Below are positions 1 through 41,774 of a stretch of 41,774 nucleotides of DNA, piece after piece. Source of the DNA: Bacteroidales bacterium (GTDB taxonomy: Bacteria; Bacteroidota; Bacteroidia; Bacteroidales; F082); contig JAGBQJ010000020.1 of assembly GCA_017632935.1 (NCBI GenBank), forward strand, positions 1-41,774. Reading direction: 5' to 3'. The notes under the pieces are model-generated. The model did no database searches. It saw only the letters and a program-made list of their open reading frames with translations, and was not told the DNA's origin. Each line of letters opens with the position of its first letter. The stretch's first letter is position 1. Both the position numbers and the translations under genes were made by a program.

Positions 1-22
1 AGGTCTTTTCTTCCACCTTAAG

Positions 23-93
23 TTGTCGAGCAAGGATTCGAACCTTGACAGGCAGAACCAAAATCTGCAGTGCTGCCATTACACCACTCGACA
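23..93 (-). tRNA. tRNA-Gln (anticodon UUG)
   Basis: On the minus strand the sequence folds as a complete cloverleaf. The 7-bp acceptor stem is TGTCGAG (93-87) with CTCGACA (30-24). The anticodon stem GCAGA/TCTGC encloses the 7-base loop TTTTGGT, giving anticodon TTG (reads CAA, Gln). The T arm is CAAGG-TTCGAAT-CCTTG. The discriminator is A (position 23). CCA is not encoded (next bases are CT), so it must be added by the nucleotidyltransferase. It diverges from the CsgG operon. Confidence 0.95.
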
Positions 94-94
94 T

Positions 95-110
95 CATTCG
101 TTCCCGAATG
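95..110 (-). other. Hairpin in the tRNA-Gln 5' leader
   Basis: CATTCG (95-100) and CGAATG (105-110) form a perfect 6-bp stem with a 4-base loop. It sits between the predicted transcription start and the tRNA 5' end. It probably forms in the precursor 5' leader, one base from the RNase P cleavage site. Confidence 0.45.
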
Positions 111-116
111 CGGCTG

Positions 117-146
117 CAAAAGTACAACTAATTTCGTTACGCGCAA
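117..146 (-). promoter_or_regulatory. Promoter of tRNA-Gln
   Basis: On minus, TTG (146-144) lies 19 bases before TACTTTTG (124-117), matching the Bacteroidota -33/-7 consensus. The predicted start is near 110, about 17 bases upstream of the mature tRNA. Confidence 0.6.
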
Positions 147-171
147 GTGTTTTTTTTATTTTTTTCAAAAA

Positions 172-204
172 TTTTGATTCCCCAATAAAAAAGCATTACT
201 TTTG
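172..204 (+). promoter_or_regulatory. Promoter of the CsgG-like operon
   Basis: TTTTG (172-176) is followed after 20 bases by TACTTTTG (197-204), a full match to the Bacteroidota -33/-7 consensus. Transcription should begin near 211. That excludes any start codon upstream and favours the ATG at 248 (218 is possible). Confidence 0.65.
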
Positions 205-247
205 CAACCCACAAAACATGCAGATTATCACCAAAACTATAGAATCA

Positions 248-1126
248 ATGAAGAACATCAGACTGATTTTGGCCGTTATGCTTGTTGCAGCAATCGGCAC
301 CGCAACTTTCGCCCAAGAGGGCAAAACGCTGAAACGCAAAGTGGCTATTGGCCGTTTCACCAACGAGACCCAATACGGGAAAGGCATTTTCTACGACCGC
401 GAGAACGACCCCATGCGTAAGCAAGCCATGGACATTCTCTCGTCGAAGTTGGCCGCCAGCGGCAAGTTCATCTTGCTCGAACGCGACGACCTTGACATCC
501 TCGTGAAAGAGGCTGGCTCCGAGATGCAGAAAATCGGCGCCGACTACATCATCCTTGGCTCCATCACCCAGTTTGGCCGCAAGACCGAAGGCGACGAGAA
601 GATCTTCAGCACCACGAAGACCCAAACCGTTGAGGCCGCAGTGAATGTGCGCCTCGTCGATGTGGCTTCAGGACTCATCATCTATTCCGATGAGGCCAAA
701 GGCCAAGCCGAGACCTCTTCAAAAACCACCTTGGGCATCGGCGGCACCGCCGGTTTTGACGCCACTTTAAGCGACAAAGCAATCTCGGCAGCCCTCACCC
801 AATTGGTGGAAAACATCATCAACAAGTGCATGGACAAGCCGTGGCGCGGTTACGTGCTCACCGTCGACGACGACAACTATGTCATCTCAGGAGGCGCAAC
901 GCAAGGCATCACCCCTGGCAGCACGTTCGGCCTTTATAAAAAAGGTAAGATAGTGAACAATCCGCAAACCGGCGCCAATGTCGAGCTTCCGGGCAAGAAG
1001 ATGGGACAAATCACCGTGGTCAGCAACTACGGCGACACCCCGGAAACGGAAATCTCGTTCGCCACCTACGAAGGCGAAAAAATTGACACTGAGCATCTTG
1101 AAAACTATTATTTGATGGAGGAATAA
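248..1126 (+). CDS. CsgG/HfaB-like secreted protein
   Basis: A 292-residue protein starting MKNIRLILAVML, with a hydrophobic signal peptide ending near TFAQ. The mature part begins with KVAIGRFTNET and continues through LLERDDLDILVKE and GADYIILGSITQFG, the order of motifs seen in the CsgG family (PF03783), where CsgG forms the curli secretion pore. No lipobox cysteine is visible, unlike E. coli CsgG, so it is probably periplasmic or inner-leaflet associated. The C-terminal 90 residues (WRGYVLTVDDDNYVISGGA onward) look like a beta-rich accessory domain. The frame is open further upstream, but that would run through the tRNA gene and the promoter. It heads a tight four-gene operon (3-bp gap to the next gene). 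There is no curlin-like gene in the window, so a curli role is not supported. Confidence 0.85.
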   Translation: MKNIRLILAVMLVAAIGTATFAQEGKTLKRKVAIGRFTNETQYGKGIFYDRENDPMRKQAMDILSSKLAASGKFILLERDDLDILVKEAGSEMQKIGADYIILGSITQFGRKTEGDEKIFSTTKTQTVEAAVNVRLVDVASGLIIYSDEAKGQAETSSKTTLGIGGTAGFDATLSDKAISAALTQLVENIINKCMDKPWRGYVLTVDDDNYVISGGATQGITPGSTFGLYKKGKIVNNPQTGANVELPGKKMGQITVVSNYGDTPETEISFATYEGEKIDTEHLENYYLMEE

Positions 1127-1129
1127 ACC

Positions 1130-1477
1130 ATGAAAAAAGTCATTATTGCCACCCTTTGCCTGTTTGTTTCCACCCTGTTCACCTCGTGTGGCGTAGGCAA
1201 CTATTCAGTCACTTCGGGCGTTGAGGACAAAGCTGCCATCTGCTTCTCGGCCTCATCCTCTTACGACATCGACGTCACCATCGACGGTCAACAATACGCC
1301 ACAGCCACCGTCAAAGACATCGCCCACAAAACCCGCCGCGACATCAAACGCACTGCCAAACGCTCCATTCAAGCCACACCCGGCAGGCACAAGGTTGAAG
1401 TGACCCGCAACGGCGAAAAGATCTATTCCAAGGAAGTGATACTCTCGACCGGCGACACCAAAATCATAGAGCTATGA
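1130..1477 (+). CDS. Small lipoprotein with PEGA-like beta domain
   Basis: 115 residues. The N-terminus MKKVIIATLCLFVSTLFTSC is a lipoprotein signal with lipobox LFTSC. The mature part contains a short beta-strand-rich module: VTIDGQQYATA, then ATPGRHKVEVTRNGEKIYSKEV. This resembles PEGA-type domains, which are often found on surface or periplasmic proteins; that resemblance is inference. It starts 3 bp after the CsgG-like stop and overlaps the next gene by 4 bp (ATGA), so translational coupling is likely. No enzymatic motif is visible. It is likely a subunit of whatever envelope assembly the cluster builds. Confidence 0.75.
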   Translation: MKKVIIATLCLFVSTLFTSCGVGNYSVTSGVEDKAAICFSASSSYDIDVTIDGQQYATATVKDIAHKTRRDIKRTAKRSIQATPGRHKVEVTRNGEKIYSKEVILSTGDTKIIEL

Positions 1478-1929
1478 AAAAACTGATTGTCCTGACTGGC
1501 TTGGCTTTGCTACTCAGTTCATGCATAGAGACCAAGCCCATGCTCTACAATTGGGGCTATAAAAGCAGTACGAAAAGCGCCTCGGAATACGAGACATTGC
1601 TCTACGATAACTACCACACACAAAGTCCAGAGAGTGTGTGTGCGTTGCTGTGCCAATATGAGTACATGGTCACCCACCCTGGCGGACAAAGAGGCGTCGT
1701 ACCTCCCGGCATCTGCGCTGAGTACGGCTACCTGCTGCTTGCCCCTGAAACATCTCAAGCCTTCGAAAGCAAGGCTACGAAAAGACAGAGAGAGACCATG
1801 GGAGCCTCGGGCGACTATGGCGCAACATTCAGGGAAAAAGGCATGCAAATGCTCCAAAAGGAGATAGAGCTTTACCCCGAGTCAAGCATCTTCATCCAAC
1901 CTCTCATCAAAAAATTCAGTCAACAATAA
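1474..1929 (+). CDS. DUF4810-type lipoprotein
   Basis: 151 residues. The lipoprotein signal MKKLIVLTGLALLLSSC is followed by METKPMLYNWGYKS-like sequence (IETKPMLYNWGYKS), with the YxWGxY-type start and the later PPGICAEYGYLLL typical of DUF4810 proteins. The mature domain is helical and ends in a helix (EKGMQMLQKEIELYPES) resembling a TPR-like hairpin. DUF4810 genes usually sit beside CsgG-like and DUF799 genes, exactly as here. Overlaps the preceding gene by 4 bp; 3 bp to the next. Function unknown; it is probably a small outer-membrane-anchored partner in the same complex. Confidence 0.8.
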   Translation: MKKLIVLTGLALLLSSCIETKPMLYNWGYKSSTKSASEYETLLYDNYHTQSPESVCALLCQYEYMVTHPGGQRGVVPPGICAEYGYLLLAPETSQAFESKATKRQRETMGASGDYGATFREKGMQMLQKEIELYPESSIFIQPLIKKFSQQ

Positions 1930-1932
1930 ACC

Positions 1933-2619
1933 ATGAGAAAAATCACCTACCTCCTGATTGCAGCCTGCGCCCTGTTGTTCGCTTCTTGCGGAACTACTGC
2001 CTCCTTCACGCGCGGCGAGCTTTACCCGAAGATGTATGACGAAAAGCCCATGACCTTATTGGTTATGCCGCCTATCAACAACTCTAACAACGTGGAAGCC
2101 AAAGACTTGCTCTACACTTCCATCAACCAGCCCCTGGCTGAGGCAGGTTACTACGTCATCTCGCCCCATTTGGCCATGGAAATCTTCAAGGCCGAAAGCG
2201 CGTACGATGCCGAGAACTTCATCGACGGAAACGTGGGCATGTTCGGCAAGGTGTTTGGCGCCGACGCAGTCATCTTCTCCGTGATTGAGAACTGGGAAAA
2301 GAAAGGGTTCGGCATCCAGACCAAGATTACATATCTCGTGAAGTCAACCACATCCAACGAAGTGCTGTTTGACCGCACCTGCGACCTCTATCTCGACCTG
2401 AGCGACAACAACAACTACGGCGGTGGACTTGCCGGTGCCTTGGCCAGTCTCGCGGTTTCAGTTCTCGACACTGCCCTCACCGACCACATCGTGGCCGCCC
2501 GCAAGTGCAACGAGTACATTTTCCATGACATTCCACAAGGAAAATACCGCAACGAGCACTTGCAAGACCAAGAAATTCCAGCCGAAGCGAAGAACATTAA
2601 AAAGACTGTAAAGAAATAA
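1933..2619 (+). CDS. DUF799/GNA1162-like lipoprotein
   Basis: 228 residues. MRKITYLLIAACALLFASC is a lipoprotein signal. The mature protein has the family pattern of PF05643 (Neisseria GNA1162): MTLLVMPPINNSNNVEAKD, then GYYVISPHLAMEIFK and FGADAVIFSVIENWEKK. This fold is related to the TolB/CsgG nucleotide-binding-like alpha/beta fold. The C-terminus (EIPAEAKNIKKTVKK) is basic. It is the last gene of the operon and is followed 22 bp later by a strong intrinsic terminator. A role in outer-membrane assembly with the CsgG-like protein is inferred from the conserved gene cluster; no activity is demonstrable from sequence. Confidence 0.85.
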   Translation: MRKITYLLIAACALLFASCGTTASFTRGELYPKMYDEKPMTLLVMPPINNSNNVEAKDLLYTSINQPLAEAGYYVISPHLAMEIFKAESAYDAENFIDGNVGMFGKVFGADAVIFSVIENWEKKGFGIQTKITYLVKSTTSNEVLFDRTCDLYLDLSDNNNYGGGLAGALASLAVSVLDTALTDHIVAARKCNEYIFHDIPQGKYRNEHLQDQEIPAEAKNIKKTVKK

Positions 2620-2641
2620 ACTTTACGGTACAATTTTCTCT

Positions 2642-2672
2642 AAAAACCTGTCGTTAAAAGGCAGGTTTTTCT
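2642..2672 (+). terminator. Intrinsic terminator of the CsgG-like operon
   Basis: AAAAACCTG (2642-2650) pairs perfectly with CAGGTTTTT (2662-2670); an 11-base loop separates them and the 3' arm ends in a U run. Confidence 0.8.
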
Positions 2673-2678
2673 ATTTTA

Positions 2679-2711
2679 TTGGTCGTGGTATGCCAAAATT
2701 CAATACTTTTG
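2679..2711 (+). promoter_or_regulatory. Promoter of the DUF2723 gene
   Basis: TTG (2679-2681) and TACTTTTG (2704-2711) are spaced by 22 bases, slightly longer than the 19-21 optimum. It leaves a 5' leader of about 50 bases before the ATG at 2768. Confidence 0.5.
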
Positions 2712-2767
2712 CAATTTGGCAAATGCCAAAACCCTTCGAATAATCAACAAATAGTTTTTATATCACT

Positions 2768-5700
2768 ATGACATTCAAAAGGTTAAACACGATTACAGGA
2801 TGGCTGGTAGCGATTATTGCCGCCGTCGTGTATTTCCTCACGCTTGAGCCTACCGTGAGCTGGTGGGACTGCGGCGAGTACATTTCAACAGCTTACAAAC
2901 TGCAAGTGGGTCACCCGCCTGGGGCACCTTTGTTCCAGATGATCGGGCGTTTCTTCTCGCTCTTTGCGGGCGGCGACGTCACCAAGGTAGCCATGATGGT
3001 CAACGTGATGTCGGCCATCTGTAGCGCTCTCACCATTGCCTTCCTCTTCTGGACCATCACCATGATGGCTCGCAAGGTGTGGATGAAAGAAGGCGAAGAC
3101 GCGCCTTGGGCGAATAAGATTGGCGTGCTGCTGGCCGGCTTCGTCGGCGCTGTGGCTTACACTTTCACCGAGTCGTTCTGGTTTAATGCCGTGGAGGGCG
3201 AGGTCTATGCCATGTCGTCGTTCTTCACCGCCGTCACCTTCTGGGCTATCCTGAAATGGGAACAAGTGGCCGACGACCCGAAAAGCACCCGTTGGATTGT
3301 CTTCATCGCCTTCCTCATCGGCCTCTCCATCGGCGTCCACCTGCTCAACTTGCTGTGTATCCCTGCTTTCGTGTATGTGGTGTACTTCAAGAAATGGCAG
3401 AAGACCTCGTTCTGGGGCTTCGTGCTGGCTGGCGTGGTGTCAGTGGTGCTGCTGTGGTTCCTCAACATGTTCCTCGTGCCACAGGTCATCAACCTGGCGG
3501 GCAAGACGGAGTTGTTCTTCGTGAACTCGCTCGGCGCACCGTTCAACGTGGGTTCCATCGTGTTCTTTGCCGTCATCATCGGACTCATCGTATGGGGGCT
3601 TCGGTTTACCGCCAAGCGAGGCAAGGTGATTTGGAACACCGCCATCCTCTCCCTCATGTTCATCCTCATCGGCTACTCCTCGTTCTTCATGCTGATCATC
3701 CGTGCCAATACCAACACGCCCATCAACGAGAACGAGCCCAAGGAAGCCCTTTCGATGCTGTCATACATCAACCGTGACCAATATGGCAGCTGGCCTTTGC
3801 TCTACGGACCTTATTACAACGCACCCGTCACAGGCCTGAAAGACGGCAACCCCATCTACGTCAAGGACAAGGAGAAAGGGAAATATGTCATCACCGACGA
3901 CAACAAGCGCAGCCTGCCTGACTATTCCGATGAGATGAAGACCTTGTTCCCGCGCATGTGGAGTACGCAAAGAGGCTCACACTCAGAGATGTACGAAAGG
4001 TATAGAAAGAACGAAAACGGTGTGGTTACTGGCAAGACCGTGCATGTCAAAAACTACCGTGGTGAAAGCATAGCGGTCAAAAAGCCCACCTTTGGACAAA
4101 ACCTGAGGTTCTTCATCGACTACCAGTGCAACTGGATGTATTGGCGCTATTTCATGTGGAACTTCGTGGGCCGTCAGAACGACATCGAGAGCCAAGGCGA
4201 ACTCACCCACGGCAACTGGCTCAGCGGCATCAATTTCATCGACAGTGCCCGACTCGGCGACCAGACCGGCATCCCTGCCAACCTGCAAAACCCAGGACGC
4301 ACCACCTATTACTTCCTGCCTCTCATCCTCGGTCTCATCGGCCTGATTTGGCTGCTCAAGAAAGACCTGAAACAAAGCTGGATCATCTTCCTGCTCTTCT
4401 TCATGACGGGCTTGGCCATCGTGATCTATCTTAACCAAACCCCGCAACAACCCCGTGAGCGTGACTACAGCTATGCTGGCTCGTTCTACGCCTTCGCCAT
4501 CTGGATTGGTTTCGGCGTCATCGCCCTTATCGACCTCATCAACAAGCTGACGAAGAGAAACAGTGTCATCACCGCTGTGGTCATTGGCTTGATCTGCTTC
4601 ATGGCCGTGCCCTGCGTGTTGGCTGCCAACGGCTGGGAAGAGCATAACCGGTCGGGCAAGACCTCGGCCCGCGACTGGGCACGCAACTATCTTGCCCAGC
4701 TGCCTGAAAACGCCGTCATCTTCACCCGTGGCGACAACGACACCTTCCCCTTGTGGTATGTGCAGGAAGTGGAAGGCTTCCGCACCGACGTGCGCGTGTG
4801 CAACTATATGTTGTCGAGCGGCTATTGGTATGTACACCAGATGGGCCGCAAGGTGTATGAGTCCGATAAGCTTCCGCTCACCTTGACACAAAAGGAATAT
4901 GACAACGGTATCAACGAGCAGATTCCTGTCGAGGAGGAAGAATACTTCAAGGGCAAACAGGTAGAGCTGAAGCAACTCATCGACTTCATCCACAACCCCA
5001 AAGCGGTGTTACGCTATGCCAACGGATCCTATACGAATTATGTCCCATGCCGTAGCTTGAAACTCACCGTCGACAAGGAGGCTTGCATCCGCAACGGCAT
5101 CGTGCCCGAGAGCATGAAAAACCAAATCGTGGACGAAATCACGTGGGAAATCAAGGACAACTACATTTACAAAAATGCTATCATGTTGCTTGATTTCATG
5201 GCCACCAACAACTGGGAGCGTCCCGTGTACTTCACCTCGTTTAGCGACATGTCGAAAGTGTTGGGCATCTCCAAGTACCTGCACATGGAAGGCCTGGCCT
5301 ATCGTTTCATTCCCGTAGAAGCCGAGGATTACTTGAAAGGTTATGGCGGTGTGTATCGTGACGGCGCATATGACCTGCTGGTCACCAAAGCCGATGAAGG
5401 CATCGTCAACTGGGGCAGCATGAACCAAGAAGGCGTGGTGCCTGACCGCGAGAGCGTGCGTAACATGAGCTATGCCCAATTGGCCTATTCGCGTCTGGCC
5501 CAAGCTTTGGTCAACCACAACCAGATGGATTCCGCCGTCATCGTGTTGGACAAATACCAGGAGTTCTTCCCCAACGAGAAGTTCCCTGCCGAGATCCACA
5601 CCTACCAGTTCCCCGAGATGTATTACATCTGTGGCGAGACCGAGAAAGGCGATGCCTATCTCATGAACTTGGTCAATAACTACAGCAACATCATCCAGTA

Positions 5701-5869
5701 TTATGGCAAGATGAAGCCCAAGTTCAGGAAATACTTCGAGGAAGACATCGACGAAGGCATGAGTTTGCTCAAGCACTTCAGCGACACAGCCAAGAAGTAC
5801 GAAAGGAACGAGTTGGCAAAAGACATCGAAGACCGCATGATGCAGTATCTCAACTTGTACTACGACTAA
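2768..5869 (+). CDS. DUF2723 multi-spanning membrane protein (GT-C-like glycosyltransferase candidate)
   Basis: 1033 residues. The first half holds about a dozen transmembrane helices; the last ~400 residues are soluble. The N-terminus has the DUF2723 (PF11028) signature after TM1: LEPTVSWWDCGEYISTAYKL followed by VGHPPGAPLF. D34 and E37 sit in the first external loop, where GT-C glycosyltransferases such as protein O-mannosyltransferases keep their catalytic acid. The repeated PTQQPRERDYSY-like segment (QTPQQPRERDYSYAGSFYAF) and the FTRGDNDTFPLWYVQE segment of the soluble part are also family-typical. It probably uses a lipid-linked sugar to modify exported proteins or glycans; substrate unknown. 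Monocistronic, with its own promoter and terminator. Confidence 0.85.
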   Translation: MTFKRLNTITGWLVAIIAAVVYFLTLEPTVSWWDCGEYISTAYKLQVGHPPGAPLFQMIGRFFSLFAGGDVTKVAMMVNVMSAICSALTIAFLFWTITMMARKVWMKEGEDAPWANKIGVLLAGFVGAVAYTFTESFWFNAVEGEVYAMSSFFTAVTFWAILKWEQVADDPKSTRWIVFIAFLIGLSIGVHLLNLLCIPAFVYVVYFKKWQKTSFWGFVLAGVVSVVLLWFLNMFLVPQVINLAGKTELFFVNSLGAPFNVGSIVFFAVIIGLIVWGLRFTAKRGKVIWNTAILSLMFILIGYSSFFMLIIRANTNTPINENEPKEALSMLSYINRDQYGSWPLLYGPYYNAPVTGLKDGNPIYVKDKEKGKYVITDDNKRSLPDYSDEMKTLFPRMWSTQRGSHSEMYERYRKNENGVVTGKTVHVKNYRGESIAVKKPTFGQNLRFFIDYQCNWMYWRYFMWNFVGRQNDIESQGELTHGNWLSGINFIDSARLGDQTGIPANLQNPGRTTYYFLPLILGLIGLIWLLKKDLKQSWIIFLLFFMTGLAIVIYLNQTPQQPRERDYSYAGSFYAFAIWIGFGVIALIDLINKLTKRNSVITAVVIGLICFMAVPCVLAANGWEEHNRSGKTSARDWARNYLAQLPENAVIFTRGDNDTFPLWYVQEVEGFRTDVRVCNYMLSSGYWYVHQMGRKVYESDKLPLTLTQKEYDNGINEQIPVEEEEYFKGKQVELKQLIDFIHNPKAVLRYANGSYTNYVPCRSLKLTVDKEACIRNGIVPESMKNQIVDEITWEIKDNYIYKNAIMLLDFMATNNWERPVYFTSFSDMSKVLGISKYLHMEGLAYRFIPVEAEDYLKGYGGVYRDGAYDLLVTKADEGIVNWGSMNQEGVVPDRESVRNMSYAQLAYSRLAQALVNHNQMDSAVIVLDKYQEFFPNEKFPAEIHTYQFPEMYYICGETEKGDAYLMNLVNNYSNIIQYYGKMKPKFRKYFEEDIDEGMSLLKHFSDTAKKYERNELAKDIEDRMMQYLNLYYD

Positions 5870-5890
5870 GGTTTTGTTGAGATGGTAATA

Positions 5891-5926
5891 AAAACCAGCG
5901 TCCGGAAATCCAGACGCTGGTTTTTT
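5891..5926. terminator. Bidirectional terminator between DUF2723 gene and lgt
   Basis: AAAACCAGCGTC (5891-5902) pairs with GACGCTGGTTTT (5913-5924) across a 10-base loop, with A runs on the left and T runs on the right. It can terminate both convergent transcripts. Confidence 0.85.
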
Positions 5927-5944
5927 ATGGTGTGCACAGAAGAA

Positions 5945-6856
5945 TCAAATTTGCTGCTCCATCTTTTTCCGATGCACAAAGCTCCAAACGATCATCCCAA
6001 TGCCGATGAGCACAAAAGGAACGCTGAGCCATTGGCCCATGTCAAAGATCATGTTGCGCTCAAAGTCCACCTGCACGTTCTTCAGGAACTCGATGCCGAT
6101 GCGCGAGCCGAAGATGATGACGAGGAATGTGCCGAACATCAGGCCAGGCTGCTTGTGACCGAGGTCGCGCTTGTAGTACATCCACAGCAGGAGGGCCATC
6201 GCCACGAGGCAGAAGAAGGCCTCGTAGAGACCTGTCGGGTGGCAGGGCAGCCATTCGTTTGGCGGGCAGCAGTCGCCCGAAGTACAAGGTGTATAATTGT
6301 CAACCGTGCCACAGAATTGATCAGCACCGCGCATGAAGACAAAGCCCCAAGGCAACGAGGTAGGCGTACCGTAAATTTCGTGGTTGGTCACATTACCGCA
6401 ACGGATCAAGGCACCGACGAGACAGACAGGGACAACGATACGGTCAAGGATCCATATGTAGTTGATGCGCTGGGGACTGTCCTTCGTCTTCTTGGTCGAC
6501 TTGTTGTAGCTACGCACATAGAGCCACAGACCAAATAGGATGCCGATGGCGCCGCCGTGACTGGCGAGACCGCCTTCCCATACGGCCAACATCTTCAGCG
6601 GATGAGAGAGATAATATTCTGGTTCGTAAAACAGGCAATGACCGAGGCGTGCTCCTATAACCGTAAACAACAACATGAATACCAGCAATTTATCCAGCCA
6701 GTCATCGCCCATTTTCTCGCGGCGGTAGATTTTCCGCATGACGAAATAGCCTAACAAAAAGCCCAATGCCCACATAAGGCCGTACCAACGCACATGAAGG
6801 TTGCCGATGGAAAACAGGACGGGGTCGAGGGTCCAGGTGATGTGATTTAGGATCAT
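5945..6856 (-). CDS. lgt: Prolipoprotein diacylglyceryl transferase
   Basis: 303 residues, about seven membrane segments. Transfers diacylglycerol from phosphatidylglycerol to the lipobox cysteine of prolipoproteins at the inner membrane. Family residues are visible: Y25 (RWYGLMW), H100 in GGLASHGGAIG, R152 and N155 in ALIRCGNVTNHEIYG, H206 in HPTGLYE, and R252/E256 in FGSRIGIEFLK. The gene is thus intact and serves the many lipoproteins in this window. Odd point: between the IYG motif and HPTGLYE there is an insert containing C182, C191, C196, C197 and C205. A TACTTTTG box on minus (6881-6874) suggests its -7 promoter element, but no good -33 is visible. Confidence 0.95.
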   Translation of the reverse strand: MILNHITWTLDPVLFSIGNLHVRWYGLMWALGFLLGYFVMRKIYRREKMGDDWLDKLLVFMLLFTVIGARLGHCLFYEPEYYLSHPLKMLAVWEGGLASHGGAIGILFGLWLYVRSYNKSTKKTKDSPQRINYIWILDRIVVPVCLVGALIRCGNVTNHEIYGTPTSLPWGFVFMRGADQFCGTVDNYTPCTSGDCCPPNEWLPCHPTGLYEAFFCLVAMALLLWMYYKRDLGHKQPGLMFGTFLVIIFGSRIGIEFLKNVQVDFERNMIFDMGQWLSVPFVLIGIGMIVWSFVHRKKMEQQI

Positions 6857-6940
6857 GGTTTAGTAATTTGGCGCAAAAGTAAGAATATTTGTTGAATTGT
6901 TTATTGTTTAATCGTTTAATTGTTCGGCTGCTGGCTTATG

Positions 6941-7012
6941 GCCTATGACTATGGCAGCTTTTCTTCATGGTTAGAAGTTTTCAATGTTTTGAAGCTGCCA
7001 TGGTCATGAGCC
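6941..7012. repeat. Large imperfect palindrome in the lgt/sigma intergenic region
   Basis: ATGACTATGGCAGCTT (6945-6960) is the inverse of AAGCTGCCATGGTCAT (6992-7007) with one mismatch. Pairing continues imperfectly outward (GGCCT/GAGCC) and the loop is about 31 bases. The rest of the 230-bp intergenic region (6857-7046) is AT-rich with TTTAAT-type runs and no gene is visible in it. Confidence 0.6.
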
Positions 7013-7046
7013 ATGGGCCATAGTTGAAAAAAATAATCACCATAGT

Positions 7047-7075
7047 GTAACTTTTTGCCCATTTCTCCGTATTAC
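7047..7075 (+). promoter_or_regulatory. ECF-type promoter of the sigma/anti-sigma operon
   Basis: GTAACTTTTT (7047-7056) has the AAC core of ECF -35 elements. CGTA (7068-7071, within TTTCTCCGTATTAC, 7062-7075) follows GTAAC by 16 bases. The same block with identical spacing precedes the GIN-domain gene on minus (10102-10074), implying both are read by this sigma factor. The start codon follows at 7087, so the leader would be under 15 bases. Confidence 0.7.
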
Positions 7076-7086
7076 CCTTATAAAAG

Positions 7087-7584
7087 ATGGACAGACTTCA
7101 GTACAACCAGTGCGTGGAGCTTTATGCCGACCGGCTTTTCCGCTTCGCGTTCTCAAGCCTCCGCAACCGCGAGCAGGCCGAGGACGTGGTGCAGGAAAGC
7201 TTTGCCCGCGTTTGGGAGAAGGCCAAGACGGTGGACTTTGCCAAAGCGAAATCCTACCTCTTCACCACCGCCCACCACGCCATGATTGACGAAGTCAGAC
7301 AACGCCAGCGGACGAGCGACATCGAAGAACTCGCCACCTTCGCCGACCCAAAAGGCGTCCCCTACCCCGATGTCAACGACATCCTGCACAAGGCCTTGAC
7401 CACCCTTCCCGAGGCACAACGCAACGCCTTGCTTTTACGCGATTATGAGGGATACAGCTACCAGGAAATAGGCGACATCACAGGGATGAGTGAGTCGCAA
7501 GTGAAGGTGAACATCTTCCGCGCCCGCACCGCGCTGAAAAACAAACTGAAAAGCATCGACAACCTTATCGACATAGAGCCATGA
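7087..7584 (+). CDS. ECF RNA polymerase sigma factor
   Basis: 165 residues, the usual ECF size. Region 2 spans about residues 10-75 (ELYADRLFRFAFSSL, then EQAEDVVQESFARVWEK and the RSYLFTTA-like KSYLFTTAHHAMIDEVR). Region 4 lies at about residues 105-160 (LPEAQRNALLLRDYEGYSYQEIG, then MSESQVKVNIFRARTALK). It directs RNA polymerase to a small regulon, probably including its own operon, because a matched GTAAC-16-CGTA promoter precedes both this gene and the gene at 8434-10017. The stop codon overlaps the ATG of the next gene (ATGA), the usual sigma/anti-sigma coupling. Confidence 0.95.
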   Translation: MDRLQYNQCVELYADRLFRFAFSSLRNREQAEDVVQESFARVWEKAKTVDFAKAKSYLFTTAHHAMIDEVRQRQRTSDIEELATFADPKGVPYPDVNDILHKALTTLPEAQRNALLLRDYEGYSYQEIGDITGMSESQVKVNIFRARTALKNKLKSIDNLIDIEP

Positions 7585-8384
7585 AAACGAACATCAACAC
7601 CGACAACTACGAGGCCTACCTCCTTGATTACATGGAGGGCAACCTCGGCCCCGACGAGGCAGAGCAGCTGAAAGCCTTCGTCGCGGCACAAGGTCTGGAT
7701 TGGAACGAGCTCACCGAGGAGCTTCCGCATCTGGAAGCCCCAGCCGTCGCTCACCCCGACAAGGAAAGCCTGAAGAAAAAAGGCACCCTCGTGCCGCTCT
7801 ATGTCAAGATCGCCTCGGCCGCCGCCGCTGCCGGTCTGCTGCTCACCGTCACCTTGTGGCCCGAGAAGTCATTGCCAAAATTGGAACCCGTTGCCGAGCT
7901 GAAGCCTATCCTTCCCGAACGGCTCATCACCTCAGAAAAAATCGAAGCCTTGCCCTCAAGGACAATACAATTCATTCCAAACCAAACTGTTGCAAAAGCA
8001 AAACCTGTCGTCCAAGAAAGAGTTGAGATGCCGCTGTTGGCCAAGTTGGAGCCCATCAAAGTGCAAGCCTTGTCCAACGACAAAGAGCCTGATTTCGAGT
8101 TGCTGGCCTACCGCATGCCTACCGATTTCGCTTTTGCCCAATTCGATGAAAGCCGCTTCGAAGACGAATACGAAGAACACGACCTGTCGCTCATCGGCAA
8201 AGGCATCGCCCTCTTGACCAACGGTCGCCACAGCAGCTTCGGCAGCCTTATTTCTTCAGGCATAAGCACGGCGAAGAAAGAAATCAGCTTGGCGGCCACC
8301 GACATGGCGCTGACGGCCTACTACCACGCCGACGAACGCTTCGAGGAAGCGCGCGAACGGTGGGAAGAAAAGAAAAACGAATAA
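7581..8384 (+). CDS. Putative transmembrane anti-sigma factor
   Basis: 267 residues. The N-terminal ~70 residues are cytoplasmic and begin NYEAYLLDYMEGNLGPDEAEQL, a pattern seen at the start of many Bacteroidota anti-sigma proteins. One transmembrane helix is at residues 71-93 (VKIASAAAAAGLLLTVTLW). The remaining ~170 residues are periplasmic, low in recognisable domains and rich in K/E/P. No zinc-finger (HxxxCxxC) and no FecR domain is visible. The anti-sigma role is inferred from topology and the 4-bp overlap with the sigma gene. A terminator follows 2 bp downstream. Confidence 0.7.
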   Translation: MKTNINTDNYEAYLLDYMEGNLGPDEAEQLKAFVAAQGLDWNELTEELPHLEAPAVAHPDKESLKKKGTLVPLYVKIASAAAAAGLLLTVTLWPEKSLPKLEPVAELKPILPERLITSEKIEALPSRTIQFIPNQTVAKAKPVVQERVEMPLLAKLEPIKVQALSNDKEPDFELLAYRMPTDFAFAQFDESRFEDEYEEHDLSLIGKGIALLTNGRHSSFGSLISSGISTAKKEISLAATDMALTAYYHADERFEEARERWEEKKNE

Positions 8385-8385
8385 A

Positions 8386-8413
8386 AAAAATGCCGCTCGA
8401 AAGCGGCATTTTT
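8386..8413. terminator. Bidirectional terminator after the anti-sigma gene
   Basis: TGCCGCT (8391-8397) pairs with AGCGGCA (8402-8408) around a 4-base loop, flanked by A5 and T5 runs that extend the stem. It serves the anti-sigma gene and the convergent GIN-domain gene. Confidence 0.85.
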
Positions 8414-8433
8414 CATTTGTTCCTGGACTTTCT

Positions 8434-10017
8434 TCAGAAATTGATACTGAATCCAAAATTGACGGGATGCACCTCAATGTTGGTCATAGTGAAGATGGGT
8501 AACAAGGCATAGTTGGCGAAGAAGCCCAGATTCTCGGCACCCACACGAAGCGAGGCATCCAACTTGAACTGGTTTATGTTTGCCCCATAATAGCGCTTCG
8601 TCTGCGTGCCATCTTCTAGCTTCACGCGGTTCCACTGTGCGATGCGCAAGCCACCTGTCACACCTGCATCGATGTACATATGATGCGTTGGACGAACCTG
8701 AAACATAAGCGGCACTTGCAGAAAGAGTGCGCCGTGTTTGCTGTTCTTGACGACTTGGTCAGATTCAATCGGAACCAACGTATACACCACATTGTCAGGG
8801 TCATATTCAATGGTGATGTCATTGTTCCAACTGAAGTTGTTCCAGCCGATGCCGACACCCGTGAACAGGCCTGTCCTGTGTCTTCTGTCGAAAGCAATGC
8901 CCACATCGGCGATATTGAAACCGAAGTACCAGCTACGTAATGGTCTGAGTTCCATGCCTTGAGCACCGTTATTGGCGTTCACAACATCCGCAGGCGTGTT
9001 GAAAAGCATGTTCAAGCCCGCCTCGAAGCCGTTCCAGTGGGGATCAAGCAGAAGGCTCTTCTTTTGGGGACGCTTGTCCGCGGGTCCGTCGTTCGTTGGT
9101 GGAGTTGGGCAACAGGACGGTTGATCATGATGACGTTCATGAGATCTGCCATACTTGTCCTCGAAGTGTTCACCCCATCGCTCCATTTTGCGGCCCCATT
9201 TTTCCATTTCTGCTCCCCATTGTTCCATGTCGCGTTCAAACTGTTCCCAATCCACAGAGTCAGAGAGTTGCTGAAGATTCTCGCCCAGTTCACGCATCAG
9301 TTCAGAGAGGTCTGGCGAGAGTTCTGGCATGTCAGGATTACCGACCGATGCTTGCATCTCATTCTTATTGAAAAACCATTTGCGGTTGGTTTCCGTTTCA
9401 AAGAAAGGCTGGGCGTTTTGTACCATACCTTTTAGGAAGTCTTTTTTCAGACCATTGGGATCATCGTCCAGATTAAAAGCCATATTCCATTGGTCACCGC
9501 TCTTTTCGACTTTCGCATCGTAGTTCAGGCGTTCGGCGTTCACTCTGCCAGATCCAAGTGCTTCACCACAGAAGACCTGGCAATTGCCCGACAGTTTCAC
9601 ATCGCCGGAACCTGTCGAACGGACATAAACATTGTCGTAACCGATTATAAGATCCACACTTCCTGAGCCCATATTCCGGATGGAGAGATTTTGTCCGCGC
9701 AAAGCGCCATAATCCGTACGGACATTTCCTGCACCCATCACCGTAAGGTAATCCAATCGCTGAACCGTTACCTCACGCGAGCCCGCACCTTCAAGATAAA
9801 GGATGCTATCCACTACGTAATACTTCTGCAAATTGTGATTCTTGTTGTTGATGGCCAATTTCTGTCCCTGCTTGAGCACTATCGGCCCCGAGCCTTTGAC
9901 CACAATCGTGTTGATCTTGCTCCCGTCCCCATCTGGAGTAGGAATCAGTGTTTCTTGTGCCTTCGCGGTTCCGAAGGCCAGCAGCAACAATGTTGCTAAA
10001 ATCAATCTTGTTTTCAT
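8434..10017 (-). CDS. Head GIN-domain protein fused to an outer-membrane beta-barrel
   Basis: 527 residues starting at MKTRLILATLLLLAFGTAKAQ, a signal peptide; an upstream extension of the frame is unlikely because it reaches into the -10 region of the promoter. Residues about 20-180 form a repetitive beta-helix-like head (VVKGSGPIVL, GAGSREVTV, MGAGNVRT, NMGSGSVDL, STGSGDVKL), typical of DUF2807/head-GIN. A heptad-like Trp/Glu/Met-rich linker follows (WEQFERDMEQWGAEMEKW). The C-terminal ~200 residues look like an 8-stranded barrel, with aromatic-ended strands and terminal FGFSINF. Probably a surface or outer-membrane stress protein. An ECF promoter matching that of the adjacent sigma operon lies about 60 bp upstream of the start. 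Confidence 0.75.
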   Translation of the reverse strand: MKTRLILATLLLLAFGTAKAQETLIPTPDGDGSKINTIVVKGSGPIVLKQGQKLAINNKNHNLQKYYVVDSILYLEGAGSREVTVQRLDYLTVMGAGNVRTDYGALRGQNLSIRNMGSGSVDLIIGYDNVYVRSTGSGDVKLSGNCQVFCGEALGSGRVNAERLNYDAKVEKSGDQWNMAFNLDDDPNGLKKDFLKGMVQNAQPFFETETNRKWFFNKNEMQASVGNPDMPELSPDLSELMRELGENLQQLSDSVDWEQFERDMEQWGAEMEKWGRKMERWGEHFEDKYGRSHERHHDQPSCCPTPPTNDGPADKRPQKKSLLLDPHWNGFEAGLNMLFNTPADVVNANNGAQGMELRPLRSWYFGFNIADVGIAFDRRHRTGLFTGVGIGWNNFSWNNDITIEYDPDNVVYTLVPIESDQVVKNSKHGALFLQVPLMFQVRPTHHMYIDAGVTGGLRIAQWNRVKLEDGTQTKRYYGANINQFKLDASLRVGAENLGFFANYALLPIFTMTNIEVHPVNFGFSINF

Positions 10018-10073
10018 TTCAATTCGGTTTTTATTGTTTCTCAATTTACTATTGTTCTTCTCGGAAAACACCA

Positions 10074-10102
10074 GTAATACGGAGAAACACGAAAAAAGTT
10101 AC
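10074..10102 (-). promoter_or_regulatory. ECF-type promoter of the GIN-domain gene
   Basis: On minus, GTAACTTTTT (10102-10093) and TTTCTCCGTATTAC (10087-10074) repeat the block before the sigma gene, again with 16 bases between GTAAC and CGTA. Only the linker bases differ. It begins 6 bp after the mannosidase stop codon. Confidence 0.7.
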
Positions 10103-10107
10103 AAGAC

Positions 10108-12384
10108 TTATTCAAAAAATGCCGAAAAATGACATTTGCGCTCAGCAGTGAGCGTCTCACCTTCGGCTAGCTCCAACTTCACGTAAACCTTTTGCAAGTC
10201 AGCGTTTCGCAGACATTCGCCCAGGCCTTCAACAACGTATTTTCGGTTCTCGTTGGGCGTCATTGTAACCTGTACTTTTTGTTCAAAGAGAGGCTTATCT
10301 TCAAGGTCACACACCTGAATCGAAAGTGTGCCATCGATGTCGCGCAACAGGTCGGAAGTCACAAAGACACCGTAGTCCTTTTGGTCGAGTGAGAGCAGCA
10401 CGGGCGCATAGAGCGTCTTGAGTCGTTCTTGCAGTACCTTGGGATTGCCGTAATAGTCGATGGACGACCAGGAAGTCACAGGCCAGGCATCATTGAGTTG
10501 CCAATAGAGTGTGCCCATGTTGTAGGGCTTCGCCGTGCGGTGTGCTTCAATGGCGATCTCCATGCCGTAGGCTTGCGAGAGTTGGCTCAGATGCACATAT
10601 TCCTCAAAGTCCTTGGGCTGGATATTGGGGTAGTATCGATGGATGAAATCGTCAATCTGCCGTGTGCCACGGGCATGTTTCTGGTGTGCCGCAATGACTT
10701 CGGCATCCTTGCTCAGTTCCTCGCCTTCCGCGATTTTCAGCAAAGTCGAATAATCGGGATAGCTTTGGTAGCCGTACTCGCTGTTGAAGCGACCCACCTT
10801 CTCGTGATAGACTTCATAGGGCAACTCGCCCCACCAAACGCCCCAATAGTGCACGTCGCCTTCGGTCAGGCTCTCGGGTCGGCCCCAGCCTTTCGAAGGC
10901 GAGCTGGGCCAATAGGGTCGCGACCCGTCAAAGTCAGCAACGGCTTTCGGCAAAATGCCTTCAAAGAGACGGTCGTATCCTGCCTTAATCGCTTTGTCAT
11001 CTTCCTCAGACCAATTCAGCGACTTTTGCCATCCCCAGTTATAGTAGCCTTCGGAAATCTCGTTGCCGCCGCACCACAAGGCCAACGACGGATGCGAAGC
11101 CAATCGCTTCACCTGCTCTTCCGCCTCAATCCTTGCGTTCTCAAGGAAAGCCTCGTCGTAGGGATACATCGTCCCAGCATACATAAAGTCTTCCCAAACC
11201 AAGATGCCGAGTTTGTCACACAATGTGAAAAAGTCGTCGGAAGGATAAATGCCGCCACCCCACACACGCAGCATATTGAAATGGGCATCTTTGGCTTGCT
11301 CCAAGAGTTGAATCGTATGGTCAACATCAATCCAGGTCTCAATCATCTCCTCGGGGACGTAGTTGGCGCCTTTGGCATACATCGGCACGCCATTCACCTT
11401 GAAATAGAACGCCCGCCCGATGCTGTCAGGCTCATCAACCATCTCGAAGGTTTTAATACCAGACCTTATTTTCTTGAAATCCAATATTTTACCTCCGTCT
11501 TTCAGCAGTACATCAAAGACATAAAGCGGTTGTTCGCCCATCTCGTTAGGCCACCACAACGCTGGATTTAAGATTTCAAATTCAAGGCTTTCAGATTGGA
11601 AGCCACTACCCAAATGAACATTTTTCTCGCTGTTTTTCTCACCATTGACATAAACTTCCACCACGTAATTTCCTCCAGCCTTACCTTCCACATCAAGGCA
11701 AAAACGCATCGTAGCCTTCTCGGTATCAACTTTTTCCGTGACCACATAAGCATTTTGTAATTTCGCATCAGACCAACCCAACAATTCCACCCGTTTCCAG
11801 ATACCCACATTCTTGTATTTCGGAGCCCAGTCCCAGCCATGCTGATAGGGTGCCTTGCGCGAAACGGCATATTTTTCAGGCAATTGAGGCTGATGTTGCT
11901 CATACAAAGCCAATTGTATGCTGTCATAACGAGGGAAATGCACTTCCAAAAGGTTGTCTCTCTTTTTCAGCAAGTCTTTCACCTCGTGTTTCCAAGTGCG
12001 AAATTGGTTGTTGGCGAAAAATAGGTCTTCACCGTTCAATTTCACTTCGGCGTAGGTGTCGATACCTTCAAATTCCAATTCAACAACCTGTTTTTCAAGA
12101 AGTTCCTTATCCACATCGAAACGCAAGGTGTAGCCCCAAGGATGGTCGGAAATCCATAAAAGGTCGTTTTCCACCGTGCCGAGATAGGGATGCGGGATAA
12201 TGCCGTTTTCGTAAAGGCTTTGCTGCACCACCGAGGGCACATCGACCCGCATATTAATATCTAAGGTATCGCCCGTGAGCGTCCAGCCTTGGTTGAGGAG
12301 CTGCGCAACGACGTTGGGCTTTTCAACTTTCTGACAGCCAACCAAAACCGTCAGCACAATCAAACAAAACAATACTTTTTTCAT
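10108..12384 (-). CDS. Beta-mannosidase, GH2 family lipoprotein
   Basis: 758 residues from MKKVLFCLIVLTVLVGC, a lipoprotein signal with lipobox LVGC (C17). The open frame extends further upstream, but into the repeat element. GH2 layout: N-terminal jelly-roll (to ~200), Ig-like domain, then TIM barrel. Catalytic motifs are clear: WCGGNEISEG with acid/base E442 and FNSEYGYQS with nucleophile E536, a spacing as in known GH2 beta-mannosidases. RVWGGGIYPSDDFF is also family-typical. It should release terminal beta-mannose from mannosides or N-glycan cores in the periplasm or at the cell surface. It lies downstream of cutC on minus, separated by repeat element A, and opposite a GH20-like gene, suggesting glycoprotein glycan use; there is no SusCD pair nearby. 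Confidence 0.92.
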   Translation of the reverse strand: MKKVLFCLIVLTVLVGCQKVEKPNVVAQLLNQGWTLTGDTLDINMRVDVPSVVQQSLYENGIIPHPYLGTVENDLLWISDHPWGYTLRFDVDKELLEKQVVELEFEGIDTYAEVKLNGEDLFFANNQFRTWKHEVKDLLKKRDNLLEVHFPRYDSIQLALYEQHQPQLPEKYAVSRKAPYQHGWDWAPKYKNVGIWKRVELLGWSDAKLQNAYVVTEKVDTEKATMRFCLDVEGKAGGNYVVEVYVNGEKNSEKNVHLGSGFQSESLEFEILNPALWWPNEMGEQPLYVFDVLLKDGGKILDFKKIRSGIKTFEMVDEPDSIGRAFYFKVNGVPMYAKGANYVPEEMIETWIDVDHTIQLLEQAKDAHFNMLRVWGGGIYPSDDFFTLCDKLGILVWEDFMYAGTMYPYDEAFLENARIEAEEQVKRLASHPSLALWCGGNEISEGYYNWGWQKSLNWSEEDDKAIKAGYDRLFEGILPKAVADFDGSRPYWPSSPSKGWGRPESLTEGDVHYWGVWWGELPYEVYHEKVGRFNSEYGYQSYPDYSTLLKIAEGEELSKDAEVIAAHQKHARGTRQIDDFIHRYYPNIQPKDFEEYVHLSQLSQAYGMEIAIEAHRTAKPYNMGTLYWQLNDAWPVTSWSSIDYYGNPKVLQERLKTLYAPVLLSLDQKDYGVFVTSDLLRDIDGTLSIQVCDLEDKPLFEQKVQVTMTPNENRKYVVEGLGECLRNADLQKVYVKLELAEGETLTAERKCHFSAFFE

Positions 12385-12403
12385 TGCTACAATTTCTTTT
12401 TTC

Positions 12404-12529
12404 ACAAAACCTGCAAAACCCTCAAAACAGTTTTCAATGGAAAGTCGCCAACCGGCTCCTTTCCGGCGGCGACGCGGTTGCGCACCGCCGCACAAACAAA
12501 AGGAGTTTCGCCTGTTTTGTGGGTTTTGT
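12404..12529 (-). repeat. Copy A of a two-hairpin element with terminal inverted repeats
   Basis: ACAAAACCTGCAAAAC (12404-12419) and GTTTTGTGGGTTTTGT (12514-12529) are terminal inverted repeats matching at 14 of 16 positions. Inside, GGAAAG/CTTTCC (12439-12444, 12459-12464) and GGCGG/CCGCC (12465-12469, 12485-12489) form two adjacent hairpins. The inverse of this element occurs at 24770-24900. In both places it lies between two co-directional genes and has the same orientation relative to transcription. It fills the cutC-mannosidase gap. Confidence 0.7.
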
Positions 12530-12535
12530 AATGAA

Positions 12536-13270
12536 CTAAAACGGGTTCAGCATTTTTTCCATTTCGTAAATCAAATCGCGGTTCGACTCGGTCCAGACCA
12601 TCGCGGCGCCCGTGTTGTCCTTTTGGTTAGGATACAGTTTCTCGTTGAAACGCGGCACCCAATGCGCCAAGGAGGCGTGGCAATGCACCGCACCCGTCAT
12701 GTCAAGGATTTCCTTCACATTGCCGAGGTTGATACCGCCGCCCGGCATGATGCCGATTTTGTCGCCATAGCGCAGCTGCATCTCTGCAATCATCGGGACA
12801 CCTTCCAAGGCCGTGGGCTTGCCACCCGAGGTCAGGATTTTGTCGAAACCGAGGTCTATCAACTTTTCAACAGCCTCGAAAGGTTTCACACAGGCATCAA
12901 TAGCGCGGTGGAAAGTGAATTTCAGTCCCTCGCCTGCTCCCATCAAGGCCTTGATGGTCTCCACATCCAGTTCTCCCTTGTCGTTCAAAGCCCCAATGAC
13001 CACGCCCTCGAAACCGAGCTTCTTGCAGAGCATGATGTCGGTCTTCATCATCTCGACTTCATCCTCGTCGTAGATGTAGTTGCCCGGTCGCGGACGGATG
13101 AGCACGCGCATGGGGATAAACGAAATATCAATGGCCTTGGCCAAAGTACCGAACGAAGGAGTCACACCGCCCACTTCGAGGCACTCGCACAACTCCACGC
13201 ACTGGGCGCAGCCGTCCATCGCGTTCTGCAACGACTTGATGCCGTTGGCACAGATTTCCAGTCGTATCAT
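12536..13270 (-). CDS. cutC: CutC family protein
   Basis: 244 residues, the usual length. A TIM-barrel protein (PF03932): it begins MIRLEICANGIKSLQNA, has VRVLIRPRPGNY-like sequence (MRVLIRPRPGNYIYDEDE), LTSGGKPTALEG and IMPGGGINLGNV, and HCHASLAHWVP, all in CutC order. The family was named for copper homeostasis in E. coli, but that role is disputed and the biochemical activity remains uncertain. Divergent from the GH20-like gene with a 63-bp shared promoter region; the beta-mannosidase follows on the same strand, so co-transcription through repeat element A is possible. Confidence 0.9.
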   Translation of the reverse strand: MIRLEICANGIKSLQNAMDGCAQCVELCECLEVGGVTPSFGTLAKAIDISFIPMRVLIRPRPGNYIYDEDEVEMMKTDIMLCKKLGFEGVVIGALNDKGELDVETIKALMGAGEGLKFTFHRAIDACVKPFEAVEKLIDLGFDKILTSGGKPTALEGVPMIAEMQLRYGDKIGIMPGGGINLGNVKEILDMTGAVHCHASLAHWVPRFNEKLYPNQKDNTGAAMVWTESNRDLIYEMEKMLNPF

Positions 13271-13289
13271 AGTTCTTACAATTTTGGGG

Positions 13290-13317
13290 CAAAGATAGCG
13301 TTTTGTTGTTATCTTTG
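13290..13317. promoter_or_regulatory. Divergent -7 boxes for cutC and the GH20-like gene
   Basis: CAAAGATA (13290-13297; TATCTTTG on minus) and TATCTTTG (13310-13317) are exact mirror images. Each matches TAnnTTTG and points to its own gene. The -33 elements are weak, so overlapping use is likely. Confidence 0.55.
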
Positions 13318-13333
13318 CAGAAATTTTCCACCC

Positions 13334-15946
13334 ATGAGAGTTAAACTGCTTATCATACTTTGCTTTTTTGCTTTAAACGCCTTTGCCCAAAACACCCATA
13401 TCCTCCCTACCCCACAGCAAGTCGAGACCCAAGAGGGGCATTTTGTTTGGGACGAGAACGTCGTCCTCACCTACGATGCTGCCGACACCGAAATCAACCA
13501 AATCATCACCCTGTTCCGCAACGACTTGGACCTAATCAGCGGAAGGAAAGTAAAGTTCTCACGCGTGGTCATCAAGGGCATGCATTTTATTGAGCTTATT
13601 AAGACCGACCACCTCGGCGTGAGCGAAAACGAGGACCAAGCCTATCGCATGACCATTAACCCCAACTTCATCCGCTTGGAGGCCACATCCAACACAGGCC
13701 TCTTCTATGCCACCCAAAGCCTGAAACAACTCTACCGTTATTCTTTCCTGAAGAACAAAGGCGAAGTCACCATCCCGTGCATGACCATCACCGACTGGCC
13801 AAACTTCAAAATTCGCGCCTGGCAAGACGATATCAGCCGCGGACCCATCGTCAGCATGGACTACCTGAAACGCCTCATCCCAATGATGGCCGAGTGCAAA
13901 CTCAATGCCTTCTCGCTCTACACCGAGCACACTTTCAAGACGAAATGCCACCCCGACGTCGCCCCCACCGACGCCTTCACCGCCGAGGAAATCAAGGAAC
14001 TGGAGAATTACTGCAAACCTTATCATATCCAAATCATTGGCAACCAGCAATGTTTCGGGCATTTTGAGGAGATCCTCTGTAATCCTTTCTACAGCGACTT
14101 GGCCGACACCAAAGGAAACCTTAACCCTGCCAAAGAGGAGACCTACCAATTCCTTGAAGATCACCTCCGCGAGGTGGCCAGAGCCTACAAGTCGCCCTAT
14201 TTCAACATCAACTGCGACGAGACCGAGAGCCTCGGTCAAGGCTATGCCAAGGCATATGTGGATTCGGTAGGTCAAACCACAGCTTATTACCAGCATATCA
14301 ACCGTGTCAACAGAATGCTGCGACCCTACCGCAAGCGCGTGATGATGTGGGGCGACATTGCTGACAAGCACCCTGAAATCCTCGACAATCTAGACAAAGA
14401 TATCTCCCTTATCGCGTGGAGTTATGTGGGCAGCGACAGCTTCGACGACTTCCTGCAACCTTACGTCAAATCGGGACGCAACTACTTCGTGGCACCCGGT
14501 GCGAGTCTGTCTGAAAGGGTTTGGCCCAAGCATTATGAGTTCAAAGCCAACATCACCAACTTGTGTCGTGATGGTTACAAAAACGGCGCCATGGGTGTCA
14601 TCAACACCTGCTGGGATGACTTCGGCGAGTCGCTGACCCATTGTGCTTTATATGGCCTCGCCTTGGGTGCCGAGACCAGTTGGAATCCCACCACAACCCT
14701 GGAACGTGACACTGAAGCCAACTTCACTACCCACTTCCTGGGAAGCCTTTCCGACGGCATTTCAAAGCACCTTGACGAACTCTCTGAATGGACAAAAATC
14801 GACGGCATCGGCAAGTTCACCGCGATGACGGAGCCCATGACACCCTTCTACCCCGCCCTCGTCAGCGACTCCATCAAAGGCTTAAACCAAAAGGCGTTTG
14901 TGTCACTTTCTGCATTGGAGAAGACCTTGGTCAACGACAAGAAACAGGTGAAGTGCAACGTCGACTTCTTCGACAATGCCCTTTATGCCGTGCATCGCAT
15001 GCAGTGGTGCGCCAAACGCAACATGACCCGCTGCCAACTCTACCGCACCTACAACGATCCAAGCAAGGCCAACATCGCCGAAAGCCAGCGGATGGTTCAA
15101 GAGCTCATGACCACGCTCCACGACCTGAAAAACGAATACGTCAACGTGTGGAATATCGAGAGCCGACCCTATTGGCTTGACGTCAACATGAAGAAATACG
15201 ACGACATCGCCAAAGAACTACAGCAGCTTGAATATCTGCCATTTATAGAGACGACAACCGATACAGAAGGCCATGCAGCCATCGCGCTGAAGACCGTTTT
15301 CGACGACAAGAAAATCCATTACACCATTGACGGAAAAGAGGTGACGACAAATGATTCCATCTATAAAAAGCCCATCGTTTTGGAGCGTCCATGCCTCGTG
15401 AAAGCGGCTTGTTTCAATGAATTAGGTGAAGCTGTTCGCACTGAGCGTTATTTCCGCTATCATCAGGCCATGGGGAAGTTGAAGCGACTTAACAGCCCAG
15501 CGGGCAACTACCGCCCCGAGTACTCGGGCGGCGGCGACAACGCCCTCCTCGATGGCACCCTCGGCAGCGACGACTACAAGGACGGCCGTTGGCAAGGCTT
15601 CTACGGCATCGATGCCGATTTGGAGATTGACTTCGGCAGTGCCCAACCTGTAAAAGCGCTGAACATCGGCTTCTTGATGAATGCACACGATTGGATTCTG
15701 CAACCAAATGTGGTTGAAATCCAGACTTCCACCGATGGCAAGAACTACAAGCTCTTTAAGACCTTCACGCTGACGACAAAGGTTCCGCTGACTGGCAACC
15801 ACACCTTCCGTGAACGTTTTGAAACACCCAATCTTTCAGCGCGTTACCTGCGGATTGTGGTAAAGAATCCCGGAAAACTGCCCGAGGGCTTGCCTGGAGC
15901 AGGATATGACTCTTGGATTTTCATGGATGAGGTGATAGTGGAATAA
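13334..15946 (+). CDS. GH20-like beta-N-acetylhexosaminidase with C-terminal discoidin domain
   Basis: 870 residues from MRVKLLIILCFFALNAFAQ, a signal peptide; the frame is open upstream through cutC but the start here fits the promoter. An N-terminal GH20b-like domain (LPTPQQVETQEGHF) is followed by a TIM barrel with WQDDISRGPIVSMDYLK, GNQQCFGHFEEI and NINCDETESLG, where D295-E296 would be the substrate-assisted catalytic pair. A chitobiase-like/Fn3-associated segment (IHYTIDGKEVTTNDSIY) and an F5/8C-type module (LEIDFGSAQPVKALNIGF) complete it. It probably removes terminal GlcNAc/GalNAc from glycans. The NCDE variant differs from the classical GGDE, so specificity is uncertain. Its stop abuts the stop of the next, convergent gene. 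Confidence 0.82.
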   Translation: MRVKLLIILCFFALNAFAQNTHILPTPQQVETQEGHFVWDENVVLTYDAADTEINQIITLFRNDLDLISGRKVKFSRVVIKGMHFIELIKTDHLGVSENEDQAYRMTINPNFIRLEATSNTGLFYATQSLKQLYRYSFLKNKGEVTIPCMTITDWPNFKIRAWQDDISRGPIVSMDYLKRLIPMMAECKLNAFSLYTEHTFKTKCHPDVAPTDAFTAEEIKELENYCKPYHIQIIGNQQCFGHFEEILCNPFYSDLADTKGNLNPAKEETYQFLEDHLREVARAYKSPYFNINCDETESLGQGYAKAYVDSVGQTTAYYQHINRVNRMLRPYRKRVMMWGDIADKHPEILDNLDKDISLIAWSYVGSDSFDDFLQPYVKSGRNYFVAPGASLSERVWPKHYEFKANITNLCRDGYKNGAMGVINTCWDDFGESLTHCALYGLALGAETSWNPTTTLERDTEANFTTHFLGSLSDGISKHLDELSEWTKIDGIGKFTAMTEPMTPFYPALVSDSIKGLNQKAFVSLSALEKTLVNDKKQVKCNVDFFDNALYAVHRMQWCAKRNMTRCQLYRTYNDPSKANIAESQRMVQELMTTLHDLKNEYVNVWNIESRPYWLDVNMKKYDDIAKELQQLEYLPFIETTTDTEGHAAIALKTVFDDKKIHYTIDGKEVTTNDSIYKKPIVLERPCLVKAACFNELGEAVRTERYFRYHQAMGKLKRLNSPAGNYRPEYSGGGDNALLDGTLGSDDYKDGRWQGFYGIDADLEIDFGSAQPVKALNIGFLMNAHDWILQPNVVEIQTSTDGKNYKLFKTFTLTTKVPLTGNHTFRERFETPNLSARYLRIVVKNPGKLPEGLPGAGYDSWIFMDEVIVE

Positions 15947-16978
15947 TTATTTACTAGTCCTACTATAACTCAACCCCAACGTATAGAATTGTGTCTCAAC
16001 CTCTGCGCCCGTCAGCTCCACCTCCAAGGCACAGTTTTCCTTAATCTGGCTTATGAGCGAAAGCCTCTCGGTGCGTAGCTCACCCTCCTGCAAAGTGTTG
16101 AGCGGGAAATACTCCTCGGCCAACAAGTAGTCGGCCTTCCCCTTCTCAATAACCCTCACATGAAGCATTACATCGGTCACCCGACCCGGGCCCAAATTGT
16201 GCAAGTCAACTTCCATTTCGCAGTTAGCCTTGGCGTTCACCGATGTCGGCTTCGACTCAAACTTCACGCTTTTGATAAGCAGGCTGGGCGCGTCATCGAC
16301 GGGAACGGCCTCCATTCGGGCATCGACATAATCCTCGGGGATCTGTCCCATCAACCAACCCTTCATGGTGGTCTCCAGATAATAATACCGCTTCCCACGA
16401 AACATGAGATAACGCTCGGCCTCTACCCCATCGCAATGCACGCCAATGGCCATATGCTCGGGCAGCACCAACAGGATGAAATCGACGTCCATCTCATAAA
16501 GCAAGGCGGTCAGCAAGGCCACCTTGTCCTCGCAGTCGCCACAGCCATCCACCAAAGTCTCTATTGGAAAGCGGACATACTCATCTGTACCCTTGCTGTC
16601 GGCATCGTGAACGTATGGCAAAGACTGCACGAAAGTGAGTGCCAGATTGATCTTTTCCAGCTCCGAGGTGGCATTGCGGCTGAATTCATTCGCCAAGGCC
16701 TGCATCACAGGCCGGTCGTGCTCCGAAAGCATGAAACTATAGTAATTAGGCGGCAGTTCGTCACCTTGAAACTTGTAACGATAAGCCAGATGCTCACGGT
16801 CGTAACGGAAATAGCGGTAGAGCTCTTTGCTGATATTCAGCGAGATGGCGCAATTCTTCTTGTTGTATTCCCACGCGTGTTCCACCGCAAAATAGCCATC
16901 GCGCTCCACCACGGAATGGGCCGAAGCGGTGAGGCTGACGATGGCCATTAATAAAACAAGGTGCAAACGCGCTTGCAT
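15947..16978 (-). CDS. Secreted transglutaminase-like protein
   Basis: 343 residues from MQARLHLVLLMAIVSLTASAHS, a signal peptide; an upstream ATG 10 codons earlier is possible. The core shows the papain-like transglutaminase fold: the catalytic cysteine is in VDGCGDCEDKVALLTALL, the histidine in LPEHMAIGVHC, and the acidic partner probably in YYYLETTMKGW. Such proteins are usually peptidases or amidases rather than cross-linkers. The C-terminal ~100 residues look like an Ig-type beta domain (LLIKSVKFESKPTSVNAKANCEMEVDLHNLGPG split over strands). It follows the S41 protease gene by 51 bp on the same strand, suggesting a joint role in extracytoplasmic protein turnover. Confidence 0.75.
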   Translation of the reverse strand: MQARLHLVLLMAIVSLTASAHSVVERDGYFAVEHAWEYNKKNCAISLNISKELYRYFRYDREHLAYRYKFQGDELPPNYYSFMLSEHDRPVMQALANEFSRNATSELEKINLALTFVQSLPYVHDADSKGTDEYVRFPIETLVDGCGDCEDKVALLTALLYEMDVDFILLVLPEHMAIGVHCDGVEAERYLMFRGKRYYYLETTMKGWLMGQIPEDYVDARMEAVPVDDAPSLLIKSVKFESKPTSVNAKANCEMEVDLHNLGPGRVTDVMLHVRVIEKGKADYLLAEEYFPLNTLQEGELRTERLSLISQIKENCALEVELTGAEVETQFYTLGLSYSRTSK

Positions 16979-17029
16979 GGGATGGATTGTTTTCCCATTT
17001 AAACGCAAAAACTGTGCTAAAATTGCGGG

Positions 17030-20000
17030 TTATTCCCCCCAATAATGGAAATCCTTCAATTCATCCAGCAATTCCTTCACGGCGGCTTCCAGCTGTTCGT
17101 CCACACCATCGGCCATTTTCTCGGGCGTGTTGCGCACCTTCACATCAGGCTCCAACTGAGTGTTTTCCAGCCAGTTGCCTTGCTCGGTACGGTAACCCAC
17201 CACGGGTAGACCGAAATACAGGGACGGATCTTGCAAGGTCTCCCAAGTCACGCTCGACATGGTGCCGGGCACGGGCATACCGACGAGTTTGCCCATCTTC
17301 TTGTACTTGTAGACCCAAGGCGTGCCATGCGCGTTGCTGTAGTTGGCCTCACCCACAATCATAATGGAAGGTTTGTTGTAACGCCGCGAAGGCATCACGC
17401 AAGCCACGCTGTCGTTGATGACTTGTTCGAGGTATTTCTCACCGCTGAAGAGTATCTCGATGTCCTCGTGCAGGCGACCGCCGCCGTTGAAACGGGTGTC
17501 GATGACAATGCCATCGCAGAGGTTGTATTTGCCGAGGATTTGTGAATACACGTCACGGTAGCTGGCGTCGCCCATGCTCTTGATGTGGACATAGCCCAGA
17601 CGCCCGTTGGACAGTTTCTTCACCACCTCCTCATTGTGCTTCACCCAACGGTTGTAAAGCAGATCGTTCATCGCGCCGTGGCTGATGGGCTTCACAGTCT
17701 CCTCCCAAGTCTTTCCGCCATCGGAGACGGTCACAAGGACGGTCTTATCCTTCTTGTTGTTGAGCAAAGGATAGTAGTCCATACCTTTCGTAATCTCCAC
17801 ACCGTCAATCTTTTCAATGATGCAACCGACCTTCACTTTCGACTTGCCCTTGTCAAAGGGACCGCCTTCCACCACCTCGGCAATCTTCAGGCCGTCGCCT
17901 TTGTAGTCGAGGTCGAGGAGCACACCGAACTCCGCCGTGGCGTCTCCTTTGCTTGAAGGCCTGTAGCCCGAACCGGTGTGCGACACATTCAGCTCGCCCA
18001 AGATTTCGCTCAACATCTCCGAGAAGTCGTAGTTGTTGTTGATATGCGCCAAGAAAGGCTGGTAAGCCTCTTTCATCATCGCCAAGTCCACGCCATGATG
18101 GTCCTTCATGAAGAAACGCTTCTCGATTTGCAGGAAGACGTGGTTGAACATATACTCGCGTTCCTCAGCGAGGTTGAGTTCCATAATGGCGTCATATTTT
18201 ATAGGAGTGGACTTGCCGGCTTTGTCGAATTTTTGCAGGTTATTGCCCGAGAGCACATAAAGATTGTCGCCCTTCATCCTCAGCTGGGCACCGCCCTGTC
18301 CCAGTTTCTTCGTGATCTTCATCGACTTCTCGCGCACATCCATCTCCCAAAGGTCGTAGCCTTTCTCGAACGAGGTCATGAAATAGAGCTTCTCGCCATC
18401 GTTGGTCAGCGCCATGCCACTCAGGCTCGACGACATCGGGGTCAGACGGAGGACACGGTCTTGCAGATGCTCCAAGTCCACCTCAATCTTCTTGGGTTCT
18501 TTGGGTTTCTCATCCTTCTTGTCATCTTTTTTATCGTCCTTCTTGTCTTTTTTCTTGTCCTTGCCCTCGTCCTTGGATTCGTCTTTCTTATTGTCTTTGT
18601 CTTTGCTGCCTTTTTCCGTTTCCTTCAGCAAGGCATATTCCTCTTTGTTCAAGCGGAACTTGTCGTAGGCATCTTGGTTGAGGAAGGCGATGAAAGCATC
18701 CCGTTGGCTGCCCCAAGAGGCATGGGAACGCATTCCATATCTATCTGAATTATAAATAATTGCATTACCATCCAACACCCATTGCGGGTCATCGTCGAAA
18801 TAGGCGCTCTCGGTGATGTTGTAGATCTTCATATCACCGCTGGCCGACACGATGCCGACATCCGAATAGGGGTCGCGCATGTGGGTAATCAAGGTCACGG
18901 CGAACCACTTGCCGTCGGGCGACCATTCATAGCCCAAGCTGCCGTAATGCTGCGTGCCATCCGTGATTTGACGCACTTCCTTTGAGGCTATATTATAGAC
19001 CTTCAGAATATTACGATTCTCAATAAAGGCAATTTCCTTGCCATCGGGCGAATACTCAGGATTGCTGCGCTCGATACCGTCGTTGTCGAACAGCGGCTTC
19101 TCGTCAATCAAGGTGGCATAGGCGAAGTTATAATCCTCTTTGCGGACGATGGTGGCTTGGTAGAGGTTCCAGTAACCGTCGCGTTCAGAGGCATAGACCA
19201 AGGTGCGGCCATCCTTCGAGAACGATGGGCTACGCTCGGCTTGTGCGGTATGTGTGATTTGCTTGGTGGTGGCATATTCGTCGACACCTGTCACGAAGAC
19301 TTCGCCGCGCGAGACGAAGGCCATCTGTTTGCCGTCGTCGCTCAGCGCAAAGCTGCCAACACCTTTGAAGTCCTGCTTCACCAGCTGTTCCTCCGCTTGG
19401 TCATTGACGATTTCGATGTTCACCTTTTGTGGCTCGCCGCCAATGCGTTGCGTGTAAATCTCGCCCATGTAGCCATAGCACATCAGGCCATTGTTGGCTA
19501 CACTCAAGAAGCGTACGGGGTGCGTCTTGAAATGGGTCACTGCCTCAACGTTTTCCAGGTTGTTGGCAGGCGCCTTATACACGTTGAAGCTGCCATTGTT
19601 ACATTCGCTCAAAAACACGACCTCTTGGTAGCCTGGCAAATATCTTGGATCGCGGTCTTCGCCTACGTTGGTGGTCAGGATAGTATGCGTCTTTTTCTTG
19701 GCGTTGTAATACACCACATCACGGGCCACGGAAGAAGTGTGATGCTTACGCCACACGTTCTCGCTGCCCTTGCGGTCGTAATACAAGAACGACTTGCCAT
19801 CTTTATCGAACGACATGCTGCACACGGGTACGGCCACCACCTGCTCGGGGCGACCGCCTTCGGTGCTTACCTTATACAATTCGGTAATCCAGCCTGAGGC
19901 AAACTGCACGTTCTCAGCGGCTTTCTGGATTTGGGCAGAGAAATAAATCTCCTTGCCATCGGGTGAGAATGCCAAAGGAATCTCACTGGCCGAGTTGGTG

Positions 20001-20302
20001 GTGATGCGTTTGGCCACGCCGCCTTCGGCCGAGACCAAATAGATGTCGAAATTGCCATTGCGGTCAGTGGCGAAGGCAATTTGTTTGCCGTCGGGCGACC
20101 ACACTGGGTCGGCATCGTAAGCGACGTTCGTCGTGATTTGTTGGGCTTTGCCGCCACTGGCATTCACCACATAGATGTCGCCTTTATAGCAGAAAGCAAT
20201 CTTGTCGCCCTGAGGCGAAATCACGTTGTGGCGCAGCCACAGCGGCTGGGCCGAGAGTTGGAATGCCATGGCAAGCAGGGCAAAGAGAACGAGTTTTTTC
20301 AT
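17030..20302 (-). CDS. Tricorn-like S41 protease with beta-propeller and PDZ domains
   Basis: 1090 residues with signal peptide MKKLVLFALLAMAFQLSAQ. The N-terminal half carries many PD40/WD40-like repeats (WSPDGKQIAFATDRNGN, FSPDGKEIYFSA, YSPDGKEIAFIENRN), forming one or two beta-propellers. A Lys/Asp-rich tract (18487-18620 region) separates this from the catalytic half. That half has a tricorn C1-like segment, a PDZ domain (VGCIIEKIDGVEITKGMDY) and the S41 core, with VIDTRFNGGGRLHED and the nucleophile serine in EANYSNAHGTPW. It probably degrades peptides in the periplasm or at the surface. It sits 24 bp downstream of the FAH-family gene, in an apparent exonuclease-FAH-protease-transglutaminase run on minus. 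Confidence 0.9.
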   Translation of the reverse strand: MKKLVLFALLAMAFQLSAQPLWLRHNVISPQGDKIAFCYKGDIYVVNASGGKAQQITTNVAYDADPVWSPDGKQIAFATDRNGNFDIYLVSAEGGVAKRITTNSASEIPLAFSPDGKEIYFSAQIQKAAENVQFASGWITELYKVSTEGGRPEQVVAVPVCSMSFDKDGKSFLYYDRKGSENVWRKHHTSSVARDVVYYNAKKKTHTILTTNVGEDRDPRYLPGYQEVVFLSECNNGSFNVYKAPANNLENVEAVTHFKTHPVRFLSVANNGLMCYGYMGEIYTQRIGGEPQKVNIEIVNDQAEEQLVKQDFKGVGSFALSDDGKQMAFVSRGEVFVTGVDEYATTKQITHTAQAERSPSFSKDGRTLVYASERDGYWNLYQATIVRKEDYNFAYATLIDEKPLFDNDGIERSNPEYSPDGKEIAFIENRNILKVYNIASKEVRQITDGTQHYGSLGYEWSPDGKWFAVTLITHMRDPYSDVGIVSASGDMKIYNITESAYFDDDPQWVLDGNAIIYNSDRYGMRSHASWGSQRDAFIAFLNQDAYDKFRLNKEEYALLKETEKGSKDKDNKKDESKDEGKDKKKDKKDDKKDDKKDEKPKEPKKIEVDLEHLQDRVLRLTPMSSSLSGMALTNDGEKLYFMTSFEKGYDLWEMDVREKSMKITKKLGQGGAQLRMKGDNLYVLSGNNLQKFDKAGKSTPIKYDAIMELNLAEEREYMFNHVFLQIEKRFFMKDHHGVDLAMMKEAYQPFLAHINNNYDFSEMLSEILGELNVSHTGSGYRPSSKGDATAEFGVLLDLDYKGDGLKIAEVVEGGPFDKGKSKVKVGCIIEKIDGVEITKGMDYYPLLNNKKDKTVLVTVSDGGKTWEETVKPISHGAMNDLLYNRWVKHNEEVVKKLSNGRLGYVHIKSMGDASYRDVYSQILGKYNLCDGIVIDTRFNGGGRLHEDIEILFSGEKYLEQVINDSVACVMPSRRYNKPSIMIVGEANYSNAHGTPWVYKYKKMGKLVGMPVPGTMSSVTWETLQDPSLYFGLPVVGYRTEQGNWLENTQLEPDVKVRNTPEKMADGVDEQLEAAVKELLDELKDFHYWGE

Positions 20303-20326
20303 AGGATTTATTTTATTGATTCTTAA

Positions 20327-20938
20327 TTATTTAATACAAAAAGAAAACAATGATTCATCTTCGAGAAACAACTCCAACGTATCGCCTACATGCACCTCAC
20401 CCACGCCTTGTGGTGTTCCTGTGAAGATGAAGTCGCCTTCGTTCAAGGTGACGAAACGGGAAACATGGGCAATGATTCTATCAAAACTGAAAATCATGTC
20501 GCGGCTATGGCCTTGCTGTCTCCACTCGCCGTTGAGTTTCATGCCAAAAGCGATGTCTTCAGGGTGTTTTAATCCACTGATTTTCTTGAAACTGCCCATC
20601 GGAGCGGAACTGTCGAAAGCTTTGGCGATTTCCCAAGGATGGCCTTTGGCTTTGCACTGGTTCTGTAGGTCTCGTGCGGTGAAGTCTATACCCACAGTGA
20701 TGGCATCATAGTACTCAGAAGCCATTTTCTCGTCAATCGCCTTACCTGTTTTGCAGATGTGCAGCACCAACTCCGTTTCGTAATTGACCTCCTTACTGAA
20801 ATCGGGATAGGGAAAAGGCTCGCCTGCAGGCAACAAAGCCGTTTCGGGCTTCATGAAAAACATGGGCTCGGTCGGCAAGGCATTGTCCAATTCCTTGACA
20901 TGCGCCAGATAGTTACGTCCTATGCAGATGATTTTCAT
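20327..20938 (-). CDS. Fumarylacetoacetate hydrolase family protein
   Basis: 203 residues, the short single-domain form. Family motifs: IICIGRNYLAHVKEL, FFMKPETALL, metal-binding EVNYETELVLHI (Glu pair), AITVGIDFTARDLQNQ, KAFDSSAPMG and FTGTPQGVGEVHVGD. Members hydrolyse acylpyruvates or decarboxylate/isomerise dicarboxylic intermediates; oxaloacetate decarboxylase-like FAHD1 activity is one option. Overlaps the exonuclease gene by 4 bp, so translation is coupled. Cytoplasmic; no signal. Substrate cannot be told from context. Confidence 0.9.
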   Translation of the reverse strand: MKIICIGRNYLAHVKELDNALPTEPMFFMKPETALLPAGEPFPYPDFSKEVNYETELVLHICKTGKAIDEKMASEYYDAITVGIDFTARDLQNQCKAKGHPWEIAKAFDSSAPMGSFKKISGLKHPEDIAFGMKLNGEWRQQGHSRDMIFSFDRIIAHVSRFVTLNEGDFIFTGTPQGVGEVHVGDTLELFLEDESLFSFCIK

Positions 20939-21753
20939 CGTTTTACATTTTTTCCACCCATGCGCAGCTTGATGGCAGTCACCACCTTTTTCGTATAGAG
21001 CGGGAAGTCGTTTTTCATGATCCAGTCGTAATAGGGCGGCTCTTTACGAAACACATCCTCGACACGCTCGCCTTTATGTTTACCGAACATGAAGACTTCC
21101 TTGCCTTCCTCATCGAAAATGATCTGTCCCGAAAGGTCGGCGTTCTTATGATGGGCAGAGAACTCCGAGAGCTGCTTCATGTCGTTGACCGGCCCCTGCG
21201 ACTTATTTCCTTTACCATCTTCATAATCAACACCTTGGTATTTGTCGAGCATCGCACGGAGCACATCGTAAGTGGCTTTGGTATCGGCCATGGCACCATG
21301 CGCACCTTCCAACTCAGCATGGCAGAAATAACGATAGGCACTCTTCAGGTTGCGTGGTTCCATCTTCATGTAGATATTCATCACGTCGATGAAGTCGCGA
21401 CTTTTGAGGTCGAAATCATAGTCCACACGGAGGAACTCCTCCACCAGCATCGGAAGGTCAAACTTCAGGATGTTGTAGCCCGCCAAGTCGGCATTGCCAA
21501 TGAAGGAAGCTATTTCCTTGGCTTTCTCGCGGAACGTGGGCTTGTCGGCCACCATCTCATTCGTATAACCATGCACCGAAGTAGACTCGGCAGAAATTGG
21601 CATCTCGGGATTCAAGAGCCAGACACGTTGTTCCTCGTCGCCGTTCACGTTGATTTTCAGCACACTCATCTCCACGATGCGGTCTTGCGAGGGATTCAGG
21701 CCCGTTGTCTCCAAGTCGAAAAAGGCTATTGGACGTTTCAGATTCAGTTCCAT
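20935..21753 (-). CDS. DEDDh 3'-5' exonuclease
   Basis: 272 residues. Exo I motif FFDLETTGLNPSQD, Exo II AGYNILKFDLPML, Exo III HGAMADTKATYDVL with the DEDDh histidine; together they mark a DnaQ/RNase T-superfamily exonuclease. The C-terminal ~60 residues (FGKHKGERVEDVFRKEPPYYDWI) match the small tail domain found on ExoX-like exonucleases. It probably acts on DNA ends in repair or proofreading-like roles, but is a stand-alone enzyme, not the polymerase III epsilon subunit. First gene of the minus-strand run, with a divergent promoter shared with the DUF3276 gene. Confidence 0.9.
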   Translation of the reverse strand: MELNLKRPIAFFDLETTGLNPSQDRIVEMSVLKINVNGDEEQRVWLLNPEMPISAESTSVHGYTNEMVADKPTFREKAKEIASFIGNADLAGYNILKFDLPMLVEEFLRVDYDFDLKSRDFIDVMNIYMKMEPRNLKSAYRYFCHAELEGAHGAMADTKATYDVLRAMLDKYQGVDYEDGKGNKSQGPVNDMKQLSEFSAHHKNADLSGQIIFDEEGKEVFMFGKHKGERVEDVFRKEPPYYDWIMKNDFPLYTKKVVTAIKLRMGGKNVKR

Positions 21754-21783
21754 AAGGTTACAGATTTAACTTCGTTTTGAGTG

Positions 21784-21832
21784 CAAAAATAATACATAAA
21801 AGGCAGCAATATCCATTTTTTTCCTATTTTTG
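21784..21832. promoter_or_regulatory. Divergent -7 boxes for exonuclease and DUF3276 genes
   Basis: CAAAAATA (21784-21791) reads TATTTTTG on minus toward the exonuclease. TATTTTTG (21825-21832) points to the DUF3276 gene. Both match TAnnTTTG; -33 boxes are not clear. Confidence 0.5.
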
Positions 21833-21886
21833 CCCCACTTTTCAAACATAATAGACCAATTAGAAAGTATCAAATTATTGAAAGAC

Positions 21887-22264
21887 ATGATGGAAGAAAA
21901 TGAAATGAAAGAAAGAGAAGAGCTGTTCTCGAAGGCAGTGAAAGCAGGAAAGAGAACTTACTTTTTCGATGTGAAAGCCACGAAAAACGACGAAAAGTAC
22001 ATCACCATAACCGAAAGCAAGCGCCGTTTCGACGAAGGTCTGCAACGCTTCTTCTACGAGAAGCACAAGATTTTCCTCTATAAGGAAGACTTCGAGAAGG
22101 TCTCCAAAGGCCTGACCGATGCCATCAAATACATCGAGACGGGTGAGTATCCTGCCGACTATTACGACCAGCCCGAGCCGCGTCACTACGAGCACACGGA
22201 AGGCGAAAGCCACACCGAAATCGATAGTGCCATCGACAAATGGTTCGACAGCTTGGACAAATAA
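21887..22264 (+). CDS. DUF3276 (PUR-domain) protein
   Basis: 125 residues if it starts at MMEENEMKEREELF; the next codon is also ATG. A TTG codon at 21830 would extend the frame but lies inside the -7 box, so it is rejected. The core GKRTYFFDVKATKNDEKYITITESKRR and the following FYEKHKIFLYKEDFEKVSKGLTDAI match DUF3276/PUR-alpha-like nucleic-acid binding domains. The tail is acidic (EHTEGESHTEIDSAID). Such proteins are small DNA/RNA-binding factors of Bacteroidota with ill-defined roles. A terminator follows, separating it from parA. Confidence 0.85.
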   Translation: MMEENEMKEREELFSKAVKAGKRTYFFDVKATKNDEKYITITESKRRFDEGLQRFFYEKHKIFLYKEDFEKVSKGLTDAIKYIETGEYPADYYDQPEPRHYEHTEGESHTEIDSAIDKWFDSLDK

Positions 22265-22288
22265 ACATTCCATAACGTTACACACAGA

Positions 22289-22314
22289 GGCCGCAGCAAC
22301 TTGCGGCCTTTTTT
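22289..22314 (+). terminator. Intrinsic terminator after the DUF3276 gene
   Basis: GGCCGCA (22289-22295) and TGCGGCC (22302-22308) form a 7-bp GC stem with a 6-base loop, followed by T6. Confidence 0.9.
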
Positions 22315-22341
22315 GTTGCCCTTTTCCTGAGCGACAAAAAC

Positions 22342-22370
22342 TTATCAACAAATCGTTATTGTGTTGATAA
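22342..22370. promoter_or_regulatory. Inverted pair of DnaA-box-like sites upstream of parA
   Basis: TTATCAACA (22342-22350) and TGTTGATAA (22362-22370) are exact inverses, spaced by 11 bases. Each differs from the DnaA box TTATCCACA at one base. The arms extend to ACTTATCAACA/TGTTGATAACT with one mismatch. Origin function is not shown. Confidence 0.4.
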
Positions 22371-22409
22371 CTTTCCGTTTGGGTCGGCAATAAATCGCGC
22401 CAAAACGCG

Positions 22410-22417
22410 TATTTTTG
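22410..22417 (+). promoter_or_regulatory. -7 box of the parAB operon
   Basis: TATTTTTG lies 23 bases upstream of the parA ATG and matches TAnnTTTG; a clear -33 box at the right spacing is missing. Confidence 0.45.
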
Positions 22418-22440
22418 TAGCGTAAATTTCAGACTGAAAA

Positions 22441-23220
22441 ATGGGTAAGACAATAGCAATTGCAAACCAAAAAGGCGGCGTGGGCAAGACCACTTCCGCT
22501 ATCAACCTGGCGGCCAGTCTGGCCGTCCTAGAATATAAGACCCTCCTCATCGATGCCGACCCACAAGCCAACGCCACTTCGGGTGTGGGCATCGACCCGA
22601 GGACCGTGGAGACGAGCATCTATGAATGCATCATCGATCAAGTGGACCCGAAGACCGTCATCGCCGAGACCGAGACACCCAATCTCTTCGTGCTTCCCGC
22701 CCATATCGACCTTGTAGGCGCCGAAATCGAGATGATCAACCTGCCTGAGCGTGAGCTGATGATGAAGAAGCTCCTCGCTCCAATCAAGGATGATTACGAC
22801 TTCATCATTATCGACTGTTCACCGTCGCTGGGCTTGGTCACCGTCAACTCGCTCACAGCAGCCGACTCGGTCATCATCCCCGTGCAATGCGAATACTTCG
22901 CCCTCGAAGGCCTCGGTAAGTTACTGAATACCATCAAAATCGTGCAGACCCGACTCAATCCCAATCTCGACATCGAAGGTATCCTGCTCACCATGTTTGA
23001 CACGCGTCTGCGTTTGTCGAAACAAGTGGTCGAAGAGGTCAAGATGCACTTCCAAGACATGGTGTTTGACACCATCATCAACCGAAACACCCGCTTAAGT
23101 GAGGCCCCGAGCTTCGGCAAGACCATCGTCATGTACGACGCCAACAGCACGGGTGCCATCAACTACCTCAACCTCGCCCGCGAGATCCTCGAAAAGAACA
23201 ACTTATCCACCAAAGACTAA
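22441..23220 (+). CDS. parA: Chromosome partitioning ATPase ParA (Soj)
   Basis: 259 residues, typical of chromosomal ParA without an N-terminal HTH. Deviant Walker A motif [16 protein letters not shown] near residues 9-24; Walker A' [14 protein letters not shown]; Walker [15 protein letters not shown]. It binds DNA non-specifically as an ATP dimer and moves ParB-parS complexes. 6 bp before parB. No parS-like palindrome was recognised nearby. Confidence 0.95.
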
Positions 23221-23226
23221 CACGCC

Positions 23227-24117
23227 ATGCCTGACAAGAACAGAAAATCATTGGGACGCGGTCTCGACAGCATCCTGCAAAGCCCCGAAACCGACATCAC
23301 CAGCCGTGACATTAGCGGCGATTTCGTGGCCGGTGCCGTGGCCGAAATCGACATCAACCTCATCGAGACCAATCCCTTCCAGCCCCGCACCGAATTCGAC
23401 GAGACCGCCTTGCGCGAACTGGCTCAGTCCATCAAGGAACAAGGTGTGATCCAACCCGTTACGGTCAGGAAGCTTGGCTACAACAAATACCAACTCATCT
23501 CGGGCGAACGCCGTCTGCGTGCCTCCAAGATGGCAGGACTCACCAAGATTCCTGCCTTCATTCGCGTGGCCAACGATGAGCAGATGCTCGAACTCGCCCT
23601 CATCGAGAACATCCACCGCGAAAACCTCAACGCCATTGAGGTGGCCATCTCCTACCAACGCCTTATCGACGAGTGCAACCTCACCCAAGAGGAAGTGAGC
23701 GAGAAGGTAGGCAAGAGCCGTAGCGCCGTAGCCAACTTCTTGAGACTGTTGAAGTTGCCGCCTGAGATACAACTCGCCATCCGCGACGGCCACATCAGCA
23801 TGGGTCACGCCCGTGCCCTCATCAACATCAACGACAAGGAAGAGCAGCTGAAGCTCCTCCAGCAAATCATCATGGAAGAGATGACCGTGCGCCAGACTGA
23901 GGAAATGGCTGACAAAGCCAAGGGCAAAGCCGACAAGGAGCGCAAGCAGACCAACTTCATCCCCGAACACTTCAAGAGCAAGATCAAAACCCTGTCGCAG
24001 ACGCTCAACACCAAAGTGAAGGTGAAACGCGACATCAAGGGTCACGGCAGCGTGGTCATCGACTTCAAGGACGAAGCCGAGTTTGACCGCATCATGGAAT
24101 TGTTCAACAACAAATGA
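23227..24117 (+). CDS. parB: Chromosome partitioning protein ParB (Spo0J)
   Basis: 296 residues. The N-terminal KSLGRGLDSIL motif stimulates ParA ATPase in the family. The CTP-binding/sliding-clamp region follows, with NPFQPRTEFDE, GERRLRASKMAG and ENIHRENLNAIEVA. Then comes the parS-binding HTH (LTQEEVSEKVGKSRSAVANFLRLLKLP), a linker, and a C-terminal dimerisation domain. It loads at parS and spreads. The stop overlaps the ATG of the DUF5683 gene by 4 bp, an arrangement common in Bacteroidales. Confidence 0.95.
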   Translation: MPDKNRKSLGRGLDSILQSPETDITSRDISGDFVAGAVAEIDINLIETNPFQPRTEFDETALRELAQSIKEQGVIQPVTVRKLGYNKYQLISGERRLRASKMAGLTKIPAFIRVANDEQMLELALIENIHRENLNAIEVAISYQRLIDECNLTQEEVSEKVGKSRSAVANFLRLLKLPPEIQLAIRDGHISMGHARALININDKEEQLKLLQQIIMEEMTVRQTEEMADKAKGKADKERKQTNFIPEHFKSKIKTLSQTLNTKVKVKRDIKGHGSVVIDFKDEAEFDRIMELFNNK

Positions 24118-24764
24118 TTGCCATGCCACGCCGCTTCCTGTTCATTCTCGGCATTCTCATGATTGTCGCCTTTCAGAAAACGGAAGCGCAAAACGTGGTA
24201 TTCGACACCGTAGGCAACGCCATCCTCACCGCCGACACGGTGGTGAAGGAAACGAAGACAACCAAACCCATCAAAGCCCAAAAACCACATAGCCCGAAGA
24301 AAGCCACCATCATGTCGGCTTGTCTACCCGGGTTAGGACAGGTCTACAACGGCAAATGGTGGAAGGTACCCATCGTCTATGCCGGATTGGGCGGATTGGG
24401 ATACCTGGTCTACAACAACTACTCCGAATACAACGCCTATCTCCACGCCTACGAATTCAAGACCGGCGACCTGCCCGAAGGGGAAACCCTCAACCAGCAT
24501 GAGACAGACTTGGCCAACAGATACTCCGACAGCCAGTTGCAGACCTACAAGGAATCGTATCGCCGCGACTTCGAGTTCTACACCATCCTGACCATAGCTT
24601 GGTATGGACTGAACATCGTGGATGCCTGCGTCGATGGGCACCTCTACAACTACGACATCAGCGACGACCTCTCGTTCAGCGTTGACCCTTATCGGCCCAT
24701 TGAACAGCCCGTCATGATGCCGAAATACGCCCAAGTGGGGCTATCGTTTAAATTGAACTTTTAA
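24114..24764 (+). CDS. DUF5683 membrane protein
   Basis: 216 residues if it starts at the ATG overlapping the parB stop; the ATG at 24123 is the alternative. An N-terminal hydrophobic signal (RRFLFILGILMIVAF) is followed by the DUF5683 core: KKATIMSACLPGLGQVYNGKWWKVPIVYAGLGGLGYLVY, split here by family-typical Gly/Tyr positions, and a late hydrophobic helix. The C-terminus ends in FKLNF, outer-membrane-like. Function unknown; its conserved place after parB suggests operon transcription rather than a proven role in segregation. Repeat element B begins 5 bp after its stop. Confidence 0.85.
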   Translation: MIAMPRRFLFILGILMIVAFQKTEAQNVVFDTVGNAILTADTVVKETKTTKPIKAQKPHSPKKATIMSACLPGLGQVYNGKWWKVPIVYAGLGGLGYLVYNNYSEYNAYLHAYEFKTGDLPEGETLNQHETDLANRYSDSQLQTYKESYRRDFEFYTILTIAWYGLNIVDACVDGHLYNYDISDDLSFSVDPYRPIEQPVMMPKYAQVGLSFKLNF

Positions 24765-24769
24765 TAATC

Positions 24770-24900
24770 ACAAAACACGCAAAACAATGCAAAACAATCA
24801 AGCAATTATAAGGTGTGGCGGCTGGCACAACCGTGCTGCCGCCGGAAAGCCGCCGGTTGGCAGGCTTTCCCAACCCTAAATAAGGTTTTGAAGGTTTTGT
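24770..24900 (+). repeat. Copy B of the two-hairpin element with terminal inverted repeats
   Basis: ACAAAACACGCAAAAC (24770-24785) and GTTTTGAAGGTTTTGT (24885-24900) are terminal inverted repeats. Hairpin I: GGCGGC (24817-24822) with GCCGCC (24838-24843), inner GCAC/GTGC, loop AACC (24829-24832). Hairpin II: GGAAAGCC (24844-24851) with GGCTTTCC (24863-24870), inner GCC/GGC, loop GGTT (24855-24858). It resembles copy A (12404-12529) in the core and both ends. It fills the DUF5683-dapB gap and stops 10 bp before the dapB ATG. Confidence 0.7.
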
Positions 24901-24910
24901 TCCAAAAAAT

Positions 24911-25615
24911 ATGAGAATAGCAATCATCGGATACGGAAAGATGGGCCACGAGGTGGAGAAAGCCGCCCTCGCCCGCCAGCATAGCGTCGTCGTCACCGTC
25001 GACAACCCCCAAGAATGGGAGGAGCGCCTCCACCTCGTCAAGCAGGCCGACGTTGCCATCGATTTCAGCCAGCCCGACCAAGTGGTGGCCAACATCCACC
25101 GCTGCTTCGACCTGCACTTGCCCGTCGTAGTGGGCACCACAGCTTGGCAGGACCACTTTGAGGCAATCAAAAAGCGCTGCCTCGACGAGAAGCAAAGCCT
25201 CTTCACCGCACCCAATTTCAGCATTGGGATGAACATCATGTTCCTGCTCAACAAGCAGCTGGCAAGATTTGCGGAGCAATACGGCTACCAACTCTCGATG
25301 GCCGAGACGCACCACATCCACAAACTCGATAAGCCCAGCGGCACTGCCGTGAAGCTGGCCAACGACATCCTCACTGTCAACCACGACTACGACCGTTGGA
25401 GCATCGACGCGTCTGCCGAGCGTACCTTATATATTAACGTGACGCGTGAAGGCGAGGTGAACGGCATCCACAGCGTGATGGCCGAGTCGCCCGCCGACAA
25501 GATCACCCTCACCCACGAGGCCTACAACCGCCAAGGCTTTGCCTTGGGTGCCATTGCCGCCGCCGAATTTCTCATTGGGAAGACGGGCGTGTTTGGGATG
25601 GAAGATTTGTTCTAA
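24911..25615 (+). CDS. dapB: 4-hydroxy-tetrahydrodipicolinate reductase
   Basis: 234 residues, a little shorter than E. coli DapB. The N-terminal Rossmann motif IAIIGYGKMGHEV binds NAD(P)H. VVGTTAW and APNFSIGMNIMF are family motifs. The catalytic/substrate signature ETHHIHKLDKPSGTA is intact. It reduces 4-hydroxy-tetrahydrodipicolinate in the diaminopimelate/lysine pathway, feeding peptidoglycan. The repeat element precedes it and a set of 33-bp-spaced repeats begins 4 bp after its stop. In many Bacteroidota dapB is directly followed by lepB; here an ATPase gene intervenes. Confidence 0.95.
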   Translation: MRIAIIGYGKMGHEVEKAALARQHSVVVTVDNPQEWEERLHLVKQADVAIDFSQPDQVVANIHRCFDLHLPVVVGTTAWQDHFEAIKKRCLDEKQSLFTAPNFSIGMNIMFLLNKQLARFAEQYGYQLSMAETHHIHKLDKPSGTAVKLANDILTVNHDYDRWSIDASAERTLYINVTREGEVNGIHSVMAESPADKITLTHEAYNRQGFALGAIAAAEFLIGKTGVFGMEDLF

Positions 25616-25618
25616 AAT

Positions 25619-25703
25619 CTTCCAAAAAGTGCAATTTAGAGCATTAAAAACCTTCCAAAAAGTGCAGTTTAGAATACAAAAACCTTTCCAAAAAGTGCAG
25701 TTT
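25619..25703. repeat. Three direct repeats with exact 33-bp period
   Basis: TTCCAAAAAGTGCARTTT occurs at 25620-25637, 25653-25670 and 25686-25703. Only one position varies (A/G). Spacer sequences are also alike (AGA...AAAAACC). The last copy ends 5 bases before the -33 box of the DUF4143 ATPase gene, so an operator or iteron-like protein-binding array is likely. Confidence 0.85.
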
Positions 25704-25708
25704 GATGC

Positions 25709-25737
25709 TTGTAATTAAAAGATTATTACTATTTTTG
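25709..25737 (+). promoter_or_regulatory. Promoter of the DUF4143 ATPase gene
   Basis: TTG (25709-25711), 18-base spacer, TATTTTTG (25730-25737). The ATG follows 19 bases later at 25757. Confidence 0.6.
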
Positions 25738-25756
25738 CATCAAATTTGATTCTAGG

Positions 25757-27040
25757 ATGGAAATAAAGGATTTTGAAGTCATACTGCGCGACCAAATGAA
25801 TGAGCTTCGGGAAACGGATTTTTCCCAGTTCGTCACACGCAAAGAAGAAAAAGAGCTCGATTTGGAAAGCAATCTCGTCCAAGTTGTCATTGGGGTGAGA
25901 CGTTGCGGAAAATCGACTCTGTGCCAGAAAGTGCTAATAGAAAGCAAACGCAATTTCGCATACGTCAATTTCGACGACGAAAACCTCGCCAATCTGAAAG
26001 CTGAACAACTGAATGACATTCTGAAAGCCTTGTACAATCTATACGGAAACTTCGACTGCCTATTCATGGACGAAATACAAAACGCCCCGAAATGGCCTTT
26101 GTTTGTCAACCGTTTGCTACGGCAGAAATTACATTTGGTTATCACCGGAAGCAACGCCAACCTATTGAGCAGCGACTTGGCAACCCATCTTACGGGAAGA
26201 TACAACCAAATCGAACTGTTCCCTTTTTCTTTCAAGGAATATTGCACCGCAAAAAGCATCGACACCACAAGCCTTACCACTAAAGCATCGGGATTGAGAC
26301 TTCATGCTTTGGAGCAATATATGAAGCAAGGTGGTTTCCCTGAAACAATGTGCATGAAAAACCAACGGCGTTATATCATGTCGCTACTTGAAGCCATCCT
26401 AACTAAGGACATCTGCAAACGCTATAAAATCCGATACAAAACCACTTTGCGGCAGATTGCCAATGCCACGCTCGACAAGTTTTGCCAAGAACTTTCGTTT
26501 GCTTCGCTGAAAAAAGACTACCAAATAAAATCCATACACACGGCAAAAAACTACGTTTCTTATCTTGAGGAGGCCTATCTGCTACGCATTTTGCCACGAT
26601 TCTCATACAAAAGCCTTGACCGACAAACCAGCCGAAAATGCTACGCCATCGACACGGCATTTGTAGACGACCATGAAGATGCGCTACAGACCGAAAACCT
26701 CGGCTGGCGTTTGGAAAACATCGTTGCCATCGAACTGATGCGCAGAATGCAATATGAATCGGAACAACTATTCTACATCAAACAGCCGAAGTCTTTTGAA
26801 GTTGATTTTGCCCTCACCGACCGCAACTATGTCACCGAACTTGTTCAAGTCACATATGAATTCCGCAACCCCAGCAAACGGCTGTACAACCGCGAGATAG
26901 GAGGTTTGTTAAAAGGTGCCGCCCTTACTAAATGTGATCATCTAACCTTGGTGATGATGCATGGCGAAACGAAAGACCTTGTAGTAGAAGGCAAAACCAT
27001 ACATTGTATGGAAGTTTGCGATTGGCTACTACAGAAATAA
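25757..27040 (+). CDS. AAA_14/DUF4143 family ATPase
   Basis: 427 residues. Walker A GVRRCGKST is near residues 46-54, Walker B CLFMDEIQN near 110, sensor-like LVITGSNANLLSSDLATHLTGR follows, then FPFSFKEYC. All are the hallmark order of AAA_14 (PF13173). The C-terminal half with NYVSYLEEAYLLRILPRFS and a late FEVDFALTD segment is DUF4143 (PF13635), which has a nuclease-like fold feature. Biological role unknown; the family is often multicopy in Bacteroidota genomes. The gene is visibly lower in GC than dapB and lepB, has its own promoter and three upstream repeats, and splits the dapB-lepB neighbourhood, which suggests insertion. Confidence 0.88.
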   Translation: MEIKDFEVILRDQMNELRETDFSQFVTRKEEKELDLESNLVQVVIGVRRCGKSTLCQKVLIESKRNFAYVNFDDENLANLKAEQLNDILKALYNLYGNFDCLFMDEIQNAPKWPLFVNRLLRQKLHLVITGSNANLLSSDLATHLTGRYNQIELFPFSFKEYCTAKSIDTTSLTTKASGLRLHALEQYMKQGGFPETMCMKNQRRYIMSLLEAILTKDICKRYKIRYKTTLRQIANATLDKFCQELSFASLKKDYQIKSIHTAKNYVSYLEEAYLLRILPRFSYKSLDRQTSRKCYAIDTAFVDDHEDALQTENLGWRLENIVAIELMRRMQYESEQLFYIKQPKSFEVDFALTDRNYVTELVQVTYEFRNPSKRLYNREIGGLLKGAALTKCDHLTLVMMHGETKDLVVEGKTIHCMEVCDWLLQK

Positions 27041-27052
27041 TCCTTACTTTTG
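27022..27052 (+). promoter_or_regulatory. Promoter of lepB
   Basis: TTG (27022-27024), 20-base spacer, TACTTTTG (27045-27052). The -33 box lies inside the last codons of the ATPase gene. The leader is about 50 bases. Confidence 0.6.
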
Positions 27053-27108
27053 CAGCCGAAAATACTATTTCATTTATCCTTCCGTTAACAAAGAAATCAC
27101 AAATAAAA

Positions 27109-28650
27109 ATGTCATTATTATTGTTCATTATCATCGTCCCAGCACTCTTTACTATCCCGATTGCGTTCTGCTGGAAGCAGTTTGAGAAAGCCGGACAAAA
27201 AGGCTGGTACAGCCTCATCCCCTATTACAACATCTATATCATGTTGAAAATCATCGGCAAACAGAAGAAATTCTGGTGGTGGTTCTTCATCGTCTTCCCC
27301 TACATCAACATCTTCATGCTGCTGCTCATGCTCGTCGAGCTGGGCAAGTGCTTCGGCAGGTTCAAGGTTTGGGAAGAAGGCATGGCCGCCCTTTTGCCAT
27401 ACATTTTCTTCCCCATCATCGCCAAGGACGACAAATACCAAGACCCGCTGACGACCAAACGGCCCAAGAAATCGACCGCCCGCGAGTGGTTCGACGCCAT
27501 CGTCTTTGCCGTGGTCGCCGCCTTGATTATCAGGACCTACGTCTTTGAGATGTTCACCATCCCCACTTCGAGTATGGAGAAGTCGCTTTGCGTAGGCGAT
27601 TATCTGGTGGTCAGCAAGATACACTATGGACCCAAGGGGCCCAACACGCCGCTTTCCTTCCCCTTCGTGCACAACACCCTACCGTGGAGCAAGACTGCAA
27701 AGTCGTATGTGGAATGGATCAAGCTACCCTATCACCGCTATCCTGGTGTGTCGACGATGAAGCGTTACGACCCCATCGTGTTCAATTACCCCGCCGGTGA
27801 CACGGTCTGCGAGAACTACCAAAGCAGCGTCAACTACTATGACCTCGTACGTATTTATGGGCGAGAAGCAGTATGGAATAATAAGATACCTTATAGAGAG
27901 ATGGGGCTCCAAGATCCTCCGGGCAAAATCATCGCCCATCCCATGGACAAGCGCGAAAACTACGTGAAACGTCTCATCGGTATGCCTGGCGACAGCCTTA
28001 AAATCGTCAACGGTGTGGTGTATATCAACGGCGAGAAAGCCTTCGAGCCCGAGAACATGCAGCATAACTATACCGTGGTGACCACCAACGGCGGCATCAA
28101 CAAGCAGACCTTGGACAAATACGACATTACCGAGGGCTACCGTACCGAAGACCCCAACACCTTCGTCCTCAACATCAGCGCCAAGGTGGCTGACGAGCTC
28201 ATCAAACTGCCTTATATCACCTCGGTGATGCGCAGCGTGCAAGCCCCAGGTATGGGCACCAGCACCAGCCTCTTCCCCAACCGTCCCGACCTCTATCCCT
28301 GGAACGTGGACAACTTCGGTCCCATCTATATCCCGAAAAAGGGCGAGACCGTAAAACTGGACGTCAACACCTTGCCACTATATGAGCGTATCATCCATGC
28401 CTACGAACTCCACGACTTGAAGGTGGAGGGCAACAAGATTTATATCGACGGACAGCCAGCCGACAGCTACACCTTCGAGATGGACTACTACTGGATGATG
28501 GGCGACAACCGCCACAACTCCGCCGACTCCCGTTATTGGGGCTACGTCCCTGAGAACCACATCGTTGGCAAGCCCATTCTCGTCTGGCTCTCAAGAGACA
28601 AGGAAAACGGCGGCATCCGCTGGAAGAGAATGTTCAAAATTCCTAAATAA
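27109..28650 (+). CDS. lepB: Signal peptidase I (long Bacteroidota form)
   Basis: 513 residues from MSLLLFIIIVPALF; earlier in-frame codons lie in the promoter or the preceding gene. The first ~110 residues form a DUF5684-like membrane module (several TM helices). A further TM (VVAALIIRTYVFEMF) precedes the catalytic serine in IPTSSMEKSL (S155). The general base lysine is in YVKRLIGMPGD (K287), and box E is GDNRHNSADSRYWG. It cleaves signal peptides at the outer face of the inner membrane. An insertion of about 120 residues between serine and lysine is usual in this phylum. Confidence 0.92.
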   Translation: MSLLLFIIIVPALFTIPIAFCWKQFEKAGQKGWYSLIPYYNIYIMLKIIGKQKKFWWWFFIVFPYINIFMLLLMLVELGKCFGRFKVWEEGMAALLPYIFFPIIAKDDKYQDPLTTKRPKKSTAREWFDAIVFAVVAALIIRTYVFEMFTIPTSSMEKSLCVGDYLVVSKIHYGPKGPNTPLSFPFVHNTLPWSKTAKSYVEWIKLPYHRYPGVSTMKRYDPIVFNYPAGDTVCENYQSSVNYYDLVRIYGREAVWNNKIPYREMGLQDPPGKIIAHPMDKRENYVKRLIGMPGDSLKIVNGVVYINGEKAFEPENMQHNYTVVTTNGGINKQTLDKYDITEGYRTEDPNTFVLNISAKVADELIKLPYITSVMRSVQAPGMGTSTSLFPNRPDLYPWNVDNFGPIYIPKKGETVKLDVNTLPLYERIIHAYELHDLKVEGNKIYIDGQPADSYTFEMDYYWMMGDNRHNSADSRYWGYVPENHIVGKPILVWLSRDKENGGIRWKRMFKIPK

Positions 28651-28675
28651 CCCATCACAAAACAAGACAACAACA

Positions 28676-29221
28676 ATGAAAAAGACCATTATTTTCTTAT
28701 TCGCCTTGGCATTAGGCATGGCTTCATGCCTCAACAATAGTTCAAACCCGAAAGAAATAAAGAAAACGGAAACACCGTCAAATAACATTGGCTCAAAAGC
28801 CACAACACGTAACGATGCCATCAGTTATAACACCTATACAAACCCGCGTTTTGGTTTTTCTATAATGTATCCCACATTCCTCACCCCAAAACCCGAGCCC
28901 GAAAATGGTGATGGAAGAATCTTCACCAATGGAAAGGATGAAGAAATGAGCGTTTTTGCTTCCTATAACGTATTGGATGATACCATTGAAGAGTTATTCA
29001 AGGAGTGTAAAGGCAGCTATATCGGAACTGTTACCTACGCCGTCCAAAAGGACAATTGGTTTGTGGTTTCGGGAACCGATGAAGAGGGCACTATTCTCTA
29101 CAGAAAAACCATCTTGACTGACGATGTTGAATACACCGTTAACCTAATATATCCAAAAGCCAAGAAACAATTCTATGACGAGATCGTGGAGAAGGTAATA
29201 AAGAGTTTCTATGTAGAATAA
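28676..29221 (+). CDS. Uncharacterised lipoprotein
   Basis: 181 residues from MKKTIIFLFALALGMASC, a lipoprotein signal with lipobox GMASC. After a low-complexity linker (NNSSNPKEIKKTETPSNN) comes one domain starting YTNPRFGFSIMYPTFLTP and containing NGKDEEMSVFASYNVLDD, YRKTILTDDVEYTVNLIYP and a terminal helix. The pattern resembles PsbP-like small lipoproteins, but that is tentative. It lies 25 bp after lepB and may be read from its promoter. Lower GC than lepB. Confidence 0.7.
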   Translation: MKKTIIFLFALALGMASCLNNSSNPKEIKKTETPSNNIGSKATTRNDAISYNTYTNPRFGFSIMYPTFLTPKPEPENGDGRIFTNGKDEEMSVFASYNVLDDTIEELFKECKGSYIGTVTYAVQKDNWFVVSGTDEEGTILYRKTILTDDVEYTVNLIYPKAKKQFYDEIVEKVIKSFYVE

Positions 29222-29281
29222 CTAAATCCTTTTGCTCCGCCAGAAAAGGGCATTCAGGTTTTTGAACTAATAAACCTCAAT

Positions 29282-30253
29282 ATGCGTACGATTATTTGCA
29301 TCGTTATAGGTCTTTTCATTGTGATTGGTTTGCCAATACTTATAATTATTGGACTAATCAAGCCAACGCTCATTATTCCTAAAAAAGTAAATGTCAAAAG
29401 GCCTAGACTTGTCATTGTTATTACTGCAATAATCGCATTTGTTCTTGGTGCATTACTTATCGGAACACTTGATCCGGATCCATTACCTCAAATAGGTAAA
29501 ACAGAGGAAAAAGCCGTTTTGAACGACTCAATAATTGCAGCTTCGTATTCGCAAAAAATCGAGACTTTATACAAAACAGTTTACTCCACAGATTCACTAA
29601 ACCGATACGATTTGTGTTATAATTTAGAGTTGCTACTGAAAGAATGGAAGAATGATATGAACAGCCTTGATTCTTCATGGCAATCATTACCATTATCTAA
29701 AACTGCTTACCAAGAAGCTGCTTTAAAATTTGTAGCGGTAAGTGACTCAAGTATTGCAGAATCATACACACAAAAATTTGATACCTTACTCTATCAACTC
29801 ATAGCATTAGATTCACAATTGAATGAAAGAACAAGCAGAGGAACGCTCGTCAAAGAAATTGAAGACTTGCTTTTTAATAAATGGTGGAACTCAATAAGCA
29901 TTGATGATTCTTTATTACCAGAATTCCCAATATCACAAAAAGCATATTACGATGCCCAAAAAAGATTTGATGGTCCATATTCCAGATATTGTGTTTTTGG
30001 CGATGGAAAGATGGATGAAGTAGAGTTTTGGGCTAAGGAAAGAGCAAGAGAAATTTTAATGAAAGTATGTGTGGATCCAGAAAGCTTAGTTATAGAAGAT
30101 GTAACATGTAATGGAAAAACAAACAATGGTTATAAATGCCGTGTTGTTTATCGAGCCAAAAATGGGTTTGGGGGTTATGTTAGAGAATCTGTTACCATGA
30201 CAATGGCTTTTGATGTTAATTCAAGCATATACAATTGCATTGAGATTCATTGA
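29282..30253 (+). CDS. Uncharacterised membrane protein with tandem domain duplication
   Basis: 323 residues. Two TM helices (about 4-27 and 42-62) are followed by an extracytoplasmic part. Residues 82-150 and 155-229 are a tandem duplication: DSIIAASYSQKIETL against DSSIAESYTQKFDTL, and LPLSKTAYQEAALKF against FPISQKAYYDAQKRF. The C-terminal ~85 residues (DEVEFWAKERAREILMKV onward) form a third, compact domain with two cysteines. AT-rich compared with flanking core genes; no family recognised. A 6-bp hairpin (AGGTTT 29256-29261, AAACCT 29272-29277) sits just before the start codon. Confidence 0.65.
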   Translation: MRTIICIVIGLFIVIGLPILIIIGLIKPTLIIPKKVNVKRPRLVIVITAIIAFVLGALLIGTLDPDPLPQIGKTEEKAVLNDSIIAASYSQKIETLYKTVYSTDSLNRYDLCYNLELLLKEWKNDMNSLDSSWQSLPLSKTAYQEAALKFVAVSDSSIAESYTQKFDTLLYQLIALDSQLNERTSRGTLVKEIEDLLFNKWWNSISIDDSLLPEFPISQKAYYDAQKRFDGPYSRYCVFGDGKMDEVEFWAKERAREILMKVCVDPESLVIEDVTCNGKTNNGYKCRVVYRAKNGFGGYVRESVTMTMAFDVNSSIYNCIEIH

Positions 30254-30290
30254 CAACAAAACATTCCAAAAATAATAAACCAGCAAAATT

Positions 30291-30343
30291 CTTACAATAT
30301 TTGTAAGTTTATTTTGCCATTTGTAAGATTATTATTATTTTTG
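30291..30343 (+). promoter_or_regulatory. Promoter and probable operator of higBA
   Basis: -33 TTTTG (30312-30316), 19-base spacer, -7 TATTTTTG (30336-30343). A perfect palindrome CTTACAATATTTGTAAG (30291-30307) lies just upstream, and a lone half-site TTGTAAG (30321-30327) sits inside the spacer. This layout fits autorepression by the HigA antitoxin. Confidence 0.65.
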
Positions 30344-30369
30344 CAGCGCAAACTGAACAACGCCTAAGT

Positions 30370-30666
30370 ATGAGAATCATCGCAAAGAGCACTTTGGTTG
30401 CCTATTATACAAAGAATCCTCAGTCTAAGTATGCACTAGAAGACTGGTTTAATAAGACAAAAGAAGCGGAATGGAAAAACTTCTCTGACATAAAAAAGAC
30501 CTTCAACACAGTTTCGAGTGTAGGAAACAACCGATATGTGTTCAACATCAAAGGGAACGACTATCGGCTGGTCGTCTTGATTAAATTCACAATCAGCCAC
30601 GTTCTCATTCGATTTGTTGGCACACACGCCGAATACGACAGAATAAAAAACATTGAAAACTTATAA
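30370..30666 (+). CDS. higB: HigB-type toxin (mRNA interferase)
   Basis: 98 residues. The pattern MRIIAKSTLVAYYTKNPQSKYALEDWFNK-like N-terminus (broken here as RIIAKSTLV / YYTKNPQSKYALEDW), FSDIKKTFNTVSSVGNNRYVFNIKGNDYRLVV and FVGTHAEYDRI match HigB_toxin (PF09907) of the RelE/ParE superfamily. It would cleave mRNA on the ribosome. Toxin precedes antitoxin, the standard higBA order, with a 3-bp gap. The pair is in an AT-richer patch, typical of a mobile or accessory module. Confidence 0.9.
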   Translation: MRIIAKSTLVAYYTKNPQSKYALEDWFNKTKEAEWKNFSDIKKTFNTVSSVGNNRYVFNIKGNDYRLVVLIKFTISHVLIRFVGTHAEYDRIKNIENL

Positions 30667-30669
30667 GAA

Positions 30670-31035
30670 ATGGCACAAATCAAAACAGAAGAGGCATATA
30701 GAGCCGCACTGAAAAGAGTTGAATATCTTGAAGATTTGGTAACCGATGATACGCCTGCCAACGATCAATATGCATTGGAGTTGGATATGCTTATTGACTT
30801 AATCGAAGAATACGAGGACATCCATTATCCCATCGGCAAACCGTCGCTTACTGATATCATCAAACTTCGGATGTACGAGATGGGGATTTCGCAAAAGGCT
30901 ATTGCTGCCATGCTTGGCATCAGTGAGCCACGAATGAGCGAAATCATGCACGGGAAGACAGAGCCTTCCCTGTCTTTGGCCCGTAGTATCAGCAAAAAGC
31001 TGAATATTGACGCAAATATAGTTTTAGGTGTTTAA
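30670..31035 (+). CDS. higA: HigA-type antitoxin, helix-turn-helix
   Basis: 121 residues. The N-terminal half is helical and acidic (LEDLVTDDTPANDQYALELDMLIDLIEEYE), probably the toxin-neutralising part. The C-terminal half is an XRE-type HTH: LRMYEMGISQKAIAAMLGISEPRMSEIMHGKTEPSLSLA, broken across helices. It probably binds the TTGTAAG sites upstream of higB. Its end lies about 80 bp before ftsK. Confidence 0.9.
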   Translation: MAQIKTEEAYRAALKRVEYLEDLVTDDTPANDQYALELDMLIDLIEEYEDIHYPIGKPSLTDIIKLRMYEMGISQKAIAAMLGISEPRMSEIMHGKTEPSLSLARSISKKLNIDANIVLGV

Positions 31036-31083
31036 GGTGGATTTTTTCTTTATTAGTCACCTCCAAAAAACCAACTTTTTGTG

Positions 31084-31091
31084 TATTTTTG
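31084..31091 (+). promoter_or_regulatory. -7 box of ftsK
   Basis: TATTTTTG lies 23 bases before the ftsK ATG. A matching -33 box is not evident. Confidence 0.45.
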
Positions 31092-31114
31092 CAAGCTATC
31101 AACGAAGACAAAAC

Positions 31115-33799
31115 ATGGCCACAGGAAACAACCGTAAAGAAAATACCTTCCGACCGAAAGCCTCAGCCGAGGCCGAGCTGTTGGAAGAGCAACCCATCAT
31201 AACCACAGAAACAAAGAAAGAGGGGAAACCAAAAAAGGAAACCTCCAAAAAGAGCGAGAAAACGTCCAAAAACAAGGAAGCTAAACCCCAGAAAGACGTT
31301 GAAGTAAAGGAAACCAAAGGCCGCATCGGCAAAATCATCGGCATCTTGTTCCTTTGCTTGGCTGTGTTCTTGGGCATCGCCTTGGTCTCCTATCTGGTGA
31401 GCTTCTTCAGCGGCCATCACCAAGAATTTGGCTATCAGATTTTTAGCCAAAAAGTCAACATCGAAAACCGCACAGGCAGTGCTGGCGTCTTCCTTGCCCA
31501 AACACTTATCAAGGAGTCGTTCGGCATCGGCTCGTTCTTCTTCGTTTACTTGCTGGCCCTCATCGGGTTGCGTCTCGTCGATGCCACCAAGATGAAAATG
31601 TGGAACATCTGGAAATGGGCACTCTTCTGCTTGACGTGGCTGCCGCTGTTCTTCTCTTTCATCGCCACCATGGCTCCTCAATGCGCCATCTTTGGTGGTG
31701 CCGTCGGCAAATGGCTCAACGACATTTTGTCCAATTACGTCGGCAACACGGGTGTTATCATCATCCTCGCTTTCCTGTTGCTAGTATTCCTTGTCTACGA
31801 ATTCAACCTCACACTCAACTATTTCAAAAATCGACGCGAGAAAAAGGAAGAAGAGGCTCGCAAACAGGCTGCCATCCTTGCCGAACAACGCATCAGGGAA
31901 CAGTTTGAAAGAGAGCAGGAAAACACAACTGACTTTGGTGAAGACATCGACCCTGACTCCATCGATGAAGATGAAGGCGAAGACGAACGTTCCAACCTGC
32001 CGCCTGCGACCTCCTATACCAAAGACCCGACCTTTGTCATTGTCAATCCCGAGAATAACACGACTGGCAAAGAGAACGTCCTCATCCATCCCAAAGACAA
32101 CGAGACACAAAGTACAACTGATTCCGTCACGACGGTAGAAACCGAAAACAAGCCCAAGGACAACGTCCCCGAAAAGACGGACAACGAAGCCGAGAAAGTG
32201 GAGCTGGTCATCGAGAATACAACCGCCGAGAAGACCGTCGACAAAGGCAAGAACATGGAACACCACACCCTGGACACGCCTTTCGACCCACGTTACGAGC
32301 TGCGCGACTACAAGTTCCCGACCTTGGACATGCTCAACGACTACGGCGGCCATAAGTCGGAAATCGACGAAGAGGAACTGAACGCCAACAAGAACAAGAT
32401 CGTGGAGACCTTGGGCAACTACGGCATCGCCATCGACAAGATCAAGGCGACCATTGGTCCCACGGTCACATTGTATGAAATCGTTCCAGCTGCAGGTATC
32501 CGCATCTCGAAGATCAAGAATCTGGAAGACGATATCGCCTTGAGTTTGGCTGCCTTGGGTATCCGTATCATCGCCCCTATCCCGGGCAAGGGCACCATCG
32601 GCATCGAAGTGCCGAACAGCAAGCCCGAGACCGTCTCCATGCGCAGCGTGTTGGCTTCTGAGAAGTTCCAAAACACCAAGTTCGCCCTGCCCTGCGCCAT
32701 CGGCAAGACCATCTCCAACGAGACCTACGTCTTCGACCTCGCCAAGATGCCGCACATCCTCATGGCTGGTGCCACGGGTCAAGGTAAGTCGGTGGGACTG
32801 AATGCCATCATCGCCTCCTTGCTCTACTGCAAGCATCCCTCGGAGCTGAAGTTCATCATGGTCGACCCGAAGAAGGTGGAGCTGACCCTCTACAACCGCA
32901 TCGAACGCCATTATCTGGCCAAACTCCCCGATTCAGAAGACGCCATCATCACTGACGTGAGAAAAGTGGTACGCACACTGAATTCACTGTGCATCGAGAT
33001 GGATCAACGCTACGACCTCTTGAAGGCTGCCGAGTGCCGCAACATCATCGAATACAACGAGAAATTCAAGGCACGCAGATTACTGCCTACTGAAGGGCAC
33101 CGCTTCTTGCCTTACATCGTGCTCATCGTTGACGAGTTCGCCGACCTCATCATGACCGCAGGCCGCGAGGTGGAGGCCCCGATAGCGCGTATCGCCCAAC
33201 TGGCCCGTGCCGTCGGCATCCACCTGATTATCGCCACCCAACGTCCTTCTGTCAATATCATCACGGGCTCCATCAAGGCTAACTTCCCGGCCCGTATTGC
33301 TTTCCGCGTCATCTCGCAAGTCGACTCGAAGACCATCCTCGACCAAAGCGGCGCCAACCAACTCATCGGTCGCGGCGACATGCTGCTCTCCACGGGCAAT
33401 GATCTGGTGCGTCTGCAATGCGCCTTCATCGACACACCTGAGGTGGAAGCCGTCACCGAGTTCATCGGAGCACAAAGGGGTTATCCCGAGCCATTCCTGC
33501 TGCCTGAGGTACCCGAAGACGAGGGCGAAGGCGCCGACATCGAGGAAGATGGCGAACGCGACAGCCTCTTCGAGGAAGCCGCCCACATCGTAGTGCAGAC
33601 TCAGCAAGGTTCCACTTCAATGATTCAACGCAAGCTGAAACTCGGTTACAACCGCGCTGGTCGCATCATCGACCAGTTGGAGGCTGCCGGCATCGTCGGG
33701 CCGTTCTCAGGAAGTAAGTCACGCGAAGTGAAAGTGACCTCCGAAGCCGCTTTGGAACAGATTTTGCGGGATCTTTACAACAAAGATAATGGAATTTGA
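31115..33799 (+). CDS. ftsK: DNA translocase FtsK/SpoIIIE
   Basis: 894 residues from MATGNNRKENTF; upstream in-frame codons lie before the promoter box. A charged Lys/Glu N-terminus precedes about four TM helices (residues ~75-240), then an acidic low-complexity linker. The motor has the alpha/beta module (ATIGPTVTLYEIVPAAGIRIS), Walker A AGATGQGKSVGLN, Walker B YIVLIVDEFADLI, and RPSVNIITGSIKANFPARIAF. The C-terminal gamma winged helix (SMIQRKLKLGYNRAGRIIDQLE) would recognise KOPS-like sites. It pumps DNA at the septum during chromosome segregation. 2 bp before the LolA-like gene. Confidence 0.95.
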   Translation: MATGNNRKENTFRPKASAEAELLEEQPIITTETKKEGKPKKETSKKSEKTSKNKEAKPQKDVEVKETKGRIGKIIGILFLCLAVFLGIALVSYLVSFFSGHHQEFGYQIFSQKVNIENRTGSAGVFLAQTLIKESFGIGSFFFVYLLALIGLRLVDATKMKMWNIWKWALFCLTWLPLFFSFIATMAPQCAIFGGAVGKWLNDILSNYVGNTGVIIILAFLLLVFLVYEFNLTLNYFKNRREKKEEEARKQAAILAEQRIREQFEREQENTTDFGEDIDPDSIDEDEGEDERSNLPPATSYTKDPTFVIVNPENNTTGKENVLIHPKDNETQSTTDSVTTVETENKPKDNVPEKTDNEAEKVELVIENTTAEKTVDKGKNMEHHTLDTPFDPRYELRDYKFPTLDMLNDYGGHKSEIDEEELNANKNKIVETLGNYGIAIDKIKATIGPTVTLYEIVPAAGIRISKIKNLEDDIALSLAALGIRIIAPIPGKGTIGIEVPNSKPETVSMRSVLASEKFQNTKFALPCAIGKTISNETYVFDLAKMPHILMAGATGQGKSVGLNAIIASLLYCKHPSELKFIMVDPKKVELTLYNRIERHYLAKLPDSEDAIITDVRKVVRTLNSLCIEMDQRYDLLKAAECRNIIEYNEKFKARRLLPTEGHRFLPYIVLIVDEFADLIMTAGREVEAPIARIAQLARAVGIHLIIATQRPSVNIITGSIKANFPARIAFRVISQVDSKTILDQSGANQLIGRGDMLLSTGNDLVRLQCAFIDTPEVEAVTEFIGAQRGYPEPFLLPEVPEDEGEGADIEEDGERDSLFEEAAHIVVQTQQGSTSMIQRKLKLGYNRAGRIIDQLEAAGIVGPFSGSKSREVKVTSEAALEQILRDLYNKDNGI

Positions 33800-33801
33800 C
33801 C

Positions 33802-34425
33802 ATGAGAACGAAAAACATCATCGCCTGCTTGCTCTTATTGTTTGCAGCACAGGTAGTTAGCGCACAAAACAACGCCGATGCCCTCATCCGCGTTTTAGTC
33901 GACCAAATCAAGAGCCATAAGAACGTGGAGATGGCTTTCAGCTATCAACTCAGCCCCGACGGAAAAACTTTAGGTGATTCCCAAAAAGGCCATGCCTGGC
34001 TGCAAGGTGAGGCCTACAAAGTTGAGATGGCCGAGCAACAAACCATCTCCGACGGCAAGACCATCTGGTCGTATCTCGTTGACGACGAGGAAGTCATGGT
34101 GAGCAACGCCAGCGAAGGCACCGACAATACGCCGCTGAAACTCCTCACCTCTTTGGACAAGAGCTATGTGGCATCGCTGACCAATATCGACGCCCAAGGC
34201 ATTGCGAGCATCGAATTGGCCAACCCTAAGGGACAATACAAGCACATCACGTTGAAAATCAATACAAAGAAAACCGAGCTGAAGAGTGCCGACATCTACA
34301 TGGAAGACGGCAGCAAACTGGTAGTCAACGTGGAAGAAATGAAATACGATCAGACCTTGGACGACAAATTCTTCACCTTCGATGCGAAAAAACACCCCAA
34401 GGTGGACGTGATTGATATGCGATAA
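33802..34425 (+). CDS. LolA-like outer-membrane lipoprotein carrier protein
   Basis: 207 residues from MRTKNIIACLLLLFAAQVVSAQ, a signal peptide. The mature part has the LolA/LolB-like pattern: KNVEMAFSYQLSPDGKTLG, GHAWLQGEAYKVEM, DGKTIWSYLVDDEEVMVSNAS, and a late FTFDAKKHPKVDVIDMR, the last a common ending in Bacteroidota LolA homologues. It should shuttle lipoproteins through the periplasm. It directly follows ftsK (2-bp gap), a pairing also known in other bacteria. Confidence 0.85.
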   Translation: MRTKNIIACLLLLFAAQVVSAQNNADALIRVLVDQIKSHKNVEMAFSYQLSPDGKTLGDSQKGHAWLQGEAYKVEMAEQQTISDGKTIWSYLVDDEEVMVSNASEGTDNTPLKLLTSLDKSYVASLTNIDAQGIASIELANPKGQYKHITLKINTKKTELKSADIYMEDGSKLVVNVEEMKYDQTLDDKFFTFDAKKHPKVDVIDMR

Positions 34426-34530
34426 TGCAATAAAACACGGATTATTCCGTATTATCAACGATATTCGGCTGCAACATTGTGACAGCCCTACAATCAACAA
34501 TTAAACGATTCAACAATTCAACAACACAAT

Positions 34531-35223
34531 ATGAACCTCCTACAAATTCAACAGACCATCAGCGAAGGCACAGCCGCTGCCGCTGAAGCCGCAGCCCAGC
34601 CTGCAGAGCTCTCCCTTTTCGACCTTGCCGCCAAAGGCGGTTGGATCATGATTTTATTGGCCGTTTTATCCCTCATCGCGGTGTACATCTTCATCGAAAG
34701 GTTTATCACCGTTTCGCGTGCCACCAAATACGACAAGGGTTTCATGGACCGCATCCGCGAATACATGAAAGACGGCAAGCTGGATTCGGCCAAGGCCTTG
34801 TGCCGCGGCAACTCCACCCCTATCTCACGCATGATTGAGAAAGGCCTTTCGCGCATCGGCCGTCCTTTGAGCGACATCAACTCGGCCATCGAGAATGTGG
34901 GTAACCTGGAAGTCGCCAAGCTGGAGCGTGGCGTAAGCCTTCTCGCCATCATCGCCAGTGCCGCCCCGATGATTGGTTTTTTGGGCACGGTATTAGGCAT
35001 GATTGACGCTTTCTTTAGGATGTCGACTGCCGGCAACAACATTGACATTGTGATGCTTTCCGAAGGCATCTACAAAGCCATGGTGACCACCGTAGGCGGT
35101 CTGATTGTCGGTATCATCGCTTATTTCTTCCACGCCATCATATCGAACAAAATCCAAAAGGTGGTCAACCTGCTTGAAGGCAAGGCGACCGAATTCATGG
35201 ATGTCTTGAACGAACCCGCCTAA
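34531..35223 (+). CDS. exbB: ExbB/TolQ-type proton channel protein
   Basis: 230 residues. Three TM helices: WIMILLAVLSLIAVYIF, LLAIIASAAPMIGFLGTVLGMI and MVTTVGGLIVGIIAYFF. The GFLGTVLGMIDAF motif and TVGGLIVGI are the pore-lining signatures of MotA/TolQ/ExbB. It makes the proton channel that energises TonB with ExbD. An Ala-rich N-terminal tail (EGTAAAAEAAAQ) precedes TM1. The 105-bp gap before it holds ACGGATTATTCCGT and AACAATTC runs but no clear -7 box. 12 bp before exbD. Confidence 0.93.
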   Translation: MNLLQIQQTISEGTAAAAEAAAQPAELSLFDLAAKGGWIMILLAVLSLIAVYIFIERFITVSRATKYDKGFMDRIREYMKDGKLDSAKALCRGNSTPISRMIEKGLSRIGRPLSDINSAIENVGNLEVAKLERGVSLLAIIASAAPMIGFLGTVLGMIDAFFRMSTAGNNIDIVMLSEGIYKAMVTTVGGLIVGIIAYFFHAIISNKIQKVVNLLEGKATEFMDVLNEPA

Positions 35224-35235
35224 AATCAGCACATT

Positions 35236-35649
35236 ATGGCCATCAGATCAAGAAATAAGGTCGAACCCACGTTCAACTCCTCGTCCATGTCGGACTTGGT
35301 GTTTCTGCTGCTGATTTTCTTCATGCTCACCTCGACCTTGATTGCGCCCAATGCCATCAAGCTCATGCTGCCCTCAAGCAACAGCAAGACCATGGCCAAG
35401 CAGAGCATCACGGTTTACATCAACGACCAATACCAGTATTTCGTTGACGACAAACCCGCCGAGGAGACCCAACTCATGGACATGATCAACACCAAGATTG
35501 GCAACGACAGCCAAGCCACCGTGGTGCTCCGTTCCGACAAGACCGTCCCCGTGCAATATATCGTCAACGTCATTGATGCCGTCAACGAAATCAACAACGC
35601 CACGGGCAACAACCACAAAGTCATTTTGGCCACCTCGCCAAAGAAATAA
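35236..35649 (+). CDS. exbD: ExbD/TolR-type protein
   Basis: 137 residues. One N-terminal TM: SSMSDLVFLLLIFFMLTSTL carries the conserved membrane aspartate (D20) used in proton transfer. The periplasmic domain has VYINDQYQYFVDDKP and a final IVNVIDAVNEIN helix. Partner of ExbB; 8 bp before the TonB-like gene. Confidence 0.93.
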   Translation: MAIRSRNKVEPTFNSSSMSDLVFLLLIFFMLTSTLIAPNAIKLMLPSSNSKTMAKQSITVYINDQYQYFVDDKPAEETQLMDMINTKIGNDSQATVVLRSDKTVPVQYIVNVIDAVNEINNATGNNHKVILATSPKK

Positions 35650-35657
35650 CGAGTGCC

Positions 35658-36422
35658 ATGGACAGTAAAGAAAAGAAAAACAAGGGTATAGCCATTGCGG
35701 GGACCATCATCATCCACGCCTTGGTGCTTTTGATCTTTCTCTTTGTGACGGCCTTCAATGTGCCTTTCCCGCTTCCTGGCGAAGAAGGCGTTGAAGTCGA
35801 CCTGGGCATGATGGACCAAGGCATGGGCAACATCCAGCCTGAAACGCCCGCCATACCCATGGCAGCCCAGCCCCAACAGGAGGAAAGCAAAAACGAGGAA
35901 GACATCGTCACCCAAAACGACGAGGAAGCCCCTGCCATAGAAAAGCCCAAGACAACTAAGCCAAAACAAGAAACGAAACCCGTTGAGCAGCCCAAGCCCA
36001 AAGTCAACGACAGGGCTATGTTTAAAGGCAGCAACAGCCCACAGGCAGGCGGCTCGGAAGGCATCTCAGGTCAACCTGGCGACCAAGGCAAGCCCAATGG
36101 TTTGGCGGGCATCAAAAACTATGATGGCAATGGCGGAAAAGGCAACGGAACAGGTTATGACCTCGGTGGCCGTGGAGCAAAATCTCTGCATCGTCCCGAT
36201 GATGACTTCAGTGAAGAAGGCAAGATTGTGGTGGACATTTGGGTCAACCGTGCCGGTCAAGTCGTTCGCGCCGAAGTCGCCACTAAAGGCACCGAGATTT
36301 TCAACAATACGATGCGACAGAAAGCCATCCAAGCTGCCAAACGCTCGACCTTTGCTGCCGATCCTAATGCTCCTGAGGAGCAACACGGCACCATCACATA
36401 TACTTTTGTCATCAACCAATAA
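35658..36422 (+). CDS. TonB-like energy transducer
   Basis: 254 residues. A single N-terminal TM (IAIAGTIIIHALVLLIFLF) with the conserved TM histidine (H20 region). Then comes a long Pro/Glu/Lys/Gln spacer that could cross the periplasm, a Gly/Asn-rich segment, and a C-terminal TonB-type domain (KIVVDIWVNRAGQVVRAEV to TITYTFVINQ). With ExbB and ExbD it forms an energising complex for outer-membrane transporters. Last gene of the exb operon; a large palindrome follows 8 bp downstream. Confidence 0.88.
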   Translation: MDSKEKKNKGIAIAGTIIIHALVLLIFLFVTAFNVPFPLPGEEGVEVDLGMMDQGMGNIQPETPAIPMAAQPQQEESKNEEDIVTQNDEEAPAIEKPKTTKPKQETKPVEQPKPKVNDRAMFKGSNSPQAGGSEGISGQPGDQGKPNGLAGIKNYDGNGGKGNGTGYDLGGRGAKSLHRPDDDFSEEGKIVVDIWVNRAGQVVRAEVATKGTEIFNNTMRQKAIQAAKRSTFAADPNAPEEQHGTITYTFVINQ

Positions 36423-36430
36423 TCTTTTAT

Positions 36431-36505
36431 GACGCGAGACTTCGAGACACGAGACGCGAGACCATGGGACAATGTCCCGTGTCCCGTAGTCCCGTGTCTC
36501 GCGTC
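36431..36505. repeat. 75-bp palindrome between the tonB-like gene and folC
   Basis: Outer arms GACGCGAGAC (36431-36440) and GTCTCGCGTC (36496-36505) pair perfectly. The centre GGGACAATGTCCC (36466-36478) is itself a palindrome. Between them GACACGAGAC-type and GTCCCGTGTC-type phrases pair with one mismatch. It is built from repeated GAGAC/GTCTC/GTCCC words. It may terminate or attenuate transcription, but no U tract follows. Confidence 0.7.
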
Positions 36506-36520
36506 TAATAATATTCGCCT

Positions 36521-37807
36521 ATGAACTATACCGATACTCTCGACTGGATGTTCAACAAGCTCCCGATGTACCAACGCATTGGAGCCGCCGCCTACAAGGC
36601 TGACCTCAACAACACCATACAACTTCTTCAACTGCTGGACAACCCGCATAACAACTTCAAGTCGGTGCACGTGGCGGGCACCAACGGCAAAGGTTCCGTC
36701 TCTCACATGCTTGCCTCTGTGTTCCAGGAAGCGGGCTACAAGACAGGACTTTACACTTCGCCACATCTCCGCGACTTCCGTGAACGCATCCGCATCAACG
36801 GCGAGATGATCCCTGAGGAAAACGTGGTGCAATTCATCGACACCTATAAGGAGAAGTTCGAACAGATGGAACTTTCCTTCTTTGAGATGACCGTGGGCAT
36901 GGCTTTTGACTACTTCTCAAAGGAGAATGTCGACATCGCCATCGTCGAAGTGGGCATGGGCGGTCGCTTGGACTCCACCAACCTCATCACGCCCGAGTTG
37001 AGCGTCATCACCAACATCGACCTTGACCATACGAAGTTCTTGGGCGACACGCGAGCCAAGATTGCCTACGAAAAGGCGGGCATCATCAAGCCTAACATCC
37101 CCGTAGTCATTGGCGAAACACATCCCGAGACCGAGCAAGTCTTCATCGAAAAGGCCAAAGAGGGCAACAGCCCCATCTACTTTGCCGACCAGATCTTCGA
37201 CTGCGACAAGATCCATATCGAGTCCAATAGCGTGCAGAAGTTTGACGTCTGGAAAAACAGCGAGCTTTACATGGAAGCCCTCGACCTCCCGCTTTTGGGC
37301 CATTACCAGGAGAAAAACCTTACCACAGTGATGTGCGCCCTTGACCTGTTACGCAGCAAGTTCGACTTTTCTGACGACGACATCCGCGACGGCATCGGCA
37401 GGGTCATCCGCAACACCCATCTTATGGGTCGCTGGCAGATCCTCAACAAAGACCCACTGACCATCGCCGACACGGGACATAACGTGGCCGGCATCACCGA
37501 AGTCGTCAAACAATTGGCCGAGATGCAATACGACAAGCTCCATTTCGTCCTGGGCATGGTCAACGACAAGGACATCGACAGCGTGTTGCAGCTCCTACCT
37601 CATGGCGCCGAGTATTACTTCTGCAAGGCCGACATTCCGAGAGGTTTGGACGCCAATATCTTAGCCCAGAAAGCCTTTGACATGGGTCTGCGAGGACAGG
37701 TGTTCGAGTCCGTCAGCCACGCCTACCGTTCCGCCGTCAACAACGCGCATTTCGACGACATCGTCTTCATCGGCGGCAGCAATTTCACCGTGGCCGAGGT
37801 CGTATAA
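36521..37807 (+). CDS. folC: Folylpolyglutamate/dihydrofolate synthase
   Basis: 428 residues. P-loop HVAGTNGKGSVSHML near residues 50-64; YTSPHLRDFRERI; VEVGMGGRLDSTN; ITNIDLDHTKFLG; LMGRWQIL and DTGHNVAG in the C-terminal domain. All are Mur-ligase-family FolC signatures. It adds glutamates to folates and may make dihydrofolate from dihydropteroate. It follows the exb-tonB genes on plus after the palindrome. Complete length and motifs. Confidence 0.95.
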   Translation: MNYTDTLDWMFNKLPMYQRIGAAAYKADLNNTIQLLQLLDNPHNNFKSVHVAGTNGKGSVSHMLASVFQEAGYKTGLYTSPHLRDFRERIRINGEMIPEENVVQFIDTYKEKFEQMELSFFEMTVGMAFDYFSKENVDIAIVEVGMGGRLDSTNLITPELSVITNIDLDHTKFLGDTRAKIAYEKAGIIKPNIPVVIGETHPETEQVFIEKAKEGNSPIYFADQIFDCDKIHIESNSVQKFDVWKNSELYMEALDLPLLGHYQEKNLTTVMCALDLLRSKFDFSDDDIRDGIGRVIRNTHLMGRWQILNKDPLTIADTGHNVAGITEVVKQLAEMQYDKLHFVLGMVNDKDIDSVLQLLPHGAEYYFCKADIPRGLDANILAQKAFDMGLRGQVFESVSHAYRSAVNNAHFDDIVFIGGSNFTVAEVV

Positions 37808-37819
37808 ACGGAAAATTCT

Positions 37820-37827
37820 TACCTTTG
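37820..37827 (+). promoter_or_regulatory. -7 box of tamL
   Basis: TACCTTTG matches TAnnTTTG, 17 bases before the ATG at 37845; no convincing -33 box, as the region overlaps the folC end. Confidence 0.4.
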
Positions 37828-37844
37828 CCGAAAATCTGCATTGC

Positions 37845-40163
37845 ATGTCGGGCAAAAGGCTTCATATCGTCATCGGAATGTTCATGGCCATACTCATGTC
37901 GTCGTGCAGCATCAACCGTTTCATCCCCGAAGGCAAGAGCCTGGTTTCGAGCAACAAGGTCGTCATTGAAGGCGAAAAGACCCAGATCAGCAAGTCGGAA
38001 CTCAGCAAATATATCACCCTCAAGCCGTACAAAGGCACTTTCCAGACCAAAGTCCCCAATTGGATTTACTACAAATCGGAGCGGAGACCCAACAGCAAGA
38101 CTTGGAAATGGTTGAACGAAAAATTCGGCAGGGAGCCCGTTTATTATGATGCGAACGAGGCCAACAATTCGGCTACTCAGATGATGCGCTACACAGACAA
38201 TGTGGGCTATTTCCATTCCAAGGTAAACCACACGGTGAAAGAGCGCGAAAAACGGGCAAAAATCACCTACCACGTCTACCCTAGCCAACCTTATACGGTC
38301 AACCATGTCGAGTATGTCATCAACGACTCCCTCATCAGGAGCTACATCATGCGCGACAGCACCCAATTTGAGCTCAATGAAGGCGACATCTACAATGCCT
38401 ATACGCTTAACGATGTGCGCGAGATTGTCACCGACAGAATGAGAAACTCGGGGTATTACTATTTCAGTCGCGACGACATCTATTTTGAGGTGGACAGCAA
38501 CTACATGAATCACAGCCTGTCCATCACCATGCGACTGAAAGACAAGGCATTGTCGTATAAGAAATACTACATCAACAAAATCAGCATCTATCCCGACCAA
38601 TCCCTTTTCAAGACACACGACCACCTTTCGGACTCGGTCGTACTCGAACAAGAGATAGGGCAGAGAAAACGCGTCAACCACCTGCATTTCTATTACTACG
38701 ACAAACCTCAGGTGAAGCCCCAAGCCTTCACCCGTTCCATCATGATCCTTGAGGACTTCCCTTACAACCAGCGAAGCGTCACGGGCACTTACCGAGCCTT
38801 GGGCAACTTCCGATTGTTCAACAACGTGAACATCGAGTTCGACACGGTGAACGTCAAGAACGACAGCCTCAACCGCCTCGATTGCCGCATCACCATGCAG
38901 CAGAGCGACAAACACTCGTTCACCCTTCAAGGCGAAGGCACCAACTCCGACGGCGACTTGGGCATCAAGGGCAGTTTGGCCTATACCAACAAGAACATTT
39001 TCCACGGTGCCGAGACCTTCCAACTCGGCCTGAAAGGTGGTTTCGAAGCCCAACATCTGATGGGAAACGAAATCAACGAAAGCGGCAAGAGTATCTTCAA
39101 TACATGGGAACTCGGGATCACTGCAAGTCTTTTGTTCCCCAAGTTTCTAGGTCCATCCTCGTTCATGAACTTTTCCAGGGATTATCAGCCCACCACCTCC
39201 TTCTCGGTAGGTTTTAACACGCAAACACGCTACTATTATTCCCGTTACATCTCCACGGCTGCCTACAGCTACGACTGGAAAACCAACTACCGCCTTGCAC
39301 AAGCACTCTCGCCTTTTTTCCTCAACAGTGTGAAAATCGCCAACATCCACCCAACCTTCCAAGCTTACCTTGACGCGGAGACCAGCCAAAGAAAGAAAGC
39401 GCAATACACCAGCCACCTGCTGTTCGGCACGCGCTATTCTCTCATTTACAACACGCAAAACATAGGTAAGGATAACAGTTTCTTCTACATTCGTTCCGAT
39501 TTTGAGTCGAGCGGCAACCTGATTTCGCTGTTCAACCGCACCAGACTCATCACCGAGAACGAGCAAGGCTACCACGAGCTGTTTGGCATACCCTATGCTC
39601 AATATGTCAGAGGCAGTTTCGACATCAGGCAGCACCTCAAGTTGGGCGACGAGATGTGGTTTGTGATGCGCCAGTTTGTCGGTATCGGTGTGCCCTACGG
39701 CAACTCCAAGGATATGCCTTTCGAGCGCAGTTTCTACGGCGGCGGCGCCAACGGTCTGCGTGGCTGGCTCTACCGCACCGTCGGCCCTGGCGGCTATGTG
39801 CCTGTCTCAGACGACATTGACAAGACGGGCGATATGCAGCTTGAGTTCAACGCTGAATACCGCTTCCCCATTCACAACATCTTCAAGGGCGCCTTTTTCT
39901 TCGACATGGGCAACGTGTGGACCTACCGTCCCAACGAATCCATGCCCAACAGCGAATTCAAGTTCGACAGCTTCTACAAGCAGATGGCCATGGATGCCGG
40001 TTTTGGCCTCAGGTTGGACGTTTCCTTCCTCCTGTTCCGACTCGACATCGCCTATGCCATGCGCAATCCCTATCCCGACCCAGAGACAGGCCGTTACTGG
40101 CGTTTCGGCAACGGCGAGTTCAACAACCTCCGCTTCCAAGCCGGAATAGGTTATCCGTTTTAA
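37845..40163 (+). CDS. TamL-like BamA/TamA-family outer-membrane lipoprotein
   Basis: 772 residues from MSGKRLHIVIGMFMAILMSSC, a lipoprotein signal with lipobox LMSSC. About 300 residues of POTRA-like domains follow (SSNKVVIEGEKTQISKSELSKYI; YTVNHVEYVINDSLIRSYI; YYINKISIYPDQ). The C-terminal part is a 16-strand barrel of the Omp85 family (bacterial surface antigen), with GGANGLRGWLYRTVGPGGY as the lid-lock/L6 (VRGF-like) motif RGW and final IGYPF. The N-terminal lipid is the mark of Bacteroidota TamL versus TamA or BamA. No TamB-like gene is in the window. It has its own -7 box. Confidence 0.85.
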   Translation: MSGKRLHIVIGMFMAILMSSCSINRFIPEGKSLVSSNKVVIEGEKTQISKSELSKYITLKPYKGTFQTKVPNWIYYKSERRPNSKTWKWLNEKFGREPVYYDANEANNSATQMMRYTDNVGYFHSKVNHTVKEREKRAKITYHVYPSQPYTVNHVEYVINDSLIRSYIMRDSTQFELNEGDIYNAYTLNDVREIVTDRMRNSGYYYFSRDDIYFEVDSNYMNHSLSITMRLKDKALSYKKYYINKISIYPDQSLFKTHDHLSDSVVLEQEIGQRKRVNHLHFYYYDKPQVKPQAFTRSIMILEDFPYNQRSVTGTYRALGNFRLFNNVNIEFDTVNVKNDSLNRLDCRITMQQSDKHSFTLQGEGTNSDGDLGIKGSLAYTNKNIFHGAETFQLGLKGGFEAQHLMGNEINESGKSIFNTWELGITASLLFPKFLGPSSFMNFSRDYQPTTSFSVGFNTQTRYYYSRYISTAAYSYDWKTNYRLAQALSPFFLNSVKIANIHPTFQAYLDAETSQRKKAQYTSHLLFGTRYSLIYNTQNIGKDNSFFYIRSDFESSGNLISLFNRTRLITENEQGYHELFGIPYAQYVRGSFDIRQHLKLGDEMWFVMRQFVGIGVPYGNSKDMPFERSFYGGGANGLRGWLYRTVGPGGYVPVSDDIDKTGDMQLEFNAEYRFPIHNIFKGAFFFDMGNVWTYRPNESMPNSEFKFDSFYKQMAMDAGFGLRLDVSFLLFRLDIAYAMRNPYPDPETGRYWRFGNGEFNNLRFQAGIGYPF

Positions 40164-40166
40164 GCC

Positions 40167-41588
40167 ATGCTGAGCCGCGGTGAGCTATATGTAAAGCTGG
40201 TGCAATCCTTTGGTTTTGAGCCTACTGAGGGCCAATCTACAGTGCTGTATCACATCGCCGCCTTCTTGCTCTCGCAAAAAGAGAACCCCACATACATCCT
40301 CAGAGGCTATGCCGGAACGGGCAAGACCTCGTTGGTCAAAACCTTGGTGAGGACTTTGCCTTCCATCGGGATGCGCTTCGTGCTAATGGCACCGACGGGA
40401 CGAGCCGCCAAGGTGCTCAGCAGCTACACGGGACAAAACGCCTCCACCATTCATCGGAGAATCTATCAGACCAAAGCCATGCCCGACGGCAGTTTCAGGA
40501 TGGCGAGGGCTGAGAACAAATTCGTCAACGCGTTGTTTATCGTCGACGAAGCCTCCATGATCGGGGAACAAAGGGAGTTTGGTGGCAGCAGCCTGCTCGA
40601 CGACCTGTTGGGTTACGTCTTCAGTGGCGAGAACTGCCGCCTGCTGCTGATTGGCGACACGGCACAGTTGCCCCCGGTTGAGAGCCAGGAAAGTCCCGCC
40701 TTGGACTGCGAGTATCTGAAATCCCAGTTTCCCATCACGGCGGCCACTTTTGAACTGACCGAAGTAAAACGTCAGGCTTTGGAGTCGGGCATACTTTATA
40801 ATGCCACTGACATCCGGCAGCTGCTCGGTCAAAACCTGTACGAATACGCCTTGCCCATTTTCCATTTGGAAGGTTTCAATGACATCCAAAAGATTGAGCC
40901 AGAAACCTTTGAGGAGATGCTGCACAATGCCTTCGCCAACACTTCCGACAACGAAGCCGTCGTCATCTGCAAATCGAACAAGCGTGTCAATATGTTCAAT
41001 CAGGCCATTCGTGGACGCATCCTTAACATTGAGGGCGAGATAGCCACGGGCGACAAGCTGATGGTGGTAAAGAACAATTATTATTGGACAGAAGGCAACG
41101 AGTCCATGAGTTTCATCGCCAACGGCGACATGGCTGAGATAAGGAAAATCAAGCATTTCGATGAGATGTACGGCTTTCGTTTCGCTGATGTGGAACTCAG
41201 TTTCACCGACTATCCCGACGCGCCCAATGTGGAAGCCAAAATCCTTTTGGATACCTTGAACAGCAACAGTCCCTCGTTGACGGAAGAAGAAAACAAACGC
41301 CTTTTTGCGGCCATCGAAGAGGACTACATGGACATCCCCAACCGCAGGGAACGATACAAGGAAATGAAGAAAAATCCTTGGTTTAACGCGTTGCAGGTAA
41401 AGTTCGCCTACGCCCTCACCTGCCACAAGACGCAGGGCGGACAATGGAACAGCGTTTTCATTGACTCTTCATTAAACCAAAAGGAAACACTTGAGGTGGA
41501 GGATCTTAGATGGCTCTACACAGCTTTGACGCGTGCTCAGGAGCGGGTCTGTTTCGTGAATTTCAAGGAAGAATTTTTTGAAGAATAG
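40167..41588 (+). CDS. RecD-like/SF1B ATP-dependent DNA helicase
   Basis: 473 residues. Walker A LRGYAGTGKTSLVK, motif Ia MAPTGRAAKVL, Walker B ALFIVDEASMIG, motif III LIGDTAQLPPVES, motif V/VI TCHKTQGGQWNSVFID and YTALTRAQERVCFV. It is a short RecD2/Dda-type 5'-3' helicase without a RecBC partner in the window. It probably acts in repair or fork processing. It starts 3 bp after tamL and converges on the rRNA operon. Confidence 0.92.
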   Translation: MLSRGELYVKLVQSFGFEPTEGQSTVLYHIAAFLLSQKENPTYILRGYAGTGKTSLVKTLVRTLPSIGMRFVLMAPTGRAAKVLSSYTGQNASTIHRRIYQTKAMPDGSFRMARAENKFVNALFIVDEASMIGEQREFGGSSLLDDLLGYVFSGENCRLLLIGDTAQLPPVESQESPALDCEYLKSQFPITAATFELTEVKRQALESGILYNATDIRQLLGQNLYEYALPIFHLEGFNDIQKIEPETFEEMLHNAFANTSDNEAVVICKSNKRVNMFNQAIRGRILNIEGEIATGDKLMVVKNNYYWTEGNESMSFIANGDMAEIRKIKHFDEMYGFRFADVELSFTDYPDAPNVEAKILLDTLNSNSPSLTEEENKRLFAAIEEDYMDIPNRRERYKEMKKNPWFNALQVKFAYALTCHKTQGGQWNSVFIDSSLNQKETLEVEDLRWLYTALTRAQERVCFVNFKEEFFEE

Positions 41589-41599
41589 CCATTACCTAG

Positions 41600-41644
41600 C
41601 ATTATAAAAACAACAAACCCCGCACTGTAATCTGTGCAGGGTTG
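41600..41644 (-). terminator. Terminator of the rRNA operon
   Basis: AACCCCGCAC (41617-41626) pairs with GTGCAGGGTT (41635-41644) with a small bulge. On minus the hairpin is followed by a T-rich tract (TTTGTTGTTTTTATAA), so it ends 5S/rRNA transcription and may also block the helicase transcript. Confidence 0.75.
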
Positions 41645-41652
41645 TCGTTCAG

Positions 41653-41766
<114 letters not shown>

Positions 41767-41774
41767 TTCTTCTG

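Follow-up and report, generated by a model that had tools for sequence, protein, structure and literature searches.

The window, a stretch of 41,774 nucleotides from the Bacteroidales genome referred to here as G000, contains two copies of a short element, each located in the gap between a pair of co-directional genes (Table 1). Copy A separates a CutC-family gene from a glycoside hydrolase family 2 gene and copy B separates a DUF5683 gene from dapB. An earlier note on this DNA had described the two as look-alikes sharing terminal inverted repeats, which was confirmed by their boxes, by two hairpins having complementary loops, and by the existence of further copies. The terminal repeats of both consist of iterated CAAAAC boxes with a spacing of 9-10 bp. 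In window coordinates, copy A has three CAAAAC boxes within 12405-12428 and two facing GTTTTG boxes within 12514-12528, while the three CAAAAC boxes of copy B are within 24771-24795 and its two facing GTTTTG boxes are within 24885-24899. Both copies follow a common plan in which TCACAAAAC is outermost and is succeeded by two to three CAAAAC boxes at this spacing, then by a variable segment, hairpin 1 (AACC loop), hairpin 2 (GGTT loop), a second variable segment, and finally the GTTTTG boxes. As RNA, A and B each fold better than all 200 of their dinucleotide shuffles (z = -4.93 and -4.23, respectively). At gathering scores, Rfam models matched only 5S rRNA and one tRNA in the window, with no match at the element.

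Table 1. Positions of the two element copies, their parts, and their neighboring genes in the window
Feature	Position	Strand	Basis
Copy A of the element	12402-12531	-	sequence; covariance-model match
Copy A neighbors: CutC-family gene; glycoside hydrolase family 2 gene	stop codon 12536-12538; start 12384	-	Pfam
Copy A first terminal inverted repeat, two CAAAAC boxes	12514-12531	-	sequence; one-mismatch pattern match
Copy A hairpin 1, loop AACC	12465-12489	-	fold; covariation (67 copies)
Copy A hairpin 2, loop GGTT	12439-12464	-	fold; covariation (67 copies)
Copy A second terminal inverted repeat, three boxes	12402-12428	-	sequence; pattern match
Copy B of the element	24768-24902	+	sequence; covariance-model match; orthologous sites without element
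Copy B neighbors: DUF5683 gene; dapB	stop codon 24762-24764; start 24911		Pfam
Copy B first terminal inverted repeat, three CAAAAC boxes	24768-24795	+	sequence; pattern match
Copy B hairpin 1, loop AACC	24817-24843	+	fold; covariation (67 copies)
Copy B hairpin 2, loop GGTT	24844-24870	+	fold; covariation (67 copies)
Copy B second terminal inverted repeat, two GTTTTG boxes	24885-24900	+	sequence

The hairpins are conserved throughout an alignment of 67 copies, which comprises 69 non-redundant sequences minus two short ones. Among these, 94.9% of the cells pair, and two-sided changes were found in 15 pairs, as compared with 8.1 (sd 1.6) in shuffles; 0 of 500 shuffles reached 15, and slid versions of the structure gave 5-9 such pairs. 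Both hairpins contribute to the covariation (7 of 10 pairs in hairpin 1 and 6 of 11 in hairpin 2), and the boxes are nearly invariant. In almost every copy the AACC loop is complementary to the GGTT loop, which mostly reflects sequence conservation, and a loop-loop pairing is possible and weakly supported. It should be considered unproven because the one loop-loop pair having two-sided changes, in 3 of the 67 copies, is nevertheless broken in 5 of the 67. A further copy in the window genome (L003 1424-1593, on C35) has an additional small hairpin within the loop of hairpin 2.

The window genome (2.86 Mb, 92% complete) contains five copies of the element, comprising the two in the window plus those in C34, C35, and C26. 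A BLAST search with copy B yielded matches in 17 of 36 genomes of the genus, including G000, and outside of the family it yielded a 19-bp match in 1 of 24 genomes from other families. The earlier note had proposed a covariance-model search of this genome and its relatives. When performed with a model of the 67 copies and with scoring limited to 91 candidates per genome, this search likewise matched 17 of the 36 genus genomes, with zero matches at E <= 0.001 in the other 19. Each carrier genome exhibited 5 to 65 model matches (10 in G000), counted on both strands; these outnumber the copies because the quasi-palindromic element is matched on both strands. Among 84,980 species genomes, the exact core pattern was present in 57 stretches, of which 55 are titled Bacteroidia or Bacteroidales, one is titled 'bacterium F082', and one is from Streptomyces, which is taken as a chance match. 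The titles of several of these stretches mention rumen, reticulum, or abomasum, and the exact core pattern was absent from viral contigs. The dispersed, non-coding family suspected in the earlier note is therefore supported, and its members are structured, mostly intergenic, and bounded by terminal inverted repeats. Copies inside one genome have diverged from each other, and thus they do not demonstrate a recent jump.

To describe the placement of the family, we used 105 of 175 profile hits, as the others were duplicates, were near a locus end, or had unrecognized ends. The 105 placed copies are not independent because the same site in different species is included. According to crude ORF calls, 71 are located between co-directional genes, 13 between convergent genes, and 11 between divergent genes, while the rest have one side unresolved. 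Copies A and B share the same orientation relative to transcription, as had been claimed originally, but this does not extend to the family, since the co-directional placements are divided 44 to 27 between the two orientations. A stop codon is found 0-12 nt away in 59 of the 71 co-directional placements (38 of 44 in one orientation and 21 of 27 in the other), whereas uniform insertion in the co-directional gaps of G033 would be expected to yield 13%. Direct repeats of 2-8 nt are not in excess at the ends of the 105 copies, and no target duplication, which the earlier note had suggested looking for, was seen. Of the empty sites that it had also suggested, three are at the orthologous junctions referred to as dapB, site A, and menA-like (the last name is presumptive and reflects our own reading of the sequences). 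At the dapB junction, the element is present in G000, G012, and G030, while stop and start are separated by 2-6 nt in eight carriers lacking it there (G002, G007, G016, G021, G024, G028, G031, and G033). This comparison is patchy, as the pattern used for the start gave no match in G003, G030, G033, G014, G010, and G008, the neighbors in G018 and G029 are different, and the spacer in G022 is long and unrelated. The dapB gene itself is matched as two separate pieces in G019 (C54), and G021 (C7) has an additional partial dapB match. Site A in G033 is a single nucleotide without the element, and the menA-like junction without the element is a stop/start overlap in G000 and G030 and five nucleotides in G033. 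Thus, all three of these empty sites are very tight, ranging from an overlap to 6 nt. Other junctions that are empty in G033 are wider, at about 20, 51, 65 (of doubtful homology), and 122 nt, which argues against a strict rule, and two of them hold another palindromic repeat. At the L094/L095 and L045 sites (C12 of G033), a palindromic repeat of the CTTCGACAGGCTCAG type fills the slot behind the stop codon where the element is absent, which would fit a sharing of slots among several repeat families.

The ends of the short element are not confined to non-coding copies. In G024, two such ends lie farther apart (C35:18169-18810) and enclose a GxxExxY gene. A PF13366 profile search of the 36 genus genomes returned 52 full-length hits, and we inspected the loci of 50 of these plus one partial hit. 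In six of the 50 full-length loci, triple CAAAAC boxes on one flank are combined with GTTTTG boxes on the opposite flank and a CCGGTTGG or CCAGTTGG hairpin, with one such gene each in G002, G003, G007, G012, G021, and G024. Accordingly, six genomes contain a GxxExxY-coding element that has the ends of the short element. This long form is 640-660 bp in total and is arranged as end, hairpin 1, further small hairpins, gene, hairpin 2, and end. The six encoded proteins are 78-93% identical to that of G002, the nearest other protein being 49% identical, and the G024 gene has an apparent frameshift near its start. All six long forms reside at only two junctions, the menA-like junction in four genomes and a second junction in two, and the menA-like junction in G007, G012, and G019 contains an element with its reading frame largely deleted. 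A box-flanked GxxExxY gene was not detected in 11 of the 17 carrier genomes, including G018 (97% complete), G022 (98%), G031 (96%), and G033 (99%).

The long-form protein belongs to the GxxExxY/PDDEXK_3 family, scoring 129.2 bits against a cut-off of 35 for TIGR04256 and 123.5 against 22 for PF13366. No sequence relative was found among solved structures, and an AlphaFold2 model (mean pLDDT 88.1) was used for structure comparison. Its best match was SSO0001 (E 4e-4, TM 0.52), a solved PD-(D/E)XK-type structure that we take to be a Cas4 protein, and lambda exonuclease was a further match (E 4.5e-3, TM 0.47). Residues D71, E81, and K83 are invariant among 8 aligned sequences. Both the modeled fold and the invariant D, E, and K match the PD-(D/E)XK nuclease superfamily, and the protein is a predicted nuclease. 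Of 80 genomes sampled from the phylum, 38 had GxxExxY proteins. No PD-(D/E)XK protein of this kind is known to act alone as a transposase, and in the open-licence literature we found no paper linking GxxExxY, PDDEXK_3, or TIGR04256 to such elements, with GxxExxY mentioned just in passing.

A second short family, which constitutes an independent case, was encountered at the menA junction of G018, G029, and G031, which contains a different insert having AAATC-type boxes. The same stop-start junction (menA-like; L298, L299, L311, and G031:C49) can therefore be seen with either a CAAAAC element or an AAATC-type element depending upon the species, and in G022 it exhibits a weak match to the AAATC-type element. 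Using L299:1356-1494 as the query, the AAATC-type family was matched in 15 of 20 genomes searched, with the highest numbers in G024 (25), G018 (17), and G029 (14) and single short pieces in G000 and G017. For 12 of 21 placed copies, the upstream gene has its stop codon no more than 11 nt from the approximate end of the element or just inside that end. AAATC-type ends also occur on both sides of two GxxExxY genes of a second subfamily (G024:C29:9861-10175 and G018:C6:98713-99027). Beside the GxxExxY gene in G018 (C6:98509-98598; L260), one of the AAATC-type ends is present in three tandem repeats.

We also examined the flanks of GxxExxY genes at large, with one of the 50 genus loci dropped due to a short flank. 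Flank inverted repeats exceeded the 95th percentile determined from 118 control genes for 42 of the 49 genus genes, or 36 of 43 when the six long forms were excluded, and iterated boxes of strict periodicity occurred on both sides of 15 of the 49 genes versus 0 of the 118 controls. Elsewhere in the phylum, 30 loci were examined, each from a different genome, of which 23 exceeded the same inverted-repeat threshold and 2 exhibited strict periodicity on both sides, although the controls all derive from one genome, which is not that of these 30 loci, and include outliers up to 47. Further box types were observed around GxxExxY genes, including GAATT-type arrays (L263, L265, and L240) and ACAGATT- or ACGAATT-type arrays (L231, L229, L245, L217, and L225), with the upstream stop and downstream start situated directly outside of the latter arrays in L217 and L231. 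A scan of 776 kb of G033 plus the window found no inverted pairs of two other box types, and thus a multi-copy state of these was not seen in G033 or the window.

From the sequence comparisons, the linkage between the short element and the GxxExxY gene is evident, and we consider it probable that the short element is non-autonomous and is mobilized, now or formerly, by the GxxExxY nuclease. The short non-coding and long GxxExxY-coding forms would then be members of one mobile element pair. The GxxExxY protein may recognize the box arrays and/or the hairpins, while the AACC and GGTT loops could pair to join both ends in a single-stranded form, and the protein would help to copy or move short and long forms into gene junctions. 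The short form would be a deletion-type derivative amplified in trans, and later loss or decay of the source gene in many genomes would leave relic copies that are inherited with the site. This reading draws upon the six long forms, the reading-frame deletions at the menA-like junction, the second short family with GxxExxY genes of its own, the flank inverted repeats, and the nuclease-like fold. Counting against it are the 11 carriers in which a box-flanked gene was not detected, the divergence of copies inside one genome, the apparent frameshift in G024, the low number of loci outside of the genus with strict periodicity, the single-genome control set, and the weakness of the loop-loop covariation.

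It is also conceivable, albeit unlikely, that the GxxExxY gene is a passenger and that both forms are moved in trans by some other enzyme, such as a Y1/RAYT or DDE transposase. Y1 transposases are certainly common in the genus, being present in 28 of the 36 genomes (88 PF01797 loci), and many carriers are devoid of a box-flanked GxxExxY gene. However, CAAAAC/GTTTTG arrays with 9-10-bp spacing were found at 0 of the 38 Y1 loci inspected out of these 88, the second GxxExxY subfamily is matched by a short family of its own, and a systematic search covering four genomes revealed no other gene enclosed by the ends. On the basis of these 38 loci, a RAYT is not supported as the cognate partner, and the RAYT/IS200-like transposase anticipated in the earlier note was not borne out, with a GxxExxY gene found instead. 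We deem it still less probable that the element is, whatever its origin, a domesticated intercistronic RNA whose hairpins tune mRNA stability or the expression of the second gene. Both orientations are found, as are convergent and divergent placements, and the neighboring genes are unrelated and the sites often empty in relatives, all of which speak against such a role, even though it would suit the placement after one gene's stop codon and before the start of another, the covarying hairpins, and the retention of sites in several species, such as dapB in G000, G012, and G030. Lastly, a chance resemblance among low-complexity CAAAAC runs is refuted, despite the less clean behavior of the bare one-mismatch box pattern in G000 (6+5 matches versus 4+4 in the reversed control), as the 67 copies align full-length through both hairpins, their covariation exceeds that of every shuffle, and 19 genus genomes are matchless.

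Mobilization by the GxxExxY nuclease may even have a broader scope. We tentatively propose that GxxExxY proteins could be the mobilizing nucleases of phylum-wide small insertion elements lacking a classical transposase, with each subfamily having its own arrays of boxes spaced about one helical turn apart, stop-start insertion without target duplication, and its own miniature family. The association of two GxxExxY subfamilies with matching dispersed miniature elements provides a testable role for this protein family, and if GxxExxY does mobilize DNA, it would constitute a REPIN-like system based upon a PD-(D/E)XK nuclease. A stop-codon-adjacent preference would account for spread through operons without breaking genes. 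The pairing of the short element with a GxxExxY-coding long form suggests a little-known kind of bacterial mobile DNA.

Several known systems share some of these features. Like the rRNA intervening sequences exemplified by the Coxiella 23S IVS (PMC4990558), the element is a compact, structured selfish insertion, the long form of which has a small ORF, but it differs in its location between protein genes, its many copies, and its protein family. Of the three identities initially suggested (MITE, REP/RAYT, or regulatory RNA), a dispersed MITE/REPIN-like family is retained, a RAYT partner is not supported by the 38 Y1 loci inspected, and a purely regulatory RNA is improbable but conceivable, the orientation of the element not being fixed. 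Like MITEs, the element occurs as short non-coding dispersed copies with terminal inverted repeats. MITEs and the TIR-flanked RAYT genes ('TIRtrons', PMC3733652), which encode tyrosine transposases, likewise have terminal inverted repeats, internal deletion derivatives, and insertion beside coding sequences; unlike these, the element has no target duplication and no DDE or Y1 transposase was found with its ends. REPINs, as described by Bertels and Rainey (2011, PMC3116915), are short non-coding inverted doublets that form hairpins and occur in many copies, whereas RAYTs are single-copy. The element similarly consists of two inverted palindromic hairpin units, such that it is quasi-palindromic and matched on both strands. 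No GTAG (or CGTC) tag terminates the palindromes in its aligned consensus, its ends are CAAAAC box arrays rather than GTAG-tagged palindromes, many genomes are without the partner, and that partner is a PD-(D/E)XK-type GxxExxY protein instead of a Y1 tyrosine transposase. Even so, the REPIN/RAYT system resembles it in that short hairpin doublets are accompanied in each genome by one distinct coding partner that has the same ends.
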